A DNA stretch of 36,609 bases from a virus. Every line of letters begins with the position of its first letter. Within the stretch, counting starts at the first letter, position 1. The stretch covers positions 1 through 36,609 of IMG/VR virus record IMGVR_UViG_3300035698_033471. One strand, written 5' to 3'. Of the stretch, positions 1-36,609 are shown piece after piece. The position numbers were made by a program, and so were the translations under genes. The notes beneath the pieces are model-generated. The model had not been told where the DNA came from. It saw only the letters and a list, made by a program, of their open reading frames with translations, and searched no databases.

Positions 1-137
1 GAGGTTTTATTTGAAGTTTTTGACCGAACATAGGGTGCGATGTGGCCGAATAATTTATTTACTATTTGTTTATCCAGCGAAGCCTGAGCATTTATTAATT
101 CATCGATTTCATTCTTACTTATTGTTTTGTCGTCCAT
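1..137 (-). CDS. Unknown protein, N-terminal fragment (runs off window)
   Basis: An open frame starts at an ATG at 137-135 and continues to the window edge, giving the first 45 codons of a protein that begins MDDKTISKNEIDELINAQA. Only three bases separate this ATG from the stop codon of the upstream recA-like gene, so the two are probably co-transcribed and translationally coupled. The helical, charged N-terminus is loosely reminiscent of the 'S..EIDELL' start of FliM/FliN-type proteins, but this is too short to carry a family call. Function unknown; the rest of the gene lies outside the window. Confidence 0.6.
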   Translation of the reverse strand, partial: MDDKTISKNEIDELINAQASLDKQIVNKLFGHIAPYVRSKTSNKT

Positions 138-140
138 TAT

Positions 141-1355
141 TTATTTGCCTGCCCGGACAGCCTCAACCTCTTCAATTGAATTGCTGTCGATTTTAGCAAA
201 GGTTTTATGCTCAAGAATATTTTGTTCGATAACTAAGGCGCTCTCAAACATGGCATCCATGTACTTTTTATATTCAGGCTTGTATAGTATTTCGTTAAAC
301 TCTGTCTTATAAAACTTTTCTTCAATTTTAACTTCGCCGGTTTCGATATCGCTAACCGTAAAATGTTTCCATGCGCCTGTGCCATTGACAGACAGTAGCT
401 CTTTTTTATATTTCACGCCTGGCAGGTCGTATGTTTTGTTTAATTCCTCACAGTGTGACCGAAATAGGTCAAACACTTCCTCGTGTTCAACTACACCAAC
501 ACCGAATATAATTCTAAATTCACATTCCCTAAATGGCCTTGCTACACGATTTTTAATCGTCTTTGCTTTTACCTTAATGCCGATGACATCGCCAGTCTTT
601 TTATCTTTTATCGTAGTTTGCCCAGTGGAAGAAATTCTTATCCTCACGCTAGAGGCATATGGAATTGCCATGCCGCCCGGAGTTGTCGTAGGGTCTCCGA
701 ACATGACACCAATCTTTTGCCTTTGCTGGTTGATGAGAAGAAATGTAACATTTTGATTTCCAATAATGTTTGTAATTTTTCTCATTCCTCGGCCAAGGGT
801 TCGAGCCTGGAGGCCAATAGTGTTTTGTTCATAGCTACCCTCCAATTCTGCTTTAGGCGAAGAAGCAGCAACCGAGTCCCAGATAATTGTAACTGGAACA
901 TTCTTTTTCATTGCTCTTGCTTTTAAAATAGTAGATTCTGCAATGGCGAAGATCTCTTCCGTGCAAGCAGTTTGACAAAAAACAAATCTACTTTCTACGT
1001 TGATGCCAAGCTGCTTAAGGTTATTTAGGCTCGTGGCATTTTCAGTATCAATATAAACAACTATTCCGCCTTGCTGTTGGGTTGATTTGGCAGCCTCAAA
1101 AGCCAAATGACTTTTCCCAGAAGAGGTCGGACCCTGAATTTCAATCACACGTCCCTCCGGCAGACCGCAGTTAAGCTTGTTACCAATGATACAGTTAAGC
1201 TGTTGAGAACCTGTTCCAATCCATCTTTTAATATTGGATGGTGCTTCACCGCCGCTTAAATTAAAAGCGATGTTTTCGCCATTCTCCTTGTTTAGCTGCT
1301 TGATTAAAGTGTCAGTAAAATCGTCGATTTCTTCTTTGCTTTTTTTCTTAACCAT
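141..1355 (-). CDS. recA: RecA/UvsX-family recombinase
   Basis: A 404-residue ATP-dependent strand-exchange protein that should form filaments on single-stranded DNA and drive recombination-dependent replication and repair. The Walker A motif GPTSSGKS is at residues 75-82, followed by the RecA-type YIDTEN segment (101-106), DSVAA and the 'PKAELEG' stretch. The L2/ATP-sensing region NQQRQKIGVMFGDPTTTPGG closely follows bacterial RecA. These motifs look more like bacterial RecA than T4 UvsX. The start at 1355 has AAAGGA just upstream. It is the gene after the ssDNA-binding protein gene, separated from it by a hairpin terminator at 1442-1467, and leads directly into the partial gene at the window edge. 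With the gp32-like SSB and the Cas4-like nuclease it would form a phage recombination set. The family call is firm; RecA versus UvsX naming is a convention. Confidence 0.96.
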   Translation of the reverse strand: MVKKKSKEEIDDFTDTLIKQLNKENGENIAFNLSGGEAPSNIKRWIGTGSQQLNCIIGNKLNCGLPEGRVIEIQGPTSSGKSHLAFEAAKSTQQQGGIVVYIDTENATSLNNLKQLGINVESRFVFCQTACTEEIFAIAESTILKARAMKKNVPVTIIWDSVAASSPKAELEGSYEQNTIGLQARTLGRGMRKITNIIGNQNVTFLLINQQRQKIGVMFGDPTTTPGGMAIPYASSVRIRISSTGQTTIKDKKTGDVIGIKVKAKTIKNRVARPFRECEFRIIFGVGVVEHEEVFDLFRSHCEELNKTYDLPGVKYKKELLSVNGTGAWKHFTVSDIETGEVKIEEKFYKTEFNEILYKPEYKKYMDAMFESALVIEQNILEHKTFAKIDSNSIEEVEAVRAGK

Positions 1356-1441
1356 ATTATCCTTTTAACTTTCAACAGCAAACATTTTATAGTTTTGTTA
1401 ATAAGCCCAGGGCCTACAGCAAAACAAAATTATTATAAGAT

Positions 1442-1467
1442 GAGCGAGCCCAAAATCAGGCTCGCTC
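1442..1467 (-). terminator. Hairpin terminator after ssb
   Basis: A perfect 9-bp inverted repeat, GAGCGAGCC / GGCTCGCTC, encloses an 8-nt loop. Read leftward it is followed by a U-rich tail (TCTTATAATAATTTTG). It lies 16 bp past the ssb stop codon and ahead of recA, so it would end or attenuate ssb transcription. Confidence 0.8.
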
Positions 1468-1482
1468 TAATCTTTTCAATTA

Positions 1483-2361
1483 TCAAAATTCGATGTCATC
1501 ATCCAAATCTGCAAAAGCGTCATTTATATCCTTGACCGCTTTTTCATCTTTTTCTGATGGCTTCGGACCACGGGAGGCTGTTCTTTCAGCTTTTTCGATC
1601 GCCACTTCAGGTTCCGAGCTGTCTTCGTCGTCCCCGCCTGCCTTTTTGGCAATGAAGTTTTCTATAGCTTTGCTAAGATATTCCGAATCTCTAACCATGC
1701 TCTTGAAATAAGCTTCAAGGTCAGGGATGGAATCAACAATATCCTTAGTTCCCTTTTTACTAGGCGCAACAGGACTTGATTTTCTGCGAGGTTGAACATC
1801 ATAGTCTTTTACAACATACTGCTGGAACTTCTTACCCGAATCCGTGACTTTGAGAGTAAAATCAAATCCATCTTGTGGATCCATCATGTCTTCCTCAGCA
1901 TAATCAGGATGCGCCAGAACGCTATAAATAGCTTTTAGTAAGTTGGAATTCAATTCCCAAACCTGTACGCCTTTATTCTCTTCTCCTCGAATAAGAACAG
2001 GTGCGTAATATCGATCTTTTGGTCGAAGCGAATTCATTAGAGTGAATGATTCTTTTGAACGGTCGCCTCGTAGTTCTTCAAGAAAGTCAAAAACAGGATC
2101 TTCTTCACCAAACTGAGCTGGTGCGACAAGTCGGTATTCATGTAGCATCTTATTGTCATAATAAGAAACCTCCTGAAAGGCTTGTCCGTTTTTGCTCTCG
2201 TAAGGTAAGAAACGAATTTCGTATGTGCTTGATTCTCCGCTTTTACCAAGCTTTGGATTAAACCAAGAAAGTTTTGGTCGGTCGCCCCTCTTCTTCGAAG
2301 CTTTATTGTCCCCGTTGAGGTCAGCGATTTTTTGTTTAATTGCACTTAGATCATATGCCAT
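1483..2361 (-). CDS. gp32-like single-stranded DNA-binding protein
   Basis: A 292-residue protein of T4 gp32 type that coats single-stranded DNA during replication and recombination. It shows the expected N-terminal basic/aromatic region (KLSWFNPKLGKSG...YEIRFLP) and a C-terminal acidic tail ending in INDAFADLDDDIEF, the kind of tail that recruits replication partners. It has no cysteine at all, so the zinc-binding site of T4 gp32 is missing. The start is fixed by a strong AAGGAG seven bases before the ATG at 2361. A promoter-like TATAAT lies about 110 bp upstream, and a terminator follows, so this abundant protein is probably expressed as its own unit ahead of recA. Confidence 0.88.
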   Translation of the reverse strand: MAYDLSAIKQKIADLNGDNKASKKRGDRPKLSWFNPKLGKSGESSTYEIRFLPYESKNGQAFQEVSYYDNKMLHEYRLVAPAQFGEEDPVFDFLEELRGDRSKESFTLMNSLRPKDRYYAPVLIRGEENKGVQVWELNSNLLKAIYSVLAHPDYAEEDMMDPQDGFDFTLKVTDSGKKFQQYVVKDYDVQPRRKSSPVAPSKKGTKDIVDSIPDLEAYFKSMVRDSEYLSKAIENFIAKKAGGDDEDSSEPEVAIEKAERTASRGPKPSEKDEKAVKDINDAFADLDDDIEF

Positions 2362-2465
2362 GTTTTTATCTCCTTATTTATCTTTCGTTATTATCTTTGT
2401 TTGTTATCTTAGATAAAATATCAAGTACCTTATCTAACCATTGTAAAATATTTTTTTAAACTACG

Positions 2466-2479
2466 TTTGTATTATACCT
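2466..2479 (-). promoter_or_regulatory. Promoter-like element AGGTATAATACAAA (before ssb)
   Basis: Read leftward this is AGGTATAATACAAA, containing a perfect -10 hexamer TATAAT (2476-2471) but no clear -35. The same 14 bases recur exactly at 19342-19355 before the guaB-like gene. It would start a leader of roughly 100 nt for ssb. The surrounding 248-bp gap (2362-2609) is very AT-rich and holds no convincing gene. Confidence 0.5.
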
Positions 2480-2575
2480 ACAATGGATTTGTTTTTATCT
2501 TTAAAATATATCTTTTTCTTATGTATATAAGTATGTTTTTATGAGGTATATTCTTGAAAAAAGAACCATAAAATC

Positions 2576-2598
2576 GCAATTAATTAGTCAATAATTGC
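2576..2598 (-). terminator. Weak hairpin after the HD gene
   Basis: Inverted repeat GCAATTA / TAATTGC with a 9-nt loop, 12 bp beyond the stop of the HD-domain gene, followed leftward by T-rich sequence (GATTTTATGGTTCTTTTTTC). The stem is AT-rich and therefore weak; it is a possible terminator, not a sure one. Confidence 0.35.
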
Positions 2599-2609
2599 AA
2601 TAGCTTACA

Positions 2610-3218
2610 CTACTCCAAAAGGTTTGTTTTCCCTTTGCCTTTCATACAAGCAACTCGAACTGCTGTTTGTAAAATTACACTCAGGATAGGTGATTCATAA
2701 AGTTCAGAACTCCACATTTGGCCGGCGTGATGCAGGCTGGAGATAGCTCCAATTTCTTCTGCGGACATTGGACACTTAGAACTGTTCAACCACCAAAGGG
2801 AACGTTGAACTACGGGCATTCTGCTGACTTCAGGATTAAAATCATACATCATACCCAGTTTTGACCTGTGCCAATCAGATTTTTGTTCAATATAATAATC
2901 GTTCTCGGCGTCGCCAATTTTACCAATGTCATGGAATAGAGAGGTAATAATCAGAGAATCCGAATCAACACCAGCGGCGAAGACTTTATTCAAGTCTTTA
3001 GAGATTTTTAGAATTTGTAAACTGTGTTCAACAAGGCCTCCTGGGTATGCCCCAACATACTCAATTTTAGTTGATGCCGGTGCTGCGGCTAGACGGTCTT
3101 TGAGTTCGGAGCACATCTCCAATAAAGAATTTTTCGCTTCTTCATTTTTAATTCTACCTACAAGATTTAAAAACAAATCATAATTTTTTTCAAGCTTTTC
3201 TACAAGTTTATCAGTCAT
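2610..3218 (-). CDS. HD-domain phosphohydrolase
   Basis: A 202-residue metal-dependent hydrolase of the HD superfamily. The metal-binding signature is visible in order: His65 in GLVEHSL, His96-Asp97 in LFHDIGKIG, and His163/His164 in SLHHAG. The closest general resemblance is to HD phosphohydrolases that act on nucleotides or on RNA 3' ends (YhaM-like), but the substrate cannot be read from the sequence. The start at 3218 has AGAGGAAAT just upstream. The position directly before ssb and recA suggests a role in nucleotide or nucleic-acid metabolism during replication. Confidence 0.85.
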   Translation of the reverse strand: MTDKLVEKLEKNYDLFLNLVGRIKNEEAKNSLLEMCSELKDRLAAAPASTKIEYVGAYPGGLVEHSLQILKISKDLNKVFAAGVDSDSLIITSLFHDIGKIGDAENDYYIEQKSDWHRSKLGMMYDFNPEVSRMPVVQRSLWWLNSSKCPMSAEEIGAISSLHHAGQMWSSELYESPILSVILQTAVRVACMKGKGKTNLLE

Positions 3219-3285
3219 ATTTCCTCTGTGTAGTTTATCATCAGGTGGTAAAACATTGAACCCGAATACAAATATTTCTTCTCTC

Positions 3286-3300
3286 AGATATATTATAAGA
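3286..3300 (-). promoter_or_regulatory. Possible promoter before the HD gene
   Basis: A TATAAT hexamer read leftward (3297-3292) lies about 70 bp upstream of the HD gene start. No convincing -35 is seen. It sits between the stop of the secreted protein gene and the HD gene. Confidence 0.3.
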
Positions 3301-3304
3301 CATG

Positions 3305-3931
3305 CTAGTTGGCGGCAGCTACTGAACCGACGACAATTCCTACGGCGGCGGACCCGACAATTATAAGCCCGTACTTAATCACCTCGCCAAAACCATTATC
3401 CCAGAAGCCACCTTGTGCATCGTCGACAAAATCTTTATGAATTTTAGCTAGTCGAGCATTATCCTGCCTAAGACCTTTAACAATCACATCGTTAGTTTTT
3501 GCTTGTGAAACAAGGCGAAGTTTCAGTTTATTAACTTCAAAATTCATGCGGGTCCAGTCTGAGTCTCTTTGTTTTTTAATTGCAACCTCAGCACGCTGAG
3601 TCAGACCTTCGTATTCCGAGACAATAAAAGCGACAGCAGGGGGGTTTAGAAGGACACCGGGCCAAGGCGCCTTTTTACCTAACGTTAGGTAAGTTTGTCT
3701 TTCACCATTTTCACCAGAAGTTAAATTTATTTTTGGCAACTGAATTGTTTTTAATGGAGGTATCGGATCATTTTCCAATGATACTTGTGCTTCTATTTTA
3801 CCTTCCACTAGGACATACGGCATCTCTCTAGGCGGGCTTAGCTGCCAGGCGTCTTGCGCCACTATGGAAGATGCAACAAACATAGATAGGAAACAGGCAA
3901 AAAACATTGTTTTTTTATAATTTCTATTCAT
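3305..3931 (-). CDS. Exported protein with C-terminal membrane segment (spanin-like candidate)
   Basis: A 208-residue protein with a clear N-terminal signal sequence (MNRNYKKTMFFACFLSMFVA, cleavage likely after SIVA before QDA). A soluble domain follows, then a helical, charged stretch around residues 115-165, and finally a Gly/Ala/Val-rich membrane helix ending in GSVAAAN. There is no lipobox, so it is not a classical outer-membrane lipoprotein spanin. It starts three bases after the stop of a small protein with one N-terminal membrane helix and a long coiled coil, the arrangement of an Rz-like inner-membrane spanin. A role in the final, envelope-disrupting step of lysis is therefore inferred from topology and context only; a virion or envelope protein is the alternative. 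Confidence 0.6.
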   Translation of the reverse strand: MNRNYKKTMFFACFLSMFVASSIVAQDAWQLSPPREMPYVLVEGKIEAQVSLENDPIPPLKTIQLPKINLTSGENGERQTYLTLGKKAPWPGVLLNPPAVAFIVSEYEGLTQRAEVAIKKQRDSDWTRMNFEVNKLKLRLVSQAKTNDVIVKGLRQDNARLAKIHKDFVDDAQGGFWDNGFGEVIKYGLIIVGSAAVGIVVGSVAAAN

Positions 3932-3934
3932 TTT

Positions 3935-4342
3935 TTACTCAATCGGAATACCAAAAGTTTGGTATAGACTTTCTGTTAGAGTTTCAGGGTTTTCACTGTG
4001 ATCCCTAATGATCTTAGTACGGCGATTTTCTTGTGAGATAGAAATCTTCTCTATTTCTTCTTTATATTCTTTTTCTATTCTTTCTACTTCAATAACATAA
4101 TTTTTGATTTGCTCATTCAGTTTTTCGTATTCTTCATTTTGAATTTTGCGCAAATCATTAAGTTGTTCCTGTTGTAATTTACCTTGTTCAAGGTATTGAT
4201 CAAACAAGTCCTCGTATGTGCTTGACTGCTCACAGCCCCTAGCAAAAAGAAAGACGATTGCCAACAGCAATAATACCAGCATCCAATTGCTTTTAAACCA
4301 ATTGAATACCTTTTTAAATATTCCAACTTCTTCTAAGTACAT
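3935..4342 (-). CDS. Small membrane-anchored coiled-coil protein (i-spanin-like)
   Basis: A 135-residue protein with one N-terminal membrane helix (WMLVLLLLAIVFLFA, about residues 20-34) and a highly charged helical coiled coil over about residues 45-110, rich in Glu, Gln and Lys. This N-in/C-periplasm layout matches Rz-type spanins, which are poorly conserved in sequence. It is encoded directly upstream of an exported protein with which it could pair across the periplasm. No good ribosome-binding site precedes the ATG. Alternative: any single-pass phage membrane protein. Confidence 0.6.
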   Translation of the reverse strand: MYLEEVGIFKKVFNWFKSNWMLVLLLLAIVFLFARGCEQSSTYEDLFDQYLEQGKLQQEQLNDLRKIQNEEYEKLNEQIKNYVIEVERIEKEYKEEIEKISISQENRRTKIIRDHSENPETLTESLYQTFGIPIE

Positions 4343-4379
4343 TACTATACTTTATAGCATGGTACTTTGAGATTTAAAC

Positions 4380-4727
4380 CTAATTGAGTTCATTCTTTTT
4401 GGCGGCGAAACTTACCTGGCGCATCGGAGCTTGCTCTTCTTGGCTTTTAGAAATTTGATTTTCAATGTTTTGTTCAAACATGTGTAAAAGCTCTTCATTT
4501 AGCATGGTTAGATTTATAATTTGGTCCTGTAAGCTATCTATTTTTTTTACAAGCTTTTGCGTATCGGAATTTAAAGAAAACAAGTTAGTTTCAATATTTT
4601 TATATTGTGCGGTATTTTGCTTTGCTATTGTAACCGCATTTTTCTTCCTCTCCAATGGAGCTAAATCTTTTTTATTACTTGAATTTATATAATCGAGCAC
4701 TACCTTTAAAACATTTCCTAAAATCAT
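4380..4727 (-). CDS. Unknown coiled-coil protein
   Basis: A 115-residue protein with a central coiled coil (about residues 45-95, heptad-like Leu/Ile spacing with LVKKIDSLQDQIINLTMLN). The N-terminus is short and hydrophobic (MILGNVLKVVLDYI) but probably not a membrane span. No family recognised. AGGAAA precedes the ATG at 4727. It follows the small gene at 4742 by 14 bp in a tight leftward run of small genes ending in the spanin-like pair. Confidence 0.6.
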   Translation of the reverse strand: MILGNVLKVVLDYINSSNKKDLAPLERKKNAVTIAKQNTAQYKNIETNLFSLNSDTQKLVKKIDSLQDQIINLTMLNEELLHMFEQNIENQISKSQEEQAPMRQVSFAAKKNELN

Positions 4728-4741
4728 GAACGTTTCCTATT

Positions 4742-5011
4742 TTAATTTTTATCGCCTAAACCTTTTTTAATCAAATCATATATAGTTTCGGCGTCTGTTG
4801 TATTTTTTCTATTTTTGCCATGATGTGAAGCTCTGTTTTCAACAGCTTCCTGCATTATTAAATCTAGTCTCGCATCTCTAAGCGACACAAGCTCAATAAC
4901 ATAAGAAAGGAATTGTTGGGGACTTAACCCCTTTTTAAAAAGGACTTTTCGCAGTTCTTTTAGAGAGTCCGCATCAAAATCAAAAACAACTTTTGTTTTT
5001 TCTATTGACAA
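4742..5011 (-). CDS. Small unknown protein with TTG start
   Basis: An 89-residue protein starting with a TTG (5011-5009) one base after the TAA of the upstream gene, giving MSIEKTKVVFDFDADSLKEL. An in-frame ATG exists at 5071 but lies inside the upstream gene's coding region, has no ribosome-binding site, and the extra residues look like a frame shadow of the upstream gene. The sequence is charged and helical with no recognised domain. The very tight packing suggests coupling to the upstream acidic protein. Confidence 0.55.
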   Translation of the reverse strand: MSIEKTKVVFDFDADSLKELRKVLFKKGLSPQQFLSYVIELVSLRDARLDLIMQEAVENRASHHGKNRKNTTDAETIYDLIKKGLGDKN

Positions 5012-5012
5012 G

Positions 5013-5654
5013 TTAACCGCCAGCCGGGCCTGTAACGCCAGCTCTTGGTTGAGGAAATTTTGGCATTTCATTTGCCGAATTTTCTGATTCCACTGGTTTC
5101 AAATTCCATTGTTTATCCAAAATATCCATCATCTCCACTGCTGTCCTTTCATTGTAGTTACTTCTTATATAAGCTTTTGCTCTGTTTAGAATAATAGACC
5201 TTACATCTATTAAAGCTTCAACGTTATTTACTAGCCGAGAAACACTTCGAGCAAAATCTTGTAAATCAATTTGTGGCGTATTCATAACAGGCGGAGGAGG
5301 TGGATCAACTTCCTCCTCTCCGCTATCATCACCAAAAGAGTCATCAAGACCCAGGTCATCGTCAGCAGCTGGTTCAGCATCTTCCTCGGCAGGTTCGTCA
5401 AGGTCGGCGTCTAAATCCAAATCCTGTTCAAACAAATAGTTCATAAGACCAGAAACATTTTTTTCCTCAAATATTTCCGAAGTAGGGATTGATTCTCTCT
5501 CATATTGAATAAAATATCTGTCAATAGCCTGATCAAGCGATATCTGTGTTACATCCGTCGGAGCAAAATCAGCCATAGACTGAGGCCTGTTTATTGATTC
5601 AGCTTCTTTTAAAAATGCTTTGCTAGCTTTTTTCTTGTGTTTTTTATTTTGCAT
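5013..5654 (-). CDS. Acidic, proline-rich phage protein (structural or scaffold candidate)
   Basis: A 213-residue protein with a Lys-rich N-terminus, a long Asp/Glu-rich disordered centre (about residues 77-117), a five-proline run, a helical C-terminal domain (DLQDFARSVSRLVNNVEALI...) and a Pro/Gly/Ala tail. AAGG precedes the ATG at 5654. Its organisation (short basic helix, acidic linker, helical block, low-complexity tail) resembles the protein at 31561-32094. It lies directly after the SOD-fold protein. A capsid-internal, scaffold or chaperone role is plausible from composition and context; no domain is recognised. Confidence 0.6.
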   Translation of the reverse strand: MQNKKHKKKASKAFLKEAESINRPQSMADFAPTDVTQISLDQAIDRYFIQYERESIPTSEIFEEKNVSGLMNYLFEQDLDLDADLDEPAEEDAEPAADDDLGLDDSFGDDSGEEEVDPPPPPVMNTPQIDLQDFARSVSRLVNNVEALIDVRSIILNRAKAYIRSNYNERTAVEMMDILDKQWNLKPVESENSANEMPKFPQPRAGVTGPAGG

Positions 5655-5674
5655 TTTTTTACCTTAGTGTTGTA

Positions 5675-6544
5675 TTATTCTATCTCTTCATTGCCTGGTT
5701 CGGGCATTTGTTCCGACTCATCAGCGGCAGCAATCATCTTTTCGGGCTCTTTACTAAATTCACGTTTTACTGAATACAATATGGCCAGTTCGGATTTCTG
5801 TGCAACAATCATTCTTGCTTCAACAACATCCCAATTAATTTCTCTCATCATTGAGACAATATAATCGTCTTTATTGTTTTGATAATCAGCAAAATATGCA
5901 TGTTCCCACATGTCCATGACAAGGATTGGAATTGCGCCGAGGGGGATATTCGCATCGTTGGAATCAATAGTTGCATTCATATAAGCTTTCTGGTGTGGTT
6001 CGTAAAAAAGAACGCCCCAGCCGTTTTGTGATGCACGGCATGCAGCCATAAAGTCAAACTGCCAATTTTCAAAAGTTCCGAAGTCTCTCGCAAGACGCAT
6101 ATATGGCAAACTATCTAAGCTTATTTCTGATGCAAGATCAGAGATATTATTAAAATACAACTCATGCAGTTTGACCGCATTTAGGTTATAAGTTTCACTA
6201 ACTTTCAGATTTCTATAATCGCTATTATTAGCATTCGAATCATTTGTACTAGCAGTGTCGAGGCCAGAACTTGCTCTATTAAAACCTTCTATGAATTTCT
6301 CATAAAGGCCCTCGTGAGCTTTTTTTGTTTCTGCCGATATTCTCTCGGTTGTAAGATGAAAGCTCTGCCTGGTCGTAATATGAGCCTCCTTCAAGACATC
6401 TTTACTGGACTGCTTTTTTTCCACCACTTTGTCAATCTTATTTTTTTTATCGAAATCTTTTTTAGAATCTGATTTCTCTGGCATTTTACCAGACTTTTTA
6501 AACGATTCTTTTACGGAATCGGCTATGAGTTTCTTTAAATCCAT
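5675..6544 (-). CDS. Fe/Mn superoxide-dismutase-fold protein
   Basis: A 289-residue protein. After a Lys-rich N-terminal tail of about 60 residues, the sequence aligns with Fe/Mn superoxide dismutase along its length: ISAETKKAHEGLY (E. coli SodB has ISAETIEYHYGKH), KLHELYFNN (VWNHTFYWN), FMAACRASQNGWGVLF, and ILVMDMWEHAYFADYQN followed by INWDVV. All four metal ligands are present: His77, His127, Asp211 and His215. However, the gateway tyrosine (E. coli Tyr34) aligns with Ile85, His30 with Tyr81, and Gln69 with an alanine. Metal binding seems preserved while the proton-relay residues are not, so dismutase activity is doubtful. An acidic tail ends the protein. GAGG precedes the ATG. The context is a cassette of acidic and coiled-coil phage proteins rather than metabolic genes. 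Confidence 0.85.
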   Translation of the reverse strand: MDLKKLIADSVKESFKKSGKMPEKSDSKKDFDKKNKIDKVVEKKQSSKDVLKEAHITTRQSFHLTTERISAETKKAHEGLYEKFIEGFNRASSGLDTASTNDSNANNSDYRNLKVSETYNLNAVKLHELYFNNISDLASEISLDSLPYMRLARDFGTFENWQFDFMAACRASQNGWGVLFYEPHQKAYMNATIDSNDANIPLGAIPILVMDMWEHAYFADYQNNKDDYIVSMMREINWDVVEARMIVAQKSELAILYSVKREFSKEPEKMIAAADESEQMPEPGNEEIE

Positions 6545-6612
6545 CTTTGCCTCATTTTTGTATCTAACGTTTATAAATATGAAGCAGAAAGCAAAACAAA
6601 GTATTGATTTTT

Positions 6613-7653
6613 TTATTCTATTAATTCTTTTTGAATATAATCGAAAATGTCGGAACGGTCGGTGCCGAGGCCAAACATAGTCATGTTCAAAGTAGGTGAC
6701 ACCTGTATTACTTTTTTACAAAGAGCGTCATTTGGCTGCTTCTCACAAGCAAACGTATTGTAGTTTTTTGCCAAAAACACCTCTCTTTTTATACTGGTAT
6801 AAATTTTGTTTCGAATAGTTTTAATGAAGTTTTCTGGGATGTCGGCAGTTCTTTTTGTTATCTTTGTAACAAATGGGTGTTTTTTACAAACAAGAAAATA
6901 GTTTTTATTTGCTGTGGCGATGGAATCAGCAGAAAGCCCAATAAGTTTTATAAGGTTGCCTTTTTCGTTAATTAAGCCTTCAAAACCATCTTCGTTTAAA
7001 AATCTGCTATGGTTGGTAAAGACAGATAATTTATACCAAAGAGTAACAAGTTTTTCTTGTTTAAAACTTATATTGCTAAAATTCGTTCCCAAATTCTTAT
7101 TTGCCTTTTGAGCGAATTCGGTAGTGGCAAAGCCCAGGAATATCGCTATATTTTGACTTTTAGTTTTATAAATTCCTCCAACCTTTAAATCGTTGTTTGG
7201 TATCGAATTAACGTTTTGAAGTTTTAATATTTTATAGTACAATTCGGATTTATATATTACCGGCGTATATTTTTTATTAATGATTGCAAAAACATATTTC
7301 CCAGGCAGTTTTCCATTCACACCAAGAGGCTTTTTTGTTAAGGAATTTAATAAAACATCAAACGAAATACTATGAACAAATTTATTGTCTATTAAAACCA
7401 TAGCTTTTTTATTATAATATCCTAGAAATTTAATCTCAACAGGCTTGTTACTATAAATTTTATATTGCTCATCATCTTTATATTTTTCTTTGCCCTTTTC
7501 ACCACTTACAACAAAAGGATGAATCATGTTATGGTTGCTTTTTAAAACTTTAGACTTTAACTCAGGGTATTCTAACCATTTTTGTATTTCAAAACTTTCG
7601 ACTGGGGCGAGGGAAAATACTATTTCTTTTGGTATCCTTGCAGTAAAAATCAT
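6613..7653 (-). CDS. Unknown protein, paralogue A flanking the polymerase gene
   Basis: A 346-residue protein of unrecognised family. Its ATG overlaps the stop codon of the DNA polymerase gene by one base (TAATG), so translation is coupled. It is a diverged paralogue of the protein encoded on the other side of the polymerase (11644-12852). Shared landmarks in the same order are the start (ARIPKEI / GTIPEEI), VGGIYKT...IAIFLGFATTE versus VGHIYRT...KALFLGFVNTI, ISF....L.TLW..L..F, a KKH motif, and a C-terminal PTL/GM...DIF segment. No enzymatic motif is visible. The tight linkage suggests a polymerase-associated or shared regulatory role, but this is inference. Confidence 0.75.
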   Translation of the reverse strand: MIFTARIPKEIVFSLAPVESFEIQKWLEYPELKSKVLKSNHNMIHPFVVSGEKGKEKYKDDEQYKIYSNKPVEIKFLGYYNKKAMVLIDNKFVHSISFDVLLNSLTKKPLGVNGKLPGKYVFAIINKKYTPVIYKSELYYKILKLQNVNSIPNNDLKVGGIYKTKSQNIAIFLGFATTEFAQKANKNLGTNFSNISFKQEKLVTLWYKLSVFTNHSRFLNEDGFEGLINEKGNLIKLIGLSADSIATANKNYFLVCKKHPFVTKITKRTADIPENFIKTIRNKIYTSIKREVFLAKNYNTFACEKQPNDALCKKVIQVSPTLNMTMFGLGTDRSDIFDYIQKELIE

Positions 7654-10600
7654 TATGTTCTTTCAAGCAATTCCAAACTAGCAAAGAAGGTTGATAAACC
7701 AAAGTCACTCTTTTTAAACTTTCCAATAATCAAAGTATTGTTTGGGATCAGGCCACTAGAGGGTTTGTATCCCCAGATAAAGCACCCTTGTTCTTTGCCG
7801 GACTCTCCATAAACCTGCATTCTAAGATAAGGTTTTCCATTCCTGGTTTTGGCAAGCTTGGAATGTTTAACAACGCACCAGAGCATTTGATTATCATGAT
7901 TCCATTCATCAACCGAGCCCACCTCTGCTGCATCGAGGTATTGTCTAACTTCGCTTGTGACGATTAGACTAATATCAACAGTTCCGGCCAAGGTTTGGCT
8001 ATCCTCAATTTTTTGGTCTATTGTCCAGTCTTCAAGTTCTTGGGCCTCTTCAATAAGAGTTGCCAATACTTCTGGCGGCCTTGGATCTTTTTTCCTTTTA
8101 CACGCTCTTTTAATGTCGTCTGCCTTTTCAACCAAAACATAATACAGTTGTCTATAATTCTTAAACTGTTTGTCAGGGCCGACCAAATCCATAGTTTTGA
8201 AAGCTTCGAGTTTAACCAGGGTGGACATTGCCTTTTTACTAAATTTACTATGCCTCCATGAATAATCTGGATTCCACAGTAAGTCTTCAATTTTGTCGTA
8301 ATCTCTATATTCTTCAATTTCCTTCATTGCTGGAAGACCTATATGTTTTAGGGCTTGGAAACTCGGAATAAGCACCTTGTCTTTGACTTGGTAATCCAGG
8401 CTAGACACATTAATATCAGGTTTTCCGATTTTAAACCCAAGACCTTTTGCTTCTCCGAGAGCCACGGATACCGGATCTTCTCGGCCTGTAACTTTACCTT
8501 TTTCGGTTGCACAGTAATCAATATATGAAGCGACCCATTCTTCTTCAAAGTAGGTTAGAAGCCATGCACATTGATAGGATGTGATCATATATGCTGTAGC
8601 ATGGGATTTGTTGAACGAGTACGCAACAAATTCCTCCATTTCATCAAAAATGTTATAGCTCGTTACCTTTGGGATATCATTAACCTCAAGGCACTTGTCC
8701 GCAAAGTCTTCTCTCATGCCTCGACGATGTTTGTCAGCTTCGGCTTTATTTGAAATATCTTTTTTGGTGAATGATTTTCGAACACCATCTGTTTCTTCCA
8801 GAGGCACTCCTGCAAGCTTGTGATAAATTAATTGAAGCTGCTCTTGAAAAACAATCAAGCCGTAAGTAGAAGACAGAACGTCCTCCAACAAAGGGTGTTT
8901 ATAGACGATTTCTTCTGGGTTTGCTCTATTTTTTAGATATAGTTTATCGGCATTAATAGCTAGCGGGCCAGGTCGGAAGATTGAAGTAGCTGCGGACAAA
9001 TCAACCAAGCTCTTAGGTTTCATCTTTTTTACAAACTTTTGAACAGGAGGTTGAACGAACTGAAATATTCCTGCCCAGCGTCCGTTCCAGAAGACATTTT
9101 TATAAACCTTCATATCATCCATTTCATTATTATCTGGATGTAAATTATTATAAAACCAACTCTTTACATCTTTAAACTTCGGTCGTTTCATTCCTTCTTT
9201 TTTCAGAATTCGACGAATACAATTTTCAAATATCCTAAGTGTTCCAAGGCCGAGGATATCAAATTTAAGTAAGCCAAAGCCTTCAAGATGCCTAAAGTTT
9301 AGCCCTTCCTGCCAAGGTGTTTGCAACACACCACCACTTTTAATAATAGGCATATGTTTGGCGGGATCATTTGTAATAATAACGCCGCCCGCATGGCGAC
9401 TAACATTTCGAACCTGTTTGAACAAGACTTTGATGTGTGTTTCAAGACTAGGGTATTCATCCATTAGTGCTCGAAAAGTTGGAGATTTTTCTTGTGCTTC
9501 CTTGAAAGTAAGCGTCCACTGGGCCGCATCAAAGCCGGGAGTTTTCTTCGCTTCAGCCTTCGCTTCAGCCTCGATCTTTTTTGTGTAGTTATTAACTTCC
9601 TCAAACGGTACGGCGTTTAGCCTACATAAATCCTTCACCAAGGATCGAAGCTGCAACTGATTAAAGTTTGAAATTGGGATTACATTTTCCTCCCCGAAAT
9701 GTTTTGTAATTAAGGCTACGGCTTTCTCTCGGTCGGAAAAATCAGAATCGATATCTGGAAAGCCTTTTTTAAATCTAGTTAAAAATCGCTCAAAGAGAAG
9801 ACCATGTTTAATCGGATCTAGTTGTGTAATATTTAGTACATAAGCAAGCAAAGAACCACCGGCAGAACCTCGGCCAATACCTGTTAATTGTGTTTCGGAA
9901 ACAATGTCCATTATTTTAGAATAGGTTAGAAAATACTTTGAAAATTTAAGATATTTTATAATTTTAAGTTCGTGTTTTAGTCGATCAATATATTCTTGGT
10001 TTTCTGCAAACTTTCTGTTTTGCAAACCTTTTATTGCTTGTCTTTTCAGTTCTTGAAAAGCTATTTTTTCATCATCAACATCATCACCAAATTTGTCATA
10101 TATTTTATCAAGGTTTTCTTTATTGACTATTTGTGGAATCGACGGAAGCTTGACGGAAGTGTCTGGTTTAATATCTTCAATCTGCTCATGAGCAATTACC
10201 CAACTTCTTTCAATTGACTCACGAACAACGTCGTCGTCATAAAAATCCCACCCTTTATCCTTTGTGTATCTTTTGTATGACTCCCAAACTTGGTCGGCGT
10301 TTTTTGGATAAAGCTCGCATTTTAAGTCTTCAATCTTTTGTGGCAACGCTGACTTATCCATTTCCTGGCCTCGTGAAGACCAAGCCATCATTTTATAAAT
10401 TTCACGCTCTTGCCAGTGATCGGGGTGCGAATAATGAGCATCTACCGTCATCACTAATTTTGTGCTTGTTCTTTTAGAAGCCTCAATTAAATGTTGATTT
10501 ACAAGGTGCTGAGCACCAAGAGAATTCATTTGTATTTCTGGGTAGAAGTTTTCGTCTCCTAGTGCCCACTGGAAACCTTGAATATGCTCTTTCAATTCCT

Positions 10601-11366
10601 TTTGAATAAGTTCAAAGTTTTCGTCGTTCGGTCCCCATTTTTCCCAATCGGGTTCAGTTTGATGATCAAAAACAGTTTTTGCTAACCTTCCACCAATACA
10701 GGCGCTAAGAGCGATTATATTTCCTTTACCGTACTTTTTGAGCATTTCAAGATCAAGCCTCGGGTATCGATAAAACCCATTAACATAAGATTCGGTAACT
10801 AACCTGAATAGCCCTTCAAGACCTTCTCGGTTTTTTGGTAACAACACAAGATGGTTTCTTTGCTTCAAAGGATCTTTGTATTTGTTTGATTTAGATTCTT
10901 CTTCATTCTCAACAACGGTACCACCAGACATATTCTCGTCCATTTGCTCTTTAACTTCCGCAAACGAATCTCCGAGCAATTCCTGCTTCCTCTTTAGTTC
11001 CTCAGCGGCGGTGTTATTACCTTGCTTGGCAAGCCGTTCTAAATTTTTAGTTTCTCTATCTGCATCGTAAAGCTCTTGCCACTTAGACAGCGAATCAACA
11101 TAGTATGCCTCGATACCCGGAATTGATTTAAAGTTAATGCCTTTCTTTTTCAACTTTTCATTATGGAAATACTGGTGTGAATACCCATTCATATTTCCAT
11201 GGTCTGTCAGCGCAAGGCCGTCCATTCCATTGTTTATGGCGTAATTGATATGATCTTGTGGCGTACCAATTCCATCTCCCACTGAAAAGGTGCTATGGGA
11301 GTGAAGTCCTACGAACCTCTTTGGGGCCTGGTTCCGGTTACTACCATTATTGTTGCTGTCGGTCAT
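7653..11366 (-). CDS. dnaE: DNA polymerase III alpha subunit (C-family, DnaE type)
   Basis: A 1237-residue replicative DNA polymerase. The N-terminal PHP domain has HSHS (22-25), TDHGN (54-58) and a downstream HYSHPDHW. The C-family core shows GIGRGSAGGSLLAY (497-509), the catalytic FPDIDSDF (536-543, with Asp540 and Asp542), RHAGGVII (657-664) and the third catalytic Asp703 in LLKFDILGLGTL. A helix-hairpin-helix region and a C-terminal OB-fold-like domain (about 1160-1237) complete it. Length matches bacterial DnaE (about 1160). The ATG at 11366 follows GGTGAG. T4-type phages normally use a B-family polymerase, so a DnaE-type enzyme next to T4-like terminase and gp32 is notable. It is flanked on both sides by paralogous unknown genes. 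Confidence 0.97.
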   Translation of the reverse strand: MTDSNNNGSNRNQAPKRFVGLHSHSTFSVGDGIGTPQDHINYAINNGMDGLALTDHGNMNGYSHQYFHNEKLKKKGINFKSIPGIEAYYVDSLSKWQELYDADRETKNLERLAKQGNNTAAEELKRKQELLGDSFAEVKEQMDENMSGGTVVENEEESKSNKYKDPLKQRNHLVLLPKNREGLEGLFRLVTESYVNGFYRYPRLDLEMLKKYGKGNIIALSACIGGRLAKTVFDHQTEPDWEKWGPNDENFELIQKELKEHIQGFQWALGDENFYPEIQMNSLGAQHLVNQHLIEASKRTSTKLVMTVDAHYSHPDHWQEREIYKMMAWSSRGQEMDKSALPQKIEDLKCELYPKNADQVWESYKRYTKDKGWDFYDDDVVRESIERSWVIAHEQIEDIKPDTSVKLPSIPQIVNKENLDKIYDKFGDDVDDEKIAFQELKRQAIKGLQNRKFAENQEYIDRLKHELKIIKYLKFSKYFLTYSKIMDIVSETQLTGIGRGSAGGSLLAYVLNITQLDPIKHGLLFERFLTRFKKGFPDIDSDFSDREKAVALITKHFGEENVIPISNFNQLQLRSLVKDLCRLNAVPFEEVNNYTKKIEAEAKAEAKKTPGFDAAQWTLTFKEAQEKSPTFRALMDEYPSLETHIKVLFKQVRNVSRHAGGVIITNDPAKHMPIIKSGGVLQTPWQEGLNFRHLEGFGLLKFDILGLGTLRIFENCIRRILKKEGMKRPKFKDVKSWFYNNLHPDNNEMDDMKVYKNVFWNGRWAGIFQFVQPPVQKFVKKMKPKSLVDLSAATSIFRPGPLAINADKLYLKNRANPEEIVYKHPLLEDVLSSTYGLIVFQEQLQLIYHKLAGVPLEETDGVRKSFTKKDISNKAEADKHRRGMREDFADKCLEVNDIPKVTSYNIFDEMEEFVAYSFNKSHATAYMITSYQCAWLLTYFEEEWVASYIDYCATEKGKVTGREDPVSVALGEAKGLGFKIGKPDINVSSLDYQVKDKVLIPSFQALKHIGLPAMKEIEEYRDYDKIEDLLWNPDYSWRHSKFSKKAMSTLVKLEAFKTMDLVGPDKQFKNYRQLYYVLVEKADDIKRACKRKKDPRPPEVLATLIEEAQELEDWTIDQKIEDSQTLAGTVDISLIVTSEVRQYLDAAEVGSVDEWNHDNQMLWCVVKHSKLAKTRNGKPYLRMQVYGESGKEQGCFIWGYKPSSGLIPNNTLIIGKFKKSDFGLSTFFASLELLERT

Positions 11367-11390
11367 GTACTCACCTTTTCCCAGCTAGGG

Positions 11391-11396
11391 ATTATA
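11391..11396 (-). promoter_or_regulatory. Promoter-like -10 before the polymerase gene
   Basis: TATAAT read leftward, within TTGACAATATAATCC, about 25 bp from the polymerase start codon. There is no separate -35 at standard spacing, so only the -10 is convincing. Confidence 0.4.
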
Positions 11397-11519
11397 TTGT
11401 CAATTTGTTTTTTATTTAGAGGCATATTATCGCTTGCCCAAGTATATCAAACTTTGAATGCAATTTTAACCCTATTGTTCATAAAATAAGCGAGTATTAT
11501 CCTCAAATATTAGCTTTTA

Positions 11520-11555
11520 TGCAGGTTTTGTTGCATTAAATACATTACACCTGCA
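11520..11555. other. Inverted repeat in the 277-bp gap upstream of dnaE
   Basis: TGCAGGT / ACCTGCA with 22 bases between the arms. It lies in the gap 11367-11643, which holds no credible gene. No U-tract follows on either side, so it is not a classic terminator; it may be a leader structure, an operator or chance. Confidence 0.35.
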
Positions 11556-11643
11556 AATAACGTCAGATCTGGTCTTTACTTGTAGTTGTGATATAAGTAC
11601 TGACTTATTTGACCTGAAGGTTTAAGAGCAAGTAAGGCAACTT

Positions 11644-12852
11644 TCAGCTATTTTCTTTTTGTGCGAGTTTATTCTTTTTATGTTTTATTATTGCCTTAGA
11701 AATATCCGAATCTTTTCTTTTTAAAACAGGATCAAAAACATTAAAAATATCCGGTAATGTTGGTTCCATGCCGAACGGCACCATGCTTGAGAGTGTGGCA
11801 TGATTTGCACTTCGGGTTCGACGGGTTATATTTTTTGCTGTTGAATAGGTGGGTATTTTTTTCCAAGCGTCGGATTCGTTTTCAAGATTTTTATTATCAG
11901 CAGCATGGGTATAGCTTCTATTGTTTGCTAATTTATATTTAGAATTTATTGTCGCCTCCACAGACGAAGATGCCTTGCGCCTAAGCTTCATTATAATGTC
12001 ATCGGCAATTTCAAAACTATTGGCATCCACCTCTTCAATATATTTGTGCTTTTTTGTAACAATAATATGATAAAAAATTTCTGCATCATTTAAGCGTTTA
12101 GTAAGCTTCTTGCGGCCTTCATTAGAATCTATTTGTGTGGAAAAACTTGTTAAGTCACACCAAAGTGTATTTAAATCTGATCTCCTGAAGGAGATATCAT
12201 ATCTTATTGATTTGATCGGGGTATGATAGTTATATGGGTATCCACGTTTAGCTGTATTCTTGTCTTCTGGATGAACTCGAACCGTGGAGATTATCGTATT
12301 TACAAAACCTAAAAAGAGCGCTTTTTTATTATCTGCTGTACGATATATATGGCCGACATTCAATATCTCTAATCTATGAGCGCTTCTACTGCTCAGCTGT
12401 TTATAGTCTAAAATTGCCTTATGTATCCCTGTGCCAAGTCTTATTAATTTCATTTTACCAGGAACTTGTGCCCAAACCCATTCTCCGGGTATGACCCCGC
12501 CAGGAGCAATACCTTTATTTAACATAACTTCCATAAAGCAATCATGTTCCATTTCTGCCAAATAACCGTTCGGCAAAAGAACTCTGTGTTGGTCTTCATT
12601 TGTACTGTGTAGCGCTTTTCCAACTAGGCGTAAGTTGGTCATCGCATTGTTCGGCAGAACAATAACATTGCGGCCATGTTGCATTTTTGAATTGGCAACC
12701 AACACGGCACAATCTTTACCAAATAAAGGAGTTTTTGACAAGGCAATATCTTTGTTATATTTTTTATCAACCAATCTCCAACTTGTTTTAATTTCCCTTT
12801 GGTTGAATTCTAACAGTTTAATTTCCTCCGGTATCGTACCCTTGAAACTCAT
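11644..12852 (-). CDS. Unknown protein, paralogue B flanking the polymerase gene
   Basis: A 402-residue protein with no recognised family. The start is taken at the ATG at 12852, because AAAAGGA stands at good spacing before it and the resulting MSFKGTIPEEI aligns with MIFTARIPKEI of its paralogue; a TTG eight codons upstream has no ribosome-binding site. It shares several blocks in the same order with the protein on the far side of the polymerase (6613-7653), notably ILNVGHIYRTADNKKALFLGF, ISFRRSDLNTLW and the C-terminal FGMEPTLPDIF. The extra length is mainly a basic, probably disordered region near the C-terminus. Function unknown. Confidence 0.75.
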   Translation of the reverse strand: MSFKGTIPEEIKLLEFNQREIKTSWRLVDKKYNKDIALSKTPLFGKDCAVLVANSKMQHGRNVIVLPNNAMTNLRLVGKALHSTNEDQHRVLLPNGYLAEMEHDCFMEVMLNKGIAPGGVIPGEWVWAQVPGKMKLIRLGTGIHKAILDYKQLSSRSAHRLEILNVGHIYRTADNKKALFLGFVNTIISTVRVHPEDKNTAKRGYPYNYHTPIKSIRYDISFRRSDLNTLWCDLTSFSTQIDSNEGRKKLTKRLNDAEIFYHIIVTKKHKYIEEVDANSFEIADDIIMKLRRKASSSVEATINSKYKLANNRSYTHAADNKNLENESDAWKKIPTYSTAKNITRRTRSANHATLSSMVPFGMEPTLPDIFNVFDPVLKRKDSDISKAIIKHKKNKLAQKENS

Positions 12853-12879
12853 TTGCTTTTTCCTTTTGCTGACCAAATA

Positions 12880-13596
12880 TTATTCATGAGAAAAATCAGT
12901 TTTTTCACTTTTTAATCTTGAGCAAATTTTTGATGAACAAATTTCCGGGATATTTCTACTCTCAAGATAAAATTTGTTTCTAATACTCAAAACCTCCCTA
13001 ATAAGCCTATCGTTGTTTTTACATCCGGTGCCATTGTAGTATTTGTTAATTGCCTTAGATATATTGTGATCGCACAAAAATAATGCTTCACTTAAAATAC
13101 GGGAAGATTGACGAATAACCATTTTTTGACAAGCATCTGTTTCAAGAATTGAACAAATTTCTGGCTCGTCGTAGTATCGATATTTTTCCGTGGCCTTAAA
13201 TTCTTTTCTTAGTCTTAGAATACCGCCCTGGCCAGCACTTGTTGTTGCTGTCGAGTCAAACCCTGTGCCGTGAGCAGCAATTGCGACAAGTAGCCAAGGG
13301 TCTATTTTATCTTCTTCTGCTGCGTCGAATAAATATTTAACGTACATATGAATACGTTTAGAACATCCGTCAGGTGCGCAATCGCAATGGGCCGGATATA
13401 AATGTTTTTCTTTTTTGTTAGCTTCGATTAAAAAGCTTCCAATTGTTGCAACAGCTCTAAACCTTTCATTAATTGAATATTTGGTATTCTTGTATTCAAA
13501 ATCCTGGGCCTGGCTTTGCCCCGGCACGGCAATTGACAATATGAAAAGCAAACAAAAATAACTTACAAAATTATTGTTTTTTAAAATTTTCCTCAA
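12880..13596 (-). CDS. Exported transglycosylase-like pseudoenzyme
   Basis: A 238-residue protein with a signal sequence (cleavage likely after SQAQ) and a lysozyme-like SLT domain. It is a clear paralogue of the protein at 28498-29181: compare VKYLFDAAEEDKIDPWLLVAIAAHGTGF with VEYIFDVSIDKKFDPWLLAGIAWHESAF. The catalytic Glu-Ser of SLT enzymes (E108-S109 in the paralogue) is Gly110-Thr111 here, and the GILQL motif has become GILRL. The YYNGTGC segment matches the paralogue's LYNSGRC. It therefore probably binds rather than cuts peptidoglycan. The start is a TTG overlapping the upstream gene by 26 bp. Many paired cysteines suggest disulfides in the periplasm. Confidence 0.75.
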   Translation of the reverse strand: MRKILKNNNFVSYFCLLFILSIAVPGQSQAQDFEYKNTKYSINERFRAVATIGSFLIEANKKEKHLYPAHCDCAPDGCSKRIHMYVKYLFDAAEEDKIDPWLLVAIAAHGTGFDSTATTSAGQGGILRLRKEFKATEKYRYYDEPEICSILETDACQKMVIRQSSRILSEALFLCDHNISKAINKYYNGTGCKNNDRLIREVLSIRNKFYLESRNIPEICSSKICSRLKSEKTDFSHE

Positions 13597-14029
13597 AATT
13601 TCTTTTTGTCATCTGGCTAATGTTCAACCAGCCAAAATGCTCTTCCTTTCCAATATGTAGCCTACCACTATATGTTAAATATTTTTTCATATATTTTATA
13701 TTGTAGATGTAATTGAAAAAATTAGAAGGCATTTCGGCTATTTCAACAATTTTACAACTATCTTTTTTCAGCTTTTCTACCTCATCAGGCAGTTGTTTTT
13801 TGGTGCAATATTTTACATTTATAATTTCTGGGCTGTTCGACATCCAAATATCTGATTCAATATAAATAAAATATTGACCTCGGTTGATAGTTGATATGTC
13901 GCCATCTACCAGGTTGTAGTTTTTCTCTTTGTAAATTTTTTGTCTATTACCTTCAAACACATACATTTTACCCTCTTCGAGACCTAAAAATTCTACATTT
14001 TTAATTCTATCTTTCCTTCGGGCCATCAT
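13571..14029 (-). CDS. Unknown basic protein
   Basis: A 152-residue protein rich in Lys, Asn and aromatic residues, with no recognised domain. Its ATG overlaps the stop of the preceding GIY-YIG gene by one base (TAATG), and its 3' end overlaps the transglycosylase-like gene by 26 bp. No ribosome-binding site precedes it, so translation probably depends on coupling. It is real by its length, lack of a competing frame and tight packing, but nothing can be said about function. Confidence 0.5.
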   Translation of the reverse strand: MMARRKDRIKNVEFLGLEEGKMYVFEGNRQKIYKEKNYNLVDGDISTINRGQYFIYIESDIWMSNSPEIINVKYCTKKQLPDEVEKLKKDSCKIVEIAEMPSNFFNYIYNIKYMKKYLTYSGRLHIGKEEHFGWLNISQMTKRNFEENFKKQ

Positions 14030-14442
14030 TATAATTTTTCAAGGTAGGCAGGATTTGTAGTAGTGGCAACTTTGTATCTCCAAACAAAACCACCAGCAGA
14101 TTTTCTTTGATTTTTACAGCATTTTACAATGCTTGAAATATCAATTTTTGTACTTTTAGAAGCTTTTGAAAGTGAAGTAAATTCTGTTAGTAAATTATTG
14201 TTTATATCTATTTGATAAACCTTTTTCGATAATTTAAGTTTCGTCTCCAAGGAATGTTTTTTGTTTTTCCAAGAAGAAAGCAGATGTTTGTTATGGTGAT
14301 TACCCGCATTTAATCTTTTTTGATGTTGCGAGGATCTAACTTGAAAACATTTAGCACTTCCAATATAAATTTTACCGTTTTTAAGGTTACGGATTTGATA
14401 AATTCCACTTTTTTTAGAGTTGCCTCCATATTCTTTTTTCAT
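14029..14442 (-). CDS. Rearranged GIY-YIG homing endonuclease with NUMOD domains
   Basis: A 137-residue protein built from the front half of a GIY-YIG nuclease domain (GIY 13-15, YIG 26-28, Arg36, to SSWK at 56-59), a NUMOD3-like KKHSLETKLKLS (61-72), and a NUMOD1 DNA-binding domain (about 75-123, ending GGFVWRYK). The rear half of the catalytic domain with its metal-binding glutamate is missing compared with the paralogue at 16971-17267, so cleavage activity is unlikely. The last eleven residues, TTTNPAYLEKL, nearly duplicate the last eleven of the adjacent glycosyltransferase, TTTNGAYLENL, with about 22 of 30 bases identical. This looks like the footprint of insertion into, or recombination with, that gene's 3' end. 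Confidence 0.8.
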   Translation of the reverse strand: MKKEYGGNSKKSGIYQIRNLKNGKIYIGSAKCFQVRSSQHQKRLNAGNHHNKHLLSSWKNKKHSLETKLKLSKKVYQIDINNNLLTEFTSLSKASKSTKIDISSIVKCCKNQRKSAGGFVWRYKVATTTNPAYLEKL

Positions 14443-14561
14443 AATAAATTATCTTTCTGATTTAATAAAAATAACCATGATAGAGGATACCAGTTTTCTT
14501 ATAAAATATTTCAATATCAGGAATTACAATTTATCCAGATTAAAGATCTCGTTTTGTCTCG

Positions 14562-15302
14562 CTACAAATTTTCAAGATATGCCCCGTTCGTAGTAGTTCC
14601 ACGTCTATAGCAATATAGCGGAGCTTTCAATATGCTTGTTTTTTGCAATAGTAAGGTTAATTTCGTATTAAAATCTGAATCTTCTGCCTTTTGACATCGA
14701 AGTCCCATGTTTCCAGGCATAAATTTCATTCCATGATCCCATAATTGCCTGTGGAATAGAGCGCTTGCGCCGTGTACTTCATATTGGCCTGTATAATAAT
14801 GATTTATACCTTGTGTTTGATGACCCTTATGAACAAGTGACAAGACTTCTTTGTGTCCCATTGTTGGCAGAGCATTTGCATCAAATAGGATTTGTGATGC
14901 AGCCTGAACTTGTTCTTCACTTTCGCAATTTGCAAACCCACAAAGAGTGTGATAACTTCTGTTTTCGATTAAAGTTTTGACTGTAAGTTCAAGGCGCTGT
15001 GGTGATGAAGCATCATCTGCATCTTGCGTTGTTATTAACGCACCTTGTGCTCGCTGAGAGATTCCTTGATTTAAAGCATTCCATTTGCCCGTATTCTTTT
15101 TAACAAATAAAGGCTTTACAATTCTTTTATCTAGTTTAGATAGATCATTAATAACGTCGGCGCTTTGGTCTGTTGATGCGTCGTCGACAATTATTATTTC
15201 AAAGTTCTCATAAGTTTGATTTAATATTGAACGTACCGCCAGTTCAATATATTTTTCATGATTATAATTTGCAACCACTACTGATACTTTTGGATTATTC
15301 AT
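14562..15302 (-). CDS. Family 2 glycosyltransferase
   Basis: A 246-residue GT-A-fold glycosyltransferase: start KVSVVVANYNHEKYI, the nucleotide-binding EIIIVDDASTD, a DXD-type TQDADDASSP that binds metal and sugar nucleotide, and EDSDFN as the likely catalytic-base region. There is no signal or membrane segment, so it acts in the cytoplasm on a sugar acceptor that cannot be deduced (phage DNA base, virion protein or host surface precursor). It overlaps the preceding small gene by 8 bp. Its C-terminal TTTNGAYLENL reappears at the end of the neighbouring GIY-YIG gene. Confidence 0.9.
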   Translation of the reverse strand: MNNPKVSVVVANYNHEKYIELAVRSILNQTYENFEIIIVDDASTDQSADVINDLSKLDKRIVKPLFVKKNTGKWNALNQGISQRAQGALITTQDADDASSPQRLELTVKTLIENRSYHTLCGFANCESEEQVQAASQILFDANALPTMGHKEVLSLVHKGHQTQGINHYYTGQYEVHGASALFHRQLWDHGMKFMPGNMGLRCQKAEDSDFNTKLTLLLQKTSILKAPLYCYRRGTTTNGAYLENL

Positions 15303-15489
15303 CTATTGCACATTTTTTCTGTAAAGGGTTGGTAAGAATCACTTGTGTGTAGCCGTCGGCAGATGGTTTTTCTAGCGTCATAATTGGAAGCCGGCCTGCC
15401 GTATAATCCGTAAACCCGGTTATTATACCATGCACAAGCTTATGCTTGGTGGTGATGAAAGAAACGTATTGACCTGTTTTAAAATCCAT
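15295..15489 (-). CDS. Small unknown protein (SH3/KOW-like beta composition)
   Basis: A 64-residue protein, MDFKTGQYVSFITTKHKLVHG..., with alternating hydrophobic residues and glycine turns typical of a small beta-barrel. AGGAATAA precedes the ATG at good spacing, and it overlaps the downstream glycosyltransferase by 8 bp and follows the upstream one by 4 bp, so it is a genuine member of the operon. No family recognised. Confidence 0.65.
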   Translation of the reverse strand: MDFKTGQYVSFITTKHKLVHGIITGFTDYTAGRLPIMTLEKPSADGYTQVILTNPLQKKCAIDE

Positions 15490-15493
15490 TTAT

Positions 15494-16513
15494 TTATTCC
15501 TGCTTGTTTTTCTTGCACCAATCACTAATAATACTAGGAACTTCTTTTTCTAATTTTACAGAATTGGTTTTTTGCCCGGCCCACAACGTATGAAAGACGT
15601 GGCCTCCGGTCTCTGTTTTAAGTTTGTTAGCTAATTCTTTAATTTCCTTTTCACTAACTTCTTCAAGACTTTTATTTGAGAAAAACGGATTCCATCCTTC
15701 TGGTTTTTTTTCATTATAGAGGCTCAACCAGGAGTCATTCCAAAAGTGTTTATACTTTAATATTTTACTTTCAATCGAATACCAAGAAAAATGATATGTT
15801 GTCGGAAGATGCGACACAATCATATTGAACCAAGTTTGATAATTTAAAACTTCACTTGAATCAGTCACCGCTGTGCGACGCATTTGTTCTACTTGTGGAG
15901 TTACGAAATTTGAATACGGTATTATTTGTTTGGTATCTTTGTCTATATACTCACATCCGTCGCAACCTTGCTTCGCATACAACAACCCATTTACATTTTT
16001 TCTTAGTTCTTTAGGGATACCGTGGGTGATATTTGGGAGATTCTTGCTCAGTCTCCATTTCCAAGGATTGACATCAATTCTAACTTTATCTACCGAGCCC
16101 CAATATTCAACAACTGGAAGACACATTATAGGGCTCTGATCCATAAACTCGGCGGCCTGATCAATTAGTTTGTCAATTTTATCTCTTGCGCCTGGTTCGA
16201 CTATCTCATCAACATCAACCTGCCATAAATAATCGCCCGTACATTTAGAGCGTGCGATTGCTTTCATCTGCCCGTCGTAAATACCATGATTAGGAGCGTC
16301 CCAGGGCACGTCAACGTGATAAACTTTAATTTTGCTATCTTCCTTAGATAGTTTTTCTAAAACCTTCTGCGTGTCATCTGAACCGTCGGAGCTATCGGCT
16401 ACAATAACCTCATCGCAAAAATCCGCCAAGCTTTTAATAGCCTCGACAAAAGGGTAATTCATTTGAACTACATTTCTAGTAGTTGTATAGCCTGAAATTT
16501 TATATTTACTCAA
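15494..16513 (-). CDS. Family 2 glycosyltransferase (TTG start)
   Basis: A 339-residue glycosyltransferase. The N-terminal fold shows a nucleotide-binding core (DEVIVADSSDGSDDTQ), a DXD motif in YLWQVDVDEIV, and a later His/aromatic-rich region (HLPTTYHFSWYSIESKILKYKHFW) of the kind seen in GT2 enzymes acting on polysaccharide or protein acceptors. The start is TTG (16513-16511) with AGGAT at good spacing; no ATG is available nearby. It heads a cluster with the small protein and the second GT2 enzyme. The acceptor is unknown. Confidence 0.85.
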   Translation of the reverse strand: MSKYKISGYTTTRNVVQMNYPFVEAIKSLADFCDEVIVADSSDGSDDTQKVLEKLSKEDSKIKVYHVDVPWDAPNHGIYDGQMKAIARSKCTGDYLWQVDVDEIVEPGARDKIDKLIDQAAEFMDQSPIMCLPVVEYWGSVDKVRIDVNPWKWRLSKNLPNITHGIPKELRKNVNGLLYAKQGCDGCEYIDKDTKQIIPYSNFVTPQVEQMRRTAVTDSSEVLNYQTWFNMIVSHLPTTYHFSWYSIESKILKYKHFWNDSWLSLYNEKKPEGWNPFFSNKSLEEVSEKEIKELANKLKTETGGHVFHTLWAGQKTNSVKLEKEVPSIISDWCKKNKQE

Positions 16514-16568
16514 AATTCTATCCTGCCTTCACAGTAGGATATCGTTCAAAGCACTAAAATGTTCAGAC

Positions 16569-16844
16569 TTATTCCTCGGAGGAATTTTTCAAATATAAGA
16601 AAGCATTAACGGTGTTAATCGTAAAATCTGTTATGCTAATGCTTATTACTATTGCAGAATAAACCAAGCTTGCGAAGGCGATAAAAAACAACGGAGATGG
16701 AAATGTATTTGATAGATTTCTTATTGCTAATTTAAAAACGTAAAGTGCAATTACAATTGTCGCAGGGCGGTACATGCCCATGTTGTCACAAACAACCTTA
16801 ACCGCTTCAACTAAACAATTTATATTCTTTAACAGAAAATCCAA
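16569..16844 (-). CDS. Small membrane protein
   Basis: A 91-residue protein with two predicted membrane helices (ATIVIALYVFKLAI and LFFIAFASLVYSAIVISISI) and a charged end. The start is uncertain: TTG at 16844 has no ribosome-binding site, and the ATG at 16781 would give a 70-residue version still keeping both helices. Family unknown. It lies immediately downstream of a decayed zinc-finger fragment. Confidence 0.45.
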   Translation of the reverse strand: MDFLLKNINCLVEAVKVVCDNMGMYRPATIVIALYVFKLAIRNLSNTFPSPLFFIAFASLVYSAIVISISITDFTINTVNAFLYLKNSSEE

Positions 16845-16848
16845 AAAT

Positions 16849-16977
16849 TTACACTGGCGTCAATAAATCATTTCGCAGTTTATCTCGACGAAGTTTTTTA
16901 TATATTCTCATACAGTCTTTACACTGCGAGCGGTAATAATTTTTGTCAGAAATATTTCTATAAAAGTTGTTTACTGT
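16849..16977 (-). pseudogene. Decayed zinc-finger domain remnant after GIY-YIG gene
   Basis: Directly after the GIY-YIG stop, another frame reads NNFYRNISDKNYYRSQCKDC then MRIYKKLRRDK and ends in TAA at 16851-16849. It has no start codon. The pattern F-(x)n-YxSxCKxC-(x)n-Y-x-x-LR resembles the second half of the small zinc fingers attached to phage homing endonucleases. The first Cys pair is not seen. It is most likely the former DNA-binding C-terminus of the adjacent GIY-YIG protein, cut off by a frameshift and partial deletion. Confidence 0.5.
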
Positions 16978-17267
16978 TTATTTTCTTTGATAAGCTTATC
17001 AATGTAGCCTTGTTCAATTTTAAAGCGTTCGCCTTTGGCACCCTCAACAACTTCGAGAACTTCAAACAGAAAAGCATCCTCGCCATGTTTGTTCCACGAG
17101 GCCTGAAGATGCTTGTTTTTATGCTTATTGTTTTTTAATGACGAGTAATGACCAGATGCCCTTTCTCGAAATCGCTTAGCAGAACCAATGTAAAATTTAC
17201 CGTTCCTAGCGTTTGTTATTTTATAGATGCTGCCTTTATTGGCATGACCGTCGAATATTTTTTTCAC
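16971..17267 (-). CDS. GIY-YIG endonuclease, catalytic domain only
   Basis: A 98-residue protein holding a complete GIY-YIG nuclease domain: GSIYKITN, KFYIGSAKRF, the catalytic Arg in RFRERASGH, ASWNKHGEDAFLFEVLE, and a metal-binding Glu in KIEQGYIDKL. The start is taken as GTG at 17267, since AGGAAA lies seven bases upstream and the product MKKIFDGHANKGSIYKI then aligns with MKKEYGGNSKKSGIYQI of the paralogue at 14029-14442; the ATG at 17285 has no ribosome-binding site. No DNA-binding domain is fused, but a zinc-finger remnant lies in another frame just beyond the stop. Confidence 0.82.
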   Translation of the reverse strand: MKKIFDGHANKGSIYKITNARNGKFYIGSAKRFRERASGHYSSLKNNKHKNKHLQASWNKHGEDAFLFEVLEVVEGAKGERFKIEQGYIDKLIKENKQ

Positions 17268-17337
17268 GGAAGTTTCCTGTCTCATACAAAATGATTTATA
17301 TCAATTATTACAAGACAGAGAGCAGGTTTTGTATAAT

Positions 17338-18228
17338 TTATGGACAGAATTTCGTTCCAGCGAATTTACACCAGCGACAATTAAACTTATTTTTTACATA
17401 CAAACCTCGACTAATTTGGTTTATGCAATTTTTTAATAAGTCAAGAGATTTGCTAATTGTTTTTGGACCAACAGAAACCTTGAGCATTTCAACTCTATTT
17501 CCATCTTTTCTAGGCGTTCTTTTCAGAAGAACGAAAGCGCATTTTGCATCTTTGATATCTACATTATGTTTTACACACCAAAAATGTTTATAAAATACAA
17601 GCTGCATCTGTTTTAAAGGAGATCGTTTTTGAGCGGCCTGCCATCCCCAGCCGGTTGTTTTCCAATCTATCAGCCAGTATTCCCATTCCCCAGGCACAGG
17701 CTCTCCCTTTAATGCGCTAAGACGAGTTCCTTCACCTTTTTTAACTTTAGGTACTTTAATTACAAGGTCAATAAAGCCTTTAAAATGCTTGTTTTTCATT
17801 CCCTCAATGGGTTCAAATAAAAGTTCCTCAACGGAAATAGCCTTCCACCCAGGAAATTCTTGATCGAGCCAAGGCGGGACTTGCTCCAAAATTGCAGGAA
17901 TTACATCAATGAATTCCTGTGCTTCTTCAGCAGTTACCGCCTTTGGTGTAAAGAGTAACTCACCAAGGCTTTTCTTAAATTCTTCCGTTAGTTCTTCATA
18001 CGAAGGAAGTTTCCCAGTTAGCACGTATTCTTCAAGAGCGCCATGTATTAGCTGTCCAAACGAAGTGTGAATAGTAGGTCCGTCGAAATCAATCTTATCA
18101 ACGTATTTTAATTTGTGCCTCAGAGAACATTCATACCAATTCGAAAATTCTGAGAAGCTTATGTGATATTTACCTGTTGGTAAAATTGATTTATCTTTAA
18201 ATAAAGGTAATTGTACGTGGTCATTCAT
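17338..18228 (-). CDS. PD-(D/E)XK nuclease with probable Fe-S cluster (Cas4/RecB-like)
   Basis: A 296-residue nuclease of the RecB/Cas4/AddB class. Motifs are His62 in FGQLIHGALEE, Glu135, Asp154 in KGFIDLVIKV, the catalytic Asp188-Trp-Lys190 in YWLIDWKTT, and a downstream Q..L.FYKHFW helix. One cysteine near the N-terminus (Cys34) and three at the C-terminus (Cys284, Cys287, Cys295) reproduce the spacing of [4Fe-4S] clusters in Cas4 and AddB. It likely resects or trims DNA ends for phage recombination, upstream of RecA and SSB. There is no CRISPR array or cas gene nearby. It starts 8 bp after the guaB-like gene. Confidence 0.9.
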   Translation of the reverse strand: MNDHVQLPLFKDKSILPTGKYHISFSEFSNWYECSLRHKLKYVDKIDFDGPTIHTSFGQLIHGALEEYVLTGKLPSYEELTEEFKKSLGELLFTPKAVTAEEAQEFIDVIPAILEQVPPWLDQEFPGWKAISVEELLFEPIEGMKNKHFKGFIDLVIKVPKVKKGEGTRLSALKGEPVPGEWEYWLIDWKTTGWGWQAAQKRSPLKQMQLVFYKHFWCVKHNVDIKDAKCAFVLLKRTPRKDGNRVEMLKVSVGPKTISKSLDLLKNCINQISRGLYVKNKFNCRWCKFAGTKFCP

Positions 18229-18236
18229 GATTTTAT

Positions 18237-19316
18237 TTATCCATTAAGGCCGTGTGGCTTAGATTCCTTATATCCTGCTTGTGAAATTTTAATAAATTCG
18301 GATTTATCTTGTAACTGTTTAATGTTTTGCGAACCACAATAAGAAAATCCAGATCTTATACCATCGCATAATCGGTTAATAATTTTTTCAACGTTACCTT
18401 TGTAGGAAACTAAAGTCTCCTCACCTTCAATATAATCAGCTTTTCCAAAATGTTGCTTCTTGGCGCCATAGGAAGCAGAGCCTCTGTAAATTTTATATCT
18501 CTCGCCGTCAAAAGCTTTAATTACATCACCAGGCGCTTCATCGGCGCCGGCAAGTAAAGAGCCGAGCATGACTGCTGAGGCCCCCGCTGCTAAAGATTTT
18601 ACAATATCACCAGAGGTTTTTATTCCTCCATCTGCAACCAAGTCATTTTCTATACAAAGCGACAACGAAGGCGTACACAGACCGACGGAAGCTTTAGGGT
18701 AGGTGCTATAATCCATAACCGATTGAAGTGTTGGTGATCCACAGCCGGTCATTATTCTAGTAGAGCACATTGATCCACCGCCCACGCCGATTTTTAAAAT
18801 GTCAGAATACTTTGAAATTTCAAAACTTCCATCAGGAGAAGCGAAATTGCCTACCATTAGAGCTATGTCCGGGTAAGCATCTTTAAATCTTTTACACACC
18901 TCTAAAACATTAGCTTGCGCTCCATGAGCAACATCAATGCAAATTAGATTTACACCATACCCTATTAGTGCATCGGCTCGACGCTTCCAATCTTCTCCAA
19001 TACCGATGGCGCCTCCGACATTTACATCCTGAATAGACTCGTTCCTCATATTAGAAAATACGTCGACAATCATTCTGCCCTGGTCTTCAATGGATTGCAT
19101 TCTATGAATTATTCCGAGGCCGCCGAGCTTGGCCATTTTAGTCGCCATATCTGTTTCGCAAACGGATGGCATGTTGGCGGCAATAATAGGAACTTGCAAT
19201 TTTACATTATGAATAGTGGTTCCTATATCAATGTTTTTTCTTGAACCACCTTCAAAAAATTTTGGAACTAATAAAACATCATCAAATGATAAAGCTTGCT
19301 TTTCTCTTATTTTCAT
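18237..19316 (-). CDS. IMP dehydrogenase/GMP reductase family enzyme, no CBS domains
   Basis: A 359-residue TIM-barrel enzyme. It has the family start ALSFDDVLLVP, GIIHRMQSIEDQ, IDVAHG, and the catalytic loop GVGGGSMCSTRIMTGCG with nucleophile Cys184. The C-terminal QAGYKESKPH resembles IMP dehydrogenase, while the lack of CBS domains, the AANM motif and the short flap (DYIEGEETLVSYKGNVEKI) resemble GMP reductase. It could therefore make XMP from IMP or IMP from GMP. Either way it would redirect host guanine nucleotides. A leader of about 25 nt runs from a TATAAT promoter-like element, and AAGG precedes the ATG. Confidence 0.9.
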   Translation of the reverse strand: MKIREKQALSFDDVLLVPKFFEGGSRKNIDIGTTIHNVKLQVPIIAANMPSVCETDMATKMAKLGGLGIIHRMQSIEDQGRMIVDVFSNMRNESIQDVNVGGAIGIGEDWKRRADALIGYGVNLICIDVAHGAQANVLEVCKRFKDAYPDIALMVGNFASPDGSFEISKYSDILKIGVGGGSMCSTRIMTGCGSPTLQSVMDYSTYPKASVGLCTPSLSLCIENDLVADGGIKTSGDIVKSLAAGASAVMLGSLLAGADEAPGDVIKAFDGERYKIYRGSASYGAKKQHFGKADYIEGEETLVSYKGNVEKIINRLCDGIRSGFSYCGSQNIKQLQDKSEFIKISQAGYKESKPHGLNG

Positions 19317-19341
19317 TAACCTGCCTTGGATTTACCGCTAA

Positions 19342-19355
19342 TTTGTATTATACCT
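19342..19355 (-). promoter_or_regulatory. Promoter-like element AGGTATAATACAAA (before guaB-like gene)
   Basis: Exact copy of the 14-bp element at 2466-2479, again with TATAAT in leftward orientation (19352-19347), about 30 bp before the start codon. It is also one arm of the inverted repeat at 19343-19385. Confidence 0.55.
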
Positions 19356-19385
19356 GGTTAAAACAGATTTTAAACTATAATACAA
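19343..19385. repeat. 10-bp inverted repeat overlapping promoter
   Basis: TTGTATTATA and TATAATACAA are separated by 23 bases. One arm contains the leftward -10; the other gives a rightward TATAAT that would read antisense into the glycosyltransferase gene. This could be an operator, a divergent promoter pair or a hairpin. Confidence 0.45.
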
Positions 19386-19409
19386 GGCAATGGAAAGACC
19401 AGTAAAGAA

Positions 19410-20315
19410 TTATTTATTTATTTTTTCCCAAAATCGTTTTGGTCTTTGGCGAAGCTCATATTCAATTTGGTCCAACGAATCATTAAACCAATGCTCTTTT
19501 GCATGCTGAACATTATCATTCAATCTTAAATCTAAACCAAGCAATTTTGCCTCAATAACAATTCTAGGGCAAGTGTCAAACCCTTCTGGAAGGAAGATAA
19601 GGCCCTTTTTTGTGGAAAGTTTTTTGAGAAAGCTGCTGTGATCTAGTCCCCCAATTAACTCATAAGGCATGTTATTTTCTTCACAATAGGCAATTGTTTT
19701 GTTCTCAGCTTTAATCCACGATGCGCCGGATAACACAGCCCAAGCACCATCCCCTTCTACTGTTTTCCTATTTTCTCTCAAGGAAACAAGGTTATCAATT
19801 GTTGAACTTTTAAATGTGGATGATTGAACAAAAAAGTTTTCCGAGCTTGCCTTCGGGAAAAGCTTTACATATATGTTCATTTGTTCTTCCGACATGAAAA
19901 AAACTTTATGCGCTCGCTGATAGAGTCCTCTAATAAAAATACCCTGTTGTTCATTATGACAGGTGCAATCAACGCCTTCTTTAAGCTTATGCAGGTGTGA
20001 TGATCTGTACTTACAATATTTGTAGTCGCATTCTATAATAGAAAATTTTACTTTAGAAGCTACAAGCTCTATTAAACATTCTTTTCTCATCTGAGAGAAA
20101 TTGCCCAATAGCCAATGCTTATTTTTGTTTTTTTCGATAAGCTCTGGTGTTACAGATGCAGAGTGAATTTTAAAAGTTTCATAAGGGCACACATCCAATA
20201 TTGCCGCAAGAGTAAGTTCGGCACCACCGGAATAATCCTCAGCAAACATATCACTAACAACAACCATTTCTGTTGATTTTGGAATATAAAAAACTGTTTG
20301 AGGAACTTGAATCAT
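19410..20315 (-). CDS. GT-B fold glycosyltransferase (family 4-like)
   Basis: A 301-residue protein with the GT-B layout: an N-terminal half starting near VVVSDMFAEDYSGGAELTL (the glycine-rich acceptor-side motif) and a C-terminal half ending in FLPEGFDTCPRIVIEAKLLG, the E-x7-E motif that binds the nucleotide sugar in GT4 enzymes. It is shorter than most GT4 enzymes. A cysteine-rich stretch (CDYKYCKYRSS...CTCHNE) in the middle is unusual and could bind zinc. The third glycosyltransferase of the window; acceptor unknown. Confidence 0.8.
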   Translation of the reverse strand: MIQVPQTVFYIPKSTEMVVVSDMFAEDYSGGAELTLAAILDVCPYETFKIHSASVTPELIEKNKNKHWLLGNFSQMRKECLIELVASKVKFSIIECDYKYCKYRSSHLHKLKEGVDCTCHNEQQGIFIRGLYQRAHKVFFMSEEQMNIYVKLFPKASSENFFVQSSTFKSSTIDNLVSLRENRKTVEGDGAWAVLSGASWIKAENKTIAYCEENNMPYELIGGLDHSSFLKKLSTKKGLIFLPEGFDTCPRIVIEAKLLGLDLRLNDNVQHAKEHWFNDSLDQIEYELRQRPKRFWEKINK

Positions 20316-20329
20316 TCTACTATGATAAT

Positions 20330-20599
20330 TTAAGATAATTTTATTGGTTCAAAATAATGAAAAAATTGTTCGGTACTTTGATAATATGTTAACTCGGTAT
20401 TTTCTTTAACCAGTGTTTTAACAACAACAGCATTTGAAAAAATATCATCAATATCTCGACCACCCACATTTGGATTGGGTGCGAGAACATCAATTAGTAA
20501 TATATGCATGCCTTTTTCTAAGAGTGTATAAGGATCGCTTTTTTTAATTCTAAATATTTTTCCAATATAAGGTTTTAAAAACTGCACCCCTGCATTCAT
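20330..20599 (-). CDS. Small unknown protein
   Basis: An 89-residue protein from ATG 20599 (a TTG at 20626 would add nine residues; neither has a clear ribosome-binding site). The body, KIFRIKKSDPYTLLEKGMHILLIDVLAPN..., has alternating beta-type composition. No family recognised. It lies between the kinase and the glycosyltransferase in the same leftward run. Confidence 0.5.
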   Translation of the reverse strand: MNAGVQFLKPYIGKIFRIKKSDPYTLLEKGMHILLIDVLAPNPNVGGRDIDDIFSNAVVVKTLVKENTELTYYQSTEQFFHYFEPIKLS

Positions 20600-20657
20600 G
20601 TGGTTTGATTTTATACAGCTATTCAACAGGCTCTCGTAAATAAATTAATATAATTCT

Positions 20658-21113
20658 CTATGATTGTTTTAAATTATTTTTAATGATTTTTTCTTTTCTT
20701 TTTAATCGATCCGGTAGTTCTTCCATTCTATCATGCATTCTCTTTACAACCTCAACTGGGACTCCGTGAGCGTTCCTGGCAGCTGCAATATCAACCTTAG
20801 TTTCCATTCTCACGAATTCAATTTCATACCCAGCATTCTCTGCGGCTTCGATGTAAGTTTTCATTTCCCAAAATTGTGTGTTTGTATTATCAACTATAAT
20901 TGGTGATTCACCTTGTTCAATTGCACTGAAGAAATTATTCTTACAAGACTTATGAGCATGACCAAGTAATTTTGGATCGAAATTATACTCACCTTTTTTG
21001 TTATAGAAGTAATGATCAGCTGAACAAGTAAAGGCTGTTGGGTGATTTTTTTCAATATAGGTTGATTTACCCGAGCCGCTAATCCCTCTAAGAATTATTA
21101 CTTTTTTAGTCAT
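20658..21113 (-). CDS. P-loop kinase, polynucleotide-kinase-like
   Basis: A 151-residue AAA_33-type P-loop kinase. Walker A is GISGSGKST (10-18), followed by SADHYF (31-36), VDNTNT (74-79) and the lid R.....H..P..VV.RM. This set matches the kinase domain of T4 polynucleotide kinase and its cellular relatives. It would phosphorylate 5'-OH ends of RNA or DNA, a step in tRNA or DNA repair. The phosphatase domain of T4 Pnkp is absent. The presence of a large tRNA array makes an RNA-repair role attractive, but no RNA ligase is seen in the window. Confidence 0.85.
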   Translation of the reverse strand: MTKKVIILRGISGSGKSTYIEKNHPTAFTCSADHYFYNKKGEYNFDPKLLGHAHKSCKNNFFSAIEQGESPIIVDNTNTQFWEMKTYIEAAENAGYEIEFVRMETKVDIAAARNAHGVPVEVVKRMHDRMEELPDRLKRKEKIIKNNLKQS

Positions 21114-21125
21114 ATTTCACATTTT

Positions 21126-21944
21126 CTATTTGGTAATTTCGGGATTTTCATCTGCGCCGAAAGCTTTGAGCATTTGTTTTAACTCGGTTTCTGAATAATC
21201 TTTTGTAAAGTCATATGTGCTACTTGATAACTTATTCAAAGCCAATTTATCAGCCAGGTGCTTTGTAGAGTCATCCACACAAAGAGTTTTCTTATCATCC
21301 CATAATTGCTTTGGGGTGATAACAACGGTTTCCGACATAATATCGGTATTGTAACTAAAGGCAAAATAACATTGATTATATGTAAGAGCTTGCGGAACTT
21401 CTTCAATTTCGGGTTCCACAGCTTCAGGTTCATTTGGCTTAACTCCTTCAGCCGGCGACGTAACATCCACCTCGGTATCTTCATCCTCTTCATACTCGTA
21501 ACGAACTTTGTATTCAATTTGTGACTCAACCCCAAATGGTTTGTCATCCCTATAGAGAATTTCAGCGAAGCCTAGTGCTAGCGCAATTGAAACATCCTCT
21601 AAGGTGACATCCTCCATAAGCTTTGAATAAGCATGTTCACATGACATGACATTTTTATTAATTGAATCAATTCTATAGGTGTTGGAATGAAACCCATTCT
21701 TCTTAATCATACCTAACCCAATTATGTCATTAACCTTAAAGGAATTGAACAATTCACCACTGTCCTCTTTATCAATTAACAATTTACCTTTGATAAGTTT
21801 TTGTTTTTCCTTCGATGAGATTGAGGAGAAAAATTTCATCCCCGCACTTAGAATTTCATGAGTTGAACGACAAGGGTACCTTGATTCGTTAGGGTGTTCT
21901 TTCCTGTCAATTAGGATTGTCTGCTCTTCAACCTTCATAGTCAT
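21126..21944 (-). CDS. Unknown protein with acidic linker
   Basis: A 272-residue protein with two folded-looking blocks joined by an acidic, Pro/Glu-rich linker (about residues 152-187). No family recognised. The first block has a KEHPNESRYPCRSTHEIL segment and a GLGMIKKNGFHSNTYRI stretch of beta character. AGAGAG precedes the ATG at 21944. It follows the 302-bp AT-rich gap behind the terminase gene. Confidence 0.65.
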   Translation of the reverse strand: MTMKVEEQTILIDRKEHPNESRYPCRSTHEILSAGMKFFSSISSKEKQKLIKGKLLIDKEDSGELFNSFKVNDIIGLGMIKKNGFHSNTYRIDSINKNVMSCEHAYSKLMEDVTLEDVSIALALGFAEILYRDDKPFGVESQIEYKVRYEYEEDEDTEVDVTSPAEGVKPNEPEAVEPEIEEVPQALTYNQCYFAFSYNTDIMSETVVITPKQLWDDKKTLCVDDSTKHLADKLALNKLSSSTYDFTKDYSETELKQMLKAFGADENPEITK

Positions 21945-22246
21945 AATAATACTCTCTTTCGAAGTTTCATATTAGTTAAAATAACTAACATAGTATTAGA
22001 ATAGCATAAATTATCTTGTAATTAAATGTATTAATAAACTAAGGATCTGGTAGTATTAATTAATATAATTAACAATTAAAGAAATTGTAATTATTTAATG
22101 TTTTAATTAATTGTTAAACAACTAGATTTAATAATTATTAACAGTAAAGATTAAATATAATTAACTTACTAATTTCTAATTTGGATCAGATCCTGAGTTT
22201 AAATTAAGAGTAAATTATTGTCTAAGGTTAATTAAAATTAAGTGAT
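21945..22246. other. 302-bp AT-rich non-coding region with repeats
   Basis: No credible gene. The part 22020-22245 is almost all A and T, with many TTAA/TTAATTAA words. Features: inverted repeat TTAACAATTAA (22069-22079) / TTAATTGTTAA (22107-22117); inverted repeat AGGATCTG (22042-22049) / CAGATCCT (22187-22194); near-palindrome GGATCAGATCC (22183-22193); and the direct repeat ATATAATTAAC twice. This could be a replication origin, packaging signal or regulatory region behind the terminase gene. Confidence 0.6.
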
Positions 22247-23935
22247 TTAATCTTTCGTAACCCAGTCCCACTGCTTCCAAAAGGGTGAATTGTGATCTTG
22301 AACATTTTGTTTTCTTACTGGAGAGTTTTGATTATTATGATTACTAAACTCGGAAAATGAGTTTCCTGTTGTGATTGGTGGATGATTATTGTCACTTTGA
22401 TTAGAATCTAAAGATTTATGTGACACAGACATACCGGCAATCATTGCCTTCGTCATTTCATCTGCACTATGAACATTAGTTCCATTTGCTTCAAATAAAC
22501 TATTAGCAATTGCAAAACTCATAACTAGGTCATCGTTATAACCTTTTTGAGCCATTGGTTTATTACCTTTCCAAATGAAAGTTTGAAATTCTTCATAAAG
22601 TCTTTTACTGTATGATTTTACCTTGTTGTTTCTTATCACATCTTCTAGTCTGGATAGAATTTCAATTCGACTTTTTTGTGTTGTTTCAAACCCAGGTATT
22701 TCATTTTCAGTATCAGCAGTAGTGTAAGTCATGTAAATATTCTTATGAAACTTGTCGTAATACAAATTAGGATATTTCATTTCCTTTAACTTAAGACAGC
22801 AACCAATACCAACAGAATTTCTTTCTGGACATATAGTAGCCATATTATATCTCATGCCCATTGCTATTAATATCTCAGCAAATTTATCCGGTGGTACTTT
22901 TCCTTTGTATTCAGCGACGATTTCATCGTCTGTTGCATCAATAACATGAAAAGCTGAATAGTCTGCTGCGTCTCCACGAGCAACATCAGCACCAATTATA
23001 TATTTATTACCAGGAACAGGGTATTTCCATATCCATACATCTTTTTTAATCATACCAGCAAGTCCCCATTGTTCAATAGGTTCTTTTATTAATTTAAAAA
23101 TCCGCTCCATTATTTCTATTTTTAAGAATGTGTCACCCGAAGCAGCAAATGAGCATAAAAGCTCCTGGGATACTCCACGCTCACCTTTTGCTTGAATAAT
23201 TGCTCTTCTTTGTTTTTCATACCATTCTTCATCACGTTCTGGATGAACTGTCCATGGCAATTCTATTGATTTAAAATCATTCTTTTCTTCTTTTGCCTCA
23301 ACCCAAATTTTATGGAATAGACTACCAACACCTGCTGGTGTAGAAAGTAGTATTGCAGATCCTCCGGTTGATAAAGTTGGTTGCAGCCCTAGCCAAATTT
23401 CATCAATTCCTTCGATATGAGCCGCCTCATCAACAATTAATAATGAAAGAGCCTCACCACGACCCGCTCCTGGGCTGGTTGGGATGGCCTGAATTTTACT
23501 ACCATTTGAAAAAACAATATACCTAACCGATTGGGCCTTAATTTGTGGCATGATTAACCAGTCAGGCACTTCATACAACATTGCCTCTACTTTTTTAATA
23601 AAAAGTTTCGCTGTTTCGAGCTTGATTGCGATTACAAGAATATTTTTTTCTTTTTGGAATAAAGCCATCCAAAGTGAATACGCTGCAACGATTGTAGATA
23701 GGCCTAACTGCCTACTTTTATTTATAATTACGTTTCTGTTTTCTTGAAATGCCTCAAGGCATTCGTCTTGAAATGGGTATGTTACAAATGGAATCATACC
23801 TTTCAATGGGTGGGCAATTTTTACATAGTTATTTATGAAGTAAGCTGCGTCAGTCCCGCACTTAACAATCTCCTGCATTTGTATTTTTTTTGGTGGAGCT
23901 TTGCTTTTTTTGTTCGGGTTTTTTCTTCTTGGCAT
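22247..23935 (-). CDS. Terminase large subunit (T4 gp17-like)
   Basis: A 562-residue DNA-packaging motor. The ATPase domain has a Walker A-like KSRQLGLST (73-81, Lys early and Leu replacing the classical lysine, a known terminase variant), Walker B LLIVDEAAH (Asp169, Glu170) and coupling motif LLSTPAG (197-202). The RNase H-like nuclease domain has Asp317 in IIGADVARGD, Glu371 in CPERNS, and Asp468-Asp469 in GYNDDLVMSFAIA. All catalytic residues for ATP hydrolysis and DNA cleavage are present. The basic N-terminal tail (MPRRKNPNKKSKAPPKK) is unusual but may bind DNA. It is the best marker that the window is from a T4-superfamily-type packaging phage. Confidence 0.96.
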   Translation of the reverse strand: MPRRKNPNKKSKAPPKKIQMQEIVKCGTDAAYFINNYVKIAHPLKGMIPFVTYPFQDECLEAFQENRNVIINKSRQLGLSTIVAAYSLWMALFQKEKNILVIAIKLETAKLFIKKVEAMLYEVPDWLIMPQIKAQSVRYIVFSNGSKIQAIPTSPGAGRGEALSLLIVDEAAHIEGIDEIWLGLQPTLSTGGSAILLSTPAGVGSLFHKIWVEAKEEKNDFKSIELPWTVHPERDEEWYEKQRRAIIQAKGERGVSQELLCSFAASGDTFLKIEIMERIFKLIKEPIEQWGLAGMIKKDVWIWKYPVPGNKYIIGADVARGDAADYSAFHVIDATDDEIVAEYKGKVPPDKFAEILIAMGMRYNMATICPERNSVGIGCCLKLKEMKYPNLYYDKFHKNIYMTYTTADTENEIPGFETTQKSRIEILSRLEDVIRNNKVKSYSKRLYEEFQTFIWKGNKPMAQKGYNDDLVMSFAIANSLFEANGTNVHSADEMTKAMIAGMSVSHKSLDSNQSDNNHPPITTGNSFSEFSNHNNQNSPVRKQNVQDHNSPFWKQWDWVTKD

Positions 23936-23959
23936 AATAACGCTTATTTTGTATGAGTT

Positions 23960-24358
23960 TTATTTTACTTTGATAAGAGCGGTCGCTCTATAATAACCTC
24001 TAGTAACGCCAGAGTAAGAAGAAACACTCACAAATTCATTACTTTCTTCAAGCATTCCAGGGTTGAACTCAAAGTTTATTTTTTCATCAAACTTACTTTC
24101 ATATTCATCTTTTGCCCGGTCGATTGCACCTTGGATCATTGCGATTGCAGTATCCCGGTGCCTTCTTTGTCTTTCACGCATCAATTGATCAGTTGAATAA
24201 GTAACGGACATAATGCACTTTGCCTTTAGAAGCCCGCTATCAATCGTAGATAATTTTACATTCATTCCATTCACATGTTGGAAACCTGGTCCATCAGTAC
24301 CGAACGAGCTATTTACAACCTGAGAAAGTCTTAGAAGTTTTTTGTAATCTTTTTCCAT
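23960..24358 (-). CDS. Unknown small phage protein upstream of terminase
   Basis: A 132-residue protein from ATG 24358 (MEKDYKKLLRLSQVV); a TTG at 24427 would extend it into the preceding gene without support. Contains a helical segment with ERQRRHRDTAIAMIQGAI and a beta-rich C-terminus (SVSSYSGVTRGYYRATALIKVK). No family recognised. The position just before the terminase suggests a packaging or head role. Confidence 0.6.
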   Translation of the reverse strand: MEKDYKKLLRLSQVVNSSFGTDGPGFQHVNGMNVKLSTIDSGLLKAKCIMSVTYSTDQLMRERQRRHRDTAIAMIQGAIDRAKDEYESKFDEKINFEFNPGMLEESNEFVSVSSYSGVTRGYYRATALIKVK

Positions 24359-24398
24359 AATAAACCTGTTGTTAATAAATAGAAGTTCAAATCGAAAG

Positions 24399-24710
24399 TC
24401 ATCTAAAGTTAATAGCAGTTCTTTCAACTAATTTTCTGTTATCAATATATGCATTCCATTCGTCCGATTTTTTATCTGGCCCGTCAGGCCATTTAACGTT
24501 TGGTTTATTGGTCCATCTTTCATCGCACTTGTTACAGACTTTAATCTTTCTATAACTGATGCTATCACTGTTATCTTTCATAGGAAGATTGCAACAAGGG
24601 CAGAATAACGGAATGATATTTGAAGTATTTTCAGGGGATACAATTGTAACTTTTCCATCAAACAAAAGTTTTATTTTTTTGCCATCACCTGTTTTTAACC
24701 AATTTTCCAT
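24399..24710 (-). CDS. Zinc-ribbon protein
   Basis: A 103-residue protein with two metal-binding pairs, CPCC (37-40 region) and CNKC (58-61 region), separated by about 18 residues, typical of a small zinc ribbon. A Trp-rich, charged C-terminus follows. It is the first gene of the leftward unit and lies 28 bp from the start of the rightward unit. It may bind DNA or a partner protein; nothing more specific can be said. Confidence 0.65.
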   Translation of the reverse strand: MENWLKTGDGKKIKLLFDGKVTIVSPENTSNIIPLFCPCCNLPMKDNSDSISYRKIKVCNKCDERWTNKPNVKWPDGPDKKSDEWNAYIDNRKLVERTAINFR

Positions 24711-24738
24711 TTCTTTATCTTTATAACAATATTTACAT
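24711..24738. promoter_or_regulatory. 28-bp divergent intergenic region
   Basis: The two divergent start codons are only 28 bp apart. Leftward reading has TTATAAAG, rightward has TTTATAACAATATTTACATATG. Promoters of both units must overlap each other or lie inside the opposing genes. This is the strand-switch point of the window. Confidence 0.45.
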
Positions 24739-25506
24739 ATGTCTATGATTAAAACTAAAAAACATAATAAAATAAAAGGCTCACAAGCAATTAAGGAAGA
24801 TCGTAACGAGCTATCAAGAGAGTATGTTAGTCATATAAAAAACAAGTTTCCTGAGCTTCACGATGATTTATTGAGAATTGCAAAATTTACTATAAAGCGT
24901 GTCAGTCAAGATGAAACTCCATCAGAAAATTTAGAAAACCTGTCTGCTATATTAAAGTTAGAACCTGATGCAGACCCAAGAACCTCTGGGGATACGCACG
25001 GAGTTAGGCTTTATATAGATCATCTTCTTAGAGATGAAGATAAGCAAATAGCTGGCCAAGTCAAAAGATGGTATCAATCAGCAATGGACCAGATGCTTAA
25101 AAAACAGTATATCGGCGACAAAAACAAAAAAAGCAATTTTGACGAATCTAACATAAGAAAATATGTAGAGTCTGTTTTGAACGAAGGAATCAGTTCCGAT
25201 GCGCAAAACCCAGTTCGTCAGCCTTTTGATATGAAAGTTCCAGCAGATATAAAAAAAATCTCGGCAATCTTTAAAAAAGAAGGCTTTAGTTTGTATATTG
25301 TCGGAGGCGCAGTTAGGGATGAACTAATGGGGAAGACTCCGAAAGATTATGATTTGGCAACAAACGCTCTACCGGATGAAATTTTGACAATATTGAAAAA
25401 TGCGAATTATAAAACCTTGGAAGTCGGCAAGGCTTTTGGGGTGGTGAATGTAATCACTCCAGATAAAAATGAATATGAGATTGCCACCTTTAGAAAAGAT
25501 TTGTAA
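24739..25506 (+). CDS. CCA-adding tRNA nucleotidyltransferase, N-terminal part with extension
   Basis: 255 residues. The first ~165 are phage-specific and include a helical segment NIRKYVESVLNEG. From residue 184 the class II nucleotidyltransferase head begins: LYIVGGAVRDELMG, then the catalytic DYDLAT (Asp203, Asp205) and ATFRKDL, where an in-frame TAA ends the frame. The next codon is an ATG that continues the same enzyme in the same frame. This could be a split enzyme made by stop-and-restart (TAA-ATG), readthrough, or a recent nonsense mutation. The product would add CCA to tRNA 3' ends, useful here because several phage tRNAs lack an encoded CCA. Confidence 0.85.
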   Translation: MSMIKTKKHNKIKGSQAIKEDRNELSREYVSHIKNKFPELHDDLLRIAKFTIKRVSQDETPSENLENLSAILKLEPDADPRTSGDTHGVRLYIDHLLRDEDKQIAGQVKRWYQSAMDQMLKKQYIGDKNKKSNFDESNIRKYVESVLNEGISSDAQNPVRQPFDMKVPADIKKISAIFKKEGFSLYIVGGAVRDELMGKTPKDYDLATNALPDEILTILKNANYKTLEVGKAFGVVNVITPDKNEYEIATFRKDL

Positions 25507-26328
25507 ATGAATTCAAAACACAGAAAACCAGAAGTTGAACTTGGCGTTTCAATGGCAATGGATAGCCAGCGCCGGGATCTTACGATCAATGCTCTTTTTT
25601 ATGATATTGACAGAAGAGAAATTGTTGATTTTGTTGGAGGAATTGAAGACATTCAAAATGGAGTAGTTAAATCAGTAGGTAATGCCAAGCTTAGATTTGA
25701 TGAAGACAGACTTAGAATTTTAAGAGCGATTCGATTTGCAGCCAGGCTAGGAGTCGGCATGGCCGAGGAAACCACTAAGGCTATTATCGAAGATAATTCT
25801 TTAAAAGGCATATCCCCAGAAAGAATTAGGGACGAATTTATTAAAAGCATTAGAAGTGCCAAATCTATAAAGTATCTTTTCGGCCTATATGACAAGTTCG
25901 GCTTATGGGAAAATATTCTACCTGGAATAAAGGTTGATAAAAGATATATTGAAGAGAGTGACCCGATGAAACAATTGGCTTTTTTAACTTTAAATAACGA
26001 ACCAAAAGTCTTGTCTAAAAAATTGAACAGTCTAAGGTATGGTTCATCCGAAATAAAAAAGGTATTGTTTTTAAACATGCTGAAAGATTTAAATCCAGGC
26101 TCTGCTTATAAAATGCGAAAGTTGCGAATGTCAGTAAATCTTACAAATTCTGATCTGAAAGATTTTTCTACACTGACAAATAAAATCAACGACAGGTTTG
26201 TTGATGCTTTTAACAAATATGAAATAAGTTCTGATGGCGATACAATTATGAAATTGGGGTTCTCTGGGAAAGAGCTTGGTAAGGAAATTTTGCGTCGAGA
26301 AACAGAAAGTTTTATTAAATTGTTGTAG
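25507..26328 (+). CDS. CCA-adding tRNA nucleotidyltransferase, C-terminal part
   Basis: 273 residues continuing the enzyme immediately after the in-frame TAA. It carries the remaining class II motifs: RRDLTINALFYDI (nucleotide-selection loop), DEDRLRILRAIRFAARLG, and ISPERIRDEF, then the helical neck and body. Neither half alone has the complete active-site cleft, since the catalytic aspartates are in the upstream piece. There is no strong ribosome-binding site before the ATG at 25507, although TAAATG would allow termination-reinitiation. Both halves look well conserved across all motifs, so the break does not look old. Confidence 0.85.
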   Translation: MNSKHRKPEVELGVSMAMDSQRRDLTINALFYDIDRREIVDFVGGIEDIQNGVVKSVGNAKLRFDEDRLRILRAIRFAARLGVGMAEETTKAIIEDNSLKGISPERIRDEFIKSIRSAKSIKYLFGLYDKFGLWENILPGIKVDKRYIEESDPMKQLAFLTLNNEPKVLSKKLNSLRYGSSEIKKVLFLNMLKDLNPGSAYKMRKLRMSVNLTNSDLKDFSTLTNKINDRFVDAFNKYEISSDGDTIMKLGFSGKELGKEILRRETESFIKLL

Positions 26329-26356
26329 TAACGTATCTTCGCAACATTTATATAAA

Positions 26357-26494
26357 ATGGAAAGAACTGTCATATATTATTCCGGCCTAAGCGGATCAAA
26401 TAGCGTGTTTTTTACAAATGAAGATTTTCAACCTGCCGGCTTTACTAATATTAAAAAAATTGGCCAAGAGATATTACAAATAATAATGTGGTAG
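26357..26494 (+). CDS. LamG-like protein, N-terminal fragment before frameshift
   Basis: 45 residues from ATG 26357 (MERTVIYYSGLSGSNSVFF...), ending at TAG at 26492-26494. It reads into a run of seven A bases (26453-26459); a shift of -1 there joins it to the downstream frame and gives a continuous concanavalin A/laminin-G-like protein. No ribosome-binding site is clear. Confidence 0.5.
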   Translation: MERTVIYYSGLSGSNSVFFTNEDFQPAGFTNIKKIGQEILQIIMW

Positions 26495-26805
26495 TATTCA
26501 TAGAAGAAGGCGCTGGCTCAATTATCTTTCTTGATAGTCAAATTAGATGTCACCCTGGACAATGGTTCCACCTTGTTTATTCCAGGGATGAAAACGGGAC
26601 ACATTTTATTTATATCAATTCTGATCGAGTGCTTTCCTCTTCTGCTAATCAGCCAGATACTGGTACTTTGTCATTTTTAAATCTTGGTGTATATCCCAGC
26701 GATATTCAGGACTTTACAGGGTTTTTATCTTCCGTGAAGATATTTGATACTGCATTAACGCCAGAACAAATTAGAAAAATAAAAAATAGCGTTTTAGGAA
26801 CGTAA
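26488..26805 (+). CDS. LamG/concanavalin A-like domain, C-terminal fragment
   Basis: 105 residues when counted from GTG 26488; the frame is open back to 26455. It holds the typical second half of a LamG jelly-roll: CHPGQWFHLVYSRDENGTHFIYINSD, then GFLSSVKIFDTALTPEQIRKI at the C-terminus. Such domains bind carbohydrate or act in phage tail and head decoration. The missing first strands are encoded just upstream in another frame (26357-26459). Either the gene is broken, or expression requires frameshifting at the A7 run. Confidence 0.65.
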   Translation: MVVFIEEGAGSIIFLDSQIRCHPGQWFHLVYSRDENGTHFIYINSDRVLSSSANQPDTGTLSFLNLGVYPSDIQDFTGFLSSVKIFDTALTPEQIRKIKNSVLGT

Positions 26806-26850
26806 AATACGTTTATATTCTTAAATGCTGGTGTCATGCTCTAAGGCATA

Positions 26851-27042
26851 ATGATTTATGAGTATAAATGTAATAATTGCAAAGGTTGTTTCGAATACAA
26901 TCAAAGCATAAAAGATAAACCCAGGAGAAAATGTCCTACCTATAAGAAATATTCTTTAATTAGGTTGATCTCTTTGGCAAATGCATTTATATTAAAAGGC
27001 AGTGGTTGGTATAGGGATGGCTATTCCTATAAAAAGAAATAA
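26851..27042 (+). CDS. FmdB-like zinc-ribbon protein with one cysteine lost
   Basis: 63 residues: MIYEYKCNNCKGCFEYNQSI..., ending AFILKGSGWYRDGYSYKKK, matching the FmdB family small zinc ribbon (YEYxCxxC...CPxC...KGSGWY). The first pair Cys7/Cys10 is present, but the second pair reads CPTY, so the fourth metal ligand is replaced by tyrosine. AAGG precedes the ATG. These proteins are often phage or regulatory accessory proteins of uncertain role; metal binding may be weakened here. Confidence 0.75.
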   Translation: MIYEYKCNNCKGCFEYNQSIKDKPRRKCPTYKKYSLIRLISLANAFILKGSGWYRDGYSYKKK

Positions 27043-27044
27043 AA

Positions 27045-27263
27045 ATGACATTTTTTAAAAAAATCAGTGACTTTCTAAATGATCCGATAGCTATGATAAA
27101 ATTTAGCGCCTTTGGCGTATTAATAAATTTATGTTTTGCATTAGCAATATATCTTAGCGGGGTTGAAGTCTTTCGAGCAGTTCTTTTTTTAGCAAACGCA
27201 TTGTGTTTTCTTGTTTCTATAATTTGCAACTGTATTGTTATTAGAATTAGAAATAAAGAATAA
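27045..27263 (+). CDS. Small two-helix membrane protein
   Basis: 72 residues with two membrane helices (IKFSAFGVLINLCFALAIYL and AVLFLANALCFLVSIICNCI) and a basic end. Starts two bases after the preceding stop. No family recognised; it could be inner-membrane lysis-control or superinfection-related, but there is no direct evidence. Confidence 0.55.
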   Translation: MTFFKKISDFLNDPIAMIKFSAFGVLINLCFALAIYLSGVEVFRAVLFLANALCFLVSIICNCIVIRIRNKE

Positions 27264-27264
27264 A

Positions 27265-27534
27265 ATGAAAACAAGAATTTATAAAAGTCATCTGGTGAGC
27301 GCCTTAAATTGGTATACGAATAAATTACATGAAAAGCACATGAACAATTGGTTAACACCGGCAGCAGTGGAAACAATAAAAATTGAATTAGAGGCCCTGC
27401 AAAGTTTCAAACAAAAAACTGAAAGTAATGTTGTATGGAAAATCCCAGCGAAATTAGTCGTTAATCATGACAATAATACTTTTCATGTAGATGTTGAGGA
27501 CGAGAGCAACCTGTTGTATTTACATGAAGGGTGA
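27265..27534 (+). CDS. Unknown small protein
   Basis: 89 residues from ATG 27265, one base after the preceding stop. Helical first half (LVSALNWYTNKLHEKHMNNW..AAVETIKIELEAL), beta-like second half. Its last bases overlap the next gene's GTG start. No family recognised. Confidence 0.55.
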   Translation: MKTRIYKSHLVSALNWYTNKLHEKHMNNWLTPAAVETIKIELEALQSFKQKTESNVVWKIPAKLVVNHDNNTFHVDVEDESNLLYLHEG

Positions 27535-27854
27535 GTATTGAAGTGATTGTTGCGTCGCCTGGTCAATTGGTTAAAGTTACCTGGCCGTCCGGAAGATACA
27601 ATAGTTTATATGATACTCTTCATAGAAAATTATTAGGTATACTTGCAAATAAAACGAATAAAAGTAAAAAAATTATCTTTAGTTTTCGATCGGTCGGCCT
27701 TCTTGATTTTCATAGGGACAATGTTATTTTTATTGAAAATGGGGAGTATGCAATTTTCTTAAAAAATATTCAAGAAGGACTCACACAAATTCTTTACAAT
27801 GAAAAAATTTGTTATGTAGAAAATTTTCTTATCTCTAAAAACAATGGTGAATAA
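27531..27854 (+). CDS. Unknown small protein (GTG start)
   Basis: 107 residues from GTG 27531, which overlaps the preceding TGA; AAGG stands just before it. Sequence: MSIEVIVASPGQLVKVTWPS..., mixed alpha/beta, no recognised domain. Ends right before the SGNH hydrolase gene, with which it is likely co-translated. Confidence 0.5.
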   Translation: MSIEVIVASPGQLVKVTWPSGRYNSLYDTLHRKLLGILANKTNKSKKIIFSFRSVGLLDFHRDNVIFIENGEYAIFLKNIQEGLTQILYNEKICYVENFLISKNNGE

Positions 27855-27855
27855 A

Positions 27856-28497
27856 ATGAAATATAAAATACTGGCCTTATTAACCTTAACTCTTGTTTTC
27901 ATATTTTCTTCAAAGGTAAATGCGCAAAACAACAAAAATGCATTTGATGGTAAAACAATCTTGGTAATCGGTGACTCGCAGACAGCTGGGAACTTTGGTG
28001 ATGCTTTGAGGGGTCAATTTGCTTCAAACAATGCAAATCGATTCGTAAAAGAAGGTCATGTTGGCTGGGGTATTAGGCGTTGGTCAAATAATAAATTTTT
28101 AGCAAAAAGACTAATAAGAAAATATAAACCGGACGTATTAATAATTCAGCTAGGTGGAAACGATCACGTCCGGTCCTATCGCCTTGATTACAAATATGAA
28201 GTGATAGACTTTTGGCGAACTTTAACCTGGGAAGCAAAATCCAATAACGAAAATGTAAAACATTGTTGGATTTCCCCCCCACGGGCAGTAGGTAGAAATG
28301 CAGATATTCAAAAGGGCCGTCAACGAGCGGGAACCAAAATTAAAAATACTATTGGTAAAAAATATTATATTGAATCTGAGGATATAACAGGGCACTATGG
28401 TCGTACTCCTGATGGTTTGCATTTTACACCTGGCGGGGCTCTTGATTGGGCATTGCAAGCTATGCCAAGAATTTCTTCTTGCGTAAAGGGTCAATAA
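27856..28497 (+). CDS. Exported SGNH-type hydrolase
   Basis: 213 residues from ATG 27856 (GGTGA upstream), chosen because it gives a standard signal sequence ending VNAQ. SGNH/GDSL hydrolase blocks are GDSQ (39-42, nucleophile Ser41), GGND (100-103), and DGLHFTPGG with Asp186 and His189 completing the triad. Likely a periplasmic esterase or deacetylase acting on cell-wall or envelope polysaccharide. It is encoded immediately before the transglycosylase gene, so the two probably act together on peptidoglycan during lysis or entry. Confidence 0.85.
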   Translation: MKYKILALLTLTLVFIFSSKVNAQNNKNAFDGKTILVIGDSQTAGNFGDALRGQFASNNANRFVKEGHVGWGIRRWSNNKFLAKRLIRKYKPDVLIIQLGGNDHVRSYRLDYKYEVIDFWRTLTWEAKSNNENVKHCWISPPRAVGRNADIQKGRQRAGTKIKNTIGKKYYIESEDITGHYGRTPDGLHFTPGGALDWALQAMPRISSCVKGQ

Positions 28498-29181
28498 ATG
28501 AACTATTTTAGAATAATTGTAGTGTCTGCTCTATTATTTACAGCCACATCGAACACTGAGGCACAATCTATTACAGAGGAAAGCTTGGTTGTTCAAAATG
28601 AAAGTATTAGTGTTCAAAAAACCCTGATGGTAGAATCTCTTTTACAAAAATTGACAGTTTGGGTAAGACCTTTCGACGGCAAGCGTATTTATGCTTATAA
28701 CTGTCGAAGCTTGCGTTATGGTTGCGCTGCACAAGTTGAAGCTTTTGTTGAATATATTTTTGATGTTTCAATTGATAAAAAATTTGATCCTTGGCTTCTC
28801 GCCGGTATTGCTTGGCACGAGTCTGCCTTCCACCCCTTTGCAGAATCCCATGCTGGCGCCGTCGGCATACTACAGCTCTTACGGCGTTCACGTTGGTCAC
28901 GAGGACTTCCATTTGTCCATCAATCTTGGTATAGGAAACGATGCCGTCGCATCCTTGGCTCTTGTCAGCGACCGATCGTGGAGCGTTCGGTATTCTGGCT
29001 CAAACGCTCCTTTAATTATTGTAGGTCTGTCGAAAAAGGACTACGCCTATACAATTCTGGCCGGTGCGACGGTCCAAAGAAATACCCCCGCCGTGTTTTT
29101 TTTGCTAAGAAGGACATTGTAAAAAGAGCAAGAAAGTATTTATTTGAGCACATTCATGATTTTGGACCTCGTGTTCCATAA
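28498..29181 (+). CDS. Exported lytic transglycosylase (SLT-like)
   Basis: 227 residues with a signal sequence (cleavage likely after TEAQ). The SLT fold shows DPWLLAGIAWHESAFHPF with catalytic Glu108-Ser109, AGAVGILQL (120-127), and a YNSGRC segment corresponding to the family's (A)YN motif. It starts directly after the SGNH hydrolase stop. It is the catalytically complete paralogue of the protein at 12880-13596. The segment after GILQL is unusually rich in Arg with CGN codons and higher GC than its neighbours, while the homologous residues on both sides keep the frame, so it seems real but compositionally odd. Likely the main peptidoglycan-cutting enzyme of the lysis set. Confidence 0.8.
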   Translation: MNYFRIIVVSALLFTATSNTEAQSITEESLVVQNESISVQKTLMVESLLQKLTVWVRPFDGKRIYAYNCRSLRYGCAAQVEAFVEYIFDVSIDKKFDPWLLAGIAWHESAFHPFAESHAGAVGILQLLRRSRWSRGLPFVHQSWYRKRCRRILGSCQRPIVERSVFWLKRSFNYCRSVEKGLRLYNSGRCDGPKKYPRRVFFAKKDIVKRARKYLFEHIHDFGPRVP

Positions 29182-29206
29182 TTTTAAATGCTAGAAAGCA
29201 CATATT

Positions 29207-29626
29207 ATGAGATTTTGGATTAAAAATACCAAAGGCGAACAATCGGCGTCATTAACAATGTCAATTATTTCCTTTTCAATTGTAACTCTCTGGCTTATAG
29301 GCTGGCTCGTTACAACTCCTCTTGGAATAGATTTTCCATCATTTGATGCAACTGGTGCAATGGCGTATTTATCTCCTATATTAGCATTGTATTTTGGTAG
29401 AAGATGGACAGCACAACGATCTGAAATGGACGACGGGTATGGATATGACGAAAGAGGTCGTCATCCCCGGCGTGACCGATACCAGCGTGACGATTATTAC
29501 AGGGACAGGGATCGCAATAGAGAATATTATAATTCAAGGCCTCAAAGATATGTTGATGAAAACGTAGAACTTCTTGATTATAAAAATGATGATAACTCGG
29601 AAGATGATATTGACGATATTAAATAA
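29207..29626 (+). CDS. Holin-like membrane protein
   Basis: 139 residues: two membrane helices (SIISFSIVTLWLIGWLVTTPL and AMAYLSPILALYFGRRW) followed by a long Arg/Asp/Tyr-rich disordered tail. Two membrane helices plus a charged tail next to a transglycosylase fit a class II-type holin, which would release or activate the lysis enzymes. This is inference from topology and context; other phage membrane proteins look similar. There is no strong ribosome-binding site. Confidence 0.6.
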   Translation: MRFWIKNTKGEQSASLTMSIISFSIVTLWLIGWLVTTPLGIDFPSFDATGAMAYLSPILALYFGRRWTAQRSEMDDGYGYDERGRHPRRDRYQRDDYYRDRDRNREYYNSRPQRYVDENVELLDYKNDDNSEDDIDDIK

Positions 29627-29774
29627 CAGAGTATAATTTGTGACCTGTTATAGCATAAAAATGTATATATGTAAGTTAAACCTGGTGTAGCAACCTGCAC
29701 ATACAAGTGCGATTTCGAAAAAGCAATTTTGAAAGATACTTATACTCAACCAAAGAACATATCGAGGGATAGAA

Positions 29775-30638
29775 ATGATTAAAAAAATACCTGTTCAGCA
29801 ACTACACGATCGTATTGCTACAATTGTAAAAGAAGAAGTAAAAAGAGCTTTGAACGAGGATGTTGATCCTGCGTTCAATAGAGTTCCAAAATCACAGAAA
29901 AAAGATTTTGTTGCTTGGGTTATGAGGCAATACTTTGACCCAGATAAGCACAATAGAAAAATTTGGTTCGATCCAAAAATCACCAAAGATACTGTTTTGG
30001 ATTATATCAGTTCTGGTCGTGGTATGAAATTGTTTCCAAATTCAAATAAAAATCTTGTTAGTCTTTGGAAACTTAAGTTAGACCTCAATTCTAAACTTGG
30101 AACGCTTGACGATGAATTTGATGATTCAAATGAAGAAGATGATGAACCTGCAACAAAATATCAAACTGGTGATGTTTCACTTAAAGACATTGGTAAAGAG
30201 CTTGGTGGAGTTACCCCTACCTTAATTAATAAAATTGAAACATCTGGTATGAAAAAACTTGCCCAACTTACTGGTGGAAAGCACCCTTCGGACCTGGATG
30301 CAGAAGAGCTTGAAGCTTTCTTAACAAAAGTTAAGACTGCCCGTCGTGATGGCGCATCGGAATTTGCCGATCTACTACTGGCGGCTAAAGATGTTAAAGA
30401 CTTTATTAAAGTTTTGGCCAAACGCCAAATACTTGCTCCCACGGATATAAAACTTATGAAGTCCCAGGAGTTTGATGGTCTTGAATTTCTTAAGACTAAA
30501 CCAAAAGATAAAATCGTGCTTATCTTAATGCAAGACATTGAAGAGTCGGATAATCTTTTTGACAGCTACCAGGCTTATGTTTCTAAAAAGGTATTCCCGC
30601 CAGGTAAGCGTGGTCGCCCTCGTAAGAAAAAAGATTAA
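29775..30638 (+). CDS. DNA-binding protein with sigma-70 region 4-like HTH and RGRP tail
   Basis: 287 residues. Residues 133-165 (TGDVSLKDIGKELGGVTPTL...) closely follow the sigma region 4.2 pattern (SLxEIGxxLGVTxxxIxxIE..ALxKL), with one extra glycine. The C-terminus PPGKRGRPRKKKD is an AT-hook-like basic motif. The N-terminus has the amphipathic HDRIATIVKEEVKRALNE seen in other proteins of this window. No regions 2 or 3 are present, so it is not a standard sigma factor; it may be a phage transcription regulator, a co-activator like T4 gp33/gp55, or a packaged DNA-binding protein. A strong GAGGGA precedes the ATG, and a terminator follows. Confidence 0.7.
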   Translation: MIKKIPVQQLHDRIATIVKEEVKRALNEDVDPAFNRVPKSQKKDFVAWVMRQYFDPDKHNRKIWFDPKITKDTVLDYISSGRGMKLFPNSNKNLVSLWKLKLDLNSKLGTLDDEFDDSNEEDDEPATKYQTGDVSLKDIGKELGGVTPTLINKIETSGMKKLAQLTGGKHPSDLDAEELEAFLTKVKTARRDGASEFADLLLAAKDVKDFIKVLAKRQILAPTDIKLMKSQEFDGLEFLKTKPKDKIVLILMQDIEESDNLFDSYQAYVSKKVFPPGKRGRPRKKKD

Positions 30639-30672
30639 TCTAAATTAATGCTTATATAGCATATGTTTGAAC

Positions 30673-30703
30673 AAGCCCGAAAAGGTCGGGCTTTGTTATT
30701 TTA
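30673..30703 (+). terminator. Rho-independent terminator
   Basis: Perfect 8-bp stem AAGCCCGA / TCGGGCTT with a 5-nt loop, followed by TGTTATTTTAATTG. It lies 34 bp after the DNA-binding protein gene and ends that unit. Confidence 0.85.
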
Positions 30704-30723
30704 ATTGTTTGTAAAGGTTGAAC

Positions 30724-31005
30724 ATGAAAAATGAAAAAGCAAGTTTTAATGATGAGCAAGGTTGGAAAATTGATGCAACGTTGCACAGGTATAAAAAGTT
30801 TATGTTTGCTGACGAACAGCAAACAACCATCTTTATGAAAAAATTATTGAAGATAGAATCCCCAAAAGAAGTGCGAGTTGAAATAATGCCAAACACTCTA
30901 AATAAGTTCATCGAAGTTTTAATGATTTACCAACCAAATTCTGAAAGTGAAGTTAAAATAATAATGGAAAACATAGAAGAATGTTTCCAGAAGACGCTTT
31001 TGTAA
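30724..31005 (+). CDS. Small unknown protein (pterin-dehydratase-like shape)
   Basis: 93 residues from ATG 30724, with AAAGG seven bases upstream; a TTG six bases earlier is less likely. The pattern of a KKFMFADEQQTTIFMKKLL helix, a strand region and a C-terminal helix (VKIIMENIEECF) loosely recalls the pterin-carbinolamine-dehydratase fold, but the family's His residues are absent. Treat as unknown. Confidence 0.55.
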   Translation: MKNEKASFNDEQGWKIDATLHRYKKFMFADEQQTTIFMKKLLKIESPKEVRVEIMPNTLNKFIEVLMIYQPNSESEVKIIMENIEECFQKTLL

Positions 31006-31010
31006 ATCAG

Positions 31011-31529
31011 ATGACAAAAAAATTATATGCAGAAGGGGAGTCTTTTATAGTCAGCGAAGAGGTTGATTTAGATACAATTGACTTGGATAAGATGACAGCG
31101 AAGCCAGGACTTTCTCAGTTAATAAATGAATTTAAAAGAGCTGCTTCGTCAAAGAATGAAAGAAAAGGCGAAAGCTTTGAAACAAAAAATAATGATGTTG
31201 TTTTAAATCTAACATTTGGTAAGGGCGTTCTTTCTTTTCAAGCTGTATTCTTCTCATCAAATTATAATGAAGAAGGAATTGAGTATTCATTGGGGATGTT
31301 AATGCAGGACGCTATGAAGCTAAACAATTTGCTGATTAAGAGCAGACATTCCAAGAAAAATAAGAAATCTTTGAATTTAAAAAGTTTGATTTTAGGTAGT
31401 GAGGAAGACTCAAGCCAGGACGACGATTTAAATTTAACGGTAAAAAAAGTCTCCATGCGAGAAAATTATAAAGAATATGGTAATTTGTTAGTTTCGGTTC
31501 AAATTGAATTTGTATCTAATGATTTATGA
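31011..31529 (+). CDS. Unknown phage protein
   Basis: 172 residues from ATG 31011, five bases after the preceding stop, matching the close packing elsewhere. An ATG at 30981 would add ten residues overlapping the upstream gene; neither has a convincing ribosome-binding site. Beta-rich flanks (DVVLNLTFGKGVLSFQAVFF, GNLLVSVQIEFVSNDL) enclose a central acidic/basic linker. Reminiscent of phage structural proteins in composition only. Confidence 0.6.
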   Translation: MTKKLYAEGESFIVSEEVDLDTIDLDKMTAKPGLSQLINEFKRAASSKNERKGESFETKNNDVVLNLTFGKGVLSFQAVFFSSNYNEEGIEYSLGMLMQDAMKLNNLLIKSRHSKKNKKSLNLKSLILGSEEDSSQDDDLNLTVKKVSMRENYKEYGNLLVSVQIEFVSNDL

Positions 31530-31560
31530 CACTACTTAAATAAGTAAAACAGGGATTATT

Positions 31561-32094
31561 ATGAATAAATTAAGAGATGAGTATAAGCTTCGTAAAGATA
31601 GGCGCAACAGGTACGTTGGAAAGCTAATTGAGGAAGCTATAATAAACGTTTTAGCAGAGCAGGAAATTCAAGAGCCACCACCAGTGGCCACACCAACGAA
31701 CCAGCCGGAACCAGAAGTAGCACCTAATGTCCAAGCAGCTCCGACCCCGCCTGTGCAAAATCAATATACAGTTGATGATATGATTGACGAACTCAATACA
31801 ATTCGTGGCGGGCACTCCTTTACAGACCCAGAGATTTACGGAAAGCTTGTAACCTTCTTTAAAAATCTCAATGATGAACAAAAGCATAATTTAGATACAC
31901 TGCTATCACAAATTACCGAAATGGTTACAGGCACCGAGGAAGAATCCCAGCCAAATGCACAACAACCTGCCCAACAAGGTCAAAATTTAAACCAACAGCC
32001 GAAACCTGATGGAGCCCCGGAAGCTCCACAAAAAAGCGCTCCAATGCCTGGTGCTCAACCTGCTGCTGGTGCAGCTGGTGTTGGCCAAGCGTAA
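31561..32094 (+). CDS. Proline/glutamine-rich phage protein (structural candidate)
   Basis: 177 residues: a basic N-terminal helix (KLRDEYKLRKDRRNRYVGKL), an amphipathic IEEAIINVLAEQE ending in a potential L-x-E cleavage-type motif, a Pro-rich linker, a small helical domain (TVDDMIDELNTIRGGHSF...LLSQITEMV), and a Gln/Pro/Ala/Gly-rich tail. AGGGA precedes the ATG. Similar architecture to the protein at 5013-5654. Possibly a virion-internal or scaffold protein; no domain recognised. Confidence 0.65.
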   Translation: MNKLRDEYKLRKDRRNRYVGKLIEEAIINVLAEQEIQEPPPVATPTNQPEPEVAPNVQAAPTPPVQNQYTVDDMIDELNTIRGGHSFTDPEIYGKLVTFFKNLNDEQKHNLDTLLSQITEMVTGTEEESQPNAQQPAQQGQNLNQQPKPDGAPEAPQKSAPMPGAQPAAGAAGVGQA

Positions 32095-32147
32095 AATAAA
32101 TTCATAGTTTTATTTGACTTTCATCAAATAATTTCACATACTTAAAT

Positions 32148-32507
32148 GTGAGAAATTTTTGGTATTCACTTATTAAGACCGATGCAAGTAGGAAGTTTTT
32201 CTTTCTTCTTTCTGTTCTGCTAGTATTTTTCAATTTTGTTGATGCAGGATTATCCTGGTATTTAATAGTATATGCAAAAGTTGCTCTTGAAGCAAATCCG
32301 TTTATGGCCTTTCTGCTCGAACTCGGTATCGGCTGGTTTTTTGCCTATAAGCTTTTACTCGTGCCGGGTTTTATTATACTGCTTTATAAATTGAGATCAA
32401 GATCATATATAAAAATTCTTTTATTATTAAAATTTCTTATTTATCTTTTATTAATGGTATTCTTCTTTATAAATCTGTTGAATTTATTCACAATTGGAGC
32501 AATTTGA
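32148..32507 (+). CDS. Polytopic membrane protein, DUF5658-like
   Basis: 119 residues from GTG 32148, with three or four membrane helices. The sequence FNFVDAGLSWYLIVYAKVALEANPFMAFLLELGIGWFF..K resembles DUF5658-type proteins, which have an N..D..T/S....(x)E.NP...K pattern. Function of that family is unknown. It is the last protein gene before the tRNA array. Confidence 0.6.
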   Translation: MRNFWYSLIKTDASRKFFFLLSVLLVFFNFVDAGLSWYLIVYAKVALEANPFMAFLLELGIGWFFAYKLLLVPGFIILLYKLRSRSYIKILLLLKFLIYLLLMVFFFINLLNLFTIGAI

Positions 32508-32642
32508 CAAAGCAAATTTAGTGCCGCTGTGAGGTGCGTCACACAACTAATGATATTTTAAAGGAAAAATGGTGTTTATATTCTACTTAGTAGGCCCTAT
32601 ACTGTAACAGTTGTCGGGAAAGCATATAGCCAAAGCTCTTTT
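32508..32642 (+). other. Leader of the tRNA array
   Basis: No gene. Contains small hairpins: TGTGA/TCACA near 32528 and GCCAAA/TTTGGC at about 32629-32645, the latter overlapping the 5' end of the first tRNA, as expected for a pre-tRNA processing structure. Confidence 0.4.
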
Positions 32643-32717
32643 GGCCCCATAGTTTAACAGGTTTAGAATACCGGACTCTCAATCCGGGGATCGAGGGTTC
32701 AAATCCCCGTGGGGTCA
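32643..32717 (+). tRNA. tRNA-Glu(CTC), copy 1
   Basis: Acceptor GGCCCCA / TGGGGTC (one G-T), anticodon stem CCGGA/TCCGG with loop CTCTCAA, giving anticodon CTC. The T stem has only three good pairs. Discriminator A is followed by CCG, so no full CCA is encoded. Confidence 0.85.
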
Positions 32718-32796
32718 CCGAACAAACATTTTGAGATCTATGACAATTGAATAGGATAATCAGTTTGCCTGTGCTGGTACCACGAAACAGGCGTTT

Positions 32797-32872
32797 GGGT
32801 TGTTAGCTCAGTTGGTAGAGCAGTCGCCTTTTAAGCGAACGGCCATAGGTTCAAACCCTTCCCCGAGAGCCA
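32797..32872 (+). tRNA. tRNA-Lys(TTT), acceptor stem mismatched
   Basis: The D arm (TAGCTCAGTTGGTAGAGCA) and anticodon loop with TTT are textbook tRNA-Lys. The 3' part ends with GCCA as an encoded CCA, but the 5' acceptor GGGTTGT cannot pair with the 3' strand CCCGAGA, and the T stem keeps only three pairs. It looks like a chimera or decayed tRNA. A GCCTGT/ACAGGC hairpin lies just upstream (32767-32792). Confidence 0.6.
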
Positions 32873-32894
32873 ATAACAAAGAAAAGATTTATTA

Positions 32895-32969
32895 TCCGGG
32901 TGTAGGGTAATTGGTAACCCACTCCATTTGGGGTGGAGAATTTGCAAGTTCAAGTCTTGCCACTCGGAC
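32895..32969 (+). tRNA. tRNA-Pro(TGG)
   Basis: Acceptor TCCGGGT/ACTCGGA, anticodon stem CTCCA/TGGAG, loop TTTGGGG giving anticodon TGG with G37 as in tRNA-Pro. T arm GCAAG/CTTGC is good. Confidence 0.85.
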
Positions 32970-32973
32970 CATT

Positions 32974-33049
32974 GTTCCTGAAGCTCAATTGGATGAGCAA
33001 TCGCCTCCTAAGCGATAGGTTGCCGGTTCGAATCCGACCAGGAACGCCA
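32974..33049 (+). tRNA. tRNA-Arg(CCT)
   Basis: Acceptor GTTCCTG/CAGGAAC perfect, anticodon stem ATCGC/GCGAT, loop CTCCTAA giving CCT. Discriminator G and CCA are encoded. Reads AGG. Confidence 0.92.
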
Positions 33050-33056
33050 ATATTTT

Positions 33057-33130
33057 GCCCAGGTAGCCCAAATGGCAGAGGCAACAGGTTCAAATTCTGT
33101 AAAGTGCGAGTTCAAATCTCGCCCTGGGTA
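33057..33130 (+). tRNA. tRNA-Leu(CAA) with short variable arm
   Basis: Acceptor GCCCAGG/CCTGGGT, anticodon stem ACAGG/TCTGT, loop TTCAAAT giving CAA, T arm GCGAG/CTCGC perfect, discriminator A. The variable region is only five bases (AAAGT), whereas bacterial tRNA-Leu is normally class II with a long variable arm. No encoded CCA. Confidence 0.75.
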
Positions 33131-33139
33131 CTAAAACAT

Positions 33140-33222
33140 GCTGATATGGCGGAATGGCAGACGCCGGGCACTTAAAATGCTCTGATTGAAAGGTCGTGCA
33201 GGTTCGAGTCCTGCTATCAGCA
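33140..33222 (+). tRNA. tRNA-Leu(TAA)
   Basis: Acceptor GCTGATA/TATCAGC perfect, anticodon stem GGGCA/TGCTC, loop CTTAAAA giving TAA, a long class II variable arm and T arm GCAGG/CCTGC. Discriminator A, no encoded CCA. Confidence 0.92.
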
Positions 33223-33230
33223 CTAAATTT

Positions 33231-33299
33231 AGAACGCTAGCTTATTGGTAAAGCCCGCAATTGTATGCGGAGAACAGAGTTCGATTCTTTGGCGTTCTA
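33231..33299 (+). tRNA. tRNA, probably Thr(TGT), short anticodon loop
   Basis: Acceptor AGAACGC/GCGTTCT perfect, D stem GCTT/AAGC, T stem CAGAG/CTTTG. The anticodon stem CCGCA/TGCGG leaves only a six-base loop ATTGTA; the best reading is T33-TGT. At 69 nt it is shorter than usual. The isotype is uncertain. Confidence 0.65.
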
Positions 33300-33301
33300 C
33301 T

Positions 33302-33395
33302 AAGTTGTCACCGTGGCGAAACTGGCACACGCACTCTTCGAAGGTCGAGGTTCTTTTATTAGATGCAGGTTCGAATCCTGTCGGAAAGACAACTT
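33302..33395 (+). other. Class II tRNA-like structure with interrupted stem
   Basis: A good T arm (GCAGG TTCGAAT CCTGT) and Leu/Ser-like D arm (TGGCGAAACTGGCACACGC) are enclosed by AAGTTGTC/GACAACTT and CCG/CGG, separated by an internal loop of A opposite AAA. The anticodon stem does not fold cleanly. It is a decayed or unusual tRNA. Confidence 0.5.
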
Positions 33396-33485
33396 TTATT
33401 TAGTTGATATAATATTCAACTGCAGGGCGCCTCGGATTTTCTTAAAGGAATAAATATCCTACCAGGCACCAGGAGACATGTTCTA

Positions 33486-33544
33486 AAGAATGGTACAATT
33501 GGTAGATACTTGTTAATATCTAACGACGGTTTGTACCATTTTCT
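33486..33544 (+). other. Minimal tRNA-Asn-like stem structure without T arm
   Basis: Outer stem AAGAATGGTACA / TGTACCATTTTCT, an inner anticodon-like stem AGATA/TATCT with an 8-nt loop containing T-GTT-A (Asn anticodon). There is no T arm and little D arm; total about 59 nt. The stretch before it, 33396-33485, has further short inverted repeats (AGTTGA/TCAACT) but no recognisable tRNA. Confidence 0.4.
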
Positions 33545-33572
33545 ATATTTCATCCCTTGCGGTTTATCCACA

Positions 33573-33600
33573 AGGCCCCTATAGGCTCCGGCTTATAGGG
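33573..33600 (+). other. Hairpin before tRNA-Ser
   Basis: CCCTATA / TATAGGG, 7-bp stem with a 10-base GC-rich loop. Immediately upstream of tRNA-Ser; either a processing element or an intergenic terminator-like stem without a U-tract. Confidence 0.4.
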
Positions 33601-33603
33601 CTT

Positions 33604-33688
33604 GGAAAACAATCTAGTCTGGGACTAGGATCGGTTGCTAACTGATACGGAGTATTGCTCTGGGGTTCGATTCCTCTGTTTTCCGCCA
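33604..33688 (+). tRNA. tRNA-Ser(GCT)
   Basis: Acceptor GGAAAAC/GTTTTCC perfect, anticodon stem ATCGG/CTGAT, loop TTGCTAA giving GCT, class II variable arm, discriminator G and encoded CCA. The D region is atypical, with a CTAGTC/GACTAG hairpin. Confidence 0.88.
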
Positions 33689-33699
33689 ATTTATTATAA

Positions 33700-33880
33700 T
33701 ATGGGGTGGTTGGTAAATTGAACAACCGACAGGGCGTGGTCGGACAATCTATTGATTTCGAGAGCCAAGCAAGGTAAGTGCACGGAACCCTCCTTGGACT
33801 GCGGGTTTGAATCCCGTACACTCTACAAATTGTTGGTCGCTGGTGTTAATGTAGGGTGAAGCAAATAGAGATTTAGACCA
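33700..33880 (+). other. Unresolved structured RNA region with a tRNA T arm
   Basis: A good T arm, GCGGG TTTGAAT CCCGT, at 33801-33817, and stems GGTTG/CAACC and CCGAC/GTCGG at about 33711-33743, but no canonical acceptor or anticodon arm connects them. A further stem TTGGTC/GACCAA spans about 33833-33881. Probably decayed tRNAs. Confidence 0.35.
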
Positions 33881-33917
33881 AAATTATAAAATGCTAATAT
33901 CTTATTATACTTTTATT

Positions 33918-34466
33918 ATGACTATAGGATATCTACACATTAAAGCTTGGCGACACAGAACCAAAGATAGGTTAATTGAGGCTTTTGGCGGTTCTTGTGG
34001 TCTTTGTGATTACTCGGTATATTCTGGGAATCTTGTATTTCATCATTTAAATCCCGCAGAAAAGAATTTTAGCATAGCAAAAAACCACTGTGCCAGTTGG
34101 AGCACCCTTGTGTCTGAAGTTAGAAAGTGTGTAATGATTTGCCATAACTGCCACGGAGAAGTTCATGCCGGTTTATTCCCTTTGCCTGAAAATATTAGGA
34201 GGTTTGATGAAAGCTATGCAGAGTACAGAATTCCGCACGAATCAGTAACAGATCAGTGCGTTTGCGGGGCTGAAAAGGCCGTCATACGAAACTTTTGTTC
34301 AAGTAAATGTTTTTCAAAAAGTATGCAAAGGATTGACTGGGACGCAATAGATTTAGTTGCATTAATACACGAGCATAAAACTTATGTAAAGGTCGGACAA
34401 GTTTTAGGTGTCAGCGACAGTACGGTAAAAAAACGACTAAAAAGAATACAAGCAAATTCCCAGTAG
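33918..34466 (+). CDS. HNH homing endonuclease in the tRNA array
   Basis: 182 residues from ATG 33918 (an ATG at 33891 would add nine hydrophobic residues; neither has a ribosome-binding site). The HNH nuclease is framed by zinc pairs C27-x-x-C30 and C75-x-x-C78, with His42-His43 in LVFHHLNPAEKNFS and the final H in NCHGEVHAGL. A second cysteine cluster (CVCG...FCSSKC) and a C-terminal helix-turn-helix (KVGQVLGVSDSTVKKRLKR) supply DNA binding. Such enzymes cut intronless alleles to spread themselves; its place between tRNA genes suggests mobility of this tRNA locus. Confidence 0.88.
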   Translation: MTIGYLHIKAWRHRTKDRLIEAFGGSCGLCDYSVYSGNLVFHHLNPAEKNFSIAKNHCASWSTLVSEVRKCVMICHNCHGEVHAGLFPLPENIRRFDESYAEYRIPHESVTDQCVCGAEKAVIRNFCSSKCFSKSMQRIDWDAIDLVALIHEHKTYVKVGQVLGVSDSTVKKRLKRIQANSQ

Positions 34467-34475
34467 GACAAGCCT

Positions 34476-34552
34476 GGCCCCATAGTTTAGTGGTTTAGAA
34501 CTCACGGTTCTCAACCGTGCGACGGCGGGTTCAATTCCCCCTGGGGTCACCA
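34476..34552 (+). tRNA. tRNA-Glu(CTC), copy 2
   Basis: Acceptor GGCCCCA/TGGGGTC, anticodon stem CACGG/CCGTG, loop TTCTCAA giving CTC, encoded CCA after A73. The acceptor strands are identical to copy 1 at 32643, but the anticodon stem and T arm differ. The T stem has one mismatch. Confidence 0.88.
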
Positions 34553-34619
34553 CTGATAATAATATTTACAATATAAAAAAATCGTGTTAATCTAATAATC
34601 TAATTTCAAGGAGAATAAA

Positions 34620-34946
34620 ATGAACTTAGCAATAAAAAAACTGGGATTCGCATTTATGACAATGCTTGCTTTTAGCCTAGTAATCCCTGTAGCCCAAGCC
34701 TGGTGGACCGCAAACGCCCAAGTTCGCCTGACCCGGACGCAAATTAGATCAACTGTCACCAATAGGCATTCAAGACCAATTTATTGTAAAGGATATGTGT
34801 ATGGCAGGACTCGCAGCGGTCAGGTTTTCCAAAATTCCTCAAACGGCATAGTGTATCCAAATAGTTACGGGTATATTTATGTACGAACGAGTTATTATAA
34901 TCCATTCGTTCATGGCTGGGCGCAAGTTAAATGTAAATTTAATTAA
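34620..34946 (+). CDS. Small secreted protein between tRNA genes
   Basis: 108 residues with a strong AAGGAG site and a textbook signal sequence (MNLAIKKLGFAFMTMLAFSLVIPVA, cleavage after AQA). The mature part is beta-type, rich in Tyr, Thr and Ser, with two cysteines that could pair (PIYCKGYVYG and QVKCKFN). It has the look of a bacterial periplasmic protein and may be host-derived cargo. No family recognised with confidence. Confidence 0.75.
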   Translation: MNLAIKKLGFAFMTMLAFSLVIPVAQAWWTANAQVRLTRTQIRSTVTNRHSRPIYCKGYVYGRTRSGQVFQNSSNGIVYPNSYGYIYVRTSYYNPFVHGWAQVKCKFN

Positions 34947-34954
34947 ATGGATTC

Positions 34955-35028
34955 ACCATTGTAGCCCAATTGGCAGAGGCGCCACATTAAGGATGTGGTT
35001 GGTGCAGGTTCGACTCCTGTCAACGGTA
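34955..35028 (+). tRNA. tRNA-Leu(AAG) with short variable arm
   Basis: Acceptor ACCATTG/CAACGGT with one mismatch, anticodon stem CCACA/TGTGG, loop TTAAGGA giving AAG with G37, T arm GCAGG/CCTGT, discriminator A. The variable region has only five bases, and the D arm closely resembles the Leu(CAA) gene at 33057, so these two form a short-variable-arm Leu pair. Confidence 0.75.
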
Positions 35029-35044
35029 CTAAAATAAACAATAT

Positions 35045-35121
35045 TGCGGGGAGAGTAGACTTAGTTCTCAAGTAGGGCTCATAATCCTACCCATGTTGGT
35101 GCGACACAACCCCCGCAACCA
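35045..35121 (+). tRNA. tRNA-Met/Ile2(CAT) with aberrant T arm
   Basis: Acceptor TGCGGGG/CCCCGCA perfect, A73 and encoded CCA, anticodon stem TAGGG/TCCTA, loop CTCATAA giving CAT. The T arm folds only as a 4-bp stem GTTG/CAAC with loop GTGCGACA, lacking the usual TTC. Confidence 0.75.
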
Positions 35122-35151
35122 ATTAGATCAGCCGACCCAATTGGTTGATGC

Positions 35152-35232
35152 GGGTGATATTCCACACAGGTAGTGGTCCTGGTTTGTAACACCAGTGCTT
35201 TTGCATTGAAGGTTCGAGTCCTTCATCACCCA
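35152..35232 (+). tRNA. tRNA-Tyr(GTA)
   Basis: Acceptor GGGTGAT/ATCACCC perfect, anticodon stem CTGGT/ACCAG, loop TTGTAAC giving GTA, class II variable hairpin TGC TTTT GCA, T arm GAAGG/CCTTC. Discriminator A, no full CCA. Confidence 0.92.
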
Positions 35233-35241
35233 CAAAGTTAT

Positions 35242-35313
35242 ACTATCTCGAAAATTGGTAATACCTGTAGGTTTAGCTTTTGCCTCTGGAGAGAAAGCCG
35301 TCCTGGGATAGTT
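35242..35313 (+). other. tRNA-like sequence, degenerate
   Basis: Acceptor ACTATCT/GGATAGT pairs at all seven positions (one G-T) and length is 72, but the anticodon stem is mostly G-T pairs (loop TTTAGCT, possibly TAG) and no T loop is recognisable. Confidence 0.45.
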
Positions 35314-35361
35314 ATCCAAAGGGCATCAATTCATTTTGGGTTTTCTATAAAACTCATTCTT

Positions 35362-35433
35362 GCTGCCTGAGCTATTGTGGAACAGCATAGGTTTGAAGCA
35401 CCTAGACGCTTGGATCGATGCCGAGAGGCAGCA
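35362..35433 (+). tRNA. tRNA-Phe(GAA)
   Basis: Acceptor GCTGCCT/AGGCAGC perfect, anticodon stem TAGGT/ACCTA, loop TTGAAGC giving GAA, T stem CTTGG/CCGAG with loop ATCGATG (A at position 54). Discriminator A. Confidence 0.88.
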
Positions 35434-35437
35434 CAAA

Positions 35438-35509
35438 TACCCCTATAGGTTAATGGCAAACCCTTCGGCTTTGAACCGAAAAATAAACGTTCGAATCGTT
35501 TTGGGGTTC
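35438..35509 (+). tRNA. tRNA-Gln(TTG)
   Basis: Anticodon stem TTCGG/CCGAA, loop CTTTGAA giving TTG, T arm AAACG TTCGAAT CGTTT perfect. Acceptor TACCCCT/TGGGGTT has five pairs with open ends; a weak 1-72 pair is a known feature of tRNA-Gln. No encoded CCA. Confidence 0.82.
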
Positions 35510-35515
35510 TAATTT

Positions 35516-35586
35516 TGTGGATTCGTCCAACGGTAGGACAATTGTTCCTGATACAATTAATGTGGGTTCGATTCCCTCATCCACAT
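35516..35586 (+). tRNA. tRNA-Gln(CTG) with C33
   Basis: Acceptor TGTGGAT/ATCCACA perfect with the weak T1-A72 pair of tRNA-Gln, anticodon stem ATTGT/ACAAT, loop TCCTGAT giving CTG. Position 33, nearly always T, is C. T stem has one mismatch. Confidence 0.75.
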
Positions 35587-35709
35587 CCGGTCATAGTGGC
35601 AAGTTTTATGTTTATAGTTTTTGGGAATATTATCTCCGTAATGTTCAATATCCTGGTCATAACAGCAGCTAATGTTCATTATGTTGTTCATTATAAAATA
35701 TTCACTGCC

Positions 35710-35784
35710 CTCAAAGCATAGATAGCGATGCACTTGTCTTGTAAACATGAGAGATCGGCGCAAGTTCGAATCTTGTCGCCGAGG
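35710..35784 (+). tRNA. tRNA-Thr(TGT), degenerate acceptor
   Basis: Anticodon loop CTTGTAA gives TGT, and the T arm GCAAG TTCGAAT CTTGT is sound. The acceptor CTCAAAG/CGCCGAG pairs at only four of seven positions and the D arm is short. Between 35587 and 35709 there is no gene; it holds near-repeats of ATGTTCATTAT. Confidence 0.5.
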
Positions 35785-35833
35785 CAAAATGATAGTTGTT
35801 CAAAGCTATCCAAAAAAAAGATATAATCCTGAT

Positions 35834-36175
35834 ATGACAAACATAGGAATAATAATAACTGTCCTAACCCTTATAGTTGTCCCGGCCAATTTGCTTGCGC
35901 AGTGGCAACTATCGAAAGGGCACTTAAAATTTGCCTACCCACTTTTAGTGGTGGTGTATTCATTTTATATTGTAATAGAGACGATACTGGCGCTAAGAGA
36001 CCCGTCGCAAATTTCAATATTATTATTCAATATTGTTAATATTTGGGCTCTTATAATGGCCTACAGAGGCATTCAACGCCTTAAGAATTTAGAAGCAGTA
36101 CAAACAGAGCAAAAAAATAAAGAAGCCGAACAGGAGGCTTCTGTGGACCTGATGCCCTCATCTGATCGTCCGTAG
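35834..36175 (+). CDS. Three-helix membrane protein
   Basis: 113 residues from ATG 35834; an ATG at 35789 preceded by GAGG would add 15 residues but overlaps the region next to the tRNA. Three membrane helices (IIITVLTLIVVPANLLA; FAYPLLVVVYSFYIVIETILAL; ISILLFNIVNIWALIMAY) and a charged coiled tail (NLEAVQTEQKNKEAEQEAS). The layout recalls small SWEET/PnuC-like phage membrane proteins, but no substrate can be named. Confidence 0.6.
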   Translation: MTNIGIIITVLTLIVVPANLLAQWQLSKGHLKFAYPLLVVVYSFYIVIETILALRDPSQISILLFNIVNIWALIMAYRGIQRLKNLEAVQTEQKNKEAEQEASVDLMPSSDRP

Positions 36176-36387
36176 AGAGTTTTAAAAAGACTTAAAGAAG
36201 ATCCGGTCCCACCGGCCAGGGTCCGCCTTGAATGGAATTTGAATTGGATTAAGAATCTCTTTACTAAACGCTAGTTTGAAAGTATGTTTAATGTTATGGT
36301 GACTATGGTGTAAATGGTTAGCACGCTTGTCTGTGGCTCTATGCCTCCGATGTTCAGTCTAAAGAGGCCAAAAAGACATGGGGGCAT
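36176..36387 (+). other. Gap with tRNA-His-like 5' half
   Basis: No protein gene. At 36298-36335 the sequence GGTGACTATGG...GGTTAGCACGC followed by loop CTGTGGC looks like the 5' half of tRNA-His (anticodon GTG), but the anticodon stem does not close and no matching acceptor 3' strand or T arm follows. A GCCTC/GAGGC stem comes next. Likely a decayed tRNA. Confidence 0.4.
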
Positions 36388-36468
36388 ATGAAAACTGATA
36401 AAAATATTAAAATAAAGTCAGTAAAAAGTAATTCCGGCAAAAAAAGACATTATATTTCCGTCATTTAG
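36388..36468 (+). CDS. Very short possible peptide gene
   Basis: A 26-residue frame (MKTDKNIKIKSVKSNSGKK...) with GGGGG closely before its ATG. It is basic and unrecognised. Listed because the ribosome-binding site is strong; it may be chance. Confidence 0.25.
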   Translation: MKTDKNIKIKSVKSNSGKKRHYISVI

Positions 36469-36555
36469 CACTTTGGCCTGTAAGACGGTTTACATTTCAA
36501 GCAAAAAATAGTATTATTCTCCTTGGTCGCTGAAACAGGCTACTGAAAGGAAAAT
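36469..36555. other. Short gap before the lipoprotein gene
   Basis: Holds GCCTGT (about 36478) and ACAGGC (about 36529), the same arms as the hairpin before tRNA-Lys. Otherwise nothing recognised. Confidence 0.3.
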
Positions 36556-36609
36556 ATGAAATATTTGTTATTGTTATTGAGTTTGTTTGCGGTCTCATGT
36601 TCCGGAGAC
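36556..36609 (+). CDS. Lipoprotein, N-terminal fragment (runs off window)
   Basis: AAAGGA precedes ATG 36556. The 18 visible codons read MKYLLLLLSLFAVSCSGD, a lipoprotein signal with lipobox FAVSC and predicted lipidated Cys15. The following S-G-D favours outer-membrane retention. Possibly a phage outer-membrane lipoprotein or o-spanin; the rest is outside the window. Confidence 0.7.
   Translation, partial: MKYLLLLLSLFAVSCSGD

Follow-up and report, generated by a model that had tools for sequence, protein, structure and literature searches.

The window, a linear virus record of 36.6 kb from an uncultured phage (36,609 nucleotides, analysed as a whole), carries at 24739-26328 a gene that sequence comparison and a structure model identify as that of a class II tRNA nucleotidyltransferase (CCA-adding enzyme). 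The single continuous chain usual for this class of enzyme is interrupted here by a TAA at 25504-25506, which, judged from the alignment and the model, falls inside the flexible loop of the enzyme. The explanation that we consider probable, with some reservation, is that the gene has truly undergone fission and specifies a CCA-adding enzyme of two chains by way of termination-reinitiation, and we infer that the two chains are expressed, assemble and are active.

An enzyme gene divided in its flexible loop

The gene consists of two adjoining open reading frames on the + strand, 24739-25506 and 25507-26328, which lie in one frame with a gap of 0 nt. The features referred to below are:

24739-25506, + strand: N-fragment of the CCA-adding enzyme, 255 aa, ending in TAA; N-terminal extension, motif A and third catalytic acid
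24739-25203, + strand: N-terminal extension, residues 1-155, mostly helical in the structure model
25300-25353, + strand: motif A, VGGAVRD...KDYD, residues 188-205, with carboxylates D203 and D205; conserved columns
25477-25479, + strand: E247 of EIATFR, invariant in 70 relatives at the level of at least 95%
25492-25575, + strand: diverged stretch, residues about 252-279, with 3 extra codons
25504-25506, + strand: TAA stop within the frame, at residue 256, inside the flexible loop
25507-26328, + strand: C-fragment of the CCA-adding enzyme, 273 aa, with ATG start and TAG stop
25552-25560, + strand: two alternative ATG codons in frame (25552 and 25558), at the point where the sequence becomes conserved again
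25570-25578, + strand: RRD of motif B, residues 278-280; conserved columns
25702-25716, + strand: EDRLR, templating motif D, residues 322-326; conserved columns
32643-35588, + strand: tRNA cluster of 12-13 genes, most without an encoded CCA

A family search with the whole frame returned a single match (1.1e-38, 127 bits) with '1 TAA' inside, while the Pfam domain PF01743 (PolyA_pol head) is divided by the break, profile positions 1-68 lying in the first frame and 74-125 of 126 in the second. PF01743 scores above cut-off in both pieces, and PF12627 (RNA-binding domain) is found in the second. The nearest solved sequences are those of E. coli poly(A) polymerase and of bacterial and human CCA-adding enzymes, and a structure model of the full-length frame, with the stop ignored, is matched best by the CCA-adding enzyme PhaCCA. 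Frames, Pfam and family search together confirm the original prediction of a CCA-adding enzyme gene with a single in-frame TAA followed by ATG, and the motif positions agree with its placing of DxD (D203, D205) before the stop and of RRD after it; EDRLR and SPERIRDEF (residues 359-367) also follow the stop. The catalytic motifs DxD, RRD and EDxxR are all kept (D203, D205, R278-D280, E322, D323 and R326). E247, which by homology we take to be the third catalytic acid, lies before the break; the C-fragment contains the RRD motif, neck, body, tail and templating motif D, the role of the latter type of motif being taken from PMC7014341. The N-terminal extension, in which residues 22-149 make up a separate and mostly helical region, is absent from ordinary CCA-adding enzymes and has no Pfam match; homologues of it occur in the phage loci L048, L023/L024 and L016.

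Class II enzymes possess a flexible loop between motifs A and B (residues 82-93 in PhaCCA, disordered in most crystals), which acts as the lever of the CTP-to-ATP switch, and enzymes in which it is deleted or mutated are restricted to CC-addition (PMC8563995, PMC7014341). In the window the break lies between the strand with the third catalytic acid and the helix preceding RRD, and in the model the TAA (residue 256) falls in a dip of confidence between a strand (245-250) and a helix (272-277). The gene contains 232 single-base routes to a stop, 5% of which lie in the loop (residues 251-271) and 2% before an ATG; both together would occur in about 0.1%, if independent.

The window copy keeps 58 of the 61 columns conserved at 95% or more in 70 relatives, and the three that deviate (263, 267 and 272, with 267 possibly due to an alignment shift) all lie within 16 residues after the stop. 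A sliding-window comparison ranks it 15th of 71 overall and shows it to be typical everywhere except over residues 252-284, where it is the worst of the 71, with recovery by about residue 280; single dips elsewhere (e.g. 310-324) are much shallower. The diverged stretch is the sole region in which the window copy is the most deviant of the 71 sequences. Its loop is three codons longer than those of L023 and L048, and the conserved GRRPDxVEF of relatives is replaced by HRKPEVELG, the lowest score of the 71. Compensating frameshifts were sought by reading the other two frames of about 25490-25570 by hand, and GRRPDxVEFTTIENDV is found in neither. The spacer between the stop and the later ATGs stays open and retains R262, P264 and D275, and no further stop or frameshift is present in the 529 codons. 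The claim of 'no other damage' therefore holds for frame and motifs but not for the loop, with its three extra codons and strong divergence. This state of the loop argues against a lone wrong base or a fresh nonsense mutation in a normal loop, while the ordinary divergence outside residues 252-279 or so argues against a general decay of the gene. It is possible that the loop drifted first and that the nonsense change came later.

Intact and divided genes in related phages

Two syntenic relatives of the window, L023/L024 and L048, have an intact CCA gene. The shared neighbourhood comprises the large terminase, opposite-strand genes of 155 and 103 aa and then the CCA gene with the same N-terminal extension; L023 also has homologues of the downstream window genes 27844-28497, 28498-29181 and 29775-30638. 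Between the window and L023/L048 the terminase is 62-64% identical and the C-part of the CCA enzyme 50-53%, compared to 75% and 65% between L023 and L048, and the CCA gene thus diverges at a rate in line with its neighbours. Uninterrupted relatives combined with obvious decay of this copy had been named at the outset as evidence against a functional split; L023/L024 and L048 are indeed uninterrupted, but no general decay is seen here. The CCA gene is likewise intact in those remaining phage loci that do not belong to the split group, and in the bacterial genome scan the loop is uninterrupted in all loci read (by regular expression and translations; L136 left out). L016, with a terminase 74% identical, covers just the first 43 residues of the CCA gene and stops short of the loop. 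An apparent insert in its terminase match was rejected, being a second, shorter terminase-like gene (L016:960-1720) directly upstream of the full large terminase and about 20% identical to the window terminase. Protein, neighbour-gene and 20-mer scans revealed no near-identical strains with the same junction (L127, from the 20-mer scan, is a chance match), a DNA-level search of phage records gave no match, and none of the relatives compared has a stop at the loop without an endonuclease.

Other relatives carry the gene in two pieces. L014, the sister of L048 in the tree (support 100/95) and by the tree of the same phage family, has the gene interrupted at this same loop by an insert that encodes an endonuclease-like protein with a GIY-YIG-like start (by eye) and NUMOD3 (Pfam). 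Its C-fragment (L014:1088-1453) is in frame with about 120 upstream residues that lack a Pfam match, possibly a fusion. Seven more distant phage loci are also split (L064, the L081 group, L087, L097, L122, L124/L125 and L126; L081 equals L083/L085 and is near L082, L118-L121 being grouped with it, and L087 goes with L117). They follow the plan of enzyme fragment, GIY-YIG homing endonuclease gene, enzyme fragment, only the last part being visible in L097, which is cut by the contig end.

The break follows ATFRxD in the window and in all endonuclease-split relatives. In the latter the N-fragment continues in frame into a tail of the pattern L..F..YLK....(F/Y)..F...L(M/V)K, which is exactly 32 codons long after a shared 12-residue stretch in L064, L081, L087, L122 and L126, and the C-fragment has a head, W..IA......EF..., preceding GRRPD. 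As these peptides recur and stay open in AT-rich DNA they are probably translated, the codon-position substitution pattern being weakly informative, and their conservation as protein makes the split relatives look like gene fissions rather than introns. A group I intron in L014 was considered and rejected, as Rfam found no intron in its insert (the insert scanned) even at E<=5; a self-splicing intron in the window is ruled out, there being no insert. In several split loci the exon DNA for EIATFR, GAAATAGCGACTTTTAGA, occurs again in the insert just past the stop of the N-fragment (LMK TAG), duplicating coding sequence from before the break (L064:2130-2150, L081:2530-2550, L087:2362-2382 and the same place in L124-L126). 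Split and intact loci are intermingled in the tree, a pattern that speaks for recurrent insertion or homing; since the window sits on a long branch and its precise position is uncertain, synteny and the N-terminal extension were used to place it. GRRPDxV.F..I..D after the break is kept by the other split copies and lost in the window, so that the function of the window loop may be impaired.

In the window, no endonuclease gene lies between the two pieces (0-nt gap), and no endonuclease remnant, tail or head peptide was seen there. It may be speculated that a homing endonuclease first split the gene by insertion and subsequently disappeared, an origin which is possible but, given the lack of such traces, unsupported. 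Elsewhere in the window, a GIY-YIG frame (14029-14442) ends in TTTNPAYLEKL, a near copy of TTTNGAYLENL at the end of the adjacent glycosyltransferase-like gene (14562-15302), as if an endonuclease had inserted at the end of that gene and duplicated its tail, and a second short GIY-YIG endonuclease gene lies at 16971-17285. The proteins of 6613-7653 and 11644-12876 have a local motif in common (AIFLGFATT/ALFLGFVNT) and appear to be distant paralogues.

Expression of the junction and competing explanations

In E. coli and Haloferax, reinitiation has dropped steeply once the distance reaches about 20 nt, and subunits of a common complex are overrepresented among gene pairs with a spacing of -8 to +10 nt (PMC10666635). 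The 0-nt gap lies within this range and fits coupled reinitiation, and since no Shine-Dalgarno signal precedes 25507 the second piece would depend on such coupling. The pair 27844-28497/28498-29181 has the same TAA-ATG junction, but with a weak purine-rich signal upstream; there the junction (28495-28500) joins, in one frame, two unrelated genes, SGNH-type hydrolase and transglycosylase-like. In the proposed mechanism one message would yield two polypeptides, the ribosomes stopping at the TAA and restarting at the abutting ATG; the two chains would fold together, the break lying in a surface loop, and the complex would complete the 3' ends of the CCA-less tRNAs of the phage. Termination-reinitiation, as originally put forward, stands as the best-supported reading, with expression and activity as its inferred part. 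It is supported by related phages with two cistrons cut in the same loop, by the retention of the conserved positions and the ordinary divergence outside the loop, and by the stop in the flexible loop, the 0-nt gap and the phage precedents of working split enzymes. It is weakened by the lack of endonuclease, tail and head peptides and of a Shine-Dalgarno signal, and by the intact gene of the syntenic L023/L024 and L048.

Inactivation of the gene, by drift of the loop followed by a nonsense codon, with the phage using the host enzyme and the rest of the gene undecayed so far, is unlikely, though it has to be taken seriously: hosts possess a CCA-adding enzyme of their own, only the window copy has lost a stretch downstream of the stop that is otherwise conserved, and the nearest syntenic relatives are intact. 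This is countered by the undamaged remainder of the 529 codons, by the retention of every conserved column outside the 16 residues after the stop, by the low probability that a chance nonsense mutation would hit this loop and stand in front of an ATG, and by the use of the same loop as a proven break point in relatives. A sequencing or assembly error, with a sense codon in the true genome, is improbable. The record is a single metagenome contig, and TAA is one base away from TAT, TAC, CAA, AAA, GAA, TTA and TCA; yet one wrong base does not account for the altered loop, which is three codons longer and the least conserved of 71, and the remaining large genes of the window are undamaged.

Programmed readthrough of the TAA into one long chain, an option raised in the original prediction, finds a downstream frame that is intact and conserved, but it is highly improbable and otherwise unsupported: TAA ends 24 of the 37 genes of the window (a genome-wide reassignment of the stop is rejected, TAA being the main terminator), none of the tRNAs found in the window has a stop anticodon, no relative has at the loop an endonuclease-free stop to be read through, and UAA is the least leaky stop. 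There is also a very slim chance that the second chain starts at 25552 or 25558, leaving the loop mostly untranslated and the enzyme capable of CC-addition only. Constraint does return at about residue 275, beside these two ATGs, and loss or mutation of the loop restricts class II enzymes to CC-addition (PMC7014341). The ATGs, however, stand 45-51 nt past the stop, beyond the coupling range (PMC10666635), neither has a clear ribosome-binding site, and the spacer is open with R262, P264 and D275 kept.

tRNA substrates and known parallels

The tRNA genes of the window number 12 by ARAGORN and one more by Rfam, and only the Pro, Arg and second Glu tRNAs have an encoded CCA end, bearing out the expectation that several phage tRNAs lack one. 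The CCA-less tRNAs of the cluster are likely substrates of the enzyme, and as they form the majority a CCA-adding activity would matter to the phage. The Rfam-only tRNA-like sequence (32797-32865) has an apparent anticodon TTT (Lys) and a poorly pairing acceptor stem, and the tRNA at 33231-33300 has a six-base anticodon loop and could not be named by ARAGORN (Gln or Thr).

Compared to the class II CCA-adding enzymes (PhaCCA 7OQX/6QY6, BstCCA 1MIV; phrog_2244), the window enzyme has the same predicted fold, motifs A, B and D, catalytic residues and domain order, and differs in its two frames cut in the flexible loop, its N-terminal helical extension and its diverged loop. Split phage enzymes are known from Aeh1 nrdA (mobE), T4 topoisomerase (mobA) and gene 43 of phages 25 and 44RR, and the products of Aeh1 nrdA and of 43A/43B of Aeromonas phage 25 are active (PMC2988022). 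Like the Aeh1, T4 and phage 25 cases, the window has one conserved enzyme in two pieces, and its relatives have an endonuclease in the gap; unlike them, the window has neither endonuclease nor gap, the enzyme acts on tRNA, the break lies in a functional loop and activity is predicted. Gene 43A/43B of 44RR is likewise split without an endonuclease in the gap, but has an untranslated spacer where the window has abutting stop and start (PMC2988022). In the bacterial and eukaryotic pairs of CC-adding and A-adding enzymes the CCA activity is also divided, the flexible loop being the part that evolves (PMC7014341); these are two complete enzymes from two genes, whereas the window has fragments of which neither holds a full active site. 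No report of a fragment-split CCA-adding enzyme was found in the literature searched, the coverage of which is incomplete.

A wider and rather doubtful interpretation, offered tentatively, is that phages repeatedly cut the CCA enzyme at its C-to-A switch loop, usually by means of a GIY-YIG endonuclease, and that the window represents an endonuclease-free end state in which the cut loop has been remodelled. The two-chain enzyme may then have an altered C/A specificity or assembly and possibly be CC-adding only, the last A being supplied by the host enzyme. The CCA-adding enzyme gene emerges as a new and recurrently hit target among the few phage enzymes split by homing endonucleases. As the flexible loop is the presumed lever for the untemplated addition of C, C and A, a natural enzyme with this lever cut would provide a direct test of the model.
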